From a virus: a stretch of 43,744 bases of DNA. The position numbers and the translations under genes were made by a program. Under the pieces are notes generated by a model that was not told the DNA's origin, made no database searches, and saw nothing but the letters and a program-made list of their open reading frames with translations. The stretch spans positions 1-43,744 of IMG/VR virus record IMGVR_UViG_3300046714_000400; one strand, written 5' to 3'. Of the stretch, positions 1 to 43,744 are shown piece by piece. How positions within the stretch are numbered: position 1 is the stretch's first letter; every line of letters starts with the position of its first letter.

Positions 1-13
1 ACCTCGTCCGTGC

Positions 14-652
14 TTGGAGCACTGTGGCAAGAAACACACAGTGGACCGAAGCGTGCGTAGGACGGCCGAAAGAAGCGTCGTCGCCCGCTCGTCGTCCACC
101 CGATCGGCGCGGTCCACGTCGAGCGTCAACCCGTCCACCGAAGGGCAGCGCCTGCTTCGTGCCATCGACGCGTCGCTCGCTCAGGTCGCGCGGGCGATCG
201 GGTGCTCGAAGGCGGTCGTCGGGCATTGGCGTGCCGGCGAGAAGCTGCCGAGCGACCCGCTGCGGGGGCGCCTGCACGAGGTGTACGGCATTGCGCCGAC
301 CGCATGGGACCTTGCGGCAGGCACGGCGCCGTCGGCCGCTGCGGAGCCGGCCGAGGCACCTCTCGTCGACGTTGAGGGCTCCGACACACTCACGCTGACG
401 AACGCTCAGATCAGCGCGATCCAACGCTCGCTTGCGCGTGCCGATCTGAGCGACAGCGCGCGCTCGAAGAAAGAGGACACGCTCGCGAAGCTGCTCGCGC
501 TCAAGGCGCGGCTCGAGCGCGATGACGACGAGGACCGCTTCGTGCGCGGGCCCAAGTGGAAGCGATTCAAGGAGCGCTTGCTCGCGGCGCTGAAGGAGCA
601 CCCGCCCGCCGCGCTCGCGGCCGCGGAGGCACTGCGGGAGGCCGAGGGGTGA
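14..652 (+). CDS. Putative terminase small subunit with helix-turn-helix
   Basis: Role inferred from position directly upstream of the large terminase: small terminases bind phage DNA at the packaging site. Residues 46-100 form a predicted helix-turn-helix (VAR..G.S..VV..W.AG) ending in YGIAPTAWD. Residues 125-165 look helical and charged, suiting oligomerisation, and 176-205 are a basic/acidic tail. The 212-residue length suits the family, but I recognise no family signature. The start is uncertain: TTG at 14 gives this length, GTG at 41 would remove nine residues, and if the genome is circular the frame stays open into the other end of the window. The stop overlaps the next gene's GTG. The motif recurs in the small gene at 2250. 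Confidence 0.65.
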   Translation: MEHCGKKHTVDRSVRRTAERSVVARSSSTRSARSTSSVNPSTEGQRLLRAIDASLAQVARAIGCSKAVVGHWRAGEKLPSDPLRGRLHEVYGIAPTAWDLAAGTAPSAAAEPAEAPLVDVEGSDTLTLTNAQISAIQRSLARADLSDSARSKKEDTLAKLLALKARLERDDDEDRFVRGPKWKRFKERLLAALKEHPPAALAAAEALREAEG

Positions 653-2253
653 CGCTCCCCCTCGAGCAGCGCCGGCGTCGACGCGCGCCGACCGATCGGC
701 GGACTATGGCGGCCGATCTCTCCCCCGCGCTCTTCGAGCTGCACCGCTCGACGACGTCGCCCCAGTGGCCATCGTCGCTCTATCGCGACGATCCGGTGAG
801 ATTCTGCTGCGAGGTGCTCGGCGTCGATCTCTGGCCGAAGCAGGTGGAGATCGCCGAGAGCGTCCGCGACAACCCGCTGACGAGCGTGAAGAGCGGGCAC
901 CGCATCGGAAAGAGCACGATCGGAGCGGCGATCGCGCTCTGGTTCTACGCGAGCTTCGAGGACGCGCGCGTGATCATGACGGCACCGACGGCGCGCCAGG
1001 TCGAGGGCATCCTCTGGCGCGAGCTCCGCAAGCTCTTCGAGCGCGCGAAGGTGCGCCTCGATGGGGAGATCAGCCCGAAGGCAGCGACAGGCCTTGTCTC
1101 CGCCAACTTCCGCGAGGTGCGCGGCTACACAGCGAAGGACGTCGAAGCGATCACCGGCACGGCAGGCGCCAACCTGCTCTTCCTTCTCGACGAGGCGAGC
1201 GGCATCGCAGACGCGATCTACGAAGGACTCGAAGGCAACCGCGCGGGCTGGGCCGAAGAAGCGGGCGTGATGGTGCGCATGCTGCTCCTCGGCAATCCGA
1301 CGAAGACGCGCGGCGAGTTCTACGATTCGCACGAGCATCCACGAAAGAAGCAGGTCTACCACCGGATCACGGTGAGCTCGCGCGAGACGCCGAACGCCGT
1401 GCAAGGGCGCATTGTTTTCCCGGGCCTCGCGACGCGCGAATGGATCGCGCAGATGGAAGCGAAGTACGGCGCCGACTCGGCGTTCGTGAAGGTGCGCGTC
1501 GACGGAGAGTTCCCCGTCGGCGAGGACGGCAAGGCGTTCTCGATCGATGCGATCACGAGGTCGCAGGAACGGTGGGACGACACGATCGCCGAGGGCCGGC
1601 TCTTCGTTGGGATCGATCCGGCCGGCGACAGCGGCACGGGCGACGACGCATGTTTCAGCGTGCGGCGCGGCGCGAAGCAACTTCGCTTGCGCGCCGAGCT
1701 CGGGCTCGACGAGACGGGCCACGGTCGCGTGCTGCTCGAGCTGATCGACGAGCACGAGAGCTATCAAGGCGAGCGCGCGATCGTCGTGATGGACTCGGAG
1801 GGGCCCGTCGGGACGAGGGTCTATCGAAACCTCCGCGCGCTCTCGCACCGAACGGGGCGCTTCGAGCTCTACGGCGTGCGCGCGAGCCAGCAAGCGCGAC
1901 AACGCGCGACCTTCGATCGCGTGCGCGACGAGCTCGCCGGCGCGCTGGGGAAGTGGCTGCGCGACGAGAAGGGAGCGTTGCTCGAGGACGAGCTCCTCGA
2001 GGACGAGCTGCACGTTCTCGAGTGGGAGAGTGTGAAGGGGAAGTCGAAGATCACACCGAAGAAGAAGATCCGGCAGGAGCTCGGCCGCTCGCCGGATCGG
2101 TACGACGCGACGGCGCTGTCGGTGTGGGAACCAAGCGCGGCGACCGAGAGCGCGGCGGCGGACGAGCGCGTCGAGGACGAGCTCGACGACATCGAACCGG
2201 CCGCGTCCGTCAACCCGTACTCCGGCGCGTTCGATCCGTACGGCGGACGATGA
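649..2253 (+). CDS. Terminase large subunit
   Basis: Packaging motor: the N-terminal ATPase drives DNA into the prohead and the C-terminal RNase H-like nuclease cuts the concatemer. Walker A is SGHRIGKST at about residues 82-90, Walker B LLFLLDEAS near 176-184, and the coupling motif GNPT near 215. The nuclease shows VGIDPAGDSGTGDDA near 300-315, MDSEG near 351 and SPDRYDAT near 461, which supply the acidic metal ligands. The 534-residue length is usual. GTG at 649 is chosen because GGGAGG lies at 636-641, seven bases upstream, and it overlaps the previous stop as GTGA. ATG at 706 is the alternative. Order small-large-portal matches Mu genes 27-28-29. Confidence 0.93.
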   Translation: MTLPLEQRRRRRAPTDRRTMAADLSPALFELHRSTTSPQWPSSLYRDDPVRFCCEVLGVDLWPKQVEIAESVRDNPLTSVKSGHRIGKSTIGAAIALWFYASFEDARVIMTAPTARQVEGILWRELRKLFERAKVRLDGEISPKAATGLVSANFREVRGYTAKDVEAITGTAGANLLFLLDEASGIADAIYEGLEGNRAGWAEEAGVMVRMLLLGNPTKTRGEFYDSHEHPRKKQVYHRITVSSRETPNAVQGRIVFPGLATREWIAQMEAKYGADSAFVKVRVDGEFPVGEDGKAFSIDAITRSQERWDDTIAEGRLFVGIDPAGDSGTGDDACFSVRRGAKQLRLRAELGLDETGHGRVLLELIDEHESYQGERAIVVMDSEGPVGTRVYRNLRALSHRTGRFELYGVRASQQARQRATFDRVRDELAGALGKWLRDEKGALLEDELLEDELHVLEWESVKGKSKITPKKKIRQELGRSPDRYDATALSVWEPSAATESAAADERVEDELDDIEPAASVNPYSGAFDPYGGR

Positions 2254-2435
2254 ACCGCGGGCGCGCGGCGCTCGTGCGCGTGCTGCGCCAAACACGCGCT
2301 CGGTACGTAGCGCGGCGATGTCGCGTAACGGTGAGCGCGGTCTACAACTGGACGGCGGGCCGGCGGCGCCCGTGTCGACGATGTCGACGCGCTCTCGCCG
2401 GCTACGGCATCGCGCTCGACGCATGGGATCGCTGA
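2250..2435 (+). CDS. Small HTH protein related to the terminase small subunit
   Basis: A 61-residue, strongly basic protein whose ATG overlaps the large terminase stop (ATGA). It reads VARR..VTVSAVYNWTAG and ends YGIALDAWDR, closely matching the helix-turn-helix and the YGIAPTAWD end of the first gene. Two proteins with this fold therefore flank the large terminase. It may be a second DNA-binding subunit, a regulator of late genes or a duplicated remnant. Function is not known; the similarity is seen by eye, not by alignment software. Confidence 0.6.
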   Translation: MNRGRAALVRVLRQTRARYVARRCRVTVSAVYNWTAGRRRPCRRCRRALAGYGIALDAWDR

Positions 2436-2436
2436 C

Positions 2437-2464
2437 CGTCTACCGCGATCACGATCGGTAGACG
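2437..2464. repeat. Inverted repeat between terminase and portal genes
   Basis: Perfect 9-base arms, CGTCTACCG at 2437-2445 and CGGTAGACG at 2456-2464, with a 10-base loop, starting two bases after the stop at 2435. No T-run follows directly, so it is not a classic terminator. It could be an mRNA processing hairpin or a binding site. The rest of the gap to 2511 holds a TTTT stretch and nothing else I recognise. Confidence 0.6.
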
Positions 2465-2511
2465 CCAGAATCACACGCTCGCGATTTTCGATCTCGCCAT
2501 CTTTCGGTTCG

Positions 2512-3843
2512 ATGGGTTGGCGCGATGTCGTAGCAACGCTTCTCGGCTTCTCGGCCTACACGGCCGCGGGACCGAAGCAGCCGAGCCTCGACGACCCGCA
2601 GGTCGAGCGGACGCGCGCTGCCTTCGGCGGCCAGCTGCAGGTCCCGCCGACAAGCCAGACGCGCTGGTATCTCGCCGACCTCGAGTCGGCGGAGATCTCG
2701 GCCGATCGCGGCGACCTCGCGCAGCTCGCTCGGCTCATGCGCGCGGCGCGGAAGGACGGCGTGCTCGCGGGCGTGCTCTCGACGCGCACCGACGGGCTCG
2801 TGCGGTTGCCGAAGCGCTTCCGCGGCGACGCCGAGGCGATCGCGGCGCTCGAGGTGGGGCACGACGTCGCGCGGTCGATCTTCGACGAGATGTTCCCGCC
2901 GGCCGAGCTGGCGCTCATTGCGGCGGACGGCGAGCTCTGCGGCGTGGGCGTCGGCGAGCTCGTGCCGGTCGAGGGCCGCGATCACCCGATCCTCGTGCGC
3001 CTCGATCCCGAGTTCCTCACCTACCGATGGCAGGAGAACCGCTGGTACTTCCGGAGCGTCGCGGGGCTCATCCCGATCACGCCCGGTGATGGGCGCTGGA
3101 TCCTGCACACGCCAGGCGGCCGCAATGCGCCGTGGCAACACGGGCTCTGGCGAGCGATCGGCCGCGCGTTCATCCGCAAGGAGCACGCGAGCCTCTACAA
3201 GGACGCGTGGGAGTCGAAGCTCGCTCACCCTGCACGCGTCGCGATCGCGCCGCAAGGCGCCGCCGAGGAGCAGAAGCAGGGCTGGTTCCGCAAGGTCATG
3301 GCCTGGGGAGTGAACACCGTCTTCGGTCTCACGCCCGGCTACGACGTGAAGCTGCTCGAGAGCAACGGCCGCGGCTACGACAGCTTCAATCGGACGATCG
3401 CCGATCAGAACAACGAGATGATCATCGCGGTCGCCGGGCAGACCGTGACGACCGACGGCGGCACCGGCTTCGCGAACGCTGACATCCACAAGTCGATCCG
3501 CGCGGACCTGATCAAGGCCACGGCGGACGCGCTCGCGTACACGATCAACACGCAGGGCCTGCCGCTCTGGATCGTGACGATCTTCGGCGAGGACGCGCTC
3601 GCGACGCGCGGGGTCATCGTCGAATGGGACGTGACGCCGCCGAAGGATCGCGCGAACGAGGCGAACGCGATCGTGGCGGTGGCCACGGCGATCAAGGGGC
3701 TCACCGAGGCGCTGGCGCCGTACGGGAAGCAGCCCGACGTCGACGCGATCTGCACGCAGTTCGGGATCGCCGTGAAGGACATCGAGACGCCGATCGCGAA
3801 CGACAACGCAAAGCCGCTCGAGCTCGTCAGGGAGGCTGCTTGA
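2512..3843 (+). CDS. Portal protein, DUF935 / Mu gp29-like
   Basis: Forms the dodecameric ring at the head vertex through which DNA enters and leaves. The 443-residue protein has the pattern of the Mu gp29/DUF935 group: an N-terminal region with repeated R/K-D-G..V-L-AGVLSTRTDGL, a middle WxFRSVAGLIP..PGDGRW segment, the RNKEH..LYKDAWE helix, and a later IADQNNEMIIAVAGQTVTTDGGTGFANADIH stretch typical of these portals. It follows the large terminase as in Mu and its stop overlaps the protease start. The assignment is by motif and order. Confidence 0.85.
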   Translation: MGWRDVVATLLGFSAYTAAGPKQPSLDDPQVERTRAAFGGQLQVPPTSQTRWYLADLESAEISADRGDLAQLARLMRAARKDGVLAGVLSTRTDGLVRLPKRFRGDAEAIAALEVGHDVARSIFDEMFPPAELALIAADGELCGVGVGELVPVEGRDHPILVRLDPEFLTYRWQENRWYFRSVAGLIPITPGDGRWILHTPGGRNAPWQHGLWRAIGRAFIRKEHASLYKDAWESKLAHPARVAIAPQGAAEEQKQGWFRKVMAWGVNTVFGLTPGYDVKLLESNGRGYDSFNRTIADQNNEMIIAVAGQTVTTDGGTGFANADIHKSIRADLIKATADALAYTINTQGLPLWIVTIFGEDALATRGVIVEWDVTPPKDRANEANAIVAVATAIKGLTEALAPYGKQPDVDAICTQFGIAVKDIETPIANDNAKPLELVREAA

Positions 3844-5273
3844 CCGAGCCCCGCAAGTTCGCGCCTACCGGGCCTCTCGCGCTCGAGCCGCGCGCGTTCG
3901 GCATGTTGCTGCTCGCGCCCTACCAACCGCCGGCACCCGTGGATCGCGGCGGCGTGTCAGTCGTGGCAGTCCGCGGTCCGCTCGAGCAGTTCCGGAGCCT
4001 CTACGCGGACTCTTACGAGGCGATCTGCGAACGCGTCGATGCCGCACTCTTGGCGTATCCGCGCGCGCTCGTGCTCTCCATCGCCTCCCCGGGAGGGCTC
4101 GTCGCCGGCGTCTTCGAGGCGGCGGATCGGATCCGGCAGTCATGCGCATCGGCCGGCGTGCCGCTCTTCGCGTACGTCGACGGGAGCGCATGCTCGGCCG
4201 CCTACGCGCTCGCATGTGCAGCGTCGCGGATCTCGGCGCCGCCCTCGGCCTCTGTCGGCTCCATTGGAGTGATCGCTGAGTGCGTCGATGCGAGCGCGCA
4301 GCTCGCACAGATGGGCGTGGCGGTACGTATGGTGTCGAGCGGCGCGAGCAAGAGCGACGGCGATCCACGTACCCAAGCCTCGGGCCCCGCGCTCACGCGT
4401 ATGCAGAGCAAGGTCGACGAGCTCGCCGAAGTGTTCTTCGCGCACGTCGCCGCCCGCCGCCCGATGACGGTCGACGCGATCCGCGCGCTCGACGCCGGCG
4501 TATTTCTCGGTGTGCAGGCGCAGCAACTCGGCTTGGTCGATGACCAGCAGACACTCGACGAGCTCTTGGGCGCGATCACCGCGACCGCAGCGAGAGAGGA
4601 CACGATGAGTACGAAGGCATCGAAGGGATACGAGGACGCGATCGCGGCGCTACGCAAGTGCGCGTCGAGCGACGACGCCAAGGAAGCCGCGAAGGCGAAG
4701 CGCATGCTCGCGGCCGAGCTCGCGGAAGATGATCCGCCCGAGCCCGACGAGGACGACAAGGACGACAAGCCGGCCGACAAGCCGGCCGACGAGAAGGGCG
4801 AGGTCGCGTCCCCTCCTGCCGCCCGGGCGCCGTCGTCCGAAGCGGCGCTGGTACCGGCGGCCACGGCGGCCGCGCTCGCAGTGACTGTCAACGAACATGG
4901 TGCGCAGCTCGCCGAGCTCCGCGCTGCGCGGGAGACGGAGCAGAAGGCGGCGCTCTTCGCGGGCCGACCCGATCTGCAGCCGTCGCTCGTCGACGTTCTC
5001 GCGAAGCAGCCGTACGCCGAGGCGAAGAAGATCGTCGACGCGATCAAGAAGCCCGCGGTGCCGAAGCCGGCCGCTGCGGCCACCGTCGCGCCGACGCGCG
5101 GCGAAGGCCAGGGCGACATGGGCGCCGGGCCGACGGCGAGCTCGCCGCACGCGAGCGAGATGGATGTCGTGATGGGCTTCGCGGCGTCGGCACCGGCCGT
5201 GCGCCGCGAGGGCTCGTCGATGGTCTTCAGCGCCGCGGGCTCCGTGCCCGCGAGTAAGGGAGGTGCGAAGTGA
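3840..5273 (+). CDS. Prohead protease (SppA/lambda gpC type) fused to scaffold
   Basis: Cleaves scaffold and portal/head proteins during prohead maturation. Residues 1-250 are an S49 (SppA, lambda gpC) peptidase: IASPGG at 81-86, nucleophile Ser119 in ACSAAY, and the general-base Lys171 in GASKSDGDP. From about residue 256 the chain becomes acidic, alanine-rich and coiled (EDDPPEPDEDDKDDKPADK), a scaffold-like region ending at 477. The TTG start at 3840 overlaps the portal stop and follows AGGGAGG at 3829-3835. The next ATG (3903) would remove 21 residues. An internal in-frame start is listed separately. Confidence 0.87.
   Translation: MTEPRKFAPTGPLALEPRAFGMLLLAPYQPPAPVDRGGVSVVAVRGPLEQFRSLYADSYEAICERVDAALLAYPRALVLSIASPGGLVAGVFEAADRIRQSCASAGVPLFAYVDGSACSAAYALACAASRISAPPSASVGSIGVIAECVDASAQLAQMGVAVRMVSSGASKSDGDPRTQASGPALTRMQSKVDELAEVFFAHVAARRPMTVDAIRALDAGVFLGVQAQQLGLVDDQQTLDELLGAITATAAREDTMSTKASKGYEDAIAALRKCASSDDAKEAAKAKRMLAAELAEDDPPEPDEDDKDDKPADKPADEKGEVASPPAARAPSSEAALVPAATAAALAVTVNEHGAQLAELRAARETEQKAALFAGRPDLQPSLVDVLAKQPYAEAKKIVDAIKKPAVPKPAAAATVAPTRGEGQGDMGAGPTASSPHASEMDVVMGFAASAPAVRREGSSMVFSAAGSVPASKGGAK
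4605..5273 (+). CDS. Nested scaffold protein from internal in-frame start
   Basis: An ATG at 4605, in frame within the protease-scaffold gene, is preceded by GAGAGGA at 4594-4600. It would give a 222-residue protein containing only the acidic, coiled scaffold region. Lambda C/Nu3 works this way: protease and scaffold share a C-terminus. The site lies exactly where the peptidase domain ends. Independent translation is inferred from the ribosome-binding site and the domain boundary. Confidence 0.55.
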   Translation: MSTKASKGYEDAIAALRKCASSDDAKEAAKAKRMLAAELAEDDPPEPDEDDKDDKPADKPADEKGEVASPPAARAPSSEAALVPAATAAALAVTVNEHGAQLAELRAARETEQKAALFAGRPDLQPSLVDVLAKQPYAEAKKIVDAIKKPAVPKPAAAATVAPTRGEGQGDMGAGPTASSPHASEMDVVMGFAASAPAVRREGSSMVFSAAGSVPASKGGAK

Positions 5274-6034
5274 CCGCACTGCAGGCAGAGCGCGCGCGCT
5301 CCATCGAGAAGTTCACGTACCGACAGTTCACGCTCGACGTAGGCAACAAGGCCTACAAGGGCGGACAGGCGGTAATCGATCTCTCGACCGGCAAGTGCGA
5401 GCCGGGGCACGACGCGGAAACGGACCTCTTCGCGATCGGCACCTTCGACGAGACCGTCGACGCCACGTCGGCCGCGAAGCTCGTCAACGTCAACCTCGGC
5501 CGCGAAGTGCTCGCCGAGTGGGTGGTGAACGGCACGGCGGGCGACGCGATCGCGATCACCGACGTCGGGAACCTCTGCTACTTCATGGACGACCAGACCG
5601 TCTCGAAGGTGGCGACCAACCGGTCGGTCGCCGGGCGGATCTGGGACTTCTCGAGCACGCGCGGTGTGCTCGTCGAGCGGCTGCAGGCGGTGCCGACGCC
5701 GAGCTCGACTCTCGCCAGCCTCGTGACCGTCGCCGCGAACGCGCCTGCGTTCGTGTCGAACGACAGCGTGGTCGGCAACAACCCGAACAGCGGCACCTCG
5801 TTCGACATCCCGACGACGGCCGCGGCGTCGACGGTCACGCTGCCGGCGACGGCGACCGAAGGGACGCTGATCTACTTCTTCGCGGACGGCACGAAGAACG
5901 CGCACACGGTGCAGTACCGCGACGCGACGGGCCCGGTGAACCTCACGGCCGCGTTGACCGCGTCGAAGCGCCACCTCGCGATCGCCAACTTCCGCAACAG
6001 CAAGTGGGCAGTGACCGCAACGGTCGCCCCGTAG
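5270..6034 (+). CDS. Putative capsid decoration protein, DUF2190-like
   Basis: A 254-residue protein, GTG start overlapping the protease stop and a strong GGGAGG just upstream. The N-terminal part (VTALQAERARSIEKF...YKGGQAVIDLSTGK...GTFDETVDA) resembles head-fibre or DUF2190-type cement proteins, small beta domains that decorate the capsid surface. The C-terminal half is beta-rich (STVTLPATATEGTLIYFFADGTK), like a receptor- or fibre-type beta sandwich. It sits between protease and major capsid gene, the usual place for decoration proteins. Assignment is by position and resemblance. Confidence 0.6.
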   Translation: MTALQAERARSIEKFTYRQFTLDVGNKAYKGGQAVIDLSTGKCEPGHDAETDLFAIGTFDETVDATSAAKLVNVNLGREVLAEWVVNGTAGDAIAITDVGNLCYFMDDQTVSKVATNRSVAGRIWDFSSTRGVLVERLQAVPTPSSTLASLVTVAANAPAFVSNDSVVGNNPNSGTSFDIPTTAAASTVTLPATATEGTLIYFFADGTKNAHTVQYRDATGPVNLTAALTASKRHLAIANFRNSKWAVTATVAP

Positions 6035-6069
6035 CGCCGAGCACAGCGGCTGTGCGCCGCGCCGCCATC

Positions 6070-6100
6070 GCCCCGCCGGACAGGATCCCGGCGGGGCTTT
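6070..6100 (+). terminator. Hairpin between decoration and capsid genes
   Basis: Perfect 10-base arms, GCCCCGCCGG at 6070-6079 and CCGGCGGGGC at 6088-6097, with an 8-base loop and then TTT. The U-tract is short, so it may be a weak terminator, an attenuator, or an mRNA-end-protecting hairpin that sets capsid mRNA levels. Confidence 0.55.
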
Positions 6101-6134
6101 GGAGGTGCAAGCGCAGCGATAGGAGACACACGCC

Positions 6135-7196
6135 ATGGGCGCACTGACCCCTACTTTCCTCCTCGACCTAGAATCTCGGATGCAGTCGATCACCGAGCGC
6201 GAGTATCAGCGGCTCGTCGCCAACCTCTGGTGGCAGACGATCACGAAGGTCCGTCAGTCGCAGACGCGGCAGGAGCTCATCACGTGGCTTCTCTCGACTG
6301 CGATGATCCGCGACACGCAGAAGGGCGGACAGCTCTCGTTCGACGATCTCGTGGCGACATACACGCAGATCGAGAATAAGAACAGCGGCGCGGGGCTCGT
6401 GCTCAAGCGTGCGCAGATGGAGGACCTATACAACGGCATCGCCGGCGGCGAGGGCATGGACTTAGCCGGTGCGTGGGCGTCGGACATCGGTCAGTACATG
6501 GCGTACTGGCCGCAGAAGCAGGTCGCGTTCTTCCTGAAGAACGCTCATCTCACCGCGCCGAGCGGCGGATTCACCGGATACGACGGCGTCGCGTTCTTCA
6601 CGTCGAACCACCCCGTCAACCCGATGAACACGGGCCTCGGGACGTTCCAAAACATCTTCACCGGCGGCGCGAGCGGCAGCTACCCCGGCGCATGCCCGAT
6701 CGACGACGCGGTCGACATCGACGACGCGCTCGTCAACCTCAGCAAGATCTACAGCTACCTCGCCACGATCAAGATGCCCAACGGCGAGGACCCGCGGTTC
6801 TTGCGACCGCGGTTCTTGATCGTGCCGCCGCGCATGTTCCCGCGCGCGGTCCAGCTCACGAGCGCCAAGTTCATCGCGCAGACGAGCGGCTCCGGCGCCG
6901 GTGGGGCAGACGTCGAGGCGGTCGTTCGGGCGCTCGGGTACGCAGCGCCAGTGCAGGCGGACGAGCTCGCCGGCTTCGAATCCGACACCACGTTCTTTGT
7001 CGCCGCGGAGCAGGTCGCCGGCAGCACTCTCGGTGGCGTGCTCTACCTCGAGCGCGAGGCCTACCGCATCAACTACTACGGCCAGATGGAGGCGCCCGAG
7101 CTCAACCGCAAGGACGAACTCGAGTGGCACGTGAAGGGCCGCAACGTGGTCGCCGCGGGACACCCGTACCTCCTGTTCAAGTGCAAGGGCAGCTGA
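6135..7196 (+). CDS. Major capsid protein, Mu gpT-like
   Basis: Main shell protein of the head. The 353-residue sequence has the gpT pattern: an early EYQRLVANLWWQTITKVRQS segment, then REL..WLLSTAMI, a GFTGYDGVAFF..NHP loop, PRFLRPRFLIVPP and a C-terminal AYRINYYGQMEAPELNRKDELEW..KGRN. AGGAGA lies about ten bases before the ATG. It is followed directly by a tRNA gene, and a hairpin separates it from the gene before. Confidence 0.88.
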   Translation: MGALTPTFLLDLESRMQSITEREYQRLVANLWWQTITKVRQSQTRQELITWLLSTAMIRDTQKGGQLSFDDLVATYTQIENKNSGAGLVLKRAQMEDLYNGIAGGEGMDLAGAWASDIGQYMAYWPQKQVAFFLKNAHLTAPSGGFTGYDGVAFFTSNHPVNPMNTGLGTFQNIFTGGASGSYPGACPIDDAVDIDDALVNLSKIYSYLATIKMPNGEDPRFLRPRFLIVPPRMFPRAVQLTSAKFIAQTSGSGAGGADVEAVVRALGYAAPVQADELAGFESDTTFFVAAEQVAGSTLGGVLYLEREAYRINYYGQMEAPELNRKDELEWHVKGRNVVAAGHPYLLFKCKGS

Positions 7197-7240
7197 GCAC
7201 GTGAGCTGATCACGAGCGTCGCATCGGCGGCGCTCATCGT

Positions 7241-7312
7241 CGCAGCGTGGAGAAGGGGCATCTCGCCGCGTTCATACCGCGGAGATCGCCGGTTCGATTC
7301 CGGCCGCTGCAA
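7241..7312 (+). tRNA. tRNA-fMet-like (anticodon CAT), initiator type
   Basis: A full cloverleaf can be drawn. Acceptor arms 7241-7247 (CGCAGCG) and 7305-7311 pair at six positions, with an unpaired C1 and A72, the hallmark of bacterial initiator tRNA. T8 G9 follow; the D-stem GAGA/TCTC has A11-T24, also initiator-like. The anticodon stem CCGCG/CGCGG encloses TTCATAC with CAT at 7273-7275. The variable loop is AGATC, the T-stem GCCGG/CCGGC encloses TTCGATT, and the discriminator is A73. CCA is not encoded. Unlike the usual initiator, stem pairs 29-31 are G-C, C-G, G-C, not three G-C. It lies in the 127-base gap after the capsid gene. Confidence 0.85.
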
Positions 7313-7323
7313 TCGAGAGAACG

Positions 7324-7809
7324 ATGGCGTACCTCGACCTCACCGGATTCAAGGCCTCGTCGATCATGCCCGACGAAGACGTCGACGCGCTCAACACGCG
7401 TTACGCGGCGTTCTTCGCGGCGCAGCTCGACAACGAGTCCGCATGGATCGACGCGCGCTTGCGCAAGCGATACGACGTGCCCTTCGCGTCGCCTTATCCA
7501 AAGGCAGTCGTGCGCTGGCTAGCCGCGCTCGTAACGGAGAAGGCATATCTAAAGCGCGGCGTCGATCCCAACGACCAAGAGATGACGTCGATCTTCGAAG
7601 CGGCGAAGGACGCGCGCGCGGAGATCCTCGAAGCGGCGGACAGCGATACGGGCCTCTTCGATCTGCCGCTGCGCGCCGACACGACGGCGAGCGGAGTCTC
7701 GCGAGGGAGCCCGCTCAGCTACTCGGAGACCTCGCCGTACGTGTGGACCGATCAGCAGCTCGCCGTGGGACGCGTCGAGGACGGCGCGCGGAGGGGCACC
7801 GGTGGCTGA
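7324..7809 (+). CDS. Head-tail connector, DUF1320 / Mu gp36-like
   Basis: A 161-residue protein starting 11 bases after the tRNA, with GAGAG upstream of the ATG. MAYLDLTGF at the N-terminus, DALNTRYAAFFAAQLDNESAWIDARLRKRYDVPF in the middle and the following RWLAALVTEKAYLKRG match the DUF1320 (Mu gp36-like) pattern of small helical head-completion proteins. These act beneath the portal to join head and tail. Overlaps the next gene by eight bases. Confidence 0.75.
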   Translation: MAYLDLTGFKASSIMPDEDVDALNTRYAAFFAAQLDNESAWIDARLRKRYDVPFASPYPKAVVRWLAALVTEKAYLKRGVDPNDQEMTSIFEAAKDARAEILEAADSDTGLFDLPLRADTTASGVSRGSPLSYSETSPYVWTDQQLAVGRVEDGARRGTGG

Positions 7810-8200
7810 GGGCGCCGCAGAACTGCAGCGCTGGATCGCGAAGCTGCACGATCTCGAGCAGCTCCCGCAACGCGTCGCGCCGCTGGTGGCGAAGGCGCTC
7901 GAGCAGGAGCTCCTGCACAACGTCGCGCGCGGCGTCGGCCCCGATGGCGTGGCGTGGCCGCGCACGAAGGATGGACATCTCCCGCTGCAGCACACGGGGC
8001 GCGAGCTCACCGTGCGTGCGGTCGGGACGTCGATCGTGGCGCGGCTCGTCGGCGTCCATGCTCTCCATCACCGCGGCGCGGTGCGCGGCGGCGTGCGGCG
8101 GCCGATCCTGCCGAGCAGCGCGCTGCCCGAGCCGATGGTGCGCGCGATCCGGAACGTCATCACCGCGGCGCTCGCGCGCACGATGGAGAGCACGTCGTGA
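7802..8200 (+). CDS. Tail completion / virion morphogenesis protein
   Basis: A 132-residue protein, GTG start with GGAGGGG at 7790-7796. The pattern AAELQRWIAKLHDLEQL...ALEQELLHNVARGVGPDGVAWPRTKDGHLPLQHTGRE is that of the phage virion morphogenesis family (Mu gpG, P2 gpS), with the usual ..G.D..G..W...K.G..L..TG.L. core. Such proteins complete the neck or tail end. It lies between the connector and the tail terminator, as expected. Confidence 0.7.
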   Translation: MAEGAAELQRWIAKLHDLEQLPQRVAPLVAKALEQELLHNVARGVGPDGVAWPRTKDGHLPLQHTGRELTVRAVGTSIVARLVGVHALHHRGAVRGGVRRPILPSSALPEPMVRAIRNVITAALARTMESTS

Positions 8201-9084
8201 GCACGCTCGCGCTCGAGAAGCTCTACGACGACGTCGTTGCGGGCTTCACCGCGGCCTTCTCGCCCAACCCTGCACCGCCGCAACCGTTTGGTTGGCGTGC
8301 GCCCGCGCAGCGGTCTGGCGCGCCCGTTCGGGTGTGTTGGGTGCCGGGCGACGATGAGAGCGGCGATCTTGGCGAAGTCGGTCCGGCGCGATTCCCCGGC
8401 CGCAACGCGCGCCCGCTCGCTACGTTGCGCGAGCTCTTCACGGTCTACGTCGAGGCGCAGGACGCGAGTCAGCCCGAGAACGAGCGCAAGCAATACCACT
8501 CGGCGCGCGAGTTCTTCGATCTCTGGTGGGCGTTCGTCTACCGCGCGGCGCCCGGCAACGTGGCGATCCAGTCCGCGAAGTACATCACGACGCAGAAGGA
8601 ACGGCGCTTCGGCTGCACGATCCGCGTGCTCTGCACCGTCGACGCGATGATCCCGGACGCGAGCGACGCGACGATGCCGGTCGACGCGATCGCGCAGATC
8701 ACGACGGCGATCAACACCGGCGAGCTGACGATCGCCGCGGCGCCCGTGAGGGTCGCAACCACCACGCACGCGATCACGCTTTCGGGCGCCAACTTCGATA
8801 TCGACGGCGTGACGGTGGTCGCTGGCGATCGCGTGCTCGTGAAGAGCCAAGGCTCGTTCCTCGGGCCGCTGCTCGGCGACGATCCGACGAACGGCATCTA
8901 CGTCGTCGCGAACGGCACTTGGACGCGCGCCGCGGACGCGGATGCGTCTGTCGATTGGCCCCCGGGCCGTCTCGTGTACGTCGGCTACGGCGACACGAAT
9001 CGCGGCAGCGAATGGGAGCTCACCACGCCCGGCCCGATCGTGCTCGACACGACGGCGCTCCGCTTCGAACGGACGACGAGCTGA
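8197..9084 (+). CDS. Tail terminator-like protein with extra C-terminal beta domain
   Basis: 295 residues from a GTG that overlaps the previous stop. Residues 1-178 look like a tail terminator or neck protein (LYDDVVAGF, RELFTVYVEAQD, FFDLWWAFVYRA, FGCTIRVLCTV), as expected ahead of the sheath gene. Residues 184-295 form a separate module (ITLSGANFDIDGVTVVAGDRVLV...NGIYVVANGTWTRAADAD) seen in phage tail and fibre proteins. The pairing of these modules is unusual; the C-terminal part may be exposed at the neck. Confidence 0.6.
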   Translation: MSTLALEKLYDDVVAGFTAAFSPNPAPPQPFGWRAPAQRSGAPVRVCWVPGDDESGDLGEVGPARFPGRNARPLATLRELFTVYVEAQDASQPENERKQYHSAREFFDLWWAFVYRAAPGNVAIQSAKYITTQKERRFGCTIRVLCTVDAMIPDASDATMPVDAIAQITTAINTGELTIAAAPVRVATTTHAITLSGANFDIDGVTVVAGDRVLVKSQGSFLGPLLGDDPTNGIYVVANGTWTRAADADASVDWPPGRLVYVGYGDTNRGSEWELTTPGPIVLDTTALRFERTTS

Positions 9085-9094
9085 GAGGAAAGCA

Positions 9095-10570
9095 ATGACG
9101 CAGCCCGCAGTAATCATCACTGAACTCGACGGCGCGCTCGGCATCCTGCCGCCGAGCTCCGGCCTGCTCTTCGCGATCGTCGGCGTGAGCTCGAAGGGCA
9201 CGCAGAACGCACCGGCGACGTACGCACGCGTCAAGGACATCGTCGCCGACTTCGGCTCCGGGCCGATGGTCGAAGCGGCCGCGCACTACATCGAGCGCTA
9301 CGGCAGACCGGTTGTCCTCGTGCGCACGGGACAGACGACGGCGGGCACCGCTACGGCGCCGGTACTCACGGTCTCGGGCACGAGCGTGATCTCGCGCGAT
9401 GCGGCGGTCGTGCCGATCGACGACTACGAGTTTCGGTGGAAGGTGATCGCGGGCGGCACGATCGGCGTCGCCGGCATTACGTTCCAATGGAGCCTCGACG
9501 ATGGCCGTACGTGGTCGCCGGTGACGGCACTCGGCACGGCGACCACGTGGACCGCGCCCGCCGACACGACCCCGGCCGGATCGGCGGCACCCGGCATCAA
9601 GATCAACTTCGCGGCCGGCACGCTGATCGCGGGCGACTTCGTCACGTTCCGCACGAGCGCTCCGCTCTTCAACAGCACCGAGCTCGGGCTCGCGCTCGAT
9701 GCGCTCGGCGCGAGCATTCTGTTCTGGGAGCTCGTCGAGATCGTCGGCGCGCTCGACGGGACGCTCTTCGACCAGGCCGATATCAAGATCGCGGGACTGC
9801 CGCCGGCGGGGAAGTACCACGCGTGGATCGGCGGCACGCGCGTCCCGACGATCGCGGAGTCGGAGTCGACCTACAAGACGGCGCTCGACGCGATCTTCGG
9901 CGCGAAGGCGACGAGCTACGGCGACGTGTGCGCGGGCGCGTGCAAGATGACGAGCTCGGTCTCGGGCAGGAAATACAAGAGGCCGATCTCGATGGTCGTC
10001 GCGGCGCGCGAAGCCTCGGTATCGCAGGAGATCGATACGGCCGACGTGAATCTGGGCTCGCTCTCCGGCGTGTCGATCCGCGACAACCTCGGCAACACGG
10101 ACGAACACGACGAGAGCATCAACCCCGGCCTCGACGACTCGCGCTTCACGACGCTGCGCACGTGGGACGGGATCCAGGGCGTCTACATCAACCGCCCGCG
10201 GATGTTGAGCGCCGGCGGGAGCGACTTCGACATCTTGCCGAAACGGCGCGTCCTGAACCTCGCGCACGGCGCGCTGCGCTCGTACTTCCTGCGCCGGCTG
10301 AGCCGACCGGTGCGCGTGAACGCGGTCACGGGTTTCATTCTCGAGGTCGAGGCGCTCGAGATCGAGTCTGGTGCTCGCGCGATCATGCGATCGGTGCTGC
10401 TCGCGAAGCCGAAGGCGAGCGGGGTCTCGTTCACGTTGTCGCGCACCGACAACCTGCTCTCGACGAAGACGCTGACGGGGCAAGCGCGCGTGGTGCCGCT
10501 CGCGTACCCGGAGACGATCTCCCTCGATCTCGGCTTCACCAACCCCGCGTTGCAGACCGTCGCGGTCTAG
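9095..10570 (+). CDS. Tail sheath protein
   Basis: Contractile sheath subunit that stacks around the tube and contracts to drive it into the cell. The 491-residue protein has a sheath-like organisation: an N-terminal arm (VIITELDGALGILPPSSG), an inserted beta domain at about 80-180 (ISRDAAVVPIDDYEFRWKV...TFQWSLDDGRTWSPV), and a conserved C-terminal region (TLRTWDGIQGVYINRPRML...RRVLNLAHGALRSYFLRRLS). It resembles the DUF2586 sheath group. ATG at 9095 has GAGAGGA at 9083-9089. The tube gene follows. Confidence 0.8.
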   Translation: MTQPAVIITELDGALGILPPSSGLLFAIVGVSSKGTQNAPATYARVKDIVADFGSGPMVEAAAHYIERYGRPVVLVRTGQTTAGTATAPVLTVSGTSVISRDAAVVPIDDYEFRWKVIAGGTIGVAGITFQWSLDDGRTWSPVTALGTATTWTAPADTTPAGSAAPGIKINFAAGTLIAGDFVTFRTSAPLFNSTELGLALDALGASILFWELVEIVGALDGTLFDQADIKIAGLPPAGKYHAWIGGTRVPTIAESESTYKTALDAIFGAKATSYGDVCAGACKMTSSVSGRKYKRPISMVVAAREASVSQEIDTADVNLGSLSGVSIRDNLGNTDEHDESINPGLDDSRFTTLRTWDGIQGVYINRPRMLSAGGSDFDILPKRRVLNLAHGALRSYFLRRLSRPVRVNAVTGFILEVEALEIESGARAIMRSVLLAKPKASGVSFTLSRTDNLLSTKTLTGQARVVPLAYPETISLDLGFTNPALQTVAV

Positions 10571-10578
10571 GAGCGGCC

Positions 10579-11055
10579 ATGTCGGACGACGTTCGAATCA
10601 ACGGCAACATGTACAGCTGGGCCTCCGTCGTGCTGAAGGTCGACGGCGAGCGCTTCTTCGGGATCACCTCGATCTCGTACGCCGATGCGCTCGAGCGCGT
10701 GAAGGGCTACGGCATGGGCCGGCACCACGCGCCGCGCGGCCGCTCGGCGGGCAAGTACACGATCGAGGCGGTCACGGTGAAGATGGAGAAGAAGTCGTCG
10801 CGCGATCTGCGCGCGGCACTCGCGGCGCGTGCGACGGATGGGCGCTCGTTCGGGACCGTCGAGTTCGAGATCGTGGTGCAGTACGCGGAGGGCACCGCCG
10901 CGCACACCGACACGATCGAGCGGTGCCGTTGGGCGAAGACGAGCGCGTCGCACGAGGAGGCGCCCGATCCGCTGTACGACGAGGTCGAGTTCGACGCGAT
11001 GGCCATCCGCTGGGATGGAAAGACGCTGTTCGACTCGTCGGAGGAAGGCACCTGA
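10579..11055 (+). CDS. Tail tube protein
   Basis: Inner tube subunit, 158 residues, directly downstream of the sheath as in other myoviruses. The start MSDDVRINGNMYSWASVVLKVDGERFFGITSISY and the later GRSAGKYTIEAVTVKMEKKS fit the tube beta-barrel fold. The stop overlaps the next start (TGATG). Confidence 0.78.
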   Translation: MSDDVRINGNMYSWASVVLKVDGERFFGITSISYADALERVKGYGMGRHHAPRGRSAGKYTIEAVTVKMEKKSSRDLRAALAARATDGRSFGTVEFEIVVQYAEGTAAHTDTIERCRWAKTSASHEEAPDPLYDEVEFDAMAIRWDGKTLFDSSEEGT

Positions 11056-11525
11056 TGGCCACGGACGAGGAGCGGCTCGCAGAGCTCAAAGCGCAACGCG
11101 CCGAGCTCGTGCGCAAGCGCGCGGAGCGGCTCGCCGCGGGCGCCGCAAAGGCCCAGATCGAGGCCGAGGAGCGCGAGCTCGCCGTCCAGCGCGCGATCGA
11201 CGAGGCGGAACTCGTGCACGGCGATCTCGGGCACCGGCTCTTGCGTGTCGACGCGCGCCATCCCGATGGCACGGTCGTCGGGTCGGTGCTCGTGAAGCCT
11301 CCGGCGCCGATGATTTACCGGCGCTTCCGGAACACCTTCCCCGAGCTGAAGGGCGTGAAGAAGGACGAGGCGCTCGAACAGCTTTGGCGACCGAGCGTCG
11401 TCTGGCCCGACGCTGCCGCCGTCGACCGGCTGCTCGAGGAGTTCCCGCGGCTGGGCGATCAGCTGAGCGACGCGGTCGCTCTGCTCGCGGGCGCGAAGGA
11501 GGAAGAGGTCGCGGGAAAATCCTAG
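11055..11525 (+). CDS. Tail assembly chaperone (G-like product)
   Basis: 156 residues, start ATG 11055 with GGAGGAAGG upstream. The N-terminal 50 residues are a charged helix (LAELKAQRAELVRKRAERL); the rest includes PAPMIYRRFRNTFPELKGVKKDEALEQLWRPSVVWPD, a typical chaperone pattern. Lying between tube and tape measure, it should coat the tape measure before the tube assembles. It ends right after a slippery heptamer, so a fraction of ribosomes should make a longer product. Confidence 0.78.
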   Translation: MATDEERLAELKAQRAELVRKRAERLAAGAAKAQIEAEERELAVQRAIDEAELVHGDLGHRLLRVDARHPDGTVVGSVLVKPPAPMIYRRFRNTFPELKGVKKDEALEQLWRPSVVWPDAAAVDRLLEEFPRLGDQLSDAVALLAGAKEEEVAGKS

Positions 11526-11728
11526 AGCTGCGTCGCGGCGGCCAGGCGGACCACTTCGCGGCCGCCGAGCTCCTCCTCGCAGCTCTCGGCACCGCACACG
11601 AGGACGACACGGAGCATGCGCGGGCGATCGCCGGCGCGATGCTCCTCTCGGAAGGCCTCCACGACCTGCGACTTCTTCGCCGTGACGTGCAGGCGGTCAT
11701 CAAAGGGATGAGCAAGGGCAAAAAGTGA
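11055..11728 (+). CDS. Frameshifted tail chaperone fusion (GT-like product)
   Basis: A programmed -1 frameshift at 11513-11519 would join residues 1-155 to 69 residues read in the -1 frame from 11519 to the stop at 11728 (fusion about 224 residues). The extension (LELRRGGQADHFAAAELLLAALGTAHED...) has no start codon or ribosome-binding site of its own, yet fills the whole space between the two genes. This is the gpG/gpGT arrangement of lambda and other long-tailed phages. The extension is thought to recruit tube protein. Confidence 0.75.
11513..11519 (+). promoter_or_regulatory. Slippery heptamer GGGAAAA for -1 frameshift
   Basis: The zero frame reads GGA AAA TCC TAG, so the phase is X XXY YYZ (G GGA AAA). 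After slippage the ribosome reads GGG AAA and continues with ATC CTA GAG. The zero-frame stop is only four bases downstream. The sequence differs from lambda's GGGAAAG only in the last base. Confidence 0.82.
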
Positions 11729-13461
11729 GCGATCCGACCGCAACTTTCGTCGTCGACCTCAAGAACGAGGTCTCCGGGCCCGCGCGAGACGCGGCGGGGG
11801 CGCTCGAACGGCTGCAAGCGCGCATCGACGGCGACACGAAGGCCCTTCGCGCGATGGAAGCGGCCCAAAAGCGCCTGAAGGCCGGCGGGATGGCGTCGAG
11901 TGACGCGGCGAAGTCACTCGCCGATCGGATCACGGCGCAGAAGTCGGCCATTGCGGCGAACCAAGCGCAGGTGATCGCGCTCGGCGGCGCATTCGCGACG
12001 ACGAAGAAGAAGGCCGGCGGCTTCGGGGACACGCTGAGCTCGGTCCTGAACGGTTCGCTCGCGCTACCAGGGCCGATCGCGGCGATCGCCGGCGCCGTGC
12101 TCGCGCTCACCGCAGCAACCATCGGCGCGATCGCGATCCTTGTGCAGTACGGGATTGCGCAGGCGGACGCGCGGCGGAGCGAGCTCTTGCGGCTCGAAGG
12201 CCTGACGGCCTTGCGCAGCATGTACGGTGCTGCCACCGAATCGGCGACCGCGCTTCAAGGCGCGATCGATCGCACGAGCGCCACGACCGCAACATCTCGC
12301 GGGGACGTCGCGAGTCTCGCCACGGGGCTCGCGCACGCGCGCCTGCAGGGCAGCGCGCTGAGCAACACGCTCCAAGCACTGTCGATCGTCGAGGCGGCCG
12401 CCGGCGAAGAGGGCGTGCGGAGGTTGCGGGGCCGACTGATCGCCGATGCTCGCGCCGGCCGCTCGGCCCGAGCGCTCGGCGACATCGAATCGCGGTTCGG
12501 CGCGATCGCGCGCCGGCGGATGCTCTCGCTCGATGTCCAGCGGCAGAAGTTCGGCGAATCGATCGACGCGCTCTTCCGAGACGTGAACGTCGATGGATTC
12601 CTCGAAGGCCTGCACCAGATCACCGATCTCTTCTCGCAGAACACGGTCACGGGCCGTGCGCTGAAGACGCTTGTCACGACGCTCGTACAGCCGCTGATCG
12701 ACGGGCTCACCGCGGCCGCGCCGCTCGCACGCCGCTTCTTCCAAGGGATGGTGATCGCGGTCCAGGAGATCACGATCAAGATCCTCGAGCTTCGGTTGTG
12801 GTTCCGCCGCACGTTCGGCGGGAGCGACATCCTCTCCGGTATCGATGGCATGACGATCGCGCTCGACGCGGGCATGGTCGCGGTCGGCGCGCTGGTCGTT
12901 GGAGTCGTGGCACTCGCCGCGGTTCTCGGCGCGGCTCTCGCCGCGGGGAATCTCTTCATTGCCACAGGGCTCGCGATCGCAGCGGTGATCGGCGGCGTCG
13001 TCTACGCGATCGTGAGGGGCATCTCGGCGATCTCCGACTGGTTCTCGTCGGGCCAGGGAGAGCGCTACGCGCGGTCCCTCGTCGACGGTCTCGTGAGCGG
13101 GCTTCACGACGGTGCGGTGCGTGTCGAGCGCGAGATCAGCAGCCTCGCCTCGACGGCGCGCCACGCGATCGAGGACTCGCTCGGTATCCATTCGCCGTCG
13201 CGCGTCTTCGCCGAGCTCGGGATGCAGGTGCCCCGCGGCTTCGCGCTCGGCGTCGAGCGCGCGGCGCCCGTCGCGGCCGCAGCCGTCGACGGGATGGCCG
13301 GCGGTGCCGTGCCGAGCGGCGGGCGTGGGGAGATGGCGATCTCGATCGGCGACGTGCATGTGAACGCGCAGGGCGGCGATGCGGCGGCGATCGCCGACGG
13401 GCTCGTCGAGGCGCTCGTGCGGGCTCTGCAGGGCAGCGCGCTGTCGCGGGGTGCGGCGTGA
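11725..13461 (+). CDS. Tape measure protein
   Basis: Sets tail length and travels down the tube during injection. It is short for the family at 578 residues, implying a short tail. Residues 20-95 are coiled, with hydrophobic stretches near 113-145 and 382-430 that suit membrane insertion. The C-terminal ARHAIEDSLGIHSPSRVFAELGMQVPRGFALGV motif (residues about 480-512) is a well-known tape measure end. GTG start overlaps the chaperone fusion stop. Confidence 0.85.
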   Translation: MSDPTATFVVDLKNEVSGPARDAAGALERLQARIDGDTKALRAMEAAQKRLKAGGMASSDAAKSLADRITAQKSAIAANQAQVIALGGAFATTKKKAGGFGDTLSSVLNGSLALPGPIAAIAGAVLALTAATIGAIAILVQYGIAQADARRSELLRLEGLTALRSMYGAATESATALQGAIDRTSATTATSRGDVASLATGLAHARLQGSALSNTLQALSIVEAAAGEEGVRRLRGRLIADARAGRSARALGDIESRFGAIARRRMLSLDVQRQKFGESIDALFRDVNVDGFLEGLHQITDLFSQNTVTGRALKTLVTTLVQPLIDGLTAAAPLARRFFQGMVIAVQEITIKILELRLWFRRTFGGSDILSGIDGMTIALDAGMVAVGALVVGVVALAAVLGAALAAGNLFIATGLAIAAVIGGVVYAIVRGISAISDWFSSGQGERYARSLVDGLVSGLHDGAVRVEREISSLASTARHAIEDSLGIHSPSRVFAELGMQVPRGFALGVERAAPVAAAAVDGMAGGAVPSGGRGEMAISIGDVHVNAQGGDAAAIADGLVEALVRALQGSALSRGAA

Positions 13462-13985
13462 GCTTCAATCCCATCGGCGCGTCGATCGACTACGTGACGA
13501 TCGCGGGGCAGCGGACGCCGGGCATCGCCGAGATCCAGGGCGCGAGCTCGCCGCGCCGATGGGACCAGCGTCGCGGCTACGGGCTCTCCGGCGCGACCGT
13601 GATCTTCCGCGGGCTCACGCTCGCGCAGTTCAAGATCCTCCTCCGGCTCTACACCGAGCAGGACTGGCAGGACTGGGAATCCTTCCGCCCGATCGTGCAG
13701 CGCCCGCCATTCGGCGAGCGTCCGCGAGCGCTCGACATCGCGCACCCGATCCTCGCCGATCTCAACATCACATCCGTCGTCGTCGAGGATCTGCTGCAAC
13801 CGGCGCAGACCGAGGACGGTGTGTGGACGGTCGAGATCCGGCTGCTCGAGTACCGGCGGCCGACGATCGCGCTTTCGCGCCCCGACGGGAGCGACGCGCA
13901 GCAACCGGGCGACGAGGTCGAGCAGCGGATCGATCGGAACGACGCTCGGATCCGGCAGCTGAACCAGGAGCTCGCGGCGCCGTGA
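13458..13985 (+). CDS. Tail protein downstream of tape measure, likely baseplate hub partner
   Basis: 175 residues, GTG start overlapping the tape measure stop. Beta-rich N-terminus (VSFNPIGASIDYVTIAGQRTPGIAEI, RRGYGLSGATVIFRGL) and a coiled C-terminus (DEVEQRIDRNDARIRQLNQ). Its position between tape measure and hub/spike suggests a small baseplate protein that links tube to hub. I do not recognise a named family. Confidence 0.5.
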   Translation: MSFNPIGASIDYVTIAGQRTPGIAEIQGASSPRRWDQRRGYGLSGATVIFRGLTLAQFKILLRLYTEQDWQDWESFRPIVQRPPFGERPRALDIAHPILADLNITSVVVEDLLQPAQTEDGVWTVEIRLLEYRRPTIALSRPDGSDAQQPGDEVEQRIDRNDARIRQLNQELAAP

Positions 13986-15202
13986 CGGTCTTCGGGCACA
14001 TCGAGGGGCACACGGTGATCCGCGCGACGGTGCACGTGCCTGCGCGCGGTGTCTGGTGGGCCGATGTCGACCTCGAAGGCGATCCGGACGTCTCTGGGCG
14101 CGTGACGCTCACGCTCGGGCAGCTCGAGCTGTCGGGGACCATCCTCGAATCACAGGCCGGCACGCACGGCCTACAGCGCCGCGTAAGGCTCGCGGGCGGG
14201 GCCGGGGGATGGGGCACCGTCCTACGCGCCCGGGCCTACCACAGCGACGCGGGCGTCCAGGCGCGCACGATTGTGGAGGACGCGGCGCGCGAGGCCGGCG
14301 AGGAGCTCGGCAACATCTCCCCCGCGGTCGAGCGGATCGGCCCCGACTACGTTCGCCAGGCCGGGCCGGCGTCCCGCGTGCTCGAGGACGCGATCGGCGG
14401 GGTGCCGTGGTGGGTCGACTACGACGGCAAGACGCAGGTCGGCCCGCGCTCGAGCGCGGCCGCCGAGGGCTCGTCGTACGAGGTGCTCGAGTACGAGCCG
14501 CGGGCGCGCCTCGTGACGCTCGCGGTCGACGACCTGCGCGCGGTCGGGATCGGCACAGTGCTCTCCGACCGGCTCGACGCGCAGCAGACCGTGCGCGAGC
14601 TCGAGCTCGACGTGGCGGACGTCGTGCGAGTGCGGGCGTGGTGCGGAGGCGACGGCTCGCCGTTCGGGCGCCTCGTGCAGACGATCGAGGGGCTCGTCGC
14701 GCGCGCCACCGATCGGCAGCTCTTCGGCCTCTGGCAGTACCGCGTCTCTCGGATGAGCGGCGACCGCGTCGAGCTCCAAGCGGTGAGCCAGGCTGCGGGC
14801 CTTCCCGACATCTTGCCGATCTCGATGCGGCCCGGCGCCGCCGGCGTGCATGCCGAGCTCGCGCAGGGCGCCGAAGTGCTCGTGCAGTTCGTCGAAGGCG
14901 ACCGCGCCAAGCCGGTGATCACGCACTTCGCGGGCAAGGACGGCGTCGGCTGGACGCCCACCAGCACCACGGTCGACATCACGACGCTGCTCAAGCTCGG
15001 CGCGGGCGCGTCGCAGTTCGCGGCGAAGGCGCAGGACGTACTCGACCGGCTCAACTCGATCGTCAACGGCTTCAACGCCCACACACACCTGCCGGGGAGC
15101 TTCGTCGCCGGCAGCACCGCCGTCACGGGCGCATCGGGTACCCCGGTCTCGCCGCTGGGCGCGCCGACGAGCGTTGCGGCCTCAAAGGTCAAGGTCGAGT
15201 GA
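13982..15202 (+). CDS. Baseplate hub-spike protein
   Basis: A 406-residue protein that appears to join a hub-like N-terminal part to a spike-like C-terminal part. Near residues 292-320 AQGAEVLVQFVEGDRAKPVITHFAGKDG matches the OB-fold of spike proteins (gpV, Mu gp45 type). FNAHTHLPG near 364 is the His-rich segment typical of spike tips, which often bind iron through HxH. It lies just before the gp25-like wedge gene, as expected. The hub reading of residues 1-280 is less certain. Confidence 0.68.
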   Translation: MTVFGHIEGHTVIRATVHVPARGVWWADVDLEGDPDVSGRVTLTLGQLELSGTILESQAGTHGLQRRVRLAGGAGGWGTVLRARAYHSDAGVQARTIVEDAAREAGEELGNISPAVERIGPDYVRQAGPASRVLEDAIGGVPWWVDYDGKTQVGPRSSAAAEGSSYEVLEYEPRARLVTLAVDDLRAVGIGTVLSDRLDAQQTVRELELDVADVVRVRAWCGGDGSPFGRLVQTIEGLVARATDRQLFGLWQYRVSRMSGDRVELQAVSQAAGLPDILPISMRPGAAGVHAELAQGAEVLVQFVEGDRAKPVITHFAGKDGVGWTPTSTTVDITTLLKLGAGASQFAAKAQDVLDRLNSIVNGFNAHTHLPGSFVAGSTAVTGASGTPVSPLGAPTSVAASKVKVE

Positions 15203-15675
15203 GCCCCATCGTCGCAGACGCGATCGCGGCCGGCGTGGCGGAGCTCGAGCACGTCGTCGACGTGCCAACCGGCGCGCTCGGCTACGGCACCGATCTCGGC
15301 TGCGACAGCGATCTCGCCGAAGCGATGGACGACGTCTCGGATACGCTCGTGCTGGCGCAGGCCCTCGCCCGCCGGCTCGACTGCCCCCGCGGTGCGCTTC
15401 CCGATGATGCTGGCTACGGCGTCGACCTGCGTGGCATGTGCAACCGCGGCGTCACCGATCGCCGTGTTCGCGAGCTCGCGGATCTCGTGCGAGTCGAGGT
15501 GCAGAAGGACGACCGCGTCGACTCGGCCTCGGTCACGGTGATGCCGGCGAGCGATGGCTCTGCGCTCGCCGTGAAGATCGTCGCCACGCCGCGCAGTCCG
15601 ACGATCTCGCGCTTCTCGCTCACGCTGTCGGTCACGAGCGCTGCGGTGCTCATCGCGGAGCTGCAGAGCGCATGA
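15199..15675 (+). CDS. Baseplate wedge protein, gp25/gpW/Mu gp46-like
   Basis: 158 residues, GTG overlapping the previous stop. YGTDLGCDSDLAEAMDDVSDTLVLAQALARRLDCPRGAL followed by GYGVDLRGMCNRG matches the gp46/DUF2634-like wedge group, with the DLRGMCN region and a C-terminal beta half (VRVEVQKDDRVDSASVTV). Wedge proteins form the sheath initiator. It sits just before the J-like gene. Confidence 0.72.
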   Translation: MSPIVADAIAAGVAELEHVVDVPTGALGYGTDLGCDSDLAEAMDDVSDTLVLAQALARRLDCPRGALPDDAGYGVDLRGMCNRGVTDRRVRELADLVRVEVQKDDRVDSASVTVMPASDGSALAVKIVATPRSPTISRFSLTLSVTSAAVLIAELQSA

Positions 15676-16829
15676 CCATCGACGAGCTCACGACGCCGGC
15701 GACGGTCGAGGAAATGCGCGACGCGATTTACGCGGCGATCGCGGCGCAGGGGCTTACTACGACGACGTGGAAGCCCGGCGCGGTCGTGCGGACCATCGTC
15801 GCCGGCCTCGCCGTCGTGCTCTCGGCGTTCAGCCAGCTCGCGGCCCTCGTCACGAAAAGTGGCTTCCTCGAGCTCGCCGAGGACGATTGGCTAACCCTCG
15901 TCGCGCACTTCGTGTACGGCGTCGATCGCGACGCGGGCGCCTTTGCGACCGGCGCCGTAAACGTCTCCAACGCATCGGGCAACGTCTACTCGGGCGGGCC
16001 GGGCGACCTCGTCTTCAGCAATCCAACGACGGGCAAGACGTACCGCAACACGCAGTCGTACACGATCGGCGCCGGCGCTTCGGGTGTGAGCCTTCCGATC
16101 CAGGCGATCGAGATCGGCACCGCGTCGAGCAGCGCGTCTGCTGCGATCACCGCGCTCGTGACGACGCTCCTCGGCGTCACTGTTACGAACCCGATCGCGG
16201 TGATCGGCCGCGATCCCGAGCTTGACCCTGCGCTGCGCGCCCGTTGCTACGAGAAAACGGGGACGCTCTCCCCGGCGGGACCGAGCGACGCCTACTCGTT
16301 CGTGGCGAAAGGAGCCAAGCGCACGGACGAGAGCGCGATCGGTGTGACGCGCGTGCGCTCCATCCCGGATGGAAGCGGCGGACTAGCCGTGTACATCGCC
16401 AACGCGAGCGGTGCGATCGTCGATTCCGGGGACATCGCCGCTGTCCAGGCCGCGATCGACAAGCAGGTCGCCCCACTGGCTATCACCCCGAACGTTAGCA
16501 GCGCATCGAACAAGACCGTCGCGGTCACGTACGAGCTCTGGCTGCTCGACACCACGGGTAAGACCAACACCGAGATCCAGGCCGCCATAGCGGCGAAGCT
16601 CACGAGTTACGTGCAGGCCCAGCCCATCGGGGGCTACACGATCCCGCCGGCGAGCGGCAAGGTCTACGTCTCGGCGATCGAGGCCCTTATCGGAGGCACC
16701 TTCCCCGCGCAGACGATCCGTGTCGACGTGACCGTGCCGGCCGCAGACGTGGCGATCGGCGCGAGCGAAGTCCCGGTCATCGGGGCGATCACCGCAACGA
16801 TCCATCAGGTCGCGGGAGGGTCACTCTGA
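15672..16829 (+). CDS. Baseplate J-like protein (Mu gp47 type)
   Basis: Structural baseplate wedge component, 385 residues. The N-terminal TPATVEEMRDAIYAAIAAQG...KPGAVVRTIVAGLAVVLSAFSQLAALVTKSGFLELAEDDWLTLVAHFVYGV segment and the middle DPELDPALRARCYEKTGTLSPAGPSDAYSFVAKGA are classic for the baseplate J family. Position between the gp25-like and I-like genes supports it. Confidence 0.85.
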   Translation: MTIDELTTPATVEEMRDAIYAAIAAQGLTTTTWKPGAVVRTIVAGLAVVLSAFSQLAALVTKSGFLELAEDDWLTLVAHFVYGVDRDAGAFATGAVNVSNASGNVYSGGPGDLVFSNPTTGKTYRNTQSYTIGAGASGVSLPIQAIEIGTASSSASAAITALVTTLLGVTVTNPIAVIGRDPELDPALRARCYEKTGTLSPAGPSDAYSFVAKGAKRTDESAIGVTRVRSIPDGSGGLAVYIANASGAIVDSGDIAAVQAAIDKQVAPLAITPNVSSASNKTVAVTYELWLLDTTGKTNTEIQAAIAAKLTSYVQAQPIGGYTIPPASGKVYVSAIEALIGGTFPAQTIRVDVTVPAADVAIGASEVPVIGAITATIHQVAGGSL

Positions 16830-17659
16830 TGGCCCTCGCGTTCTTCGAGAACGAGATCCTCCGCGTCGTGCCGCCGTGGCTGCAACGGCTCCGCGGTGAG
16901 AAGCTCATGCGCGCGTTTGGATCGCAGATCGACGCGCTCGTCGAGCGACTGCGCCAGGGCGTGAAGCTACGGTTCCCTGGATACGATCCGGCCAACATCG
17001 ACCTCGAAGCGCTGGCCACGATCGGGCGCGAACGTCGCATTCGGCGCGGCCCTGACGAGGCTGCCACGACGTACGCAGCGCGCCTGCTCACCTGGTGGGA
17101 CGATCACCGAGGCCGGGGCGGGGCCTACGCGCTGCTCCGACAGCTGCGCGCGTTCTGGCGCGACACGCTCGTGCACACGCTCGTCGACCAGAACGGCAAC
17201 ACGCTCATCGATAGCAACGGCAATGCGCTCACGACGGGCCTGCGCATCGACGTCGTCTACGCCTCGGGCACGCGCCGACGGATCGACGACGAGGGCACCA
17301 TCACACGCGACGCGATCACGTGGAACGCCGACGGGACGGCTCTCTGGGCGCGGTTCTGGGTGTTCTTCTACCTCGACGTGTTGACCGGCTTTCTCGTCGA
17401 CGATGTGGGCAACCATCTCATCGACAGCGAAGGCAACGCGCTCACTTGGTACCGCGTCTTCGACGGTTACCTTACCGAGTCGGAATCGACCGCCTTCACG
17501 ATCGTACCGCGCGAGTGGAGCGCCGGGCACATCGACCAACTGCACGTGGTGCTTCTCTACAAGAACGCGCGGCTCGTCGGCTATCCGCCGCGCGAGCTCG
17601 GCATCCCCGGCGACATCATCCCGAATGCATCCCCCGTCGATCTCCTGGTGGCAGCCTGA
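16829..17659 (+). CDS. Tail protein I-like (Mu gp48 type)
   Basis: 276 residues, ATG overlapping the J-like stop. Its place after J matches P2 J-I and Mu gp47-gp48, and LRGEKLMRAFGSQIDALVERLRQGVKLRFP fits the helical start of that group. A short motif occurs twice: LVDQNGNTLIDSNGNALT at residue 118 and LVDDVGNHLIDSEGNALT at residue 189. The two copies look like matching loops or an internal duplication. Confidence 0.65.
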   Translation: MALAFFENEILRVVPPWLQRLRGEKLMRAFGSQIDALVERLRQGVKLRFPGYDPANIDLEALATIGRERRIRRGPDEAATTYAARLLTWWDDHRGRGGAYALLRQLRAFWRDTLVHTLVDQNGNTLIDSNGNALTTGLRIDVVYASGTRRRIDDEGTITRDAITWNADGTALWARFWVFFYLDVLTGFLVDDVGNHLIDSEGNALTWYRVFDGYLTESESTAFTIVPREWSAGHIDQLHVVLLYKNARLVGYPPRELGIPGDIIPNASPVDLLVAA

Positions 17660-17662
17660 ACC

Positions 17663-18295
17663 ATGCCCAAGAACCTCACTGATGTATCGGTATTTACAAA
17701 CCCGGTTGTGTGTCCTGTCGACGGTGATCCACTGCGCGCCACCAACTGTTTCGAGACGCCGCTGCAAGCACTCGCAAATCGGACGCGGTACCTCAAGGAG
17801 CAGGTCGCGTCCGTCAAACGGCTGACGCAGCCAATCGAGTTCCTGCGCCCGGTCCTCGATGCGGACTGGTCCTATCCCTCGCACCTCGGCGGCTTCGCGC
17901 AGTCGGAGGCGAACGCTGTCTATCTCCTCACCCCACTCCGCGTGTATGCCGGCGAGACGCTCACCGGTGCGGACATCAAGCTCAAACCGGGCACCACACG
18001 GGCCACGATCGGAAACCGCATGCTGATGAGCATCGTGAAGCTCGACCATAACTTCAGCGGGAGCGTTCCCACGGTGAGCACCCTGGGTATCACCTCGGCA
18101 GACACGGGCTCGTCCCGTGCCGACGATGGTACGGCCGCCTACCAAGTGCGCACGCTGACGCTCTCGACTCCGGTAGTCGTGACCGATGAGCTCAGCTTCT
18201 ACATGCAGATCAACAGCGGCAACGACTCGGGCACGAACAAGGACGTTGTGCACGCGGTGCGTACGCTCGTCGACACGAACGCGGATCTTCGCTGA
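17663..18295 (+). CDS. Tail fibre-type protein
   Basis: 210 residues, ATG start four bases after the previous stop. The start (VFTNPVVCPVDGDPLRATNCFETPLQALANRTRYLKEQV) is the pattern seen at the N-terminus of many phage fibres, where a helix attaches to the baseplate. The remainder is beta-rich. It is probably the first of several receptor-binding or fibre genes. Confidence 0.55.
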   Translation: MPKNLTDVSVFTNPVVCPVDGDPLRATNCFETPLQALANRTRYLKEQVASVKRLTQPIEFLRPVLDADWSYPSHLGGFAQSEANAVYLLTPLRVYAGETLTGADIKLKPGTTRATIGNRMLMSIVKLDHNFSGSVPTVSTLGITSADTGSSRADDGTAAYQVRTLTLSTPVVVTDELSFYMQINSGNDSGTNKDVVHAVRTLVDTNADLR

Positions 18296-18331
18296 GAGGA
18301 GCTGCCGCGTGCAAGTGAAGGAGACCGGCTG

Positions 18332-19108
18332 ATGGGCGACATCCGTATCAACAACCTCGAGCAGCGCGCGCCGAAGCGCACGGACACGTTCGTGTTCGAC
18401 GGCGCCGCGGACGGCACCGGCGAGCAGTCGCTCGACGACGCACGCTTCACTTTGTCGAAGCTCGGCTTGAAACTGGACGGTAACCGCGGGCACTTCTTCG
18501 ACTTCGACGACTTCGTCGCGCTCACGCCGACCGCGGCCGACGGGCAGCGCCTCGCGCGCAGCGTGTCGGGTACGGGCACTGTGACGCTGATCGATGCGGC
18601 GGCAGCGCCCGCGTCGAGCGAAGGCATCGGGTGGGCCAAGCTCTTCACGACGGCGGCCGCCGACGTCGCGCAGATCGCAGACCAACGCAACCTCTTCCGC
18701 GGCGGAATGAAGCCGAAGCACCACGCGCGCGTGAAGGTACCCGGCGTGTTCGCCGACGCGACCATGTCCCAGGGGCTGGGCTCCGGGACTTCCTACGGCA
18801 CCATCGATACGAACACCGCGGGGCAGTGGGTCTGCGCGCAGAAGAGCAACGCGGGCGGCGGCACACAGAGCTCGGTGATCAGCTCGCCAACACCCGTCGC
18901 GGGCACGATCTACACAGTGCGCATCGAGATCGAGCCGACCGTCGGCACCCGCTTCTACATCGACAACGTGTTGCTCGCGACGCTCACGCAAGCCAACGCG
19001 ATCCCGCAAGCGGCTGACCTGCTCGGTCAGTATGTCTCCCTGACCGGCGTGACGGTGAACGACGCGTTCGCCTACGTCGATTACCTCGCAGTGGAGGGCG
19101 ATCGTTGA
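18332..19108 (+). CDS. Tail fibre or receptor-binding protein
   Basis: 258 residues with GAAGGAG upstream of the ATG. MGDIRINNLEQRAPKRTDTFVFDGA suggests a short baseplate-binding start. The C-terminal half (QSSVISSPTPVAGTIYTVRIEIEPTVGTRFYIDNVLLATL) looks like a concanavalin-type beta sandwich that could bind sugars. Overlaps the next gene by one base (TGATG). Function by position only. Confidence 0.5.
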   Translation: MGDIRINNLEQRAPKRTDTFVFDGAADGTGEQSLDDARFTLSKLGLKLDGNRGHFFDFDDFVALTPTAADGQRLARSVSGTGTVTLIDAAAAPASSEGIGWAKLFTTAAADVAQIADQRNLFRGGMKPKHHARVKVPGVFADATMSQGLGSGTSYGTIDTNTAGQWVCAQKSNAGGGTQSSVISSPTPVAGTIYTVRIEIEPTVGTRFYIDNVLLATLTQANAIPQAADLLGQYVSLTGVTVNDAFAYVDYLAVEGDR

Positions 19109-20202
19109 TGCGCATCCTGTTCGCCGCCGGTGGTGCCGACGATCGTCGCGCGAGGTCGATCAACCTCGCGAAAGGTACGTTCGCGCGCACCGGCCAGGGC
19201 TCGTATCTGACGGGCGCGCCGACGGATGGAGCAACGGCCTTCATGGCGCTCGCCGCGACGGATGTCCGGCGCACCGAGGATCGGGGCGACGGGGCGGGCC
19301 GCCTGGTGCTGCTTGAGCGCGCGAGCACCGGCACCGTCGCCGACTCTGCGAACGCCGCGGGGTCGGGCTGGTCCGGCACTGCGACGCAGGTCGCGAACAG
19401 CACGGCCGCGCCGGACGGCACGACGACGGCCGACACGATCGAGAACGTCGGGACCACGTTCGATCAGTGTCGTCGCTACACGAGCGGCCCCACCGCATCG
19501 CAACAGTTCGCGATGAGCGCATGGATCAAGCAGAAGATCGGTAGCGCCGCATCGATCCAGGTGCGCAACGGCGCCGGCGTCGCGACGAACGTCACACCGA
19601 CGTCGGTGTGGCAGCGCGCGATCAACGCCGGTGTCAGCGACGGCTTCGCCGAATGCTTCAACTGTCTGAACGGCCAGGGGGGCACGGGGCTCGACGTCGA
19701 CGAGCACTATTGGTGGGGCATCCAAGCGGAGACCGGCCGCTACCCGACGAGCTACATCCCCACTGCGGGTAGCAGCGCGTCGCGCGGCGCAGACGTGCTC
19801 ACGTTCGCATCGCTGCCGGCGTGGTTCTTCCGCCGCGGTCGCTTCAAGAAGTACGCGCCGATCTTCGCGAACACCGATCTCGCGAGCGGCGATGTGCGCT
19901 GGCTCTTCACCGTCGCCGACGTGAACAACGGCGTCCGCATGCGGCACGACGGAACAAACGTGCTGATCGAGGCGGTCGCCGGCGGCGTTGTGAAGGCGGC
20001 GAGTCAGGCGCTCACGTTCACGGCGCACGCAAACCTCGGGGTGGTGAAGTGGGACCGCGCGGGCCGCATCTACGTCGGCGGTGTGGCGGGGCCGGTCGGC
20101 ACCGCGTGGACGTGGACGCCGGGCGCCGTGCGCTTCGGCGGGATCTACGGCGGGTCGGGCAGCGAAGCGGACGCGCGTTTCTCGCCGAAGGTGTACGCGT
20201 GA
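19108..20202 (+). CDS. Tail protein with LamG/concanavalin-like domain
   Basis: 364 residues, ATG at 19108 overlapping the previous stop. The middle region (TTADTIENVGTTFDQCRRYTSG...QFAMSAWIKQKIGS) and YWWGIQAETGRYPTSYIPTAGSSASRGAD are the signature of carbohydrate-binding LamG-like modules often found in phage tail and host-recognition proteins. It probably recognises a surface polysaccharide of the host. Confidence 0.65.
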   Translation: MRILFAAGGADDRRARSINLAKGTFARTGQGSYLTGAPTDGATAFMALAATDVRRTEDRGDGAGRLVLLERASTGTVADSANAAGSGWSGTATQVANSTAAPDGTTTADTIENVGTTFDQCRRYTSGPTASQQFAMSAWIKQKIGSAASIQVRNGAGVATNVTPTSVWQRAINAGVSDGFAECFNCLNGQGGTGLDVDEHYWWGIQAETGRYPTSYIPTAGSSASRGADVLTFASLPAWFFRRGRFKKYAPIFANTDLASGDVRWLFTVADVNNGVRMRHDGTNVLIEAVAGGVVKAASQALTFTAHANLGVVKWDRAGRIYVGGVAGPVGTAWTWTPGAVRFGGIYGGSGSEADARFSPKVYA

Positions 20203-20795
20203 TGGACGTCGCCCACAGCTACCTGTGCGTGCGCGACCAGGCGGCGGATCTCTCGCCGGTGCTCGTCGCCGGATGGAGCGCACTGCGCGAGGCTGATGGC
20301 TGGTACACCATCACGCGCGCAAGCGACGGACTCGAGATCGTCGCGTGGCGCGCGAACACGAACGCTGCGGGCACGCGTGGGTTGTACGCGCTCTTCGGCC
20401 CGACCGCGGTGCTCGAGGCGATCGCGGCGATCGAGCCGCTGTGCATGCCGGCGCGCGAGCTCTGGACCTCCGCGCTCGGCGGCAACTCGACCGCGATCGC
20501 CGTCGCGCGCCGCTGGCCAACTTGGCGTTTCGACGGGAGCGAGCGCGACCGCAGCGGCTCTCTCGTGCCCGTGACCAGCGTCGTGCGCCGCGTGCTCTAC
20601 GAGGGGCAGACCATGCCAGCGCCGCCGATGCCGACGCCCGCGGCGCCGTGGCGCTTCGCGGCTGATGGTTCGATCGTCGGCACCGACCCCGCCGCACAGT
20701 ACGTGATCACGAACATCGTGCGGCCGGCGCTCCAGATCACGATCGCTGGCTACGCGCTCGCCGCGAGCTGCGAGGACGAGCCTTCGAGGGGCTGA
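20202..20795 (+). CDS. Hypothetical protein at end of fibre cluster
   Basis: 197 residues, ATG overlapping the previous stop. Not recognised. Mixed alpha/beta pattern with several Trp and no membrane segment. A tail fibre chaperone or a further fibre component are both possible given the place. Confidence 0.45.
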   Translation: MDVAHSYLCVRDQAADLSPVLVAGWSALREADGWYTITRASDGLEIVAWRANTNAAGTRGLYALFGPTAVLEAIAAIEPLCMPARELWTSALGGNSTAIAVARRWPTWRFDGSERDRSGSLVPVTSVVRRVLYEGQTMPAPPMPTPAAPWRFAADGSIVGTDPAAQYVITNIVRPALQITIAGYALAASCEDEPSRG

Positions 20796-20797
20796 CG

Positions 20798-21256
20798 ATG
20801 AGCGTACGTCTCCATCCGCCGCTGCTCGAGCCCGAGAAGCTGGGCATGCTCATCGCTGAGCTGCCGCGCTGTCGGGAGGAGACGCAGGCGCTGCGAGCAC
20901 AGGTGCTCGAGCAGGGGACGAAGCTCGATCAGCTCCTCGAGGAGCAGTCGGGCAGAAACACGCTCGTGCGCGCGGGCCGTTGGATCATCGGGCTCGTGCT
21001 GGGCGCGCTGATCAGCGGTGCTGCCGCGTTCTACGCGCAGGTCCGTGCGCATGAGCTCGCGATCGCGCGGCAGTCAGACGCTATCTCCACCGTACGCAAC
21101 GCTGAGGAGGCGAACGAGCGCGCAGTGGAGAGGACCACGCGCGACACGACCGGCATGCGCGGCGATCTATCTGCGCAGAGCGCCACGCTCAGCCAGATCC
21201 AGCGTTCGCTCGGCGAGCTCCGCGAGGACGTGCGGGACATGCGGAGGCGGCATTGA
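20798..21256 (+). CDS. Coiled-coil protein with one membrane segment
   Basis: 152 residues, GAGGGG before the ATG. Residues 10-50 are coiled (EETQALRAQVLEQGTKLDQLLEEQ), residues about 57-80 form one membrane helix (AGRWIIGLVLGALISGAAAFYAQV), and 80-150 are coiled again. It resembles XhlA-like or inner-membrane spanin-like proteins in layout, not in recognisable motifs. It opens the lysis-type cassette. Confidence 0.5.
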   Translation: MSVRLHPPLLEPEKLGMLIAELPRCREETQALRAQVLEQGTKLDQLLEEQSGRNTLVRAGRWIIGLVLGALISGAAAFYAQVRAHELAIARQSDAISTVRNAEEANERAVERTTRDTTGMRGDLSAQSATLSQIQRSLGELREDVRDMRRRH

Positions 21257-21603
21257 CGGCGCGTCGGCCGCGCAGGGTGACGACAGGCACGTGGCGCGGG
21301 CTCTCCGCGGCCGCGCGCGCCGATCTGTGGGTGAGCGACTACCTGCGATCCGGCACCGACGATGAGCCGAGCGGGATCGCCGCGCTCGAGCAGCTCTTCG
21401 AGATCCACTTCGCGCCGGAAACGAATGCCGCTCTGCGCGCCTTCGGTACCGCGGCGTTCCTGGCCGGCGCCGAGCGCGAAGCACAGCTCGAGTCCGCGCT
21501 GGCCACCGAGAGCGCGATCCGCGTGCGCCTCGAGCTCCGTCTCCGCGAGCACGGGATCTCCGTGCCGACCGATCCCAAGCCGAGCGAGCCACCCACCGAT
21601 TGA
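21253..21603 (+). CDS. Hypothetical protein
   Basis: 116 residues from a TTG at 21253 that overlaps the previous stop. Helical, acidic C-terminal half (EREAQLESALATESAIRVRLELRLRE). Not recognised. It lies inside the lysis-type cassette. Confidence 0.4.
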   Translation: MTARRPRRVTTGTWRGLSAAARADLWVSDYLRSGTDDEPSGIAALEQLFEIHFAPETNAALRAFGTAAFLAGAEREAQLESALATESAIRVRLELRLREHGISVPTDPKPSEPPTD

Positions 21604-21629
21604 GCGCCGGCGAGGCGCGGGAGAGAGTC

Positions 21630-22328
21630 ATGCCAGAGAAGCTGTCCGAACGAGTTCAGATCACGATGCGCATCACGAGCGTGGTGCTGATGCTCGCGCA
21701 GATCGCGGCGGGCGTGTATCTGATCGCGATCGATCGCAGCGATCAGGTCCCCACCCTCGCGCTCTTGGTGGCGCTCGCGACGGGGATCGCCGGGACGTCG
21801 GCGCCGTCGGCCCTGGCGGCGCTCCTCGGCGCGAAGCCGGGATCGTCGACGAAGCCGCCGAGTCCGCCGAAGCCTCCGCCCGGCGTGGGGATGATGCTGA
21901 TGGTGCTCGCCGTCGCGCTCGTCGCGAGCTCGTGCGGCTCAGCGATCGGCGACCAGGCGCGCGCGGCGACGATCGTAACCGGCGCGCTCAGCGCCGGCGG
22001 CGACGTGGTGATGGATGCGCGCGGCGCGGCACTCGACCGCGTGGAGGCGCAGTACCCGCACGATCCGGAGCACGATCAGCAGATCGAGACCGAAGACGCG
22101 CACTGGCGGCCGGTGCTCACGTCGCTCGACGCCGCTCGTGACGCGCTGCTCGCCTGGATCGACGCGATCGATCTCGCGCGGATCGCGGGCGGAGGTGGCG
22201 ACGTGCTCGGCCCGGTCATCACGCTCGCCGGCCGAGCGCTAGCGCTCGTGACGAGCGCGTTCGCGATCGCAACATCGCTCGGGGTGCAGGGGCTGCCGGA
22301 GCTGCCGCATCTCGCAGGAGGTCAGTGA
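21630..22328 (+). CDS. Membrane protein with internal lipobox-like segment, possible holin/spanin
   Basis: 232 residues; ATG 21630 has GGGAGAGAG nearby. The first 50 residues hold two hydrophobic segments (VVLMLAQIAAGVYLIAI and LALLVALATGIAGTSAPSAL), a holin-like layout. A proline-rich linker (PPSPPKPPPG) is followed by MMLMVLAVALVASSCGSA, a signal-like helix ending in a Cys, with in-frame ATGs at 21891, 21894 and 21900. A separate lipoprotein might start there, with GGGGA at 21887-21891. A third hydrophobic stretch lies near the end. Role uncertain. Confidence 0.45.
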   Translation: MPEKLSERVQITMRITSVVLMLAQIAAGVYLIAIDRSDQVPTLALLVALATGIAGTSAPSALAALLGAKPGSSTKPPSPPKPPPGVGMMLMVLAVALVASSCGSAIGDQARAATIVTGALSAGGDVVMDARGAALDRVEAQYPHDPEHDQQIETEDAHWRPVLTSLDAARDALLAWIDAIDLARIAGGGGDVLGPVITLAGRALALVTSAFAIATSLGVQGLPELPHLAGGQ

Positions 22329-22329
22329 G

Positions 22330-22518
22330 ATGGTAGGCCAGATCGTACTCGCAGCTCTCGGGATCATCGCCGCGATCGCGCCCGGCTTGCTCGCGGATGT
22401 CACGAACAAGGAGACGGACGAAGAGGCCATCCAGCACGTGCACACGCGCGCGCTGGCGGTCCATCAGCGCAACGTCGATGCCGATGCGGACCTCATCGAT
22501 CGCGAGAAGCGCGGATGA
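22330..22518 (+). CDS. Small membrane protein, holin candidate
   Basis: 62 residues, one hydrophobic segment at the N-terminus (IVLAALGIIAAIAPGLLADV) followed by a charged tail. GGAGGT lies before the ATG. Size and context suit a holin; there is no family signature. Confidence 0.45.
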   Translation: MVGQIVLAALGIIAAIAPGLLADVTNKETDEEAIQHVHTRALAVHQRNVDADADLIDREKRG

Positions 22519-22790
22519 AGATGCGCCGCGCACAACCGCTCGAACGGCTCGCCGACGCGAACGCGTGTTGGATGGGCTGCTCCGAGCGACTCGCGTTCGA
22601 CTGCCCGATCCACGAGGACTGCCGAGTCGAAGTCCCAACCGCCGCCGTCGAGACCGACGGCAAATGGGGGCGCACTGGGACGACGATCGACACGCTTACG
22701 ATCACACCGTCGATCCGTCGTCAGGGCGCGTGTGGATGGCACGGCTTCATCCGCGGCGGCCGGTTCGAGACATGCGGAGACTCCGAATGA
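22515..22790 (+). CDS. Small Cys/His protein, DUF6527-like
   Basis: 91 residues, ATG overlapping the previous stop. It has CPIHEDCRV, then TITPSIRRQGACGWHGFIRGGRF. The PSI...CGWHGFI..G core resembles DUF6527-type phage proteins, with Cys/His residues that could bind zinc. Function unknown; the family link is tentative. Confidence 0.45.
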   Translation: MKMRRAQPLERLADANACWMGCSERLAFDCPIHEDCRVEVPTAAVETDGKWGRTGTTIDTLTITPSIRRQGACGWHGFIRGGRFETCGDSE

Positions 22791-23647
22791 TCGACCGTCC
22801 CGCAGTCATCGACGCAGTCGCCGCCGAGGTCGAGCGCCTGCACGTCCCCGATCCGCGCGCAGTTGGCGGGCGCGTCGCCGATCGGCTCGGTCTCGGCGCG
22901 CCGATCGAGCACGCGCCGGTCGCCGATCCGCTCGACGCGCTCGGCGTTGGGATCTTCGTCCGCAAGATCCACGACTTCCCGATCGAGCTCGTCGCGCGCT
23001 TTGGATGGGTGTGCGTCGCGCTCCTGAACTCGGGCCGGATGTCGCTCAACCGCGATTCCGGTTGGTTCGCCGACGCTCGCGCCGCCGGCGTGCGGATCAC
23101 CGTCTTCGATTGGCTCCCGCCGCGCGCGCGGTGGCTCGCCGGCCTCACCGACGGCGTCCGCTTCGCCGACGAGGTGGGCGCTCTCGCGTGGATCGGCGAC
23201 TGCGAGGGCGACTGGCACGGCGCGCCCGAGTCGGCGGCGATCGCGTATATGGATTCCGTCACTGAGTTCGGCGGCGGGCGCGTGCGGCCCGGCTTCACGA
23301 GCCTCGCTCTGCCGTCGCTGCACCGCACGATCCCATGGCGCGCGTTCCTCTCGCGTTCGGCGCTCGCGATCCCGCAGCCCTACGACGCTGACTCCGAGCT
23401 CGATCCGGCGTACCCGCAGCGTTCGTGCGACGAGTACCGCGCGCACGGGGCGGTGAGGAACGCGTGCGGCCGCGGGGCCTACCGGCGCGACGACCCGCAC
23501 ACGCCGAGGGACGAGGCCGGCTGGCGCTCGGCGAGCGAGATCGCCGAGCAGCGCGCGTTGACGCCCACGAGCGGGCTCGTCGGCACATGCTGGTGGCCTC
23601 CGGCGGGGCGCCCCGACGCGCGGCTCGTCGACGCGATGGTGGGCTAG
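22787..23647 (+). CDS. TIM-barrel glycosidase-like protein, endolysin candidate
   Basis: 286 residues. Alternating beta strands and helices (LGVGIFVRKI, WVCVALLNSG, GVRITVFDWL, GALAWIGDCEGDW, ALAIPQPYD) suggest a TIM barrel. The acidic pair in GDCEGDW (D138, E140) is where GH25-type lysozymes carry their catalytic D.E motif. Position after holin-like genes supports a peptidoglycan hydrolase. Not a clear match to one family, so the reading is inference. Confidence 0.5.
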   Translation: MIDRPAVIDAVAAEVERLHVPDPRAVGGRVADRLGLGAPIEHAPVADPLDALGVGIFVRKIHDFPIELVARFGWVCVALLNSGRMSLNRDSGWFADARAAGVRITVFDWLPPRARWLAGLTDGVRFADEVGALAWIGDCEGDWHGAPESAAIAYMDSVTEFGGGRVRPGFTSLALPSLHRTIPWRAFLSRSALAIPQPYDADSELDPAYPQRSCDEYRAHGAVRNACGRGAYRRDDPHTPRDEAGWRSASEIAEQRALTPTSGLVGTCWWPPAGRPDARLVDAMVG

Positions 23648-23665
23648 AGCTCGTAGAGAGCGAGC

Positions 23666-23944
23666 ATGAGGGCCACGACCAAACGGCGCGTCCATGCGTT
23701 CATCGACGGTGCTACGCGCAGCATCGACATCGCAGGCGCTGGCTCTCACGACCCACGACGCTATGCGGCCCTCGCACGCAGATCCGTGGGAGCGGCGCTC
23801 GCGGACGATTGGGAGGTCATGGGGGTGGACTTCGTGATCGTGGTGTCTAGGACAGCGCCGACTGCCTCGAAGATGCAGAAGCGCCCCGTGGTCGTAGATC
23901 ACGATCAGTCCGAGTCAGTCGCAGAGCCCGATCACGCCGAGTGA
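23666..23944 (+). CDS. Hypothetical protein
   Basis: 92 residues, basic N-terminus (MRATTKRRVHAFIDGATRSIDI) and an acidic tail. Weak purine-rich sequence before the ATG. It is the last gene of the rightward late operon, facing the minus-strand gene that ends at 23984. Not recognised. Confidence 0.4.
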   Translation: MRATTKRRVHAFIDGATRSIDIAGAGSHDPRRYAALARRSVGAALADDWEVMGVDFVIVVSRTAPTASKMQKRPVVVDHDQSESVAEPDHAE

Positions 23945-23983
23945 GCAGGCGGAAGGAGCGACAACGGCAGGGCGGACTGACGC

Positions 23984-24232
23984 TCATCGCGGTTTGAGGG
24001 CCCGATTCCGAAGAGCTCGGGCCACATCGATCTCGACCTGTGCCCACGAGCGCGTCCCGTTGTCGCTGAGGAGATCGCGCGCTTCCCGGTCGAACTCATC
24101 GAGGCCCGCTTCGCACGCGGGACAGTAGGCTGTGCGCCGCACGCGCTGTTCGACCGGTGGCCCGCCGCACCGTGGACAGGGCATCACGATCGCGCGTACC
24201 TCGATCGTGAACTCCGTTTCGTCGCTCGCCAT
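23984..24232 (-). CDS. Zinc-ribbon protein
   Basis: 82 residues with AGGAGG just upstream of the ATG. MPCPRCGG and YCPACEAG give a CxxC...CxxC zinc ribbon at residues 19-38, followed by an acidic helix. Such small proteins often bind nucleic acid or other proteins. It reads toward the late genes, on the far side of attP from the integrase. An inverted repeat (GGCCCGA/TCGGGCC) lies at 23999-24023 within its 3' end. Confidence 0.6.
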   Translation of the reverse strand: MASDETEFTIEVRAIVMPCPRCGGPPVEQRVRRTAYCPACEAGLDEFDREARDLLSDNGTRSWAQVEIDVARALRNRALKPR

Positions 24233-24239
24233 GGTCCTC

Positions 24240-24515
24240 CTAGTATCGCAGCTCGCATCCCGTGCTGCCCTCGGGAAGGGCCTCGCAGGCGTCCAGCGTG
24301 TGCCGACACCGCGCCGAGCCCGGACCGCCGTCCTCGTCGTAGAGGACGCACCAGCACGGCGTATCGATGAGGCATCGGCAGCCTGGTGAGCGGTCGGTAG
24401 ACGAGCAGGACGGGCCCGCGTCGGCGTTCTCGAGCTCGGCCGGACCATGGGCCGCGTAGCACCCGCCGAGGGCGCAGAGGGCCAGGAAGAGGCCCGCACG
24501 AAGGAGTCGGGGCAG
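24240..24515 (-). CDS. Small Cys-rich lipoprotein without a standard start
   Basis: Reading from CTG at 24515 gives 91 residues: a signal peptide (LLRAGLFLALCALGGC) ending in a good lipobox, then a Cys-rich body (CRCLIDTPCWCVLYDEDGG) with nine or more Cys. No ATG, GTG or TTG occurs in frame near the signal peptide. Upstream in frame is the attP region. Either CTG is used, or the gene's beginning was altered when attP was formed. A surface lipoprotein role is inferred from the lipobox alone. Confidence 0.4.
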   Translation of the reverse strand: MPRLLRAGLFLALCALGGCYAAHGPAELENADAGPSCSSTDRSPGCRCLIDTPCWCVLYDEDGGPGSARCRHTLDACEALPEGSTGCELRY

Positions 24516-24518
24516 CGC

Positions 24519-24528
24519 GTGTCCGCTC
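24519..24528 (+). repeat. GTGTCCG repeat, left of attP
   Basis: GTGTCCGCTC lies 36 bases left of the tRNA-like core. The same ten bases occur at 24663-24672 on the other side. Possible integrase arm-type binding site. Confidence 0.4.
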
Positions 24529-24563
24529 GCCGTGCTAACGTCGCGCGCGCGCTCAGGAACTGC

Positions 24564-24610
24564 TCGGCTTCCTAAGCCGAAGGTCCCCCGTTCGAATCGG
24601 GGCGGGAGCG
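24564..24610 (+). other. attP core: 3' half of tRNA-Arg (CCT)
   Basis: From the anticodon stem to the discriminator the sequence is tRNA-like: TCGGC/GCCGA stem (24564-24568, 24576-24580) with loop TTCCTAA and anticodon CCT at 24571-24573. AGGTC follows, then the T-arm CCCCG-TTCGAAT-CGGGG, acceptor strand CGGGAGC at 24603-24609 and discriminator G. The required 5' acceptor strand GCTCCCG is absent, so this is not a working tRNA gene. It lies 60 bases from the integrase stop. Integrases of this class often use tRNA 3' ends, and the phage copy would rebuild the gene after integration. Confidence 0.78.
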
Positions 24611-24642
24611 TAGAGATTCCGCGCGCTTGCAGATTTCGGTCT

Positions 24643-24672
24643 GTGTCCGCCGTGTCCGTTCGGTGTCCGCTC
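24643..24672 (+). repeat. Three GTGTCCG repeats, right of attP
   Basis: GTGTCCG at 24643-24649, 24652-24658 and 24663-24669, spaced 9 and 11 bases, about one helical turn each. They lie between the attP core and the integrase stop codon. With the left copy they resemble the arm-type sites that flank attP in lambda-type systems. Binding by the integrase is inference. Confidence 0.45.
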
Positions 24673-25882
24673 ACGATTCCTCCCAAGCCTCGGACATCGC
24701 TCGCGCGACCCCCCGGAGGCCTTCGGGGGCAAGGTGCGCATACCGACGCGTCGTGTCGATGTCTCGGTGTCCGAGCCAGAGCGCGACCTCCGAGAGCGTC
24801 AACGTGCGGCCCCAGGACCCCTGGATGAGATGCGACGCGCAGGTGTGCCGGAGATCGTAGAGCCGGACGTGCCGAGCGATCTGCGGTGCCCCCCAACGAC
24901 GCCAGCCGAGATCCCAGCTCTTCCCAAAGTGCGATCGGCGCGCGCCGGTCTTCGACGTAGGCGGCCTGAAGACGTACGCGGCGCCGACGCCAGGGTCGAG
25001 CTCGCGGAGTCGCCGAAGGGCCTCGCGCGCCGGCGGGAGGAGCGGTACCTCACGCGTCGTGCCGGTCTTCGTGGCCGCGACGACGAGATAGGGCTCGGCA
25101 GCATCGAGCCCACGCACATCGCGCCATCGGAGCCCCGCGAGCTCGTGCGGCGGTCGGAGACCGGTGTAGATCGCGACCGTCCACGCGAGTCGATCGCGCT
25201 CCGGGACCTCCACGCGATGCGTCTTGCCATTCGCGCTGCGGATGCCGCGCACGCCGCGAAGGGCATGCGTCGTCGCGAGGAGCGCGGTGATCTCGCCGAG
25301 CGTGAGCCATGCCCAAGGCTCTGCGTGCTTCGGCGGACGCTGGACGCGGGGGACACGAACATCGGCTGCGACGTTCGTCGCGATCCGACCGCCGTCGACG
25401 GCGGCGCGTAGACAGGAACGCAGAACGCGTAGCGCGTGTCGGATGGTCTGCGACGACAACGGGCGCTCGGTCGGCTCGGCCTTCTTGCCGCGCTTCGGTT
25501 GAAGAGCTCGCGCGTCGTGCACGAGTCGATCGAGCCATTGCACCACGTGCACGCGCGTGATGATCGGCAGAGGTAGCGTTGCGATCTTCGCCGGCGCGAG
25601 ATGCGTGCGCCACACGATGCGCTCCCGATCGATCCCGCGGATGAGCCCGCCGGTCTCGCGTCGCCGAAGCCATTCGAGACCCCACTCCCCGAGCGTGCGG
25701 CCCCCGGGCACCAGCGCATCATCGCCGAGCTCGCCGAGATGCAGCTCAACGGCGCGCTGCGCATCGGCCTTGGTGTCGTAGAGGCCGAGGCTGATCGTCT
25801 TCCCGCTCACGCGCGCTCGCGCGCGGAAGCGTGCGCCGTGCTTTGAGACGCCGCCCCCTCGGTGCTTTGCCATGTCCGGCAT
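24671..25882 (-). CDS. int: Tyrosine recombinase integrase
   Basis: Integrates and excises the phage at a tRNA-Arg gene. From ATG at 25882 it has 403 residues. Residues 10-45 hold the beta-type arm-binding start (ARFRARARVSGKTISLGLYDTKADA), then a SAM-like core-binding domain near 60-165. The catalytic domain shows R223 (TGLR), K252 (TKTGTTREVPL), R345 with H346 (LYDLRHTCAS), H372 (WLGHRD) and the nucleophile Y381 (RRYAHL). The first box II position is Tyr, a known variant. ATG 25873 is another possible start. Last gene of the leftward operon, one base after the previous stop. Confidence 0.92.
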   Translation of the reverse strand: MPDMAKHRGGGVSKHGARFRARARVSGKTISLGLYDTKADAQRAVELHLGELGDDALVPGGRTLGEWGLEWLRRRETGGLIRGIDRERIVWRTHLAPAKIATLPLPIITRVHVVQWLDRLVHDARALQPKRGKKAEPTERPLSSQTIRHALRVLRSCLRAAVDGGRIATNVAADVRVPRVQRPPKHAEPWAWLTLGEITALLATTHALRGVRGIRSANGKTHRVEVPERDRLAWTVAIYTGLRPPHELAGLRWRDVRGLDAAEPYLVVAATKTGTTREVPLLPPAREALRRLRELDPGVGAAYVFRPPTSKTGARRSHFGKSWDLGWRRWGAPQIARHVRLYDLRHTCASHLIQGSWGRTLTLSEVALWLGHRDIDTTRRYAHLAPEGLRGVARAMSEAWEES

Positions 25883-25883
25883 G

Positions 25884-26396
25884 CTACCGGGGTCGCCGCG
25901 AGATGTCGGCCTTCGCATGCGCGCGCCTCACGCGCGCGAGGATCGTCTCGTCGCTCTCGCGGCGTTCGTGCGGCGGAAGCCGGTTCGGCGGCTTCACGTC
26001 ACGATCCGCAATGCGCTCGACGGCGACGACAAGACGTTCCAGCAGATCGAGCGCGCGGTAGGCCGTAAGCGCGATGTGAACGCGGATCTCGTCACCGCCA
26101 TCGACCGCGTCCGCGAGCTCATCGGCGAGAGAGAGTGCGCTTCGGCGTCCCCGCTCGTATGCGTCGTGCAGCTTCTCCTCTCGCCGCAGTTCTGCGAGCG
26201 CATCCTCGCCCTGCCGGTCGCATTCTCGAAGCTCGCGATGGTGATCGTCGCAAAAGGCGCCCTGGACCGGATGCCTGAGTGCTCGCCATCGGAGGCACTC
26301 GGCGCAGTCGTTCGCGCGGCCGATGATCCCCTCTCGCATCGCGGCGCGCGTCCGGCAGATCGCGTCCCCGCGTGCCTCGAAGTCGGCAGGGGTCAT
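25884..26396 (-). CDS. Hypothetical protein with Cys/His pattern
   Basis: 170 residues. CAECLRWRALRHPVQGAFCDDHH near residues 31-53 could bind zinc; the rest is helical and charged. Overlaps the gene upstream by four bases and nearly touches the integrase. Not recognised; a directionality factor is possible by place but it is larger than most. Confidence 0.45.
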   Translation of the reverse strand: MTPADFEARGDAICRTRAAMREGIIGRANDCAECLRWRALRHPVQGAFCDDHHRELRECDRQGEDALAELRREEKLHDAYERGRRSALSLADELADAVDGGDEIRVHIALTAYRALDLLERLVVAVERIADRDVKPPNRLPPHERRESDETILARVRRAHAKADISRRPR

Positions 26397-26635
26397 CGTC
26401 GCTCCCCGAGTCGGCCGTAGACCTGACGCCGCGGGACCGTCTGCTCCGGCCCCAGTTCCTCACGCGCCGACCCGACGTGGTAGATGGGCCGGATGACGAC
26501 ATGGGGCTCGGGCCCCCGTCCGCCGTACTCCTGAGGCACACCGTCGAGATCGCCACGCACGATCACCGCCGGCATCTCGCTGGTGATCGAGCGGGCCCGC
26601 ACGCGATCGCCGCGGTCATAGAGCGTCTTACTCAT
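26393..26635 (-). CDS. Hypothetical protein
   Basis: 80 residues, ATG overlapping the PolX-like stop. Beta-rich, basic (LYDRGDRVRARSITSEMPAVIVRGDLDGVPQEYGG), perhaps a small SH3-like fold. Function not known. Confidence 0.45.
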   Translation of the reverse strand: MSKTLYDRGDRVRARSITSEMPAVIVRGDLDGVPQEYGGRGPEPHVVIRPIYHVGSAREELGPEQTVPRRQVYGRLGERR

Positions 26636-27195
26636 CGTCGCTCCCACGGCTCGACGTACGGCACGCCGCACGCGCGAAAGAAATCCGGTTCCTCCGGCGT
26701 CGCGATCTCGCGGCCGCTCCCCCGCGCGACGAGGCGCCCATCGCGGCAGTCGAGCCCGCGGCTCTTGCACTGCGTTACGAGGCGCTGCGAGTAGTCCGCC
26801 GGGCCGGTGCGGATCGCGAGGATCGCGCCCCACTGCGCGGGCGGGAGCACGCCGAACAGGTCGATCGCGATGCCGCTCTTTACCGCGACGAGACGCTTCG
26901 CTTTCGAGCCCATCGCACCGATCCCGGCCGAGCTGAGCCGCGGCGCGAGGCGACCGCTTGCGACGAGCTCGTCGACGAGGAGGTCGAGCTCTGTCGGCTC
27001 GTCGACGAGCTCCCCGAAGAGATCGCGGCGCGCGCGGGGGACGGCGACGAGCTCGACGTCGGCGACGAACGTGACGCGACGGCGGATAGATCCCGCAATC
27101 GCGATCCGTTCACACGCCGGCGCGAGCGCGGCGAGCAGCGCCTCGGCGAGGCCCCGCGCTTCGTCGAGCGGCCAGCGGTGCGGCTTCGTGGTCAC
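26632..27195 (-). CDS. PolX-like nucleotidyltransferase
   Basis: 187 residues from a GTG that overlaps the previous stop (GTGA), with GGAGAG seven bases upstream. The Pol beta signature is present: IAIAGSIRRR at residues 31-40, metal ligands D46 and E48 in ADVELVAVP, and third acid D112 in AIDLFGV. The end, GREIATPEEPDFFRACGVPYVEPWERR, matches the thumb of family X polymerases. The N-terminal 8-kDa lyase and fingers domains are missing, so it is only palm plus thumb. It may fill gaps in repair or replication, or modify ends. An ATG at 27219 is the alternative start. Confidence 0.78.
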   Translation of the reverse strand: MTTKPHRWPLDEARGLAEALLAALAPACERIAIAGSIRRRVTFVADVELVAVPRARRDLFGELVDEPTELDLLVDELVASGRLAPRLSSAGIGAMGSKAKRLVAVKSGIAIDLFGVLPPAQWGAILAIRTGPADYSQRLVTQCKSRGLDCRDGRLVARGSGREIATPEEPDFFRACGVPYVEPWERR

Positions 27196-27422
27196 CACAC
27201 GTCTCTCCGTCCTCGCCATGAGCTCGCGGCACGCCGCGCGGCGCGGAGCACGACATCCGAGACGAAGAGGCGGCGCCCCCGCTGGATCTCATCCATCCCC
27301 TCGACCCGCTCAGCGATCGCGCAGGTGACTGCGAGCACGGCGATGGCCGGCGCTGCGAGCACGCTCGCTACCGTGGCACCGATGATCACGATCACGTCGG
27401 CGACCCTCTTGGTGTCAGCCAT
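27192..27422 (-). CDS. Small membrane protein
   Basis: 76 residues with one long hydrophobic segment at about 8-36 (ADVIVIIGATVASVLAAPAIAVLAVTCAIA) and a basic tail. It sits between the coiled-coil gene and PolX-like gene. Function not known; a superinfection or membrane-tethering role is possible. Confidence 0.5.
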   Translation of the reverse strand: MADTKRVADVIVIIGATVASVLAAPAIAVLAVTCAIAERVEGMDEIQRGRRLFVSDVVLRAARRAASSWRGRRDVW

Positions 27423-27882
27423 CGTTCACCTGCCCTCGCTCGTACACGTCGACGGCGTTGACCAGTCCGGTGCGCGCGAGCTCCGCCTCGGCACCGGGGC
27501 GCGCGTGGCGAAAGCGCTGCGCCGCACGCACGACATCGAGCAGCCTCGCGGTGTCCTCCTGATGGATGCGGACCGCACCGCGCAGCCGATCGATCTCGGC
27601 GGTGAGCTGTGCGCGCTCGGTGTTGAGGCGGTCGATCTCCGTGCGTGCTTCGGCGAGATCCTCCGTGCCCTGATCGCGTTCACGGCGGATCAGCTCGGCT
27701 CTGGACGCGTGATCCTCGGCTCGTATCGCGAGCGCCTCGACGCGCTCCGCAACGGCAATCCCGACGTCGGCGAGCGGCGCGTTCACGTCGGCCCCGACGA
27801 GCACCGCAAGTGCGCGGCGCACGTACTCCTGCTCTTCGATTGCTCCATGCAGCCGTGCGAGCTTCGTGGTCTTCGCGCTCAT
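27415..27882 (-). CDS. Coiled-coil protein
   Basis: 155 residues; ATG at 27882 overlaps the previous stop (ATGA). Residues about 50-110 are a clear coiled coil (HASRAELIRRERDQGTEDLAEARTEIDRLNTERAQLTAEIDRLRGA). Function not known. Confidence 0.55.
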   Translation of the reverse strand: MSAKTTKLARLHGAIEEQEYVRRALAVLVGADVNAPLADVGIAVAERVEALAIRAEDHASRAELIRRERDQGTEDLAEARTEIDRLNTERAQLTAEIDRLRGAVRIHQEDTARLLDVVRAAQRFRHARPGAEAELARTGLVNAVDVYERGQVNDG

Positions 27883-28514
27883 TGCGTGGCTGCCTTCTGT
27901 GGCTGGGGCTCGATCACGTTGTCGTCTCCCTTTTCGGCGAAGTGACACTCGATGCAGACCGAGCCCTCGCGCATTTGTCGCCGCCATTCGGTCGCGTTAC
28001 GCGCGCCGCACCACGAACACATCAGACGGCGCGACCCGAACTCTTCCCAGAGCCGCGGCTCGCCAGAACGCCGATCCCACGCGACGTGCTCGATGCCGAT
28101 GAAGAACACCGGAGCGGCGAGCGTGTACGCGATCAGCTCGCGCTCCACCGCGAGCCACAGGCCCCGATCGATCGGTGAATGGAGAAGCGCGTCCGCAGTC
28201 GCTCCGATCAGCTCGACCGTGATCCGATTGAAGGTGCGCGGCTCACCATCGCGCAGATGCTCGACGATGCGTGCGCACCACTCCTCGGGCGTGCCGCTCT
28301 TCTTCTTGCGGTCGTTCTCGCTTCCCGGGGTGCGCGCTCGGGCCTTCGCGCCGCGAGCCATCCTCTCGTCGGGATCGCCGGGCGCGCGGATGATGTGCAC
28401 GTAGATCGCTGCGCCGCTGCGATCGGGCAGGCCGCGCACGTAGTGCCAATGCTCGGCGGGCAGGGCGTCTCCCTCGCCAAACTCGAACGCTATCTGTTCC
28501 GCAGCGGCCATCAT
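27879..28514 (-). CDS. Hypothetical protein with C-terminal zinc ribbon
   Basis: About 211 residues from ATG 28514; ATG 28511 has GGGAGA better spaced, and ATG 28535 is another choice. CSWCGARNATEWRRQMREGSVCIECH near the end gives CxxC...CxxC. The middle holds SGTPEEWCARIVEHLRDGEPRTFNRITVELIGATADALLHSP, which looks like a helical DNA-binding domain. It could be a transcription or replication accessory protein. Not recognised as a named family. Confidence 0.5.
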   Translation of the reverse strand: MMAAAEQIAFEFGEGDALPAEHWHYVRGLPDRSGAAIYVHIIRAPGDPDERMARGAKARARTPGSENDRKKKSGTPEEWCARIVEHLRDGEPRTFNRITVELIGATADALLHSPIDRGLWLAVERELIAYTLAAPVFFIGIEHVAWDRRSGEPRLWEEFGSRRLMCSWCGARNATEWRRQMREGSVCIECHFAEKGDDNVIEPQPQKAATQ

Positions 28515-28535
28515 CTCTCCCGTCCGGTCCGGCAC

Positions 28536-28600
28536 CCGAGGAGACGTCGATCGCGCACCGCAGCTGGGGGGAGGGCCCGGCGGGATCGACGCCTCCTCGG
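28536..28600 (-). repeat. Long hairpin in the leftward operon
   Basis: Two 17-base arms (28536-28552 and 28584-28600) pair at all but one position, and on the minus-strand RNA that position is a G-U pair. The loop is 31 bases. It fills most of the gap between the ATPase stop (28608) and the next gene start (28514), the only sizeable gap in this operon. No T-run follows, so it may control read-through or stabilise mRNA. Confidence 0.6.
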
Positions 28601-28607
28601 ACGCCGG

Positions 28608-29561
28608 CTAGTCCGCCGGCTCCGCGTCTTCGTTGACGGGCTCGTCTGCGTGCGACGCTTCGATCGTCTTGAGCCGCGTCGTCGCCGCCTCGACGGCCTT
28701 CGTGATCGTCTCGCGATCACCCTTCGACGATCGCGCCATGACGCGCGCCTCGGTGCGCAGCGTCCCGAGCGTCGCCGGATCCGACACCGTCTCGAGATCG
28801 GCGAGCAGCTCTGCGAGAGAGCGCGCCTTCGTGCCGGCGGCCCACTTCGCGAGTTCGGCTCCGGTCTGCTCGTCGAGTGCGCCCTCGCGGAAGATCCGAT
28901 CTGCCCAGCCGGGCAGCTTCACGATCTCGCGCTCGCCCCGCTCCTCGGGCTTCCACGTCGGCACGCCGCGCGCGCCCGGCAGGAGCAGTGCGTTGACCAC
29001 GAGCTCGTAGATCAGATCCGATCCGCCGATCGGCATGAACCCGAGGGGCACCGGATCCTTGCCCGGTTGGATCTTGAGCTTCGGCTTCGCGCGGAAGCAC
29101 AGGATGAAGTGCGCGGGGATCTGGAGCATCGAGCGCACGAAGAGCCCGTGCTCCTTCTTCGCCGCTGTCCATCCGACCATGCTGCGCTTCGGGTTGCCGC
29201 CTTCGACGCGCGCTTGGATGTCGAGCACGCCGCCCTCGCCCTCCCACTCGTGCGAGGTCGAGTCGACGACGATCACCGTCGCTCCGGCATCGACGCAGTA
29301 CTTGAAGCACGCGAGGTAGTCCGCCGGCGCAAACGGCGCCGTGAACGGCACGTGCTCGTAGGTGTGCTCGTCCGCGTAGTGCAGCGCGCGGTTGCTCTCG
29401 GTGTCGATGACGAACGTCTTCCCACCATCGACGCCGCGCATCCCATCGGCGAGCCTGAGCGCGCTCTTCGTCTTACCCGAGCCGGACGGCCCGGTGAGGC
29501 CGACGAGGAGCGGCACGCGAGCGCGGACCGCGGTCCGGTGTTGAAAGGTTCTCGTCTTCAC
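28608..29561 (-). CDS. RecA-fold ATPase, Sak4-like recombination protein
   Basis: 317 residues from a GTG with GGAGGG upstream that overlaps the previous stop. Walker A is GPSGSGKTKSA near residues 22-32; IVVDSTSHEWEGEGGVLDI near 100 is the Walker B region of phage AAA_24/Sak4-like proteins. The C-terminal 100 residues are helical and acidic. Next to a PD-(D/E)XK exonuclease it probably forms a recombination pair, with the ATPase acting in strand annealing or exchange. Exact class is by motif. Confidence 0.7.
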   Translation of the reverse strand: MKTRTFQHRTAVRARVPLLVGLTGPSGSGKTKSALRLADGMRGVDGGKTFVIDTESNRALHYADEHTYEHVPFTAPFAPADYLACFKYCVDAGATVIVVDSTSHEWEGEGGVLDIQARVEGGNPKRSMVGWTAAKKEHGLFVRSMLQIPAHFILCFRAKPKLKIQPGKDPVPLGFMPIGGSDLIYELVVNALLLPGARGVPTWKPEERGEREIVKLPGWADRIFREGALDEQTGAELAKWAAGTKARSLAELLADLETVSDPATLGTLRTEARVMARSSKGDRETITKAVEAATTRLKTIEASHADEPVNEDAEPAD

Positions 29562-30415
29562 GCGCCCTCCATCTTCGCGAGGAGCCAAGGGGGCGCCTCG
29601 AGTCGGAACCGGCCGTAGCCGCGCCATTGGTTGGTGTGCAGGCACTCGGCCCAGAGCTCCTGCGCGTCGTGCCAACGCTTCTCGCCGAACCGCGCGATCA
29701 CGCCGTCGACCTCAGGGATCGCGACGGCGTACGGCGGTTCGAGCTCGACGAAGAGAAACTCGAAGCGGATTCGGCCGGCGAGCTCGGGCCGGAGCCGCGT
29801 CAGGCCTTCGATGTAGGCCGCGCGCTGGATGTCGTAGCCGTACTCGATCACGTGGCTGCGACACGCTCGCGGATGCGCGCTCCGACACGACTTCAGGTCG
29901 TAGATCACGCCGTCGTCAACGAAGACGTGGTCGAGCAGCGAACGGCACCAGATCGCTCCGTGCTCGGTCTCCACGGGCCAGGCGATCGGCACCTCGCTCT
30001 CGCCGACGAGCTCGACGCCTTCGGCTTTGAGGTTGCCGCGGAGCGCGAACGCGGCTCCCTCCGCTTCTTCGAAGTCGCGAACGAGTACGGCGGTCTTGCC
30101 CACCGCTTCCGCTTCCGTGCGCGCGACGCGTGCGGCCTTGGTGCGCCAATCCTCCGCGTCGACGAACACGAGATCGTCGAGATGGTCGAGCAGCACTGCG
30201 TGGATGAGCGTGCCGCGAACCTGCGGCTCGCTCGGCGCAACACGTTGTCCACCAAACCTCGGGTGTCGTGCGTACGCATGACGTGGGCTCTGATCGAGCA
30301 TCACCCTGGCGATCGACGCCGAGAGCGACGGCGCCGGGCACGGATCGGCGAGGTACTCCGCCGGCGTCGCGTCGAGGAACGCCGGCCCGGTCCAGAACGT
30401 GGACTCGGCGATCAT
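29558..30415 (-). CDS. PD-(D/E)XK exonuclease, RecE/DUF3799-like
   Basis: 285 residues. Motifs of the phage exonuclease 8 / PDDEXK group: RGTLIHAVLLD near 68-78, GESEVPIAW near 138, RSLLDHVFVDDGVIYDLKSC near 157-176 (D and D.K metal site), and the YDIQRAAYIEGL helix near 192. It degrades one strand of double-stranded DNA to prepare it for annealing. It overlaps the ATPase gene downstream. Confidence 0.82.
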   Translation of the reverse strand: MIAESTFWTGPAFLDATPAEYLADPCPAPSLSASIARVMLDQSPRHAYARHPRFGGQRVAPSEPQVRGTLIHAVLLDHLDDLVFVDAEDWRTKAARVARTEAEAVGKTAVLVRDFEEAEGAAFALRGNLKAEGVELVGESEVPIAWPVETEHGAIWCRSLLDHVFVDDGVIYDLKSCRSAHPRACRSHVIEYGYDIQRAAYIEGLTRLRPELAGRIRFEFLFVELEPPYAVAIPEVDGVIARFGEKRWHDAQELWAECLHTNQWRGYGRFRLEAPPWLLAKMEGA

Positions 30416-30876
30416 CCCTCCTCCGTCGGGTGCATCTCTTCGCCGTCGAAGCTCGGGAGAGGCGCGCCGCCGAACCGTGTCGCCTCGAATCTCTCCAGCC
30501 AGCGGAGCGCCTCATCGTCGGTCGCGACCTCGATGCCAAAGGCGCCGAAGATCGTCCGCTTCGATCCCGCGCCGCTGATCACAACGCGGCAGTGATCGGC
30601 GCGTTGCCGTGCGAACGCGTATCCGAGCTCCACCCACGCGCCAGCGGAACCCGTCTCCGGGGCGAGCAACCAGAACGCCTCGCACGCGTCGATCGCGCCG
30701 AGATCCGCGGACGCCGCGTAGACACGATGCCAGTTGTGGAGAGCGTTCGCGCTGCCAGCACGCTCGACCGCGAAGAGCCAATCGTGAGTCAGCCGCCACG
30801 CGCGCGTCGCGATCGCGTCCATGGCGCGCCGCACCCGCTGCGGCTCCGCGGAGCTTCCTGCGATGTAGATCCTCAC
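30412..30876 (-). CDS. Nucleoside 2-deoxyribosyltransferase-like protein
   Basis: 154 residues. Start MRIYIAGSSAEPQRV, WRLTHDW near 28-33, DACEAFWLLAPETGSAGAWVELGYA near 63-87. The pattern IAG....THDW...D....P...S.G.WVELG.A is that of deoxyribosyltransferase-fold proteins, with the Glu in VELG as the likely catalytic acid. It may salvage or swap bases in deoxynucleosides. Activity is inferred. Confidence 0.65.
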   Translation of the reverse strand: MRIYIAGSSAEPQRVRRAMDAIATRAWRLTHDWLFAVERAGSANALHNWHRVYAASADLGAIDACEAFWLLAPETGSAGAWVELGYAFARQRADHCRVVISGAGSKRTIFGAFGIEVATDDEALRWLERFEATRFGGAPLPSFDGEEMHPTEEG

Positions 30877-31163
30877 GACTGCACCTCGGCAAGGCGGTTG
30901 GCCTCACGAGCCTTCGCGGCAGCGAGGGCCGCTGACACGCCGGGATGTGTCGTCGGCTCGTCGACCCACTCGACGACGAACCCGTCGGGGCACGCCGTGG
31001 AGTAGAGATCGTGCTTCGCCGCACTCGTTGCGCCGATGTCGTGCTTCGCCCATTCAACGCTCGACGAGGCGTGGCCCGCGAGCACGCGGCCATCGGGATG
31101 CACCGCGATCACCACGAGGAAGTCGGCCGACTTGGTGTTGATGAATGCGTAGATCGTCGCCAT
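30873..31163 (-). CDS. Hypothetical protein
   Basis: 96 residues. ATG at 31163 overlaps the previous stop; a GTG just before it is the alternative, both with GGAGGA close by. Alpha/beta pattern (MATIYAFINTKSADFLVVIAVHPDGRVLAGHASSSVEWAKHDIG). Not recognised. Confidence 0.5.
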   Translation of the reverse strand: MATIYAFINTKSADFLVVIAVHPDGRVLAGHASSSVEWAKHDIGATSAAKHDLYSTACPDGFVVEWVDEPTTHPGVSAALAAAKAREANRLAEVQS

Positions 31164-31672
31164 CACTCCTCCGCCGCGCAGTCGAGCGCGTTGATATCCA
31201 TCTCCGCACCGAGCGCGCGCGCATGCCGCTCGAGCGCCGTCGCAACTCTCTCCGCGCGGTCGCCGAACGGGTCGTCGCGAAGCCACCGGCCGAAGCGCAC
31301 CGAGCGCGCGTGATCCTCGATCGCCGCGACGTAGTCGGCGTGCGCGCGCTCCGCGAGATCGAGGTCGCAGCCGATCAGGCGCCGCACCGCAGCGACGATC
31401 CCGGCGTGGCCGAGGAGCTCGGCGGTGCGCACGTCGGCCAGCGCGCGGATGAGCCGCGCCGCGTGGTGCACCGCGCCCGGCACGCGGTGGATCGCGAAGA
31501 GCGTCCGCAGCCGAGCCTCGCACCGCTCCTGCGTGTGCTCGCAGACGTCGTCGAGGTACAGCGTGCGCTCGACGACGGGGTGCGCTGGCTCGCGGCCGGA
31601 CGCGCCGCAGCGGAGGCATTCGTCCTCGCCCGGCACGCGGCCCGCGCCGCGGCAACGAAGGCAGCGGCTCAC
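31163..31672 (-). CDS. Zinc-finger protein
   Basis: 169 residues from GTG 31672 with GAGGT upstream. The N-terminus VSRCLRCRGAGRVPGEDECLRCG has CxxCxGxG...CxxC like a DnaJ-type zinc finger. The remainder is helical and ends in a run of acidic residues. Function not known. Confidence 0.55.
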   Translation of the reverse strand: MSRCLRCRGAGRVPGEDECLRCGASGREPAHPVVERTLYLDDVCEHTQERCEARLRTLFAIHRVPGAVHHAARLIRALADVRTAELLGHAGIVAAVRRLIGCDLDLAERAHADYVAAIEDHARSVRFGRWLRDDPFGDRAERVATALERHARALGAEMDINALDCAAEE

Positions 31673-31908
31673 GGCATACCTCGCTCGGCGGCCAACGTCC
31701 GCGCCTGCTCCTTGAGCCACCACGCGCGGGCGGCGCACCGCAGCGCGGTCTTGTAGGCGAGGCCGTACCCGGTGCAGCGATTGATCTCTGCGACCGTGCC
31801 GACGAAATCGCCGCTCGGTGAATAGACCCGGCCGTCCTGGGCGACGAGATAGACGTGGACGCCGGCCCGGCCGCTCGGATAGGTCCACCAGAACCACGCG
31901 CGCTTCAC
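31669..31908 (-). CDS. Hypothetical protein
   Basis: 79 residues from GTG 31908 with GAGGTG upstream. Beta-rich start (VKRAWFWWTYPSGRAGVHVYLVAQDGRVYSPSGDF) then a helix with several Ala and Trp. Not recognised. Confidence 0.5.
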   Translation of the reverse strand: MKRAWFWWTYPSGRAGVHVYLVAQDGRVYSPSGDFVGTVAEINRCTGYGLAYKTALRCAARAWWLKEQARTLAAERGMP

Positions 31909-32240
31909 AGCACACCTCGGCTGCGCAGCGCCTCGATCTCCTGCGCGTACGTCCGCAGGTCGACGCGCTTCCCGTGCCACTGCCACGCGAGGCGCTCGCA
32001 ACGCACCCGAAGCACCGCGACCGCGCGATCCCAGCCGACGATCACCCAACCGTCGCCCTCGACCGACCGGCGCGCGATCCGCGTGAGGATCCACGCGGCC
32101 TCCTCGCGCGTCTCGCAGCGCCAGACCTCGTGAGGCCAGCCGGCGAGATCGATCTGCGGCGGACGCGGCGCGCCCAGATCGGGACCCAGATCGAAGATCG
32201 ATGCCGCGCCCGAGTGCTCGACGATGACCGCGTACGTCAT
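31905..32240 (-). CDS. Hypothetical protein
   Basis: 111 residues, ATG 32240 overlapping the previous stop. Contains AGWPHEVWRCETREEAAWILTRIARRSVEGDGWVIVGWDRAVAVLRV, a mixed fold with many Trp. Not recognised. Confidence 0.5.
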   Translation of the reverse strand: MTYAVIVEHSGAASIFDLGPDLGAPRPPQIDLAGWPHEVWRCETREEAAWILTRIARRSVEGDGWVIVGWDRAVAVLRVRCERLAWQWHGKRVDLRTYAQEIEALRSRGVL

Positions 32241-32437
32241 GCGCCCCTCGGCGGCGCCGCCATCTCGTGCAGCGCCCGCGCTCGAGCCTGCGAGATGTCG
32301 TGAGACCGGGCGGCGCACAGCACGCGCTCGAGCGCGTTGAGCTGCCGATCGGAGAGCAGGTAGCAGCGGTTGCCGTTCGAGCTGGGGAAGCCGGCGCGCA
32401 CGAGCTCGAGCGCCTCGATCGCCTCGTGCAGCTTCAC
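32237..32437 (-). CDS. Hypothetical protein
   Basis: 66 residues, mainly helical (MKLHEAIEALELVRAGFPSSNGNRCYLLSDRQLNALERVL), overlapping both neighbours by four bases. Not recognised. Confidence 0.5.
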   Translation of the reverse strand: MKLHEAIEALELVRAGFPSSNGNRCYLLSDRQLNALERVLCAARSHDISQARARALHEMAAPPRGA

Positions 32438-32793
32438 GCGGCCTCCGAGTCGTCCGCGACGTCGTCGTCGAACACGAGCGCGTGCAGGTAATCGAAGAGC
32501 TCGGCGACGAGACGCACCTGCGCGACGTCGTAGGCGGCCAGCACACGGCGCGAACGCCAGACCTGCTCGACGATCACGACCGCGGCGATCGGCTCGTCGG
32601 TGTAGCCGCCGATGGCGTCCTCGAGCTGGTCGCGCGCTACGGCATTGGCCTCGCGAATGCCATCGCAGTCATACGTCGAGGTCGGGCACAGGATGACGCT
32701 GCCGTGCTGAAGGCTGCTCAGCGCACGGCACACGAGGACTTGCATCGCGACCATCGAGAGCGCGGTGGCGCTGATGAGCGGCGGCGCGATCAC
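32434..32793 (-). CDS. Hypothetical protein
   Basis: 119 residues with an acidic C-terminal tail (LFDYLHALVFDDDVADDSEAA). Helices in the middle; not recognised. An acidic small early protein could mimic DNA or inhibit a host enzyme, but nothing specific supports that. Confidence 0.5.
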   Translation of the reverse strand: MIAPPLISATALSMVAMQVLVCRALSSLQHGSVILCPTSTYDCDGIREANAVARDQLEDAIGGYTDEPIAAVVIVEQVWRSRRVLAAYDVAQVRLVAELFDYLHALVFDDDVADDSEAA

Positions 32794-33005
32794 GCGTCAC
32801 CGCCGTTCGCGCCGCTCAGCCGCAGCGCACGCCGCGCTCCCGAGATGAGATCGCGCGCCTGCGCCTCATCGAGTGCCAGCGCGACGCGCTCGCCGTCCTT
32901 CGTGATCTCGATCAACACACCGGGCGTGCTCGCCGCGCTGATCCGCAGCTCCGTGTCCAGTTCGTCGTCGGCGATCGCGAACGCCTCCGTGATGCGGGCG
33001 CTCAT
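32790..33005 (-). CDS. Hypothetical protein
   Basis: 71 residues, acidic, two beta hairpins (TELRISAASTPGVLIEITKDGERVALALDEAQARDLI) then a helix. Overlaps the first operon gene by four bases. Not recognised. Confidence 0.5.
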   Translation of the reverse strand: MSARITEAFAIADDELDTELRISAASTPGVLIEITKDGERVALALDEAQARDLISGARRALRLSGANGGDA

Positions 33006-33184
33006 GCGACCCTCTTCGCGGCGCGCAACAGCCGGAGCTTCGGCAGCGCCTTCGCGCGCGGCGGCGTCGCATCGATCACCTCGGCGTGCGCACCGCTCGG
33101 CTGCTCCGGCAGCTCGACGACGATCGACACCCGCGCGCCGGCGGGCACCGCGACCAGGAACACCGACTCAGGCTCTCTTCGCAT
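33002..33184 (-). CDS. First gene of leftward operon, hypothetical
   Basis: 60 residues. ATG at 33184 is chosen because GGGAGG lies five bases upstream; an ATG at 33256 lies inside an operator and is unlikely. Beta-rich then basic tail (LPKLRLLRAAKRVA). It follows directly after the predicted leftward promoter. Not recognised. Confidence 0.55.
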   Translation of the reverse strand: MRREPESVFLVAVPAGARVSIVVELPEQPSGAHAEVIDATPPRAKALPKLRLLRAAKRVA

Positions 33185-33205
33185 GGCGACCTCCCAACCT
33201 TCGAG

Positions 33206-33234
33206 ACGGTGACAGGCGTCACTCTCGCAGTCAA
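33206..33234 (-). promoter_or_regulatory. Predicted leftward early promoter PL
   Basis: On the minus strand TTGACT (33234-33229) is a fair -35 box. A 17-base spacer containing the operator leads to CACCGT, where a -10 box would be. The same layout with CACCGT occurs at the rightward promoter. The -10 does not look like the usual sigma-70 box, so the exact promoter is inference. Confidence 0.45.
33209..33222. promoter_or_regulatory. Operator OL1 in leftward promoter
   Basis: GTGACAGGCGTCAC, with matching half-sites GTGAC/GTCAC. Read on the minus strand it is GTGACGCCTGTCAC and lies six bases after TTGACT, inside the predicted promoter spacer. It matches the operator at 35435 at 13 of 14 positions. 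Confidence 0.7.
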
Positions 33235-33242
33235 ACGGATTC

Positions 33243-33256
33243 GTGACGGCTGTCAC
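33243..33256. promoter_or_regulatory. Operator OL2
   Basis: GTGACGGCTGTCAC, 34 bases from OL1, between the leftward promoter and the ImmA-type gene. Reverse strand reads GTGACAGCCGTCAC, one base different from OL1. Confidence 0.65.
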
Positions 33257-33302
33257 TTTTTCTGCGGTGCGCTGTCTGCGACGCGCGTTTTACTTGCCGT
33301 CT

Positions 33303-34013
33303 ATGCCGCTCGCGTGGCCCGATCCGGAGATGCGCGAGGCGCCGGCGGAGGTGCTGGAATGGGAGGGGATCGCGGCCGATCTTGGCTCAGAGATCGGCTG
33401 CAACGATCCGCCCGTCGACGCGTTCGAGATAGCCGATCAGTGCGAGCTCACGATCGAGCCGGCCGACGTGCCCACCGCCGAGATCGACCACGACCGCCGC
33501 GTGATCAAGCTGAACGTGCAGATGCGCCGCGAACGGCAGCACATGAGCGTCGCGCACGAGGTTGGCCACTTCGCACTCGTCCGCGCTGGCCTACACAACG
33601 ACTGTCCGGGCGCGCGCTACATCGCCGGCGCGCTCATGATGCCGTGGGCGCCCTTCGATCGCGATCTCACGCGCACTGCATGGGCAATGGAGGCGCTACG
33701 GGCTGCGCATCCCAACGCGAGCGCGACCGCGATCGCGGTGCGCATCTCGCAGCTGCGCGATGCGGTCGTGACCATCCTCGACCCACGCGGCCGCCGGAAG
33801 CATTGGCGCATCACGAGCCCATGGATCGTCGATCCGCGGCTTCGGCGCGTCACGGCATGGGAGCGCGAGCTCGCCCGACTCGCATACGAACAGCGCGCCG
33901 AGGTTCGGGGCGATCAGCTCTGCTACGCGTGCCCACTAATCGAGGGCGACGAGCCGACCGAACACCGCGTGCTCGTCGTGTGCGAGCTCGAGCAGCTCTC
34001 GCTCCGCCTCTAG
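33303..34013 (+). CDS. ImmA/IrrE-type metallopeptidase
   Basis: 236 residues from ATG 33303; no good ribosome-binding site is seen, so it may be leaderless. HEVGH in MSVAHEVGHFAL (near residue 85) is the zinc-binding HExxH, and later acidic residues could supply the third ligand. Proteins of this family cleave phage repressors (ImmR) or induce DNA-damage genes. Here the predicted target is the repressor at 34801-35385, which has no self-cleaving domain of its own. It points toward the repressor operon and shares its last bases with the lipoprotein gene. Confidence 0.78.
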   Translation: MPLAWPDPEMREAPAEVLEWEGIAADLGSEIGCNDPPVDAFEIADQCELTIEPADVPTAEIDHDRRVIKLNVQMRRERQHMSVAHEVGHFALVRAGLHNDCPGARYIAGALMMPWAPFDRDLTRTAWAMEALRAAHPNASATAIAVRISQLRDAVVTILDPRGRRKHWRITSPWIVDPRLRRVTAWERELARLAYEQRAEVRGDQLCYACPLIEGDEPTEHRVLVVCELEQLSLRL

Positions 34014-34582
34014 AAGGTCGTCGCCGAGCAGAACCCGTCGATCCCGGGCCCACCGAGTTCGCAGTGTTGCGCCGTGCCGCTGATGTTCGTTGGACAGGGC
34101 GTTCCCACGGGATCGCAGAAGCGAACGCAACAGCCGAAGCTCTGACAGAATAGCCCGCGGCCACACAGGTCGTGGCCCTCCGCATCGCGGCAGCCCGTGA
34201 CGCCGCTCGGCCAGCACCACTCATTGGGCGACGGCGTGCGCACGAGCTCGCACTCCGGTGGTCCGCTCGGCGGGACCGTTGAAGGGATCGAGTCGCCACG
34301 ACGGCACGCTTGATTGATTGCGCAGCCTTCTTGGGTGACGAGATCGCATACAGGCGGCGGCCCAGCGTCGACGCGACCCGCGTCGCGGCCGGCATCGTCG
34401 ATGCTCGGCATGTCCGCATCGCGGCCAGCGTCGGGCACCAACCGGCCACCGTCTAGGCCAGCGTCGAACCGCCCCCCACCATCGCGGCCCACATCGATGC
34501 CCGCATCGTCCGAGCCGGCATCCACGTGCACCGGGGCGCCCGAACATCCGACGAGAAACACCGCCACGAGAGCACGCTGCAT
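34010..34582 (-). CDS. Lipoprotein with Asp-Ala-Gly repeats
   Basis: 190 residues. Signal peptide MQRALVAVFLVGC ends in a lipobox (FLVGC). Residues 16-75 are repeats of DAG type (VDAGSDDAGIDVGRDGG, DAGRDADMPSIDDAGRDAG), typical of surface lipoproteins of Polyangiales myxobacteria. The C-terminal 110 residues are Cys-rich (FCQSFGCCVRFCDPVGTPCP), suggesting a disulphide-bonded domain. Start ATG follows directly on the stop of the small gene upstream, so it is in the repressor operon and should be made in the lysogen. Superinfection exclusion or host-surface change are inferences. Confidence 0.72.
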   Translation of the reverse strand: MQRALVAVFLVGCSGAPVHVDAGSDDAGIDVGRDGGGRFDAGLDGGRLVPDAGRDADMPSIDDAGRDAGRVDAGPPPVCDLVTQEGCAINQACRRGDSIPSTVPPSGPPECELVRTPSPNEWCWPSGVTGCRDAEGHDLCGRGLFCQSFGCCVRFCDPVGTPCPTNISGTAQHCELGGPGIDGFCSATTF

Positions 34583-34780
34583 CTAACGCCCTGCATCGGA
34601 GCGACGCCGCGCGACCCATGCAGCGTGCACCGTCGCGTAGGACTCCGCGTTCATATGTGCGTGCAGGCCTCCGATGATCAAATGCACCGGCGCGTTCGCC
34701 TGCTCAGGTACGCCGATTGCGGAGATGTCTGCGATCGCGATGTCGTACCAGACGCCATCGAGTCGCACACGAACGAACAT
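34583..34780 (-). CDS. Hypothetical protein in repressor operon
   Basis: 65 residues (MFVRVRLDGVWYDIAIADIS..., then a helix). It starts 21 bases after the repressor stop without a clear ribosome-binding site. Not recognised. Its stop abuts the lipoprotein ATG. Confidence 0.5.
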   Translation of the reverse strand: MFVRVRLDGVWYDIAIADISAIGVPEQANAPVHLIIGGLHAHMNAESYATVHAAWVARRRSDAGR

Positions 34781-34800
34781 CGGCGGGGCGCCCGGGGCGT

Positions 34801-35385
34801 TCAACGGCCCTTCCCCTTCTTCCGGGCGTTGTCCGCCGCGCTGAGCTTTCGCGTGCCTGTGCGGGACGGCGGCGGAGCGAGCGCGGGTCGCGCGATCGCC
34901 TTCCCACGCTGCTGCTTGCGTCGCTCTCGCAGCCGATCGAAGAGCAGCGAGGCAGTGATCTCGAGGCCGGCGCGGCGGTCGGTGCGGAAATCCAACTTGC
35001 TCCGGAGCCAATCGACCTCCTCGTCTGACGGCTTGGGCCCCTGACGATCCTCGTCCCACTGCGCGAGAAGCTCGATCAACGCCGTGCGCACGTCCTCGTC
35101 GAGATCGACGCTGGTCAGGACAGGCGCTTCTGAGCCCTGAAACTTCCGATAATCCGGCGCGTCGCCGAGTCCGGGATCGTCGAAGAAGCGCCCGCTCAGA
35201 TCGAGCTTCTTCATCACGCGCTCTCGCACGTCCCCCCCGATGTTTGCCCGCGCCCCACCGCGCAGGTGGGATAGGTAGGTGGGGTCGATCCCCATCGCTT
35301 CGCCCGCGGCGTTGCGCGAGCCGAGCTCAGCCTCGAGCTGTCGGGCGAGCGCAAGTACTCGCAGCGTCTCTAATCGTCGCTCCAT
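34801..35385 (-). CDS. Phage repressor (CI-like, HTH)
   Basis: 194 residues. N-terminal helix-turn-helix at about 8-50 (LARQLEAELGSRNAAGEAMGIDPTYLSHLRGGARANIGGDVRERV), XRE-like. No S24 peptidase motif is visible, so RecA-driven self-cleavage is not expected. The C-terminal part is acidic then basic. The ATG at 35385 is two bases from an operator, as in lambda's repressor-maintenance promoter, whose transcript is leaderless. It should bind all five operators. Role from fold and position between the promoters. Confidence 0.78.
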   Translation of the reverse strand: MERRLETLRVLALARQLEAELGSRNAAGEAMGIDPTYLSHLRGGARANIGGDVRERVMKKLDLSGRFFDDPGLGDAPDYRKFQGSEAPVLTSVDLDEDVRTALIELLAQWDEDRQGPKPSDEEVDWLRSKLDFRTDRRAGLEITASLLFDRLRERRKQQRGKAIARPALAPPPSRTGTRKLSAADNARKKGKGR

Positions 35386-35386
35386 C

Positions 35387-35400
35387 AAGACAAGTGTCAC
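35387..35400. promoter_or_regulatory. Operator OR3
   Basis: AAGACAAGTGTCAC, reverse strand GTGACACTTGTCTT. It starts two bases upstream of the repressor ATG and 24 bases from the next operator. Confidence 0.6.
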
Positions 35401-35410
35401 CCGGCGCGGG

Positions 35411-35424
35411 GTGACAGGCGTCTT
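35411..35424. promoter_or_regulatory. Operator OR2
   Basis: GTGACAGGCGTCTT. The left half is GTGAC, the right half differs at two positions from the ideal. Exactly 24 bases between the starts of OR3, OR2 and OR1. Confidence 0.65.
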
Positions 35425-35451
35425 GACCTGACTAGTGACGTCTGTCACCGT
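35423..35451 (+). promoter_or_regulatory. Predicted rightward promoter PR
   Basis: TTGACC at 35423-35428, then a 17-base spacer that holds operator OR1, and CACCGT at 35446-35451. The same spacing and hexamer are found on the other strand at PL. Start of transcription is unknown. Confidence 0.45.
35435..35448. promoter_or_regulatory. Operator OR1
   Basis: GTGACGTCTGTCAC, six bases after TTGACC. A repressor bound here would block PR. Matches OL1 (minus strand) at 13 of 14 bases, with CCGTC following in both. Confidence 0.7.
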
Positions 35452-35459
35452 CGGGGACG

Positions 35460-35699
35460 ATGACGAAGCTGAGGACACCGCGTGTGCGACTCCGGAAGTG
35501 GGTGGAAGACGTCGGCGGGAAGGCGGCCGCCGCGAAGCTGATCGACTGCCATCCGAGCTACCTCGTCCATCTGCTCGCAGATGGTTCGGAGCGACGTCCG
35601 GGCCTAGACGTCGCGTTCGCGATCGAGCGCGCCACGAAGGCGTGGCCCGGCGGGGTGATCGCCGCCGTCGACTGGGCCGCGACCGGGACCGCGGCGTAA
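35460..35699 (+). CDS. Cro-like HTH protein
   Basis: 79 residues, GGGGA before the ATG. GGKAAAAKLIDCHPSYLVHLLADG..RPGLDVAFAIERATKAWPGG fits small Cro-type regulators: helix-turn-helix, loop, then IERAT. First gene after PR, divergent from the repressor. It is expected to bind the same operators with opposite preference. Confidence 0.72.
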   Translation: MTKLRTPRVRLRKWVEDVGGKAAAAKLIDCHPSYLVHLLADGSERRPGLDVAFAIERATKAWPGGVIAAVDWAATGTAA

Positions 35700-35755
35700 T
35701 GCGGTCCAACGTAGATCGTGATCGCGGCGACGAAAGCGGCGCGTGTGTTCAGCGA

Positions 35756-36349
35756 TCAGTGCTGATGATGCTGCAAGGCGTCGAGCTCGTGGCGCGCCTG
35801 ACGGAGCCGGGCTTCCTGAGCCGCCGCGCTGTCGCGATCGACGCCCGTCCAATCCCCGCCGTTCTGGAGGCACTCGCGCATCGGCCGATCGTTCTCGAGG
35901 ATGTGGCCCGAGTAGTAGAGCTCGGTCGTGTCGACCACCCGATGGACGTGATCGTCACCGGTGGTCTCCTGATGCGTGACGCAAGTGCCCATCGGTGTGC
36001 GGTCGGCGAACGAGTCCGCACACGGGCGCTGGATCTGCACCATGTCGGTCTCTTGCGGCATCGGATGCGTCGGCGGTGGCCATGGAGTGGGAAGCGGATC
36101 CGGCGGGAGAAACAAAACGGCGATGTCCGCGCATTGAGTGAGTTCGTCGTCGACGAACGCCGCGACGTGTACCTCGCGCCGAACCGCGTTCGGCGGATCG
36201 TGCGGCTCGACCGGTGGCGGTTCGGGGGCGGGCGCCTGCTCTGCTACGGGCTCCGCCGGACGCACATGTGTTCGGGGTGCGGGTGGCGCGCTCGGAACGC
36301 AGCACCCGCTCGTCGTCAGCACGAACAGCACGATCACGGATCCACGCAT
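35756..36349 (-). CDS. Lipoprotein, proline-rich
   Basis: 197 residues. ATG at 36349 has GGAGGGG three bases upstream. Signal peptide MRGSVIVLFVLTTSGC ends in a lipobox; a proline-rich linker (APAPEPPPVEPHDPP) follows. The body is acidic with several Cys and His, and ends in a coiled helix. It faces the PR transcript, so lytic transcription runs antisense through it. A lysogen-expressed cell-surface protein is likely, function unknown. Confidence 0.62.
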   Translation of the reverse strand: MRGSVIVLFVLTTSGCCVPSAPPAPRTHVRPAEPVAEQAPAPEPPPVEPHDPPNAVRREVHVAAFVDDELTQCADIAVLFLPPDPLPTPWPPPTHPMPQETDMVQIQRPCADSFADRTPMGTCVTHQETTGDDHVHRVVDTTELYYSGHILENDRPMRECLQNGGDWTGVDRDSAAAQEARLRQARHELDALQHHQH

Positions 36350-36399
36350 CGGCCCCTCCATCGTGAGAGGCCAATCGTACCCGCGATCGGAGCAGCCGC

Positions 36400-36543
36400 G
36401 TGAGCGCGCGCCTCGACCAGCGCCGCCGCGTGCGCCGGCATCACCGTTCACGCCGCGTGCGCGTTCGCCGAGCTCGGCAGCGCGCTGAGCATCAGGCCGC
36501 CGTCGCGGCCCTCGTCTTCATCATCGCAAGAGGTGGAGCGTGA
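36400..36543 (+). CDS. Small Arg-rich protein
   Basis: A 47-residue reading frame from GTG 36400 (GGAG upstream) to a TGA that overlaps the next gene's GTG. The first 30 residues are very Arg-rich (RLDQRRRVRRHHRSRRVRVRR), the rest hydrophobic (AAVAALVFIIARG). It could be real because of the overlap and start, but Arg-rich frames are common in such G+C-rich DNA. Confidence 0.3.
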   Translation: MSARLDQRRRVRRHHRSRRVRVRRARQRAEHQAAVAALVFIIARGGA

Positions 36544-37205
36544 GCGCGACGCTGCCCGTCGTTGCGAAGGCCTCGCTCCCGGCGAGCTACGAGCGCGCGA
36601 AGGAAGCGCTGGCGACGTGCTCGAGCGTCGACGAGTGCAAGGACTGGGCGGACAAGGCAGCGGCGCTCGCGTCGTACGCGAAGCAGGCCGACGACGATTC
36701 GTTGCAGCGCTACGCCGAGCGCATCCGCGCCCGCGCGATCCGGAAGTGCGGCGAGCTGCTCAAACAGATCGAGCGCGGACCCGGAAAGCCCCCGAAACAG
36801 AATGGTGGGGACGCCCCTACCATTACGCGCGCCTCGGCTGCCCGCGACGCAGGTCTCTCGCGTGATCAGAAGATCACTGCGCTCCGCGTCGCGAGCGTGC
36901 CAGAGGCCGACTTCGAAGCGGCCGTCGAGGCGGACGAGCCGCCGACGATCACCGAGCTGGCGGAGCGCGGGAAGAAGCCGCAGCCGAGGCCGCTCCTCGA
37001 TTTGAAGGGCCGCGACCCCGAGGAGTTCAAGGCGTCGACGTACGCGCAGGGCGCGGTCGAGCGCATGGCCGCGTGCGCTCGACAGGTGTCGCCGACCGTT
37101 GTGGTGCGCGGCGCCTTTCCCGACGAACGCAGGGAATTGCAGGCGCACGCGGTTGCGATCGTGACGTGGCTCGAAGAGCTGCTGAGGGACTTGGAGGAGA
37201 CATGA
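36540..37205 (+). CDS. Replication-region protein sharing a domain with the methylase gene
   Basis: 221 residues, GTG with AGGTGGAG upstream. Residues 35-125 (DKAAALASYAKQADDDSLQRYAERIRARAIRKCGELLKQI..GKPPKQNG...DAGLSRDQKITALRVA) are the helical DNA-binding-type region found in phage and plasmid replication or ParB-like proteins. The same domain occurs at the N-terminus of the methylase at 37663. It may bind the origin. Function not proven. Confidence 0.5.
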   Translation: MSATLPVVAKASLPASYERAKEALATCSSVDECKDWADKAAALASYAKQADDDSLQRYAERIRARAIRKCGELLKQIERGPGKPPKQNGGDAPTITRASAARDAGLSRDQKITALRVASVPEADFEAAVEADEPPTITELAERGKKPQPRPLLDLKGRDPEEFKASTYAQGAVERMAACARQVSPTVVVRGAFPDERRELQAHAVAIVTWLEELLRDLEET

Positions 37206-37666
37206 AGGCCAGCGATCTGATCAAGGAGATCACCGCGGTGATCGAAGCACGACTCGCCGCGGGCGACGCGGCTGCCGCGACATGGGTAACGCAGGAAGTC
37301 GTCGCCCAGCATTCGCAACCGGAGCACACCGACTCGGCCTGGTTCGAGCTGTGCGCGTACGAGGCGGTGCGCGCTGCAGTGCGCACCGTCTTACGGCGCT
37401 TTCAGCCGCCGGCGGAGGTCGCCGACGAGCAGATTGTGCTCCCCGGTTTCGAACGGCTGCAGAAGGCGTACCTCGTCGAGCGTGAGAGCGAGCAGCAGAT
37501 CGTTCGGATCGATCAGCTCACCAGCGACGAGCTCGACGCGAAGGCTGATGAGCTCGAGCGCATCGGCGAAGGTTGCTACCAGCACGCAAAGGAGCTGCGT
37601 CGCTACAAGAAGGAGCGCCTCGCCTCGATGCACGTCCCCGCTGTCGCTCGCCGGGGTGCCACGTGA
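37202..37666 (+). CDS. Hypothetical protein
   Basis: 154 residues, GGAGGAG before the ATG, which overlaps the previous stop. Helical throughout, no motif recognised (ASDLIKEITAVIEARLAAGDAAAATWVTQEVVAQHSQ). Lies between the two paralogous DNA-binding-domain genes. Confidence 0.5.
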   Translation: MKASDLIKEITAVIEARLAAGDAAAATWVTQEVVAQHSQPEHTDSAWFELCAYEAVRAAVRTVLRRFQPPAEVADEQIVLPGFERLQKAYLVERESEQQIVRIDQLTSDELDAKADELERIGEGCYQHAKELRRYKKERLASMHVPAVARRGAT

Positions 37667-38688
37667 AACGATCGAAGGGGGCGCCGAAGAAGACGGCGCG
37701 GGGTTCGAAGAAGACGACCGCGCTCGCGAAGCGCGCAGGTGTAGAGCTCGACATCGAGCGCGCCCGCGAGCTCCTGCGGCACACGCATGACGTCGATCTG
37801 ATTCTCGACATCCGCGACGCCGCGCAGCTCTCGGCTGCGTACCACAAGCTCCGGGGTTCGAGCCTCGCGGCCATCAACGACGCACTCGAGATCGTGCTCC
37901 GCGCACAAAGGCGGTTCGGCGAGTTCTTGTGCGAAAACGGTCTCGGGAAGGGCCGGCCGCCGCAAAATGGTCCCGCGGGCACATTTTCCCTGAAGTCGCT
38001 GAAGGTCTCCCGGAAGGAAGCCGCCCGCTGCCGGAAGCTCGCGAAGGCTGAGGAGCTCGCGTTCGAGCAGCACATCGCGACCGTCCGCGCGAAGGGCGAG
38101 CGGCTCACGATGAGCGGCTCGCTCGCGGCGACCAGCGACGCGCCCGAGTACGACTCGGACGAGTGGTACACGCCGGCCGACCGCATCGACCTCGTGCGCG
38201 AGGTGCTCGGCACCATCGACCTCGATCCGTGCTCGTGCATCAAGGCGCAGACCGGCGTCGGCGCCGCGCTCTGGTACGGCAAGAAGGACAACGGCCTCGA
38301 GCAGGACTGGGAAGGGGCGGTCTTCCTCAACCCGCCCTACTCCGATCCGGCGCCGTGGATCACGAAGCTGCTCGAGCACCACGAGGACGACGACGTCCCC
38401 GCCGCGATCGTGCTCGTGAACAACACGACGGACACGGTGTGGTGCCAGGAGCTGCTCGCGCACTGCGCGGCGGTGTGCTTCACCAAGGGCCGGATCGCGT
38501 TCCTGCGCGAGGATGGCAACGCGGTCATCGGGGCGCGCCAGGGGCAAGCGTTCTTCTACCTCGGGCCGGACGCGACACTGTTCGCCGACGTGTTCGCCGA
38601 CGTGGGGGCGGTGCTGATCCCCGACGAGCGCGTCGCGCGGCCGGCCGAGCAGGTGGAACGAGAGGAGCAGCCCGAGGTCACGGCGTGA
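37663..38688 (+). CDS. Dam-type DNA N6-adenine methyltransferase with N-terminal binding domain
   Basis: 341 residues, GTG overlapping the previous stop. Residues 35-150 hold a helical domain like that of the protein at 36540. The C-terminal 180 residues match the phage DNA N-6-adenine methylase family (Dam): DEWYTPADRIDLVREVLGTIDLDP near 167-190 and the catalytic NPPY at 223-226 in GAVFLNPPYSDPAPWITK. Members methylate adenine, often in GATC. It may protect DNA or mark the GATC-rich end of the window. No restriction partner is visible. Confidence 0.82.
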   Translation: MKRSKGAPKKTARGSKKTTALAKRAGVELDIERARELLRHTHDVDLILDIRDAAQLSAAYHKLRGSSLAAINDALEIVLRAQRRFGEFLCENGLGKGRPPQNGPAGTFSLKSLKVSRKEAARCRKLAKAEELAFEQHIATVRAKGERLTMSGSLAATSDAPEYDSDEWYTPADRIDLVREVLGTIDLDPCSCIKAQTGVGAALWYGKKDNGLEQDWEGAVFLNPPYSDPAPWITKLLEHHEDDDVPAAIVLVNNTTDTVWCQELLAHCAAVCFTKGRIAFLREDGNAVIGARQGQAFFYLGPDATLFADVFADVGAVLIPDERVARPAEQVEREEQPEVTA

Positions 38689-39005
38689 GCGTCGAGCGCT
38701 TCGAGTGCGTGCGCCGCGCCGGCCGTCACGTGGCGCTCGCCGTGTGCGCCGTCGATTATCGGATCGCGAACGCGCACGCCGGCCCCGTCGCCGTCTCCTG
38801 CGTCTGCACAGGCTGCGCGGTCGGCGCCCAACATGCGCAGCTCAAACCTGCCCGCGCGTGGCCTGGCGGCGATCGTGTGCGGTGGATCGGCGAGCGGCCG
38901 CCTGAGCTCGTCGAGCAGCCGCGTGAGCGCCCGAAGCCCCGGGCATCGCTGTCCTACGGACAATGCATCGTCGAAGCGTCCGTGATCATCGAAGTGCGTC
39001 GATGA
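38685..39005 (+). CDS. Hypothetical protein
   Basis: 106 residues, GTG overlapping the methylase stop. VSCVCTGCAVG near residue 38-48 is a Cys cluster. Not recognised. Confidence 0.45.
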   Translation: MSVERFECVRRAGRHVALAVCAVDYRIANAHAGPVAVSCVCTGCAVGAQHAQLKPARAWPGGDRVRWIGERPPELVEQPRERPKPRASLSYGQCIVEASVIIEVRR

Positions 39006-39250
39006 AAGCGAGGCTCTGCGGCGTGTGGCGCCATCGACTGCTCGCGTTCTTCCGCGAGCGCCGCGGCGAGCCGTTCACGGCGCGCCAGGTGTTCGAGCGC
39101 TTCGACGATCTCGGGAAGCAGCAGACCTACCAGCTGCTCGGTCGCATGCGCCAACGGGGAGATCTCGTCGTGCTGCGCCACGAGGAACGCCGTGAGTACG
39201 GCGCAACTGTCGTTCGTTGGTACGCGCCCGTGCTGCGCGGGGAGGCCTGA
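39002..39250 (+). CDS. Winged-helix protein
   Basis: 82 residues, ATG overlapping the previous stop. LLAFFRERRGEPFTARQVFERFDDLGKQQTYQLLGRMRQRGDLVVLRHEERREYGATVVRWYAP fits a winged helix-turn-helix with the wing at the end. A DNA-binding regulator or replication factor. Confidence 0.55.
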   Translation: MKARLCGVWRHRLLAFFRERRGEPFTARQVFERFDDLGKQQTYQLLGRMRQRGDLVVLRHEERREYGATVVRWYAPVLRGEA

Positions 39251-39251
39251 C

Positions 39252-39926
39252 ATGAGATCAACGCTGCTCGCCATCGACCCTTCGCTCGCGGCGCCTGGAT
39301 ACGCCGTGCTCGAGCTCGGCCTCACCGGGCCGTTCCTGCTCGCCGCGGGCGTCTTCGAGACGAAACGCGCCGACGAGAACAAGCGCCGATCGGTGTTCGA
39401 CGACAACATGCGGCGCGCGCTGTACATCCGGCGCGAGCTCCGCGCGGTGATCGACCGATACACGCCGCAACTGATCGCTGTCGAAGCGGCGGGGGGCTCG
39501 AAGAGCGCGCAAGCGGTCGGGGCGATGATGATCGCGCAGGCCGTCGTCGCGTGTCTCGTCGACGAGCATCTTCGCGGCGGTCGACCCATCTATATCACTG
39601 CGCTCGAGGCGAGCACGGCGCTCGGTGTGCAGCCGACGCAGCGCGCGAAGAAGGGCGAGAAGAAGTCGAGCGCGCAGAGCTCGCGCGACCGCAAAGCGCG
39701 CAAGGCAGCGGTCGCGCAAGCCGTGGTCGAGCGGCTCGGTGTCCGACAGTGGTTCTGCGCCCTCGACATCCGCGAGGAGCCGATTGCCTACGATGACGTG
39801 ATCGATCCGCGCTGGGATGGCGCGCACGACGCGGCCGCGATCGCGCTCGCCGCATGGGAGCTGCCCGAGGTCGCTGCGTTCCGGATGATCGCGCGGCAGG
39901 CAACCATCGACGAGCCCGTCGCGTGA
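39252..39926 (+). CDS. RuvC-like Holliday junction resolvase
   Basis: 224 residues; ATG follows GGAGG. RNase H-fold catalytic acids: D9 in LAIDPSL, E78 in IAVEAAGG, and an Asp in the DGAHDAAAIALAAW helix near 190-196. It cleaves four-way junctions, so it would resolve concatemer branches before packaging. A basic insert (RAKKGEKKSSAQSSRDRKARK) lies near 128-148. Overlaps the helicase. Confidence 0.8.
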   Translation: MRSTLLAIDPSLAAPGYAVLELGLTGPFLLAAGVFETKRADENKRRSVFDDNMRRALYIRRELRAVIDRYTPQLIAVEAAGGSKSAQAVGAMMIAQAVVACLVDEHLRGGRPIYITALEASTALGVQPTQRAKKGEKKSSAQSSRDRKARKAAVAQAVVERLGVRQWFCALDIREEPIAYDDVIDPRWDGAHDAAAIALAAWELPEVAAFRMIARQATIDEPVA

Positions 39927-41599
39927 AGCTCCGCGACTACCAGCAAGCCGCGCTCGACGGAGCGCGGGCCCAGTTCCGCGCCGGCAAGCGCGCCGTGCTG
40001 ATCGTGCTCCCGACCGGCACCGGCAAGACCGTGATCTTCGCCGAGGCGATCCGACTCGCGTGCGAGAAGGGCGGAAAGGCGCTCGTCCTCGCGCACCGCA
40101 CCGAGCTGCTCGAGCAGGCTCGCGCGAAGCTGCACGCCGTCGCGCCCGACCTGCGCGTCGAGCTCGAGCAGGCGGCCCTGCGCGCCTCGTCGCGGGCCGA
40201 CGTCGTCGTCGCTTCCGTGCAGTCGCTTCGCGGCGCGCGCCTCGAGCGGTGGGCATCCGACGCGTTTCGGCTGATCATCGTCGACGAGGCGCACCACGCG
40301 ACCGCGCGCACCTACCGCGCGATCCTCGACCACTTCGCCGAGGTATCGGTGCTCGGCGTCACCGCCACGCCGGACCGCGCCGACGAGCGGCGCCTCGGCG
40401 AGGTGTTCACCGCGCTCGGCTACGAGCTCTCGATGCAGCGGGCGATCGCGGACGGCTACCTCGTACCGCTCAAACTGCGCACCGTGCAGGTCGAGGCGCT
40501 CGACATGCGACACGTGAAGAGCCGCGCCGGTGACTTCGTCGAGGCTGATCTGGTCGCAGCGCTCGAAGGCGACGACGTGCTGCTCGAGATCGCGGGGCCG
40601 CTGCCCGATCTCGCCGGCGCGCGCCCTACGATCGTTTTCATCGCTGGCGTGAAGAACGCCTACCGCCTTGCCGAGCTGCTCAACACGCGCACGGGCCGCC
40701 CCGGCTGCGCGGTCGCGCTGGACGGCACGTCCGATCCGGCAGTCCGCGCGCACGTGCTCGCGTTGTTCAAACGCGCCGCGTTTCAGTTCCTGATCAACGT
40801 CGGCCTCTTCACCGAAGGCTTCGACGCGCCGCAGATTGCGTGCGTCGCCGTCGCACGCCCGACGCAGAGCCGCGGACTCTACTGTCAGATGCTCGGCCGT
40901 GGCACGCGCCCCCTCGCCGGCGTGATCGACGCGCACGACACGGACGCGGCGCGCGGCGCCGCGATCGTGACCTCGGCGAAGCCCGATCTCCTCGTCGTCG
41001 ACTTCACGACGTCGACCGCGCAGCACCGCCTCGTCACGCCGCTCGACGTGCTCGGGGTCGGCGACCCCGCGGTGCAGGCGCGCGCGCTCGAACTGCTCGA
41101 GGAGGACCCCGAGCTCGACCTCACCGAGGCGACCGAACGCGCCGCGCGCGACGAGCACTTGCTCGCCACGAAGCGGCTCGCCGAGCGCTACGAGCTCACC
41201 GTCGAGGAGTGGGACCCGTTCCGGCTGATCGCGCACGATCTCAGCTTCGAGGGCGCCCTCGAGCTCGACCTACGCGCCGTTGCCGATCCGGCGCACGCCG
41301 ACGAGAGCGTGCGCGTCGCGATCGTCGACCTCGGCGTAGCGAAGGACGTCGCCAAGCAGCTCACGCTCGGGCAGTGCGTCGCGGTGCAGCGCGCGATCGC
41401 CGCGCGCCTCCGCCGCGGGCTCTGCTCGCTCAAACAGGCGCGCCAGCTCTCGCGCTACGGCCTGAACCCGAACGTCTCGAAGGCGCTCGGCGGCCACGCC
41501 ATGCGCGTCCTCGTCTTCCACCGCTGGCCGGCGCATTGCCCCGCGCAGCTCGCGCGTGACCCACGCTTCGCTCTGCCGCGGGCGGAGAGTGCAGCATGA
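39923..41599 (+). CDS. Superfamily 2 DEAD/DEAH-type helicase
   Basis: 558 residues, GTG overlapping the resolvase stop. Motif I LPTGTGKT (29-36), motif II VDEAHH near 120, motif III VTATP near 147, and motif VI QMLGRGTR near 322-329. The C-terminal 200 residues are specific to the phage group. Unwinds DNA or RNA in replication or recombination, in the style of phage RAD25/UvsW-like enzymes. Resolvase plus helicase suggests branch processing. Confidence 0.85.
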   Translation: MKLRDYQQAALDGARAQFRAGKRAVLIVLPTGTGKTVIFAEAIRLACEKGGKALVLAHRTELLEQARAKLHAVAPDLRVELEQAALRASSRADVVVASVQSLRGARLERWASDAFRLIIVDEAHHATARTYRAILDHFAEVSVLGVTATPDRADERRLGEVFTALGYELSMQRAIADGYLVPLKLRTVQVEALDMRHVKSRAGDFVEADLVAALEGDDVLLEIAGPLPDLAGARPTIVFIAGVKNAYRLAELLNTRTGRPGCAVALDGTSDPAVRAHVLALFKRAAFQFLINVGLFTEGFDAPQIACVAVARPTQSRGLYCQMLGRGTRPLAGVIDAHDTDAARGAAIVTSAKPDLLVVDFTTSTAQHRLVTPLDVLGVGDPAVQARALELLEEDPELDLTEATERAARDEHLLATKRLAERYELTVEEWDPFRLIAHDLSFEGALELDLRAVADPAHADESVRVAIVDLGVAKDVAKQLTLGQCVAVQRAIAARLRRGLCSLKQARQLSRYGLNPNVSKALGGHAMRVLVFHRWPAHCPAQLARDPRFALPRAESAA

Positions 41600-41934
41600 A
41601 CCGCCGAGCGCCCACCGAAGTGCAACGCCTCGCCGTCGAGCGCGACCTTGACAACATCATCATGTCCGTCGGCACCGATGCCGAGATCGCTGCCGATCAC
41701 GGCGTGTCGCCGGCGTTCGTCCGCACCATCCGCGCCGAGCGGGCCCGCGCGCTGCGCACCGCCGATGTCGAGCAACGCCTGCGCGCGATCGCGCAGCTCA
41801 TCGCATGGACGGGAACGCGCCACGCGCTCTTGCTGCGCGTGCTCGACGGCGCTCTCGCTCGCGCGAAGCAACGCGCCGTCACCGAAGCCGTCGAGCTCGG
41901 CCCGCAACGTCGCGCCGCCGGAGAACGCGCGTGA
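41596..41934 (+). CDS. Putative HTH protein
   Basis: 112 residues, ATG overlapping the helicase stop. TDAEIAADHGVSPAFVRTIRAERAR at 28-52 is a helix-turn-helix. It may load or regulate the DnaB-like protein encoded downstream. Not a named family. Confidence 0.55.
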   Translation: MNRRAPTEVQRLAVERDLDNIIMSVGTDAEIAADHGVSPAFVRTIRAERARALRTADVEQRLRAIAQLIAWTGTRHALLLRVLDGALARAKQRAVTEAVELGPQRRAAGERA

Positions 41935-43475
41935 TGCTCGAAGAGCCCCCGAAGGACAGCAACGTCGTCCCCATGCGGGCGCGCGTTACGTCCCGCGACG
42001 CTGCCTTCATCTCGGGCTTCGCCGACGTGCCCGGCCTGCCCGATCCGGCCGCAGACGAATGCGGGGGCGATCTCGACGGCGAGCCGGCGGCCCCGAAGAA
42101 CGCGCCGACCATCTCGACCGATCTCGGCGCCGTGCTCGACCGCTGGACCGTCGAAGGACCGCTCGTGCACGAGCCGACGGGCATCGCTTCGCTCGACTCG
42201 CAGACCGGCGGCGGGCTCGTCTACGGCACGACGACCTACCTGCAGGGCGCGCCCGACGCGTCCAAGACCACCGTGGTCGTGCACATCGCGCACGTCTACG
42301 CCGAGCGCGGCATCGTCGTAGGCCTCATCGCCGCCGACGAGGAGGCCTCCGATATCCTGACCCGTCTCGGTCAGCGCGTCGGCTTCCAGCGCGACGAGCT
42401 CGAGAAGCGCGAGGCCGGCGCGATCGCCGTGCTGCGGGAGAAGCTCGCGGGGCTGCCGCTGCGCCTCTACGACTGCGATGCGACCCTCGAGGCCGCGGCC
42501 GAGGACCTGGTGCGCCACGCGAACGGACGCCGAGTGTGCCTCTGCGTCGACTCGATCCAGGTCGTGCGGTGCGCGCTCGAGGTGCTCGCCGAGCGGCCGC
42601 CGACCGGCCCGGCCGCGGTCGAGGCGCGCACCATCGCTCTGCGCAGCCTCGCGTGGAAGCACGGCCTCATCGCGATCACTACGAGCGAGCAGTCCCGCGC
42701 GGCGTACCGCTCCCGCAAGCCCGAGGAGCAGATCGACCCGCTCGCCGCCGGCAAGGGCTCCGGTTCCATCGAGTACAAGTCGCGCGTCCTGATCACGATG
42801 CGCAAGGTCCCGCGGCTCGACGACGTCGTCGACTGCTACCCGACGCGAAACAAGCTGCAGCGCGGCGAGCGCAAGAGCTTCTTTCTTCGCATCGATCGAC
42901 CGCGGCAGACGATCGAAGAGGTGCCGGCGCCGCCCGAGACGAACGACGACGACGCAGAGCAAGCTGCGCGCGCCGCAGAGCGCGCCTCGGCTGAAGATGC
43001 GAAGGTCGAAGCTCTCACCGAGGAGCTCTACACCGCCCTCATCAAGGCGCGGGCGCAAGGCGCGACGATCTGTACCCGGCCCGACTTACTCGGTCTCGTC
43101 AAGGGCGCGAACAACATCAAGGCGCTCGCCGTCTCGCGGCTCTTCGCCGCCGGCCGCATCGTGGGCGGGCGCGGCAAGCCCTTTCGTCCACGCATCGCAG
43201 GCGAGGCCGACCCGAGCGACGCACAGCTCCAAATCGCAGCGGCCGAGCCGGATGCTGCCCGCGTCGCGCAGGTGGCCGACGAGATCTTCGCTGCGCTCAG
43301 CAAGGCCCTCTCGGCAGGAGCCCGAATCACCACGAGACGGGACCTGCTCTCGCTCGTCCGAGGCGACTCGAACCACAAGGGCGCAGCCATCTCGCACCTC
43401 GTCACGACCGGCCGGATCCAAGGCGGTAGCGGCAAGCCGTTCACCATTCCGAGTCCCACGGAGGTTACGTCATGA
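41934..43475 (+). CDS. DnaB/RepA-like replicative ATPase with two winged-helix repeats
   Basis: 513 residues. A RecA-fold core: Walker A region GAPDASKTT at 105-113, where the usual last Gly is Ser, and Walker B CLCVDSIQVV near 202-211. It resembles phage DnaB or RepA-like helicases (AAA_25 type). The C-terminus holds two copies of a winged-helix unit: TICTRPDLLGLVKGANNIKALAVSRLFAAGRI...GKPF near 378-415 and ITTRRDLLSLVRGDSNHKGAAISHLVTTGRI...GKPF near 463-500. It stands next to the GATC-rich end of the window. The degenerate Walker A makes ATPase activity uncertain. Confidence 0.72.
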   Translation: MLEEPPKDSNVVPMRARVTSRDAAFISGFADVPGLPDPAADECGGDLDGEPAAPKNAPTISTDLGAVLDRWTVEGPLVHEPTGIASLDSQTGGGLVYGTTTYLQGAPDASKTTVVVHIAHVYAERGIVVGLIAADEEASDILTRLGQRVGFQRDELEKREAGAIAVLREKLAGLPLRLYDCDATLEAAAEDLVRHANGRRVCLCVDSIQVVRCALEVLAERPPTGPAAVEARTIALRSLAWKHGLIAITTSEQSRAAYRSRKPEEQIDPLAAGKGSGSIEYKSRVLITMRKVPRLDDVVDCYPTRNKLQRGERKSFFLRIDRPRQTIEEVPAPPETNDDDAEQAARAAERASAEDAKVEALTEELYTALIKARAQGATICTRPDLLGLVKGANNIKALAVSRLFAAGRIVGGRGKPFRPRIAGEADPSDAQLQIAAAEPDAARVAQVADEIFAALSKALSAGARITTRRDLLSLVRGDSNHKGAAISHLVTTGRIQGGSGKPFTIPSPTEVTS

Positions 43476-43498
43476 AGTGTATGCAGATCGATCTGACC

Positions 43499-43539
43499 GA
43501 CCCGTCCGCATCGATCTGGGATCGATCCGCGGACGGGTC
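43499..43539. repeat. Long inverted repeat in the terminal region
   Basis: 11-base arms, GACCCGTCCGC (43499-43509) and GCGGACGGGTC (43529-43539). Inside them ATCGATC and GATCGAT pair as well, with a two-base bulge, so nearly the whole 41 bases can fold. It starts 23 bases after the last gene. Confidence 0.7.
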
Positions 43540-43579
43540 GCAGAGTAGTCAGATCGATCTGCAGATCGATCCGTCCGCA

Positions 43580-43597
43580 ACCCCCCTTAAGGGGGGT
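43580..43597. repeat. 18-base perfect palindrome ACCCCCCTTAAGGGGGGT
   Basis: Six C, TTAA, six G, closed by A and T; CGC/GCG outside extend the stem with one bulged A. No T-run follows on either strand, so it is not a standard terminator. Could be a recognition site for a nuclease or packaging enzyme. Confidence 0.7.
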
Positions 43598-43704
43598 GCG
43601 GGATCGATCTGCAGATCAGATCACTCTGCGGGGCCACCCATGGCGGCCCGCCTGCACTTAGATCTGAGGATCGATTGCGCAGATCGATCGCGCCGAGCTG
43701 GCAC

Positions 43705-43731
43705 ACCCCCCGGTCGAACAGTGCAGGGGGT
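43705..43731. repeat. Terminal hairpin near the end of the window
   Basis: ACCCCC at 43705-43710 pairs with GGGGGT at 43726-43731, with a 15-base loop. It lies in the last 40 bases, upstream of the terminase gene if the genome is circular, so it might belong to a packaging or terminator element. Confidence 0.4.
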
Positions 43732-43744
43732 CGGAAGACCTAGG

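Follow-up and report, generated by a model that had tools for sequence, protein, structure and literature searches.

A virus sequence that probably belongs to a soil phage of myxobacteria carries, between its major capsid gene and a connector-like gene, a tRNA gene of the initiator type in which one base pair of the anticodon stem is flipped (positions 7241..7312, + strand; tRNA positions 1-73). Positions refer to the window, the whole stretch of 43,744 nucleotides analysed from IMG/VR record IMGVR_UViG_3300046714_000400. Judged by ARAGORN, Rfam and covariance models, the gene is a real tRNA and its type is initiator. The ARAGORN check that the preliminary description had called for gives tRNA-Met(CAT) at 7240-7314, and Rfam RF00005 aligns end to end with 7241-7312, scoring 55.8 bits against a gathering score of 29 (E 1.7e-9). 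The sequence has the features of a bacterial initiator tRNA-fMet: a CAU anticodon with an encoded A73; a C × A at 1:72 (C1 at 7241, + strand; A72 at 7311) that is unpaired next to paired G2:C71 and C3:G70; and A:U at 11:24. C1×A72, G2:C71, C3:G70 and A11:U24 are listed as determinants of formylation (PMC7949028), a role that class-wide conservation also assigns to C1. All stems are fully paired with the exception of 1:72, and CCA is not encoded in the gene. The CAT anticodon, the unpaired C1-A72 and A11-T24 had been read exactly in the preliminary description. The MFE structure of the unmodified RNA is not a cloverleaf (z -1.4); this is not evidence against a tRNA, and MFE folding is uninformative as a tRNA test for this sequence.

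The type assignment was examined with two covariance models, one built from 12 distinct Polyangiales initiators and the other from 20 CAU elongators, which comprised Met and Ile2 tRNAs of both host and phage origin. The phage tRNA scores best with the initiator model, 73.3 bits versus 51.8 bits for the Met/Ile(CAU) elongator model, so that the comparison on which the initiator claim had been staked comes out in its favor. The control host elongators L358 and L354 score the opposite way (54.6 and 43.5 bits with the initiator model, 85.6 and 83.0 bits with the elongator model), so the two models do tell the classes apart. That an elongator tRNA-Met or a tRNA-Ile2 (lysidine) has been mistaken for an initiator is extremely unlikely: its UUCAUAC loop and C30:G40 pair do resemble elongator tRNA-Met, but elongators have a pyrimidine at 11, a purine at 24 and a paired 1:72, where A11:U24 and C1×A72 are found instead, and the initiator model leads by 21.5 bits. 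Barring unusual host enzymes, the model comparison already refutes the elongator reading. The three pairs 29:41, 30:40 and 31:39 (3GC) are not all G-to-C, however; 30:40 is C:G, and the gene is therefore filed as an initiator-type variant rather than as a canonical initiator.

The anticodon arm (7266..7282, + strand) reads CCGCG-UUCAUAC-CGCGG, with G:C at 29:41, C:G at 30:40 and G:C at 31:39. This C30:G40 pair is the M1 mutation (G30C/C40G) of E. coli tRNA-fMet, which lowers in vivo translation ~20-fold, weakens the A-minor contacts with 16S A1339 and G1338, makes GUG and UUG complexes ~10-fold less stable and abolishes discrimination against CUG (PMC11497404). The earlier suspicion that a stem departing from GGG/CCC might be weakly active is thus borne out more sharply than it was worded, as the change is a published one. 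A second suggestion, that an extra initiator would favor phage genes starting with GTG, fares poorly, because the M1 data on GUG and UUG predict the opposite; moreover, the head and tail genes in the window with clear starts mostly begin with ATG, which leaves only partly right the premise that many phage genes are GTG-started. The loop nucleotides U32 and C38 are as in the Labilithrix elongator tRNA-Met (L358, TTCATAC), while host initiators have CUCAUAA.

A relaxed initiator pattern finds matches in 47 of 57 Polyangiales genomes, and every true match has GGG/CCC and the loop CTCATAA; a pattern scan for initiators with the M1-type GCG/CGC stem returned none in 379 genomes of the Labilithrix phylum and none in 120 of a second phylum (499 in total). 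A complete scan of viral contigs, by comparison, finds C30:G40 with the same D-stem in 31. Among the M1-type tRNAs parsed in all (n = 36, two of which look like elongators), 1:72 is unpaired in 25. The nearest tRNAs to the window's belong to other phages (L076, 87.8%; L073, 84.7%; L338, 83.3%), whereas the best Polyangiales initiator is 74.3% identical. At 74% against 88% for a phage tRNA, a host-derived copy is ruled out.

Like its nearest neighbors, the tRNA has the D-arm GAGAAG...ATCTCG (D-stem GAGA/UCUC) and a missing or weak 1:72 pair. This D-arm pattern, which left the acceptor stem unconstrained, has matches in at least 119 viral contigs. It was fair to remark that elongators make up most phage tRNAs, yet initiator-like ones, judged by one D-stem motif, are also common there. 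In 53 of the 80 distinct members parsed among the matches listed, a set that was not phylogenetically thinned and may include a few elongators (some of the G:C cases), there is no standard 1:72 pair, the unpaired combinations being C:A (15), T:T (12), C:T (11), A:A (7) and others. In the same set 2:71 is paired in 77/80 and 3:70 in 79/80, and pairing is nearly universal in the remaining stems. Position 1:72 is paired in 665 of 686 further phage tRNAs taken from the fetched loci (21 not), a set likewise not thinned, and in 124 of 136 CAU elongators. The pair 29:41 varies (T:A 40, A:T 20, G:C 19), 30:40 is G:C in 70 and C:G in 8, 31:39 is G:C in 76, and the CTCATAA loop is kept in 64/80 among the matches listed. 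Formylation identity looks selected in this class of sequences. That conclusion rests on the contrast of 1:72 with the other pairs and with other tRNAs rather than on a column shuffle (positions 1 and 72), in which avoidance of pairing was not significant (27 paired versus 25 expected in the 80-tRNA set). Two Mesorhizobium phages provide further instances. In vB_MseS-P1 (L002, 4000-4074) an unannotated initiator-like tRNA with A1×A72 and a TGG/CCA stem sits within a CDS annotated as a transcriptional repressor. In Cp1R7A-A1 (L003, 3995-4072) an initiator-like tRNA-Met, the first of a 13-tRNA stretch, has an ACG/CGT stem, and its loop is UUCAUAC, as in the window's tRNA.

The gene's place between capsid and connector genes is as first described. 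Upstream lies the major capsid (head) protein gene (6135..7196, + strand; phrog_371, E 1.6e-12), and the gap between its stop and the tRNA, 7197-7240 (folding z = -2.1), holds a predicted 9-bp hairpin, GAGCGTCGC-ATCG-GCGGCGCTC (7214..7235, + strand). Downstream, the ATG of a conserved connector-like gene (7324..7809, + strand; a 161-aa ORF with the leader TCGAGAGAACG, identified by its gene order as in relatives) is 11 nt 3' of the tRNA, and a Neck1/tail completion gene (7802-8200, phrog_26) comes next. A consensus search found no promoter or intrinsic terminator at the tRNA site. The order of capsid stop, hairpin and tRNA recurs with the second-nearest tRNA (L073), although the major capsid gene that it directly follows belongs to another family (phrog_4523). 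A capsid gene is directly upstream in 7 of 89 initiator-like tRNAs of viral contigs (L072, L073, L256, L302, L348, L181 and L191; gaps of 5-291 nt), and was seen upstream of none of 57 CAU elongators among the matches listed, an incomplete control in which families come from the matches listed and ten of the longest ORFs were fully read. The difference (Fisher one-sided 0.028; 0.047 without L073) is suggestive of a capsid-gene adjacency of phage initiator-like tRNAs.

In many relatives of the phage the capsid-connector gap holds a long hairpin of 15-30 bp, divergent in sequence, with z down to -5 and mostly without a T-run (L006, L008, L012, L014, L017, L021, L033, L037, L040 and L059). This hairpin is a candidate for an element conserved by structure, and may set capsid expression. 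It also raises the possibility that the tRNA acts mainly as an RNA-processing or 3'-end stabilising element between the capsid and connector messages, replacing or supplementing the relatives' hairpin. The strength of folding in that gap (z <= -1.8 in 17 of 20 gaps, which were chosen for length), the order common to the window and L073, and the capsid genes of several families found ahead of initiator-like tRNAs, set against the CAU elongators among the matches listed, would all agree with such a role. We nonetheless consider it unlikely: although any tRNA would suffice for it, the 1:72 mismatch has been retained along with initiator identity, and a capsid gene precedes only a minority of the initiator-like tRNAs of phages.

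In IMG/VR, 66 relatives of the capsid protein were found; isolated phages yielded none. Relatives also occur in Polyangiales MAGs, one of them on a 276-kb Labilithrix contig (L206) that has a canonical initiator tRNA ~28 kb from the capsid relative. The soil phage probably infects myxobacteria (Polyangiales). A tyrosine integrase gene (24671-25918, - strand; phrog_1) lies beside a tRNA-Arg(CCT)-like segment (24542..24611, + strand; called by ARAGORN, below the Rfam cut-off), the 3' half of which is similar to tRNA-Arg(CCT) genes of Polyangiales (2-3 mismatches in 31 nt). This neighborhood indicates that the phage is probably temperate, with a putative attP at the tRNA-Arg(CCT)-like segment. 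The putative attP and integrase could help pin down the host. The initiator-type tRNA has no integrase next to it, and the integrase and tRNA-Arg fragment lie at 24.5-25.9 kb, which rules it out as a remnant of an attachment site.

Apart from the initiator-type tRNA, the phage has no full tRNA gene. None of the 66 relatives has a tRNA in the capsid-connector gap, so a conserved element of the phage group is ruled out as well; of the 29 relative contigs scanned whole, 28 lack tRNAs altogether. The sole match in these 29 (L390, the contig of L022) is marginal at 29.2 bits, is called tRNA-Pyl(CTA) by ARAGORN and is unrelated. On this distribution the gene is either a lineage-specific gain or the survivor of widespread loss, and, with no relative keeping it at the site, it is dispensable for the phage group. 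Absence from all relatives examined, together with the odd anticodon stem and the CCA that is not encoded, might be taken to mean a functionless, decaying passenger recently acquired from another phage. This seems very unlikely given that all stems but 1:72 are paired and that the same M1-type tRNA is present in at least 31 viral contigs.

We favor, with about an even chance of being right, a functional phage-encoded initiator that replaces rather than boosts the host tRNA-fMet. The tRNA would be transcribed within the head operon, cut from the message by ordinary tRNA processing and then given its CCA; charged with methionine and formylated, it would form a second, phage-owned pool of fMet-tRNA late in infection. 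With its M1-type C30:G40 arm and elongator-like loop (U32, C38), it would be a weaker and AUG-biased initiator in comparison with the host's. It would sustain initiation if host tRNA-fMet were scarce or cleaved by anticodon-arm nucleases such as VapC. The flip makes for a poor booster, which is why we prefer replacement of depleted or cut host tRNA-fMet as the purpose. A rather unlikely alternative is that the tRNA enlarges the fMet-tRNA pool for high late protein output, the stem change being tolerated drift. Formylation determinants are kept while 29:41 is free to vary, as this account would have it, and, provided that the operon is strong, its spot behind the capsid gene would yield a high dosage late in infection. 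Still, C30:G40 is a costly change in E. coli, the G:C found at 30:40 in 70/80 phage initiators indicates no free drift in the class, and relatives with the same capsid operon manage without the tRNA.

The evidence on nucleases cuts both ways for replacement. Enteric VapC cuts E. coli tRNA-fMet between A38 and C39 (PMC4105405); the phage tRNA has C38 and a changed stem, and 20 of the 57 Polyangiales genomes encode PIN toxins that resemble an fMet-specific VapC model, every one scoring below its curated cut-off. Against nuclease escape, A38 is not generally removed, as most phage initiators among the matches listed keep the CTCATAA loop. It also counts against replacement that phages facing a tRNA-fMet-cutting VapC generally avoid encoding that tRNA (PMC10264068). 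In addition, the roughly 20-fold loss of activity of M1 in E. coli means that the gene could contribute little.

Few features of translation are as conserved as the 3GC pairs, for whose study artificial mutants have been the usual material. Here, phage tRNAs present natural initiators in which the formylation mismatch is kept and the 3GC pairs are loosened or flipped, making the purpose of these pairs directly testable, and likewise viral initiation on a tRNA of its own; the window's tRNA is also a candidate counter to initiator-cleaving toxins. A broader idea, which we offer tentatively and think rather unlikely, is that phages keep their own initiator tRNA lineage, which retains formylation identity, abandons the near-universal 3GC stem and includes some natural M1 variants. 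Deployed from capsid operons, it would let late initiation run on an initiator specific to the phage, with an altered grip in the P site and resistance to host anticodon-arm nucleases. Phage T5, for one, carries a tRNA-fMet gene. Genes of this sort have been recorded in phages (PMC10747093), and the kind is hence already known; our literature search, outside which most subscription journals lay, found no description of natural M1-type initiators or 3GC variants, of a 1:72 pair missing across the class or of the adjacency to capsid genes.

The tRNA can be set against three known systems. With the initiator tRNA-fMet of bacteria (Polyangiales, E. coli) it has in common CAU, C1×A72, G2:C71, C3:G70, A11:U24 and A73, and it differs in having C30:G40 instead of G30:C40, U32/C38 in the loop, a GAGA/UCUC rather than GAGC/GCUC D-stem, no encoded CCA, and an identity of 74% at best. 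The fMet tRNAs of huge phages (PMC10747093) are named as the same kind. Other phage initiator-like tRNAs (L076, L073, L338 and the tRNA-Met of Mesorhizobium phage Cp1R7A-A1) share the GAGAAG...ATCTCG D-arm, the missing or weak 1:72 pair and a relaxed 29-31 stem; unlike the tRNA described here, such tRNAs mostly have G30:C40, and, where 2 kb is available on each side, about half are accompanied by further tRNAs in the fetched stretch. The laboratory mutant M1 of E. coli tRNA-fMet (PMC11497404) shares the flip of that one pair, the rest of the mutant being of initiator type, whereas the present tRNA is natural and phage-borne, with its loop and D-stem changed too.
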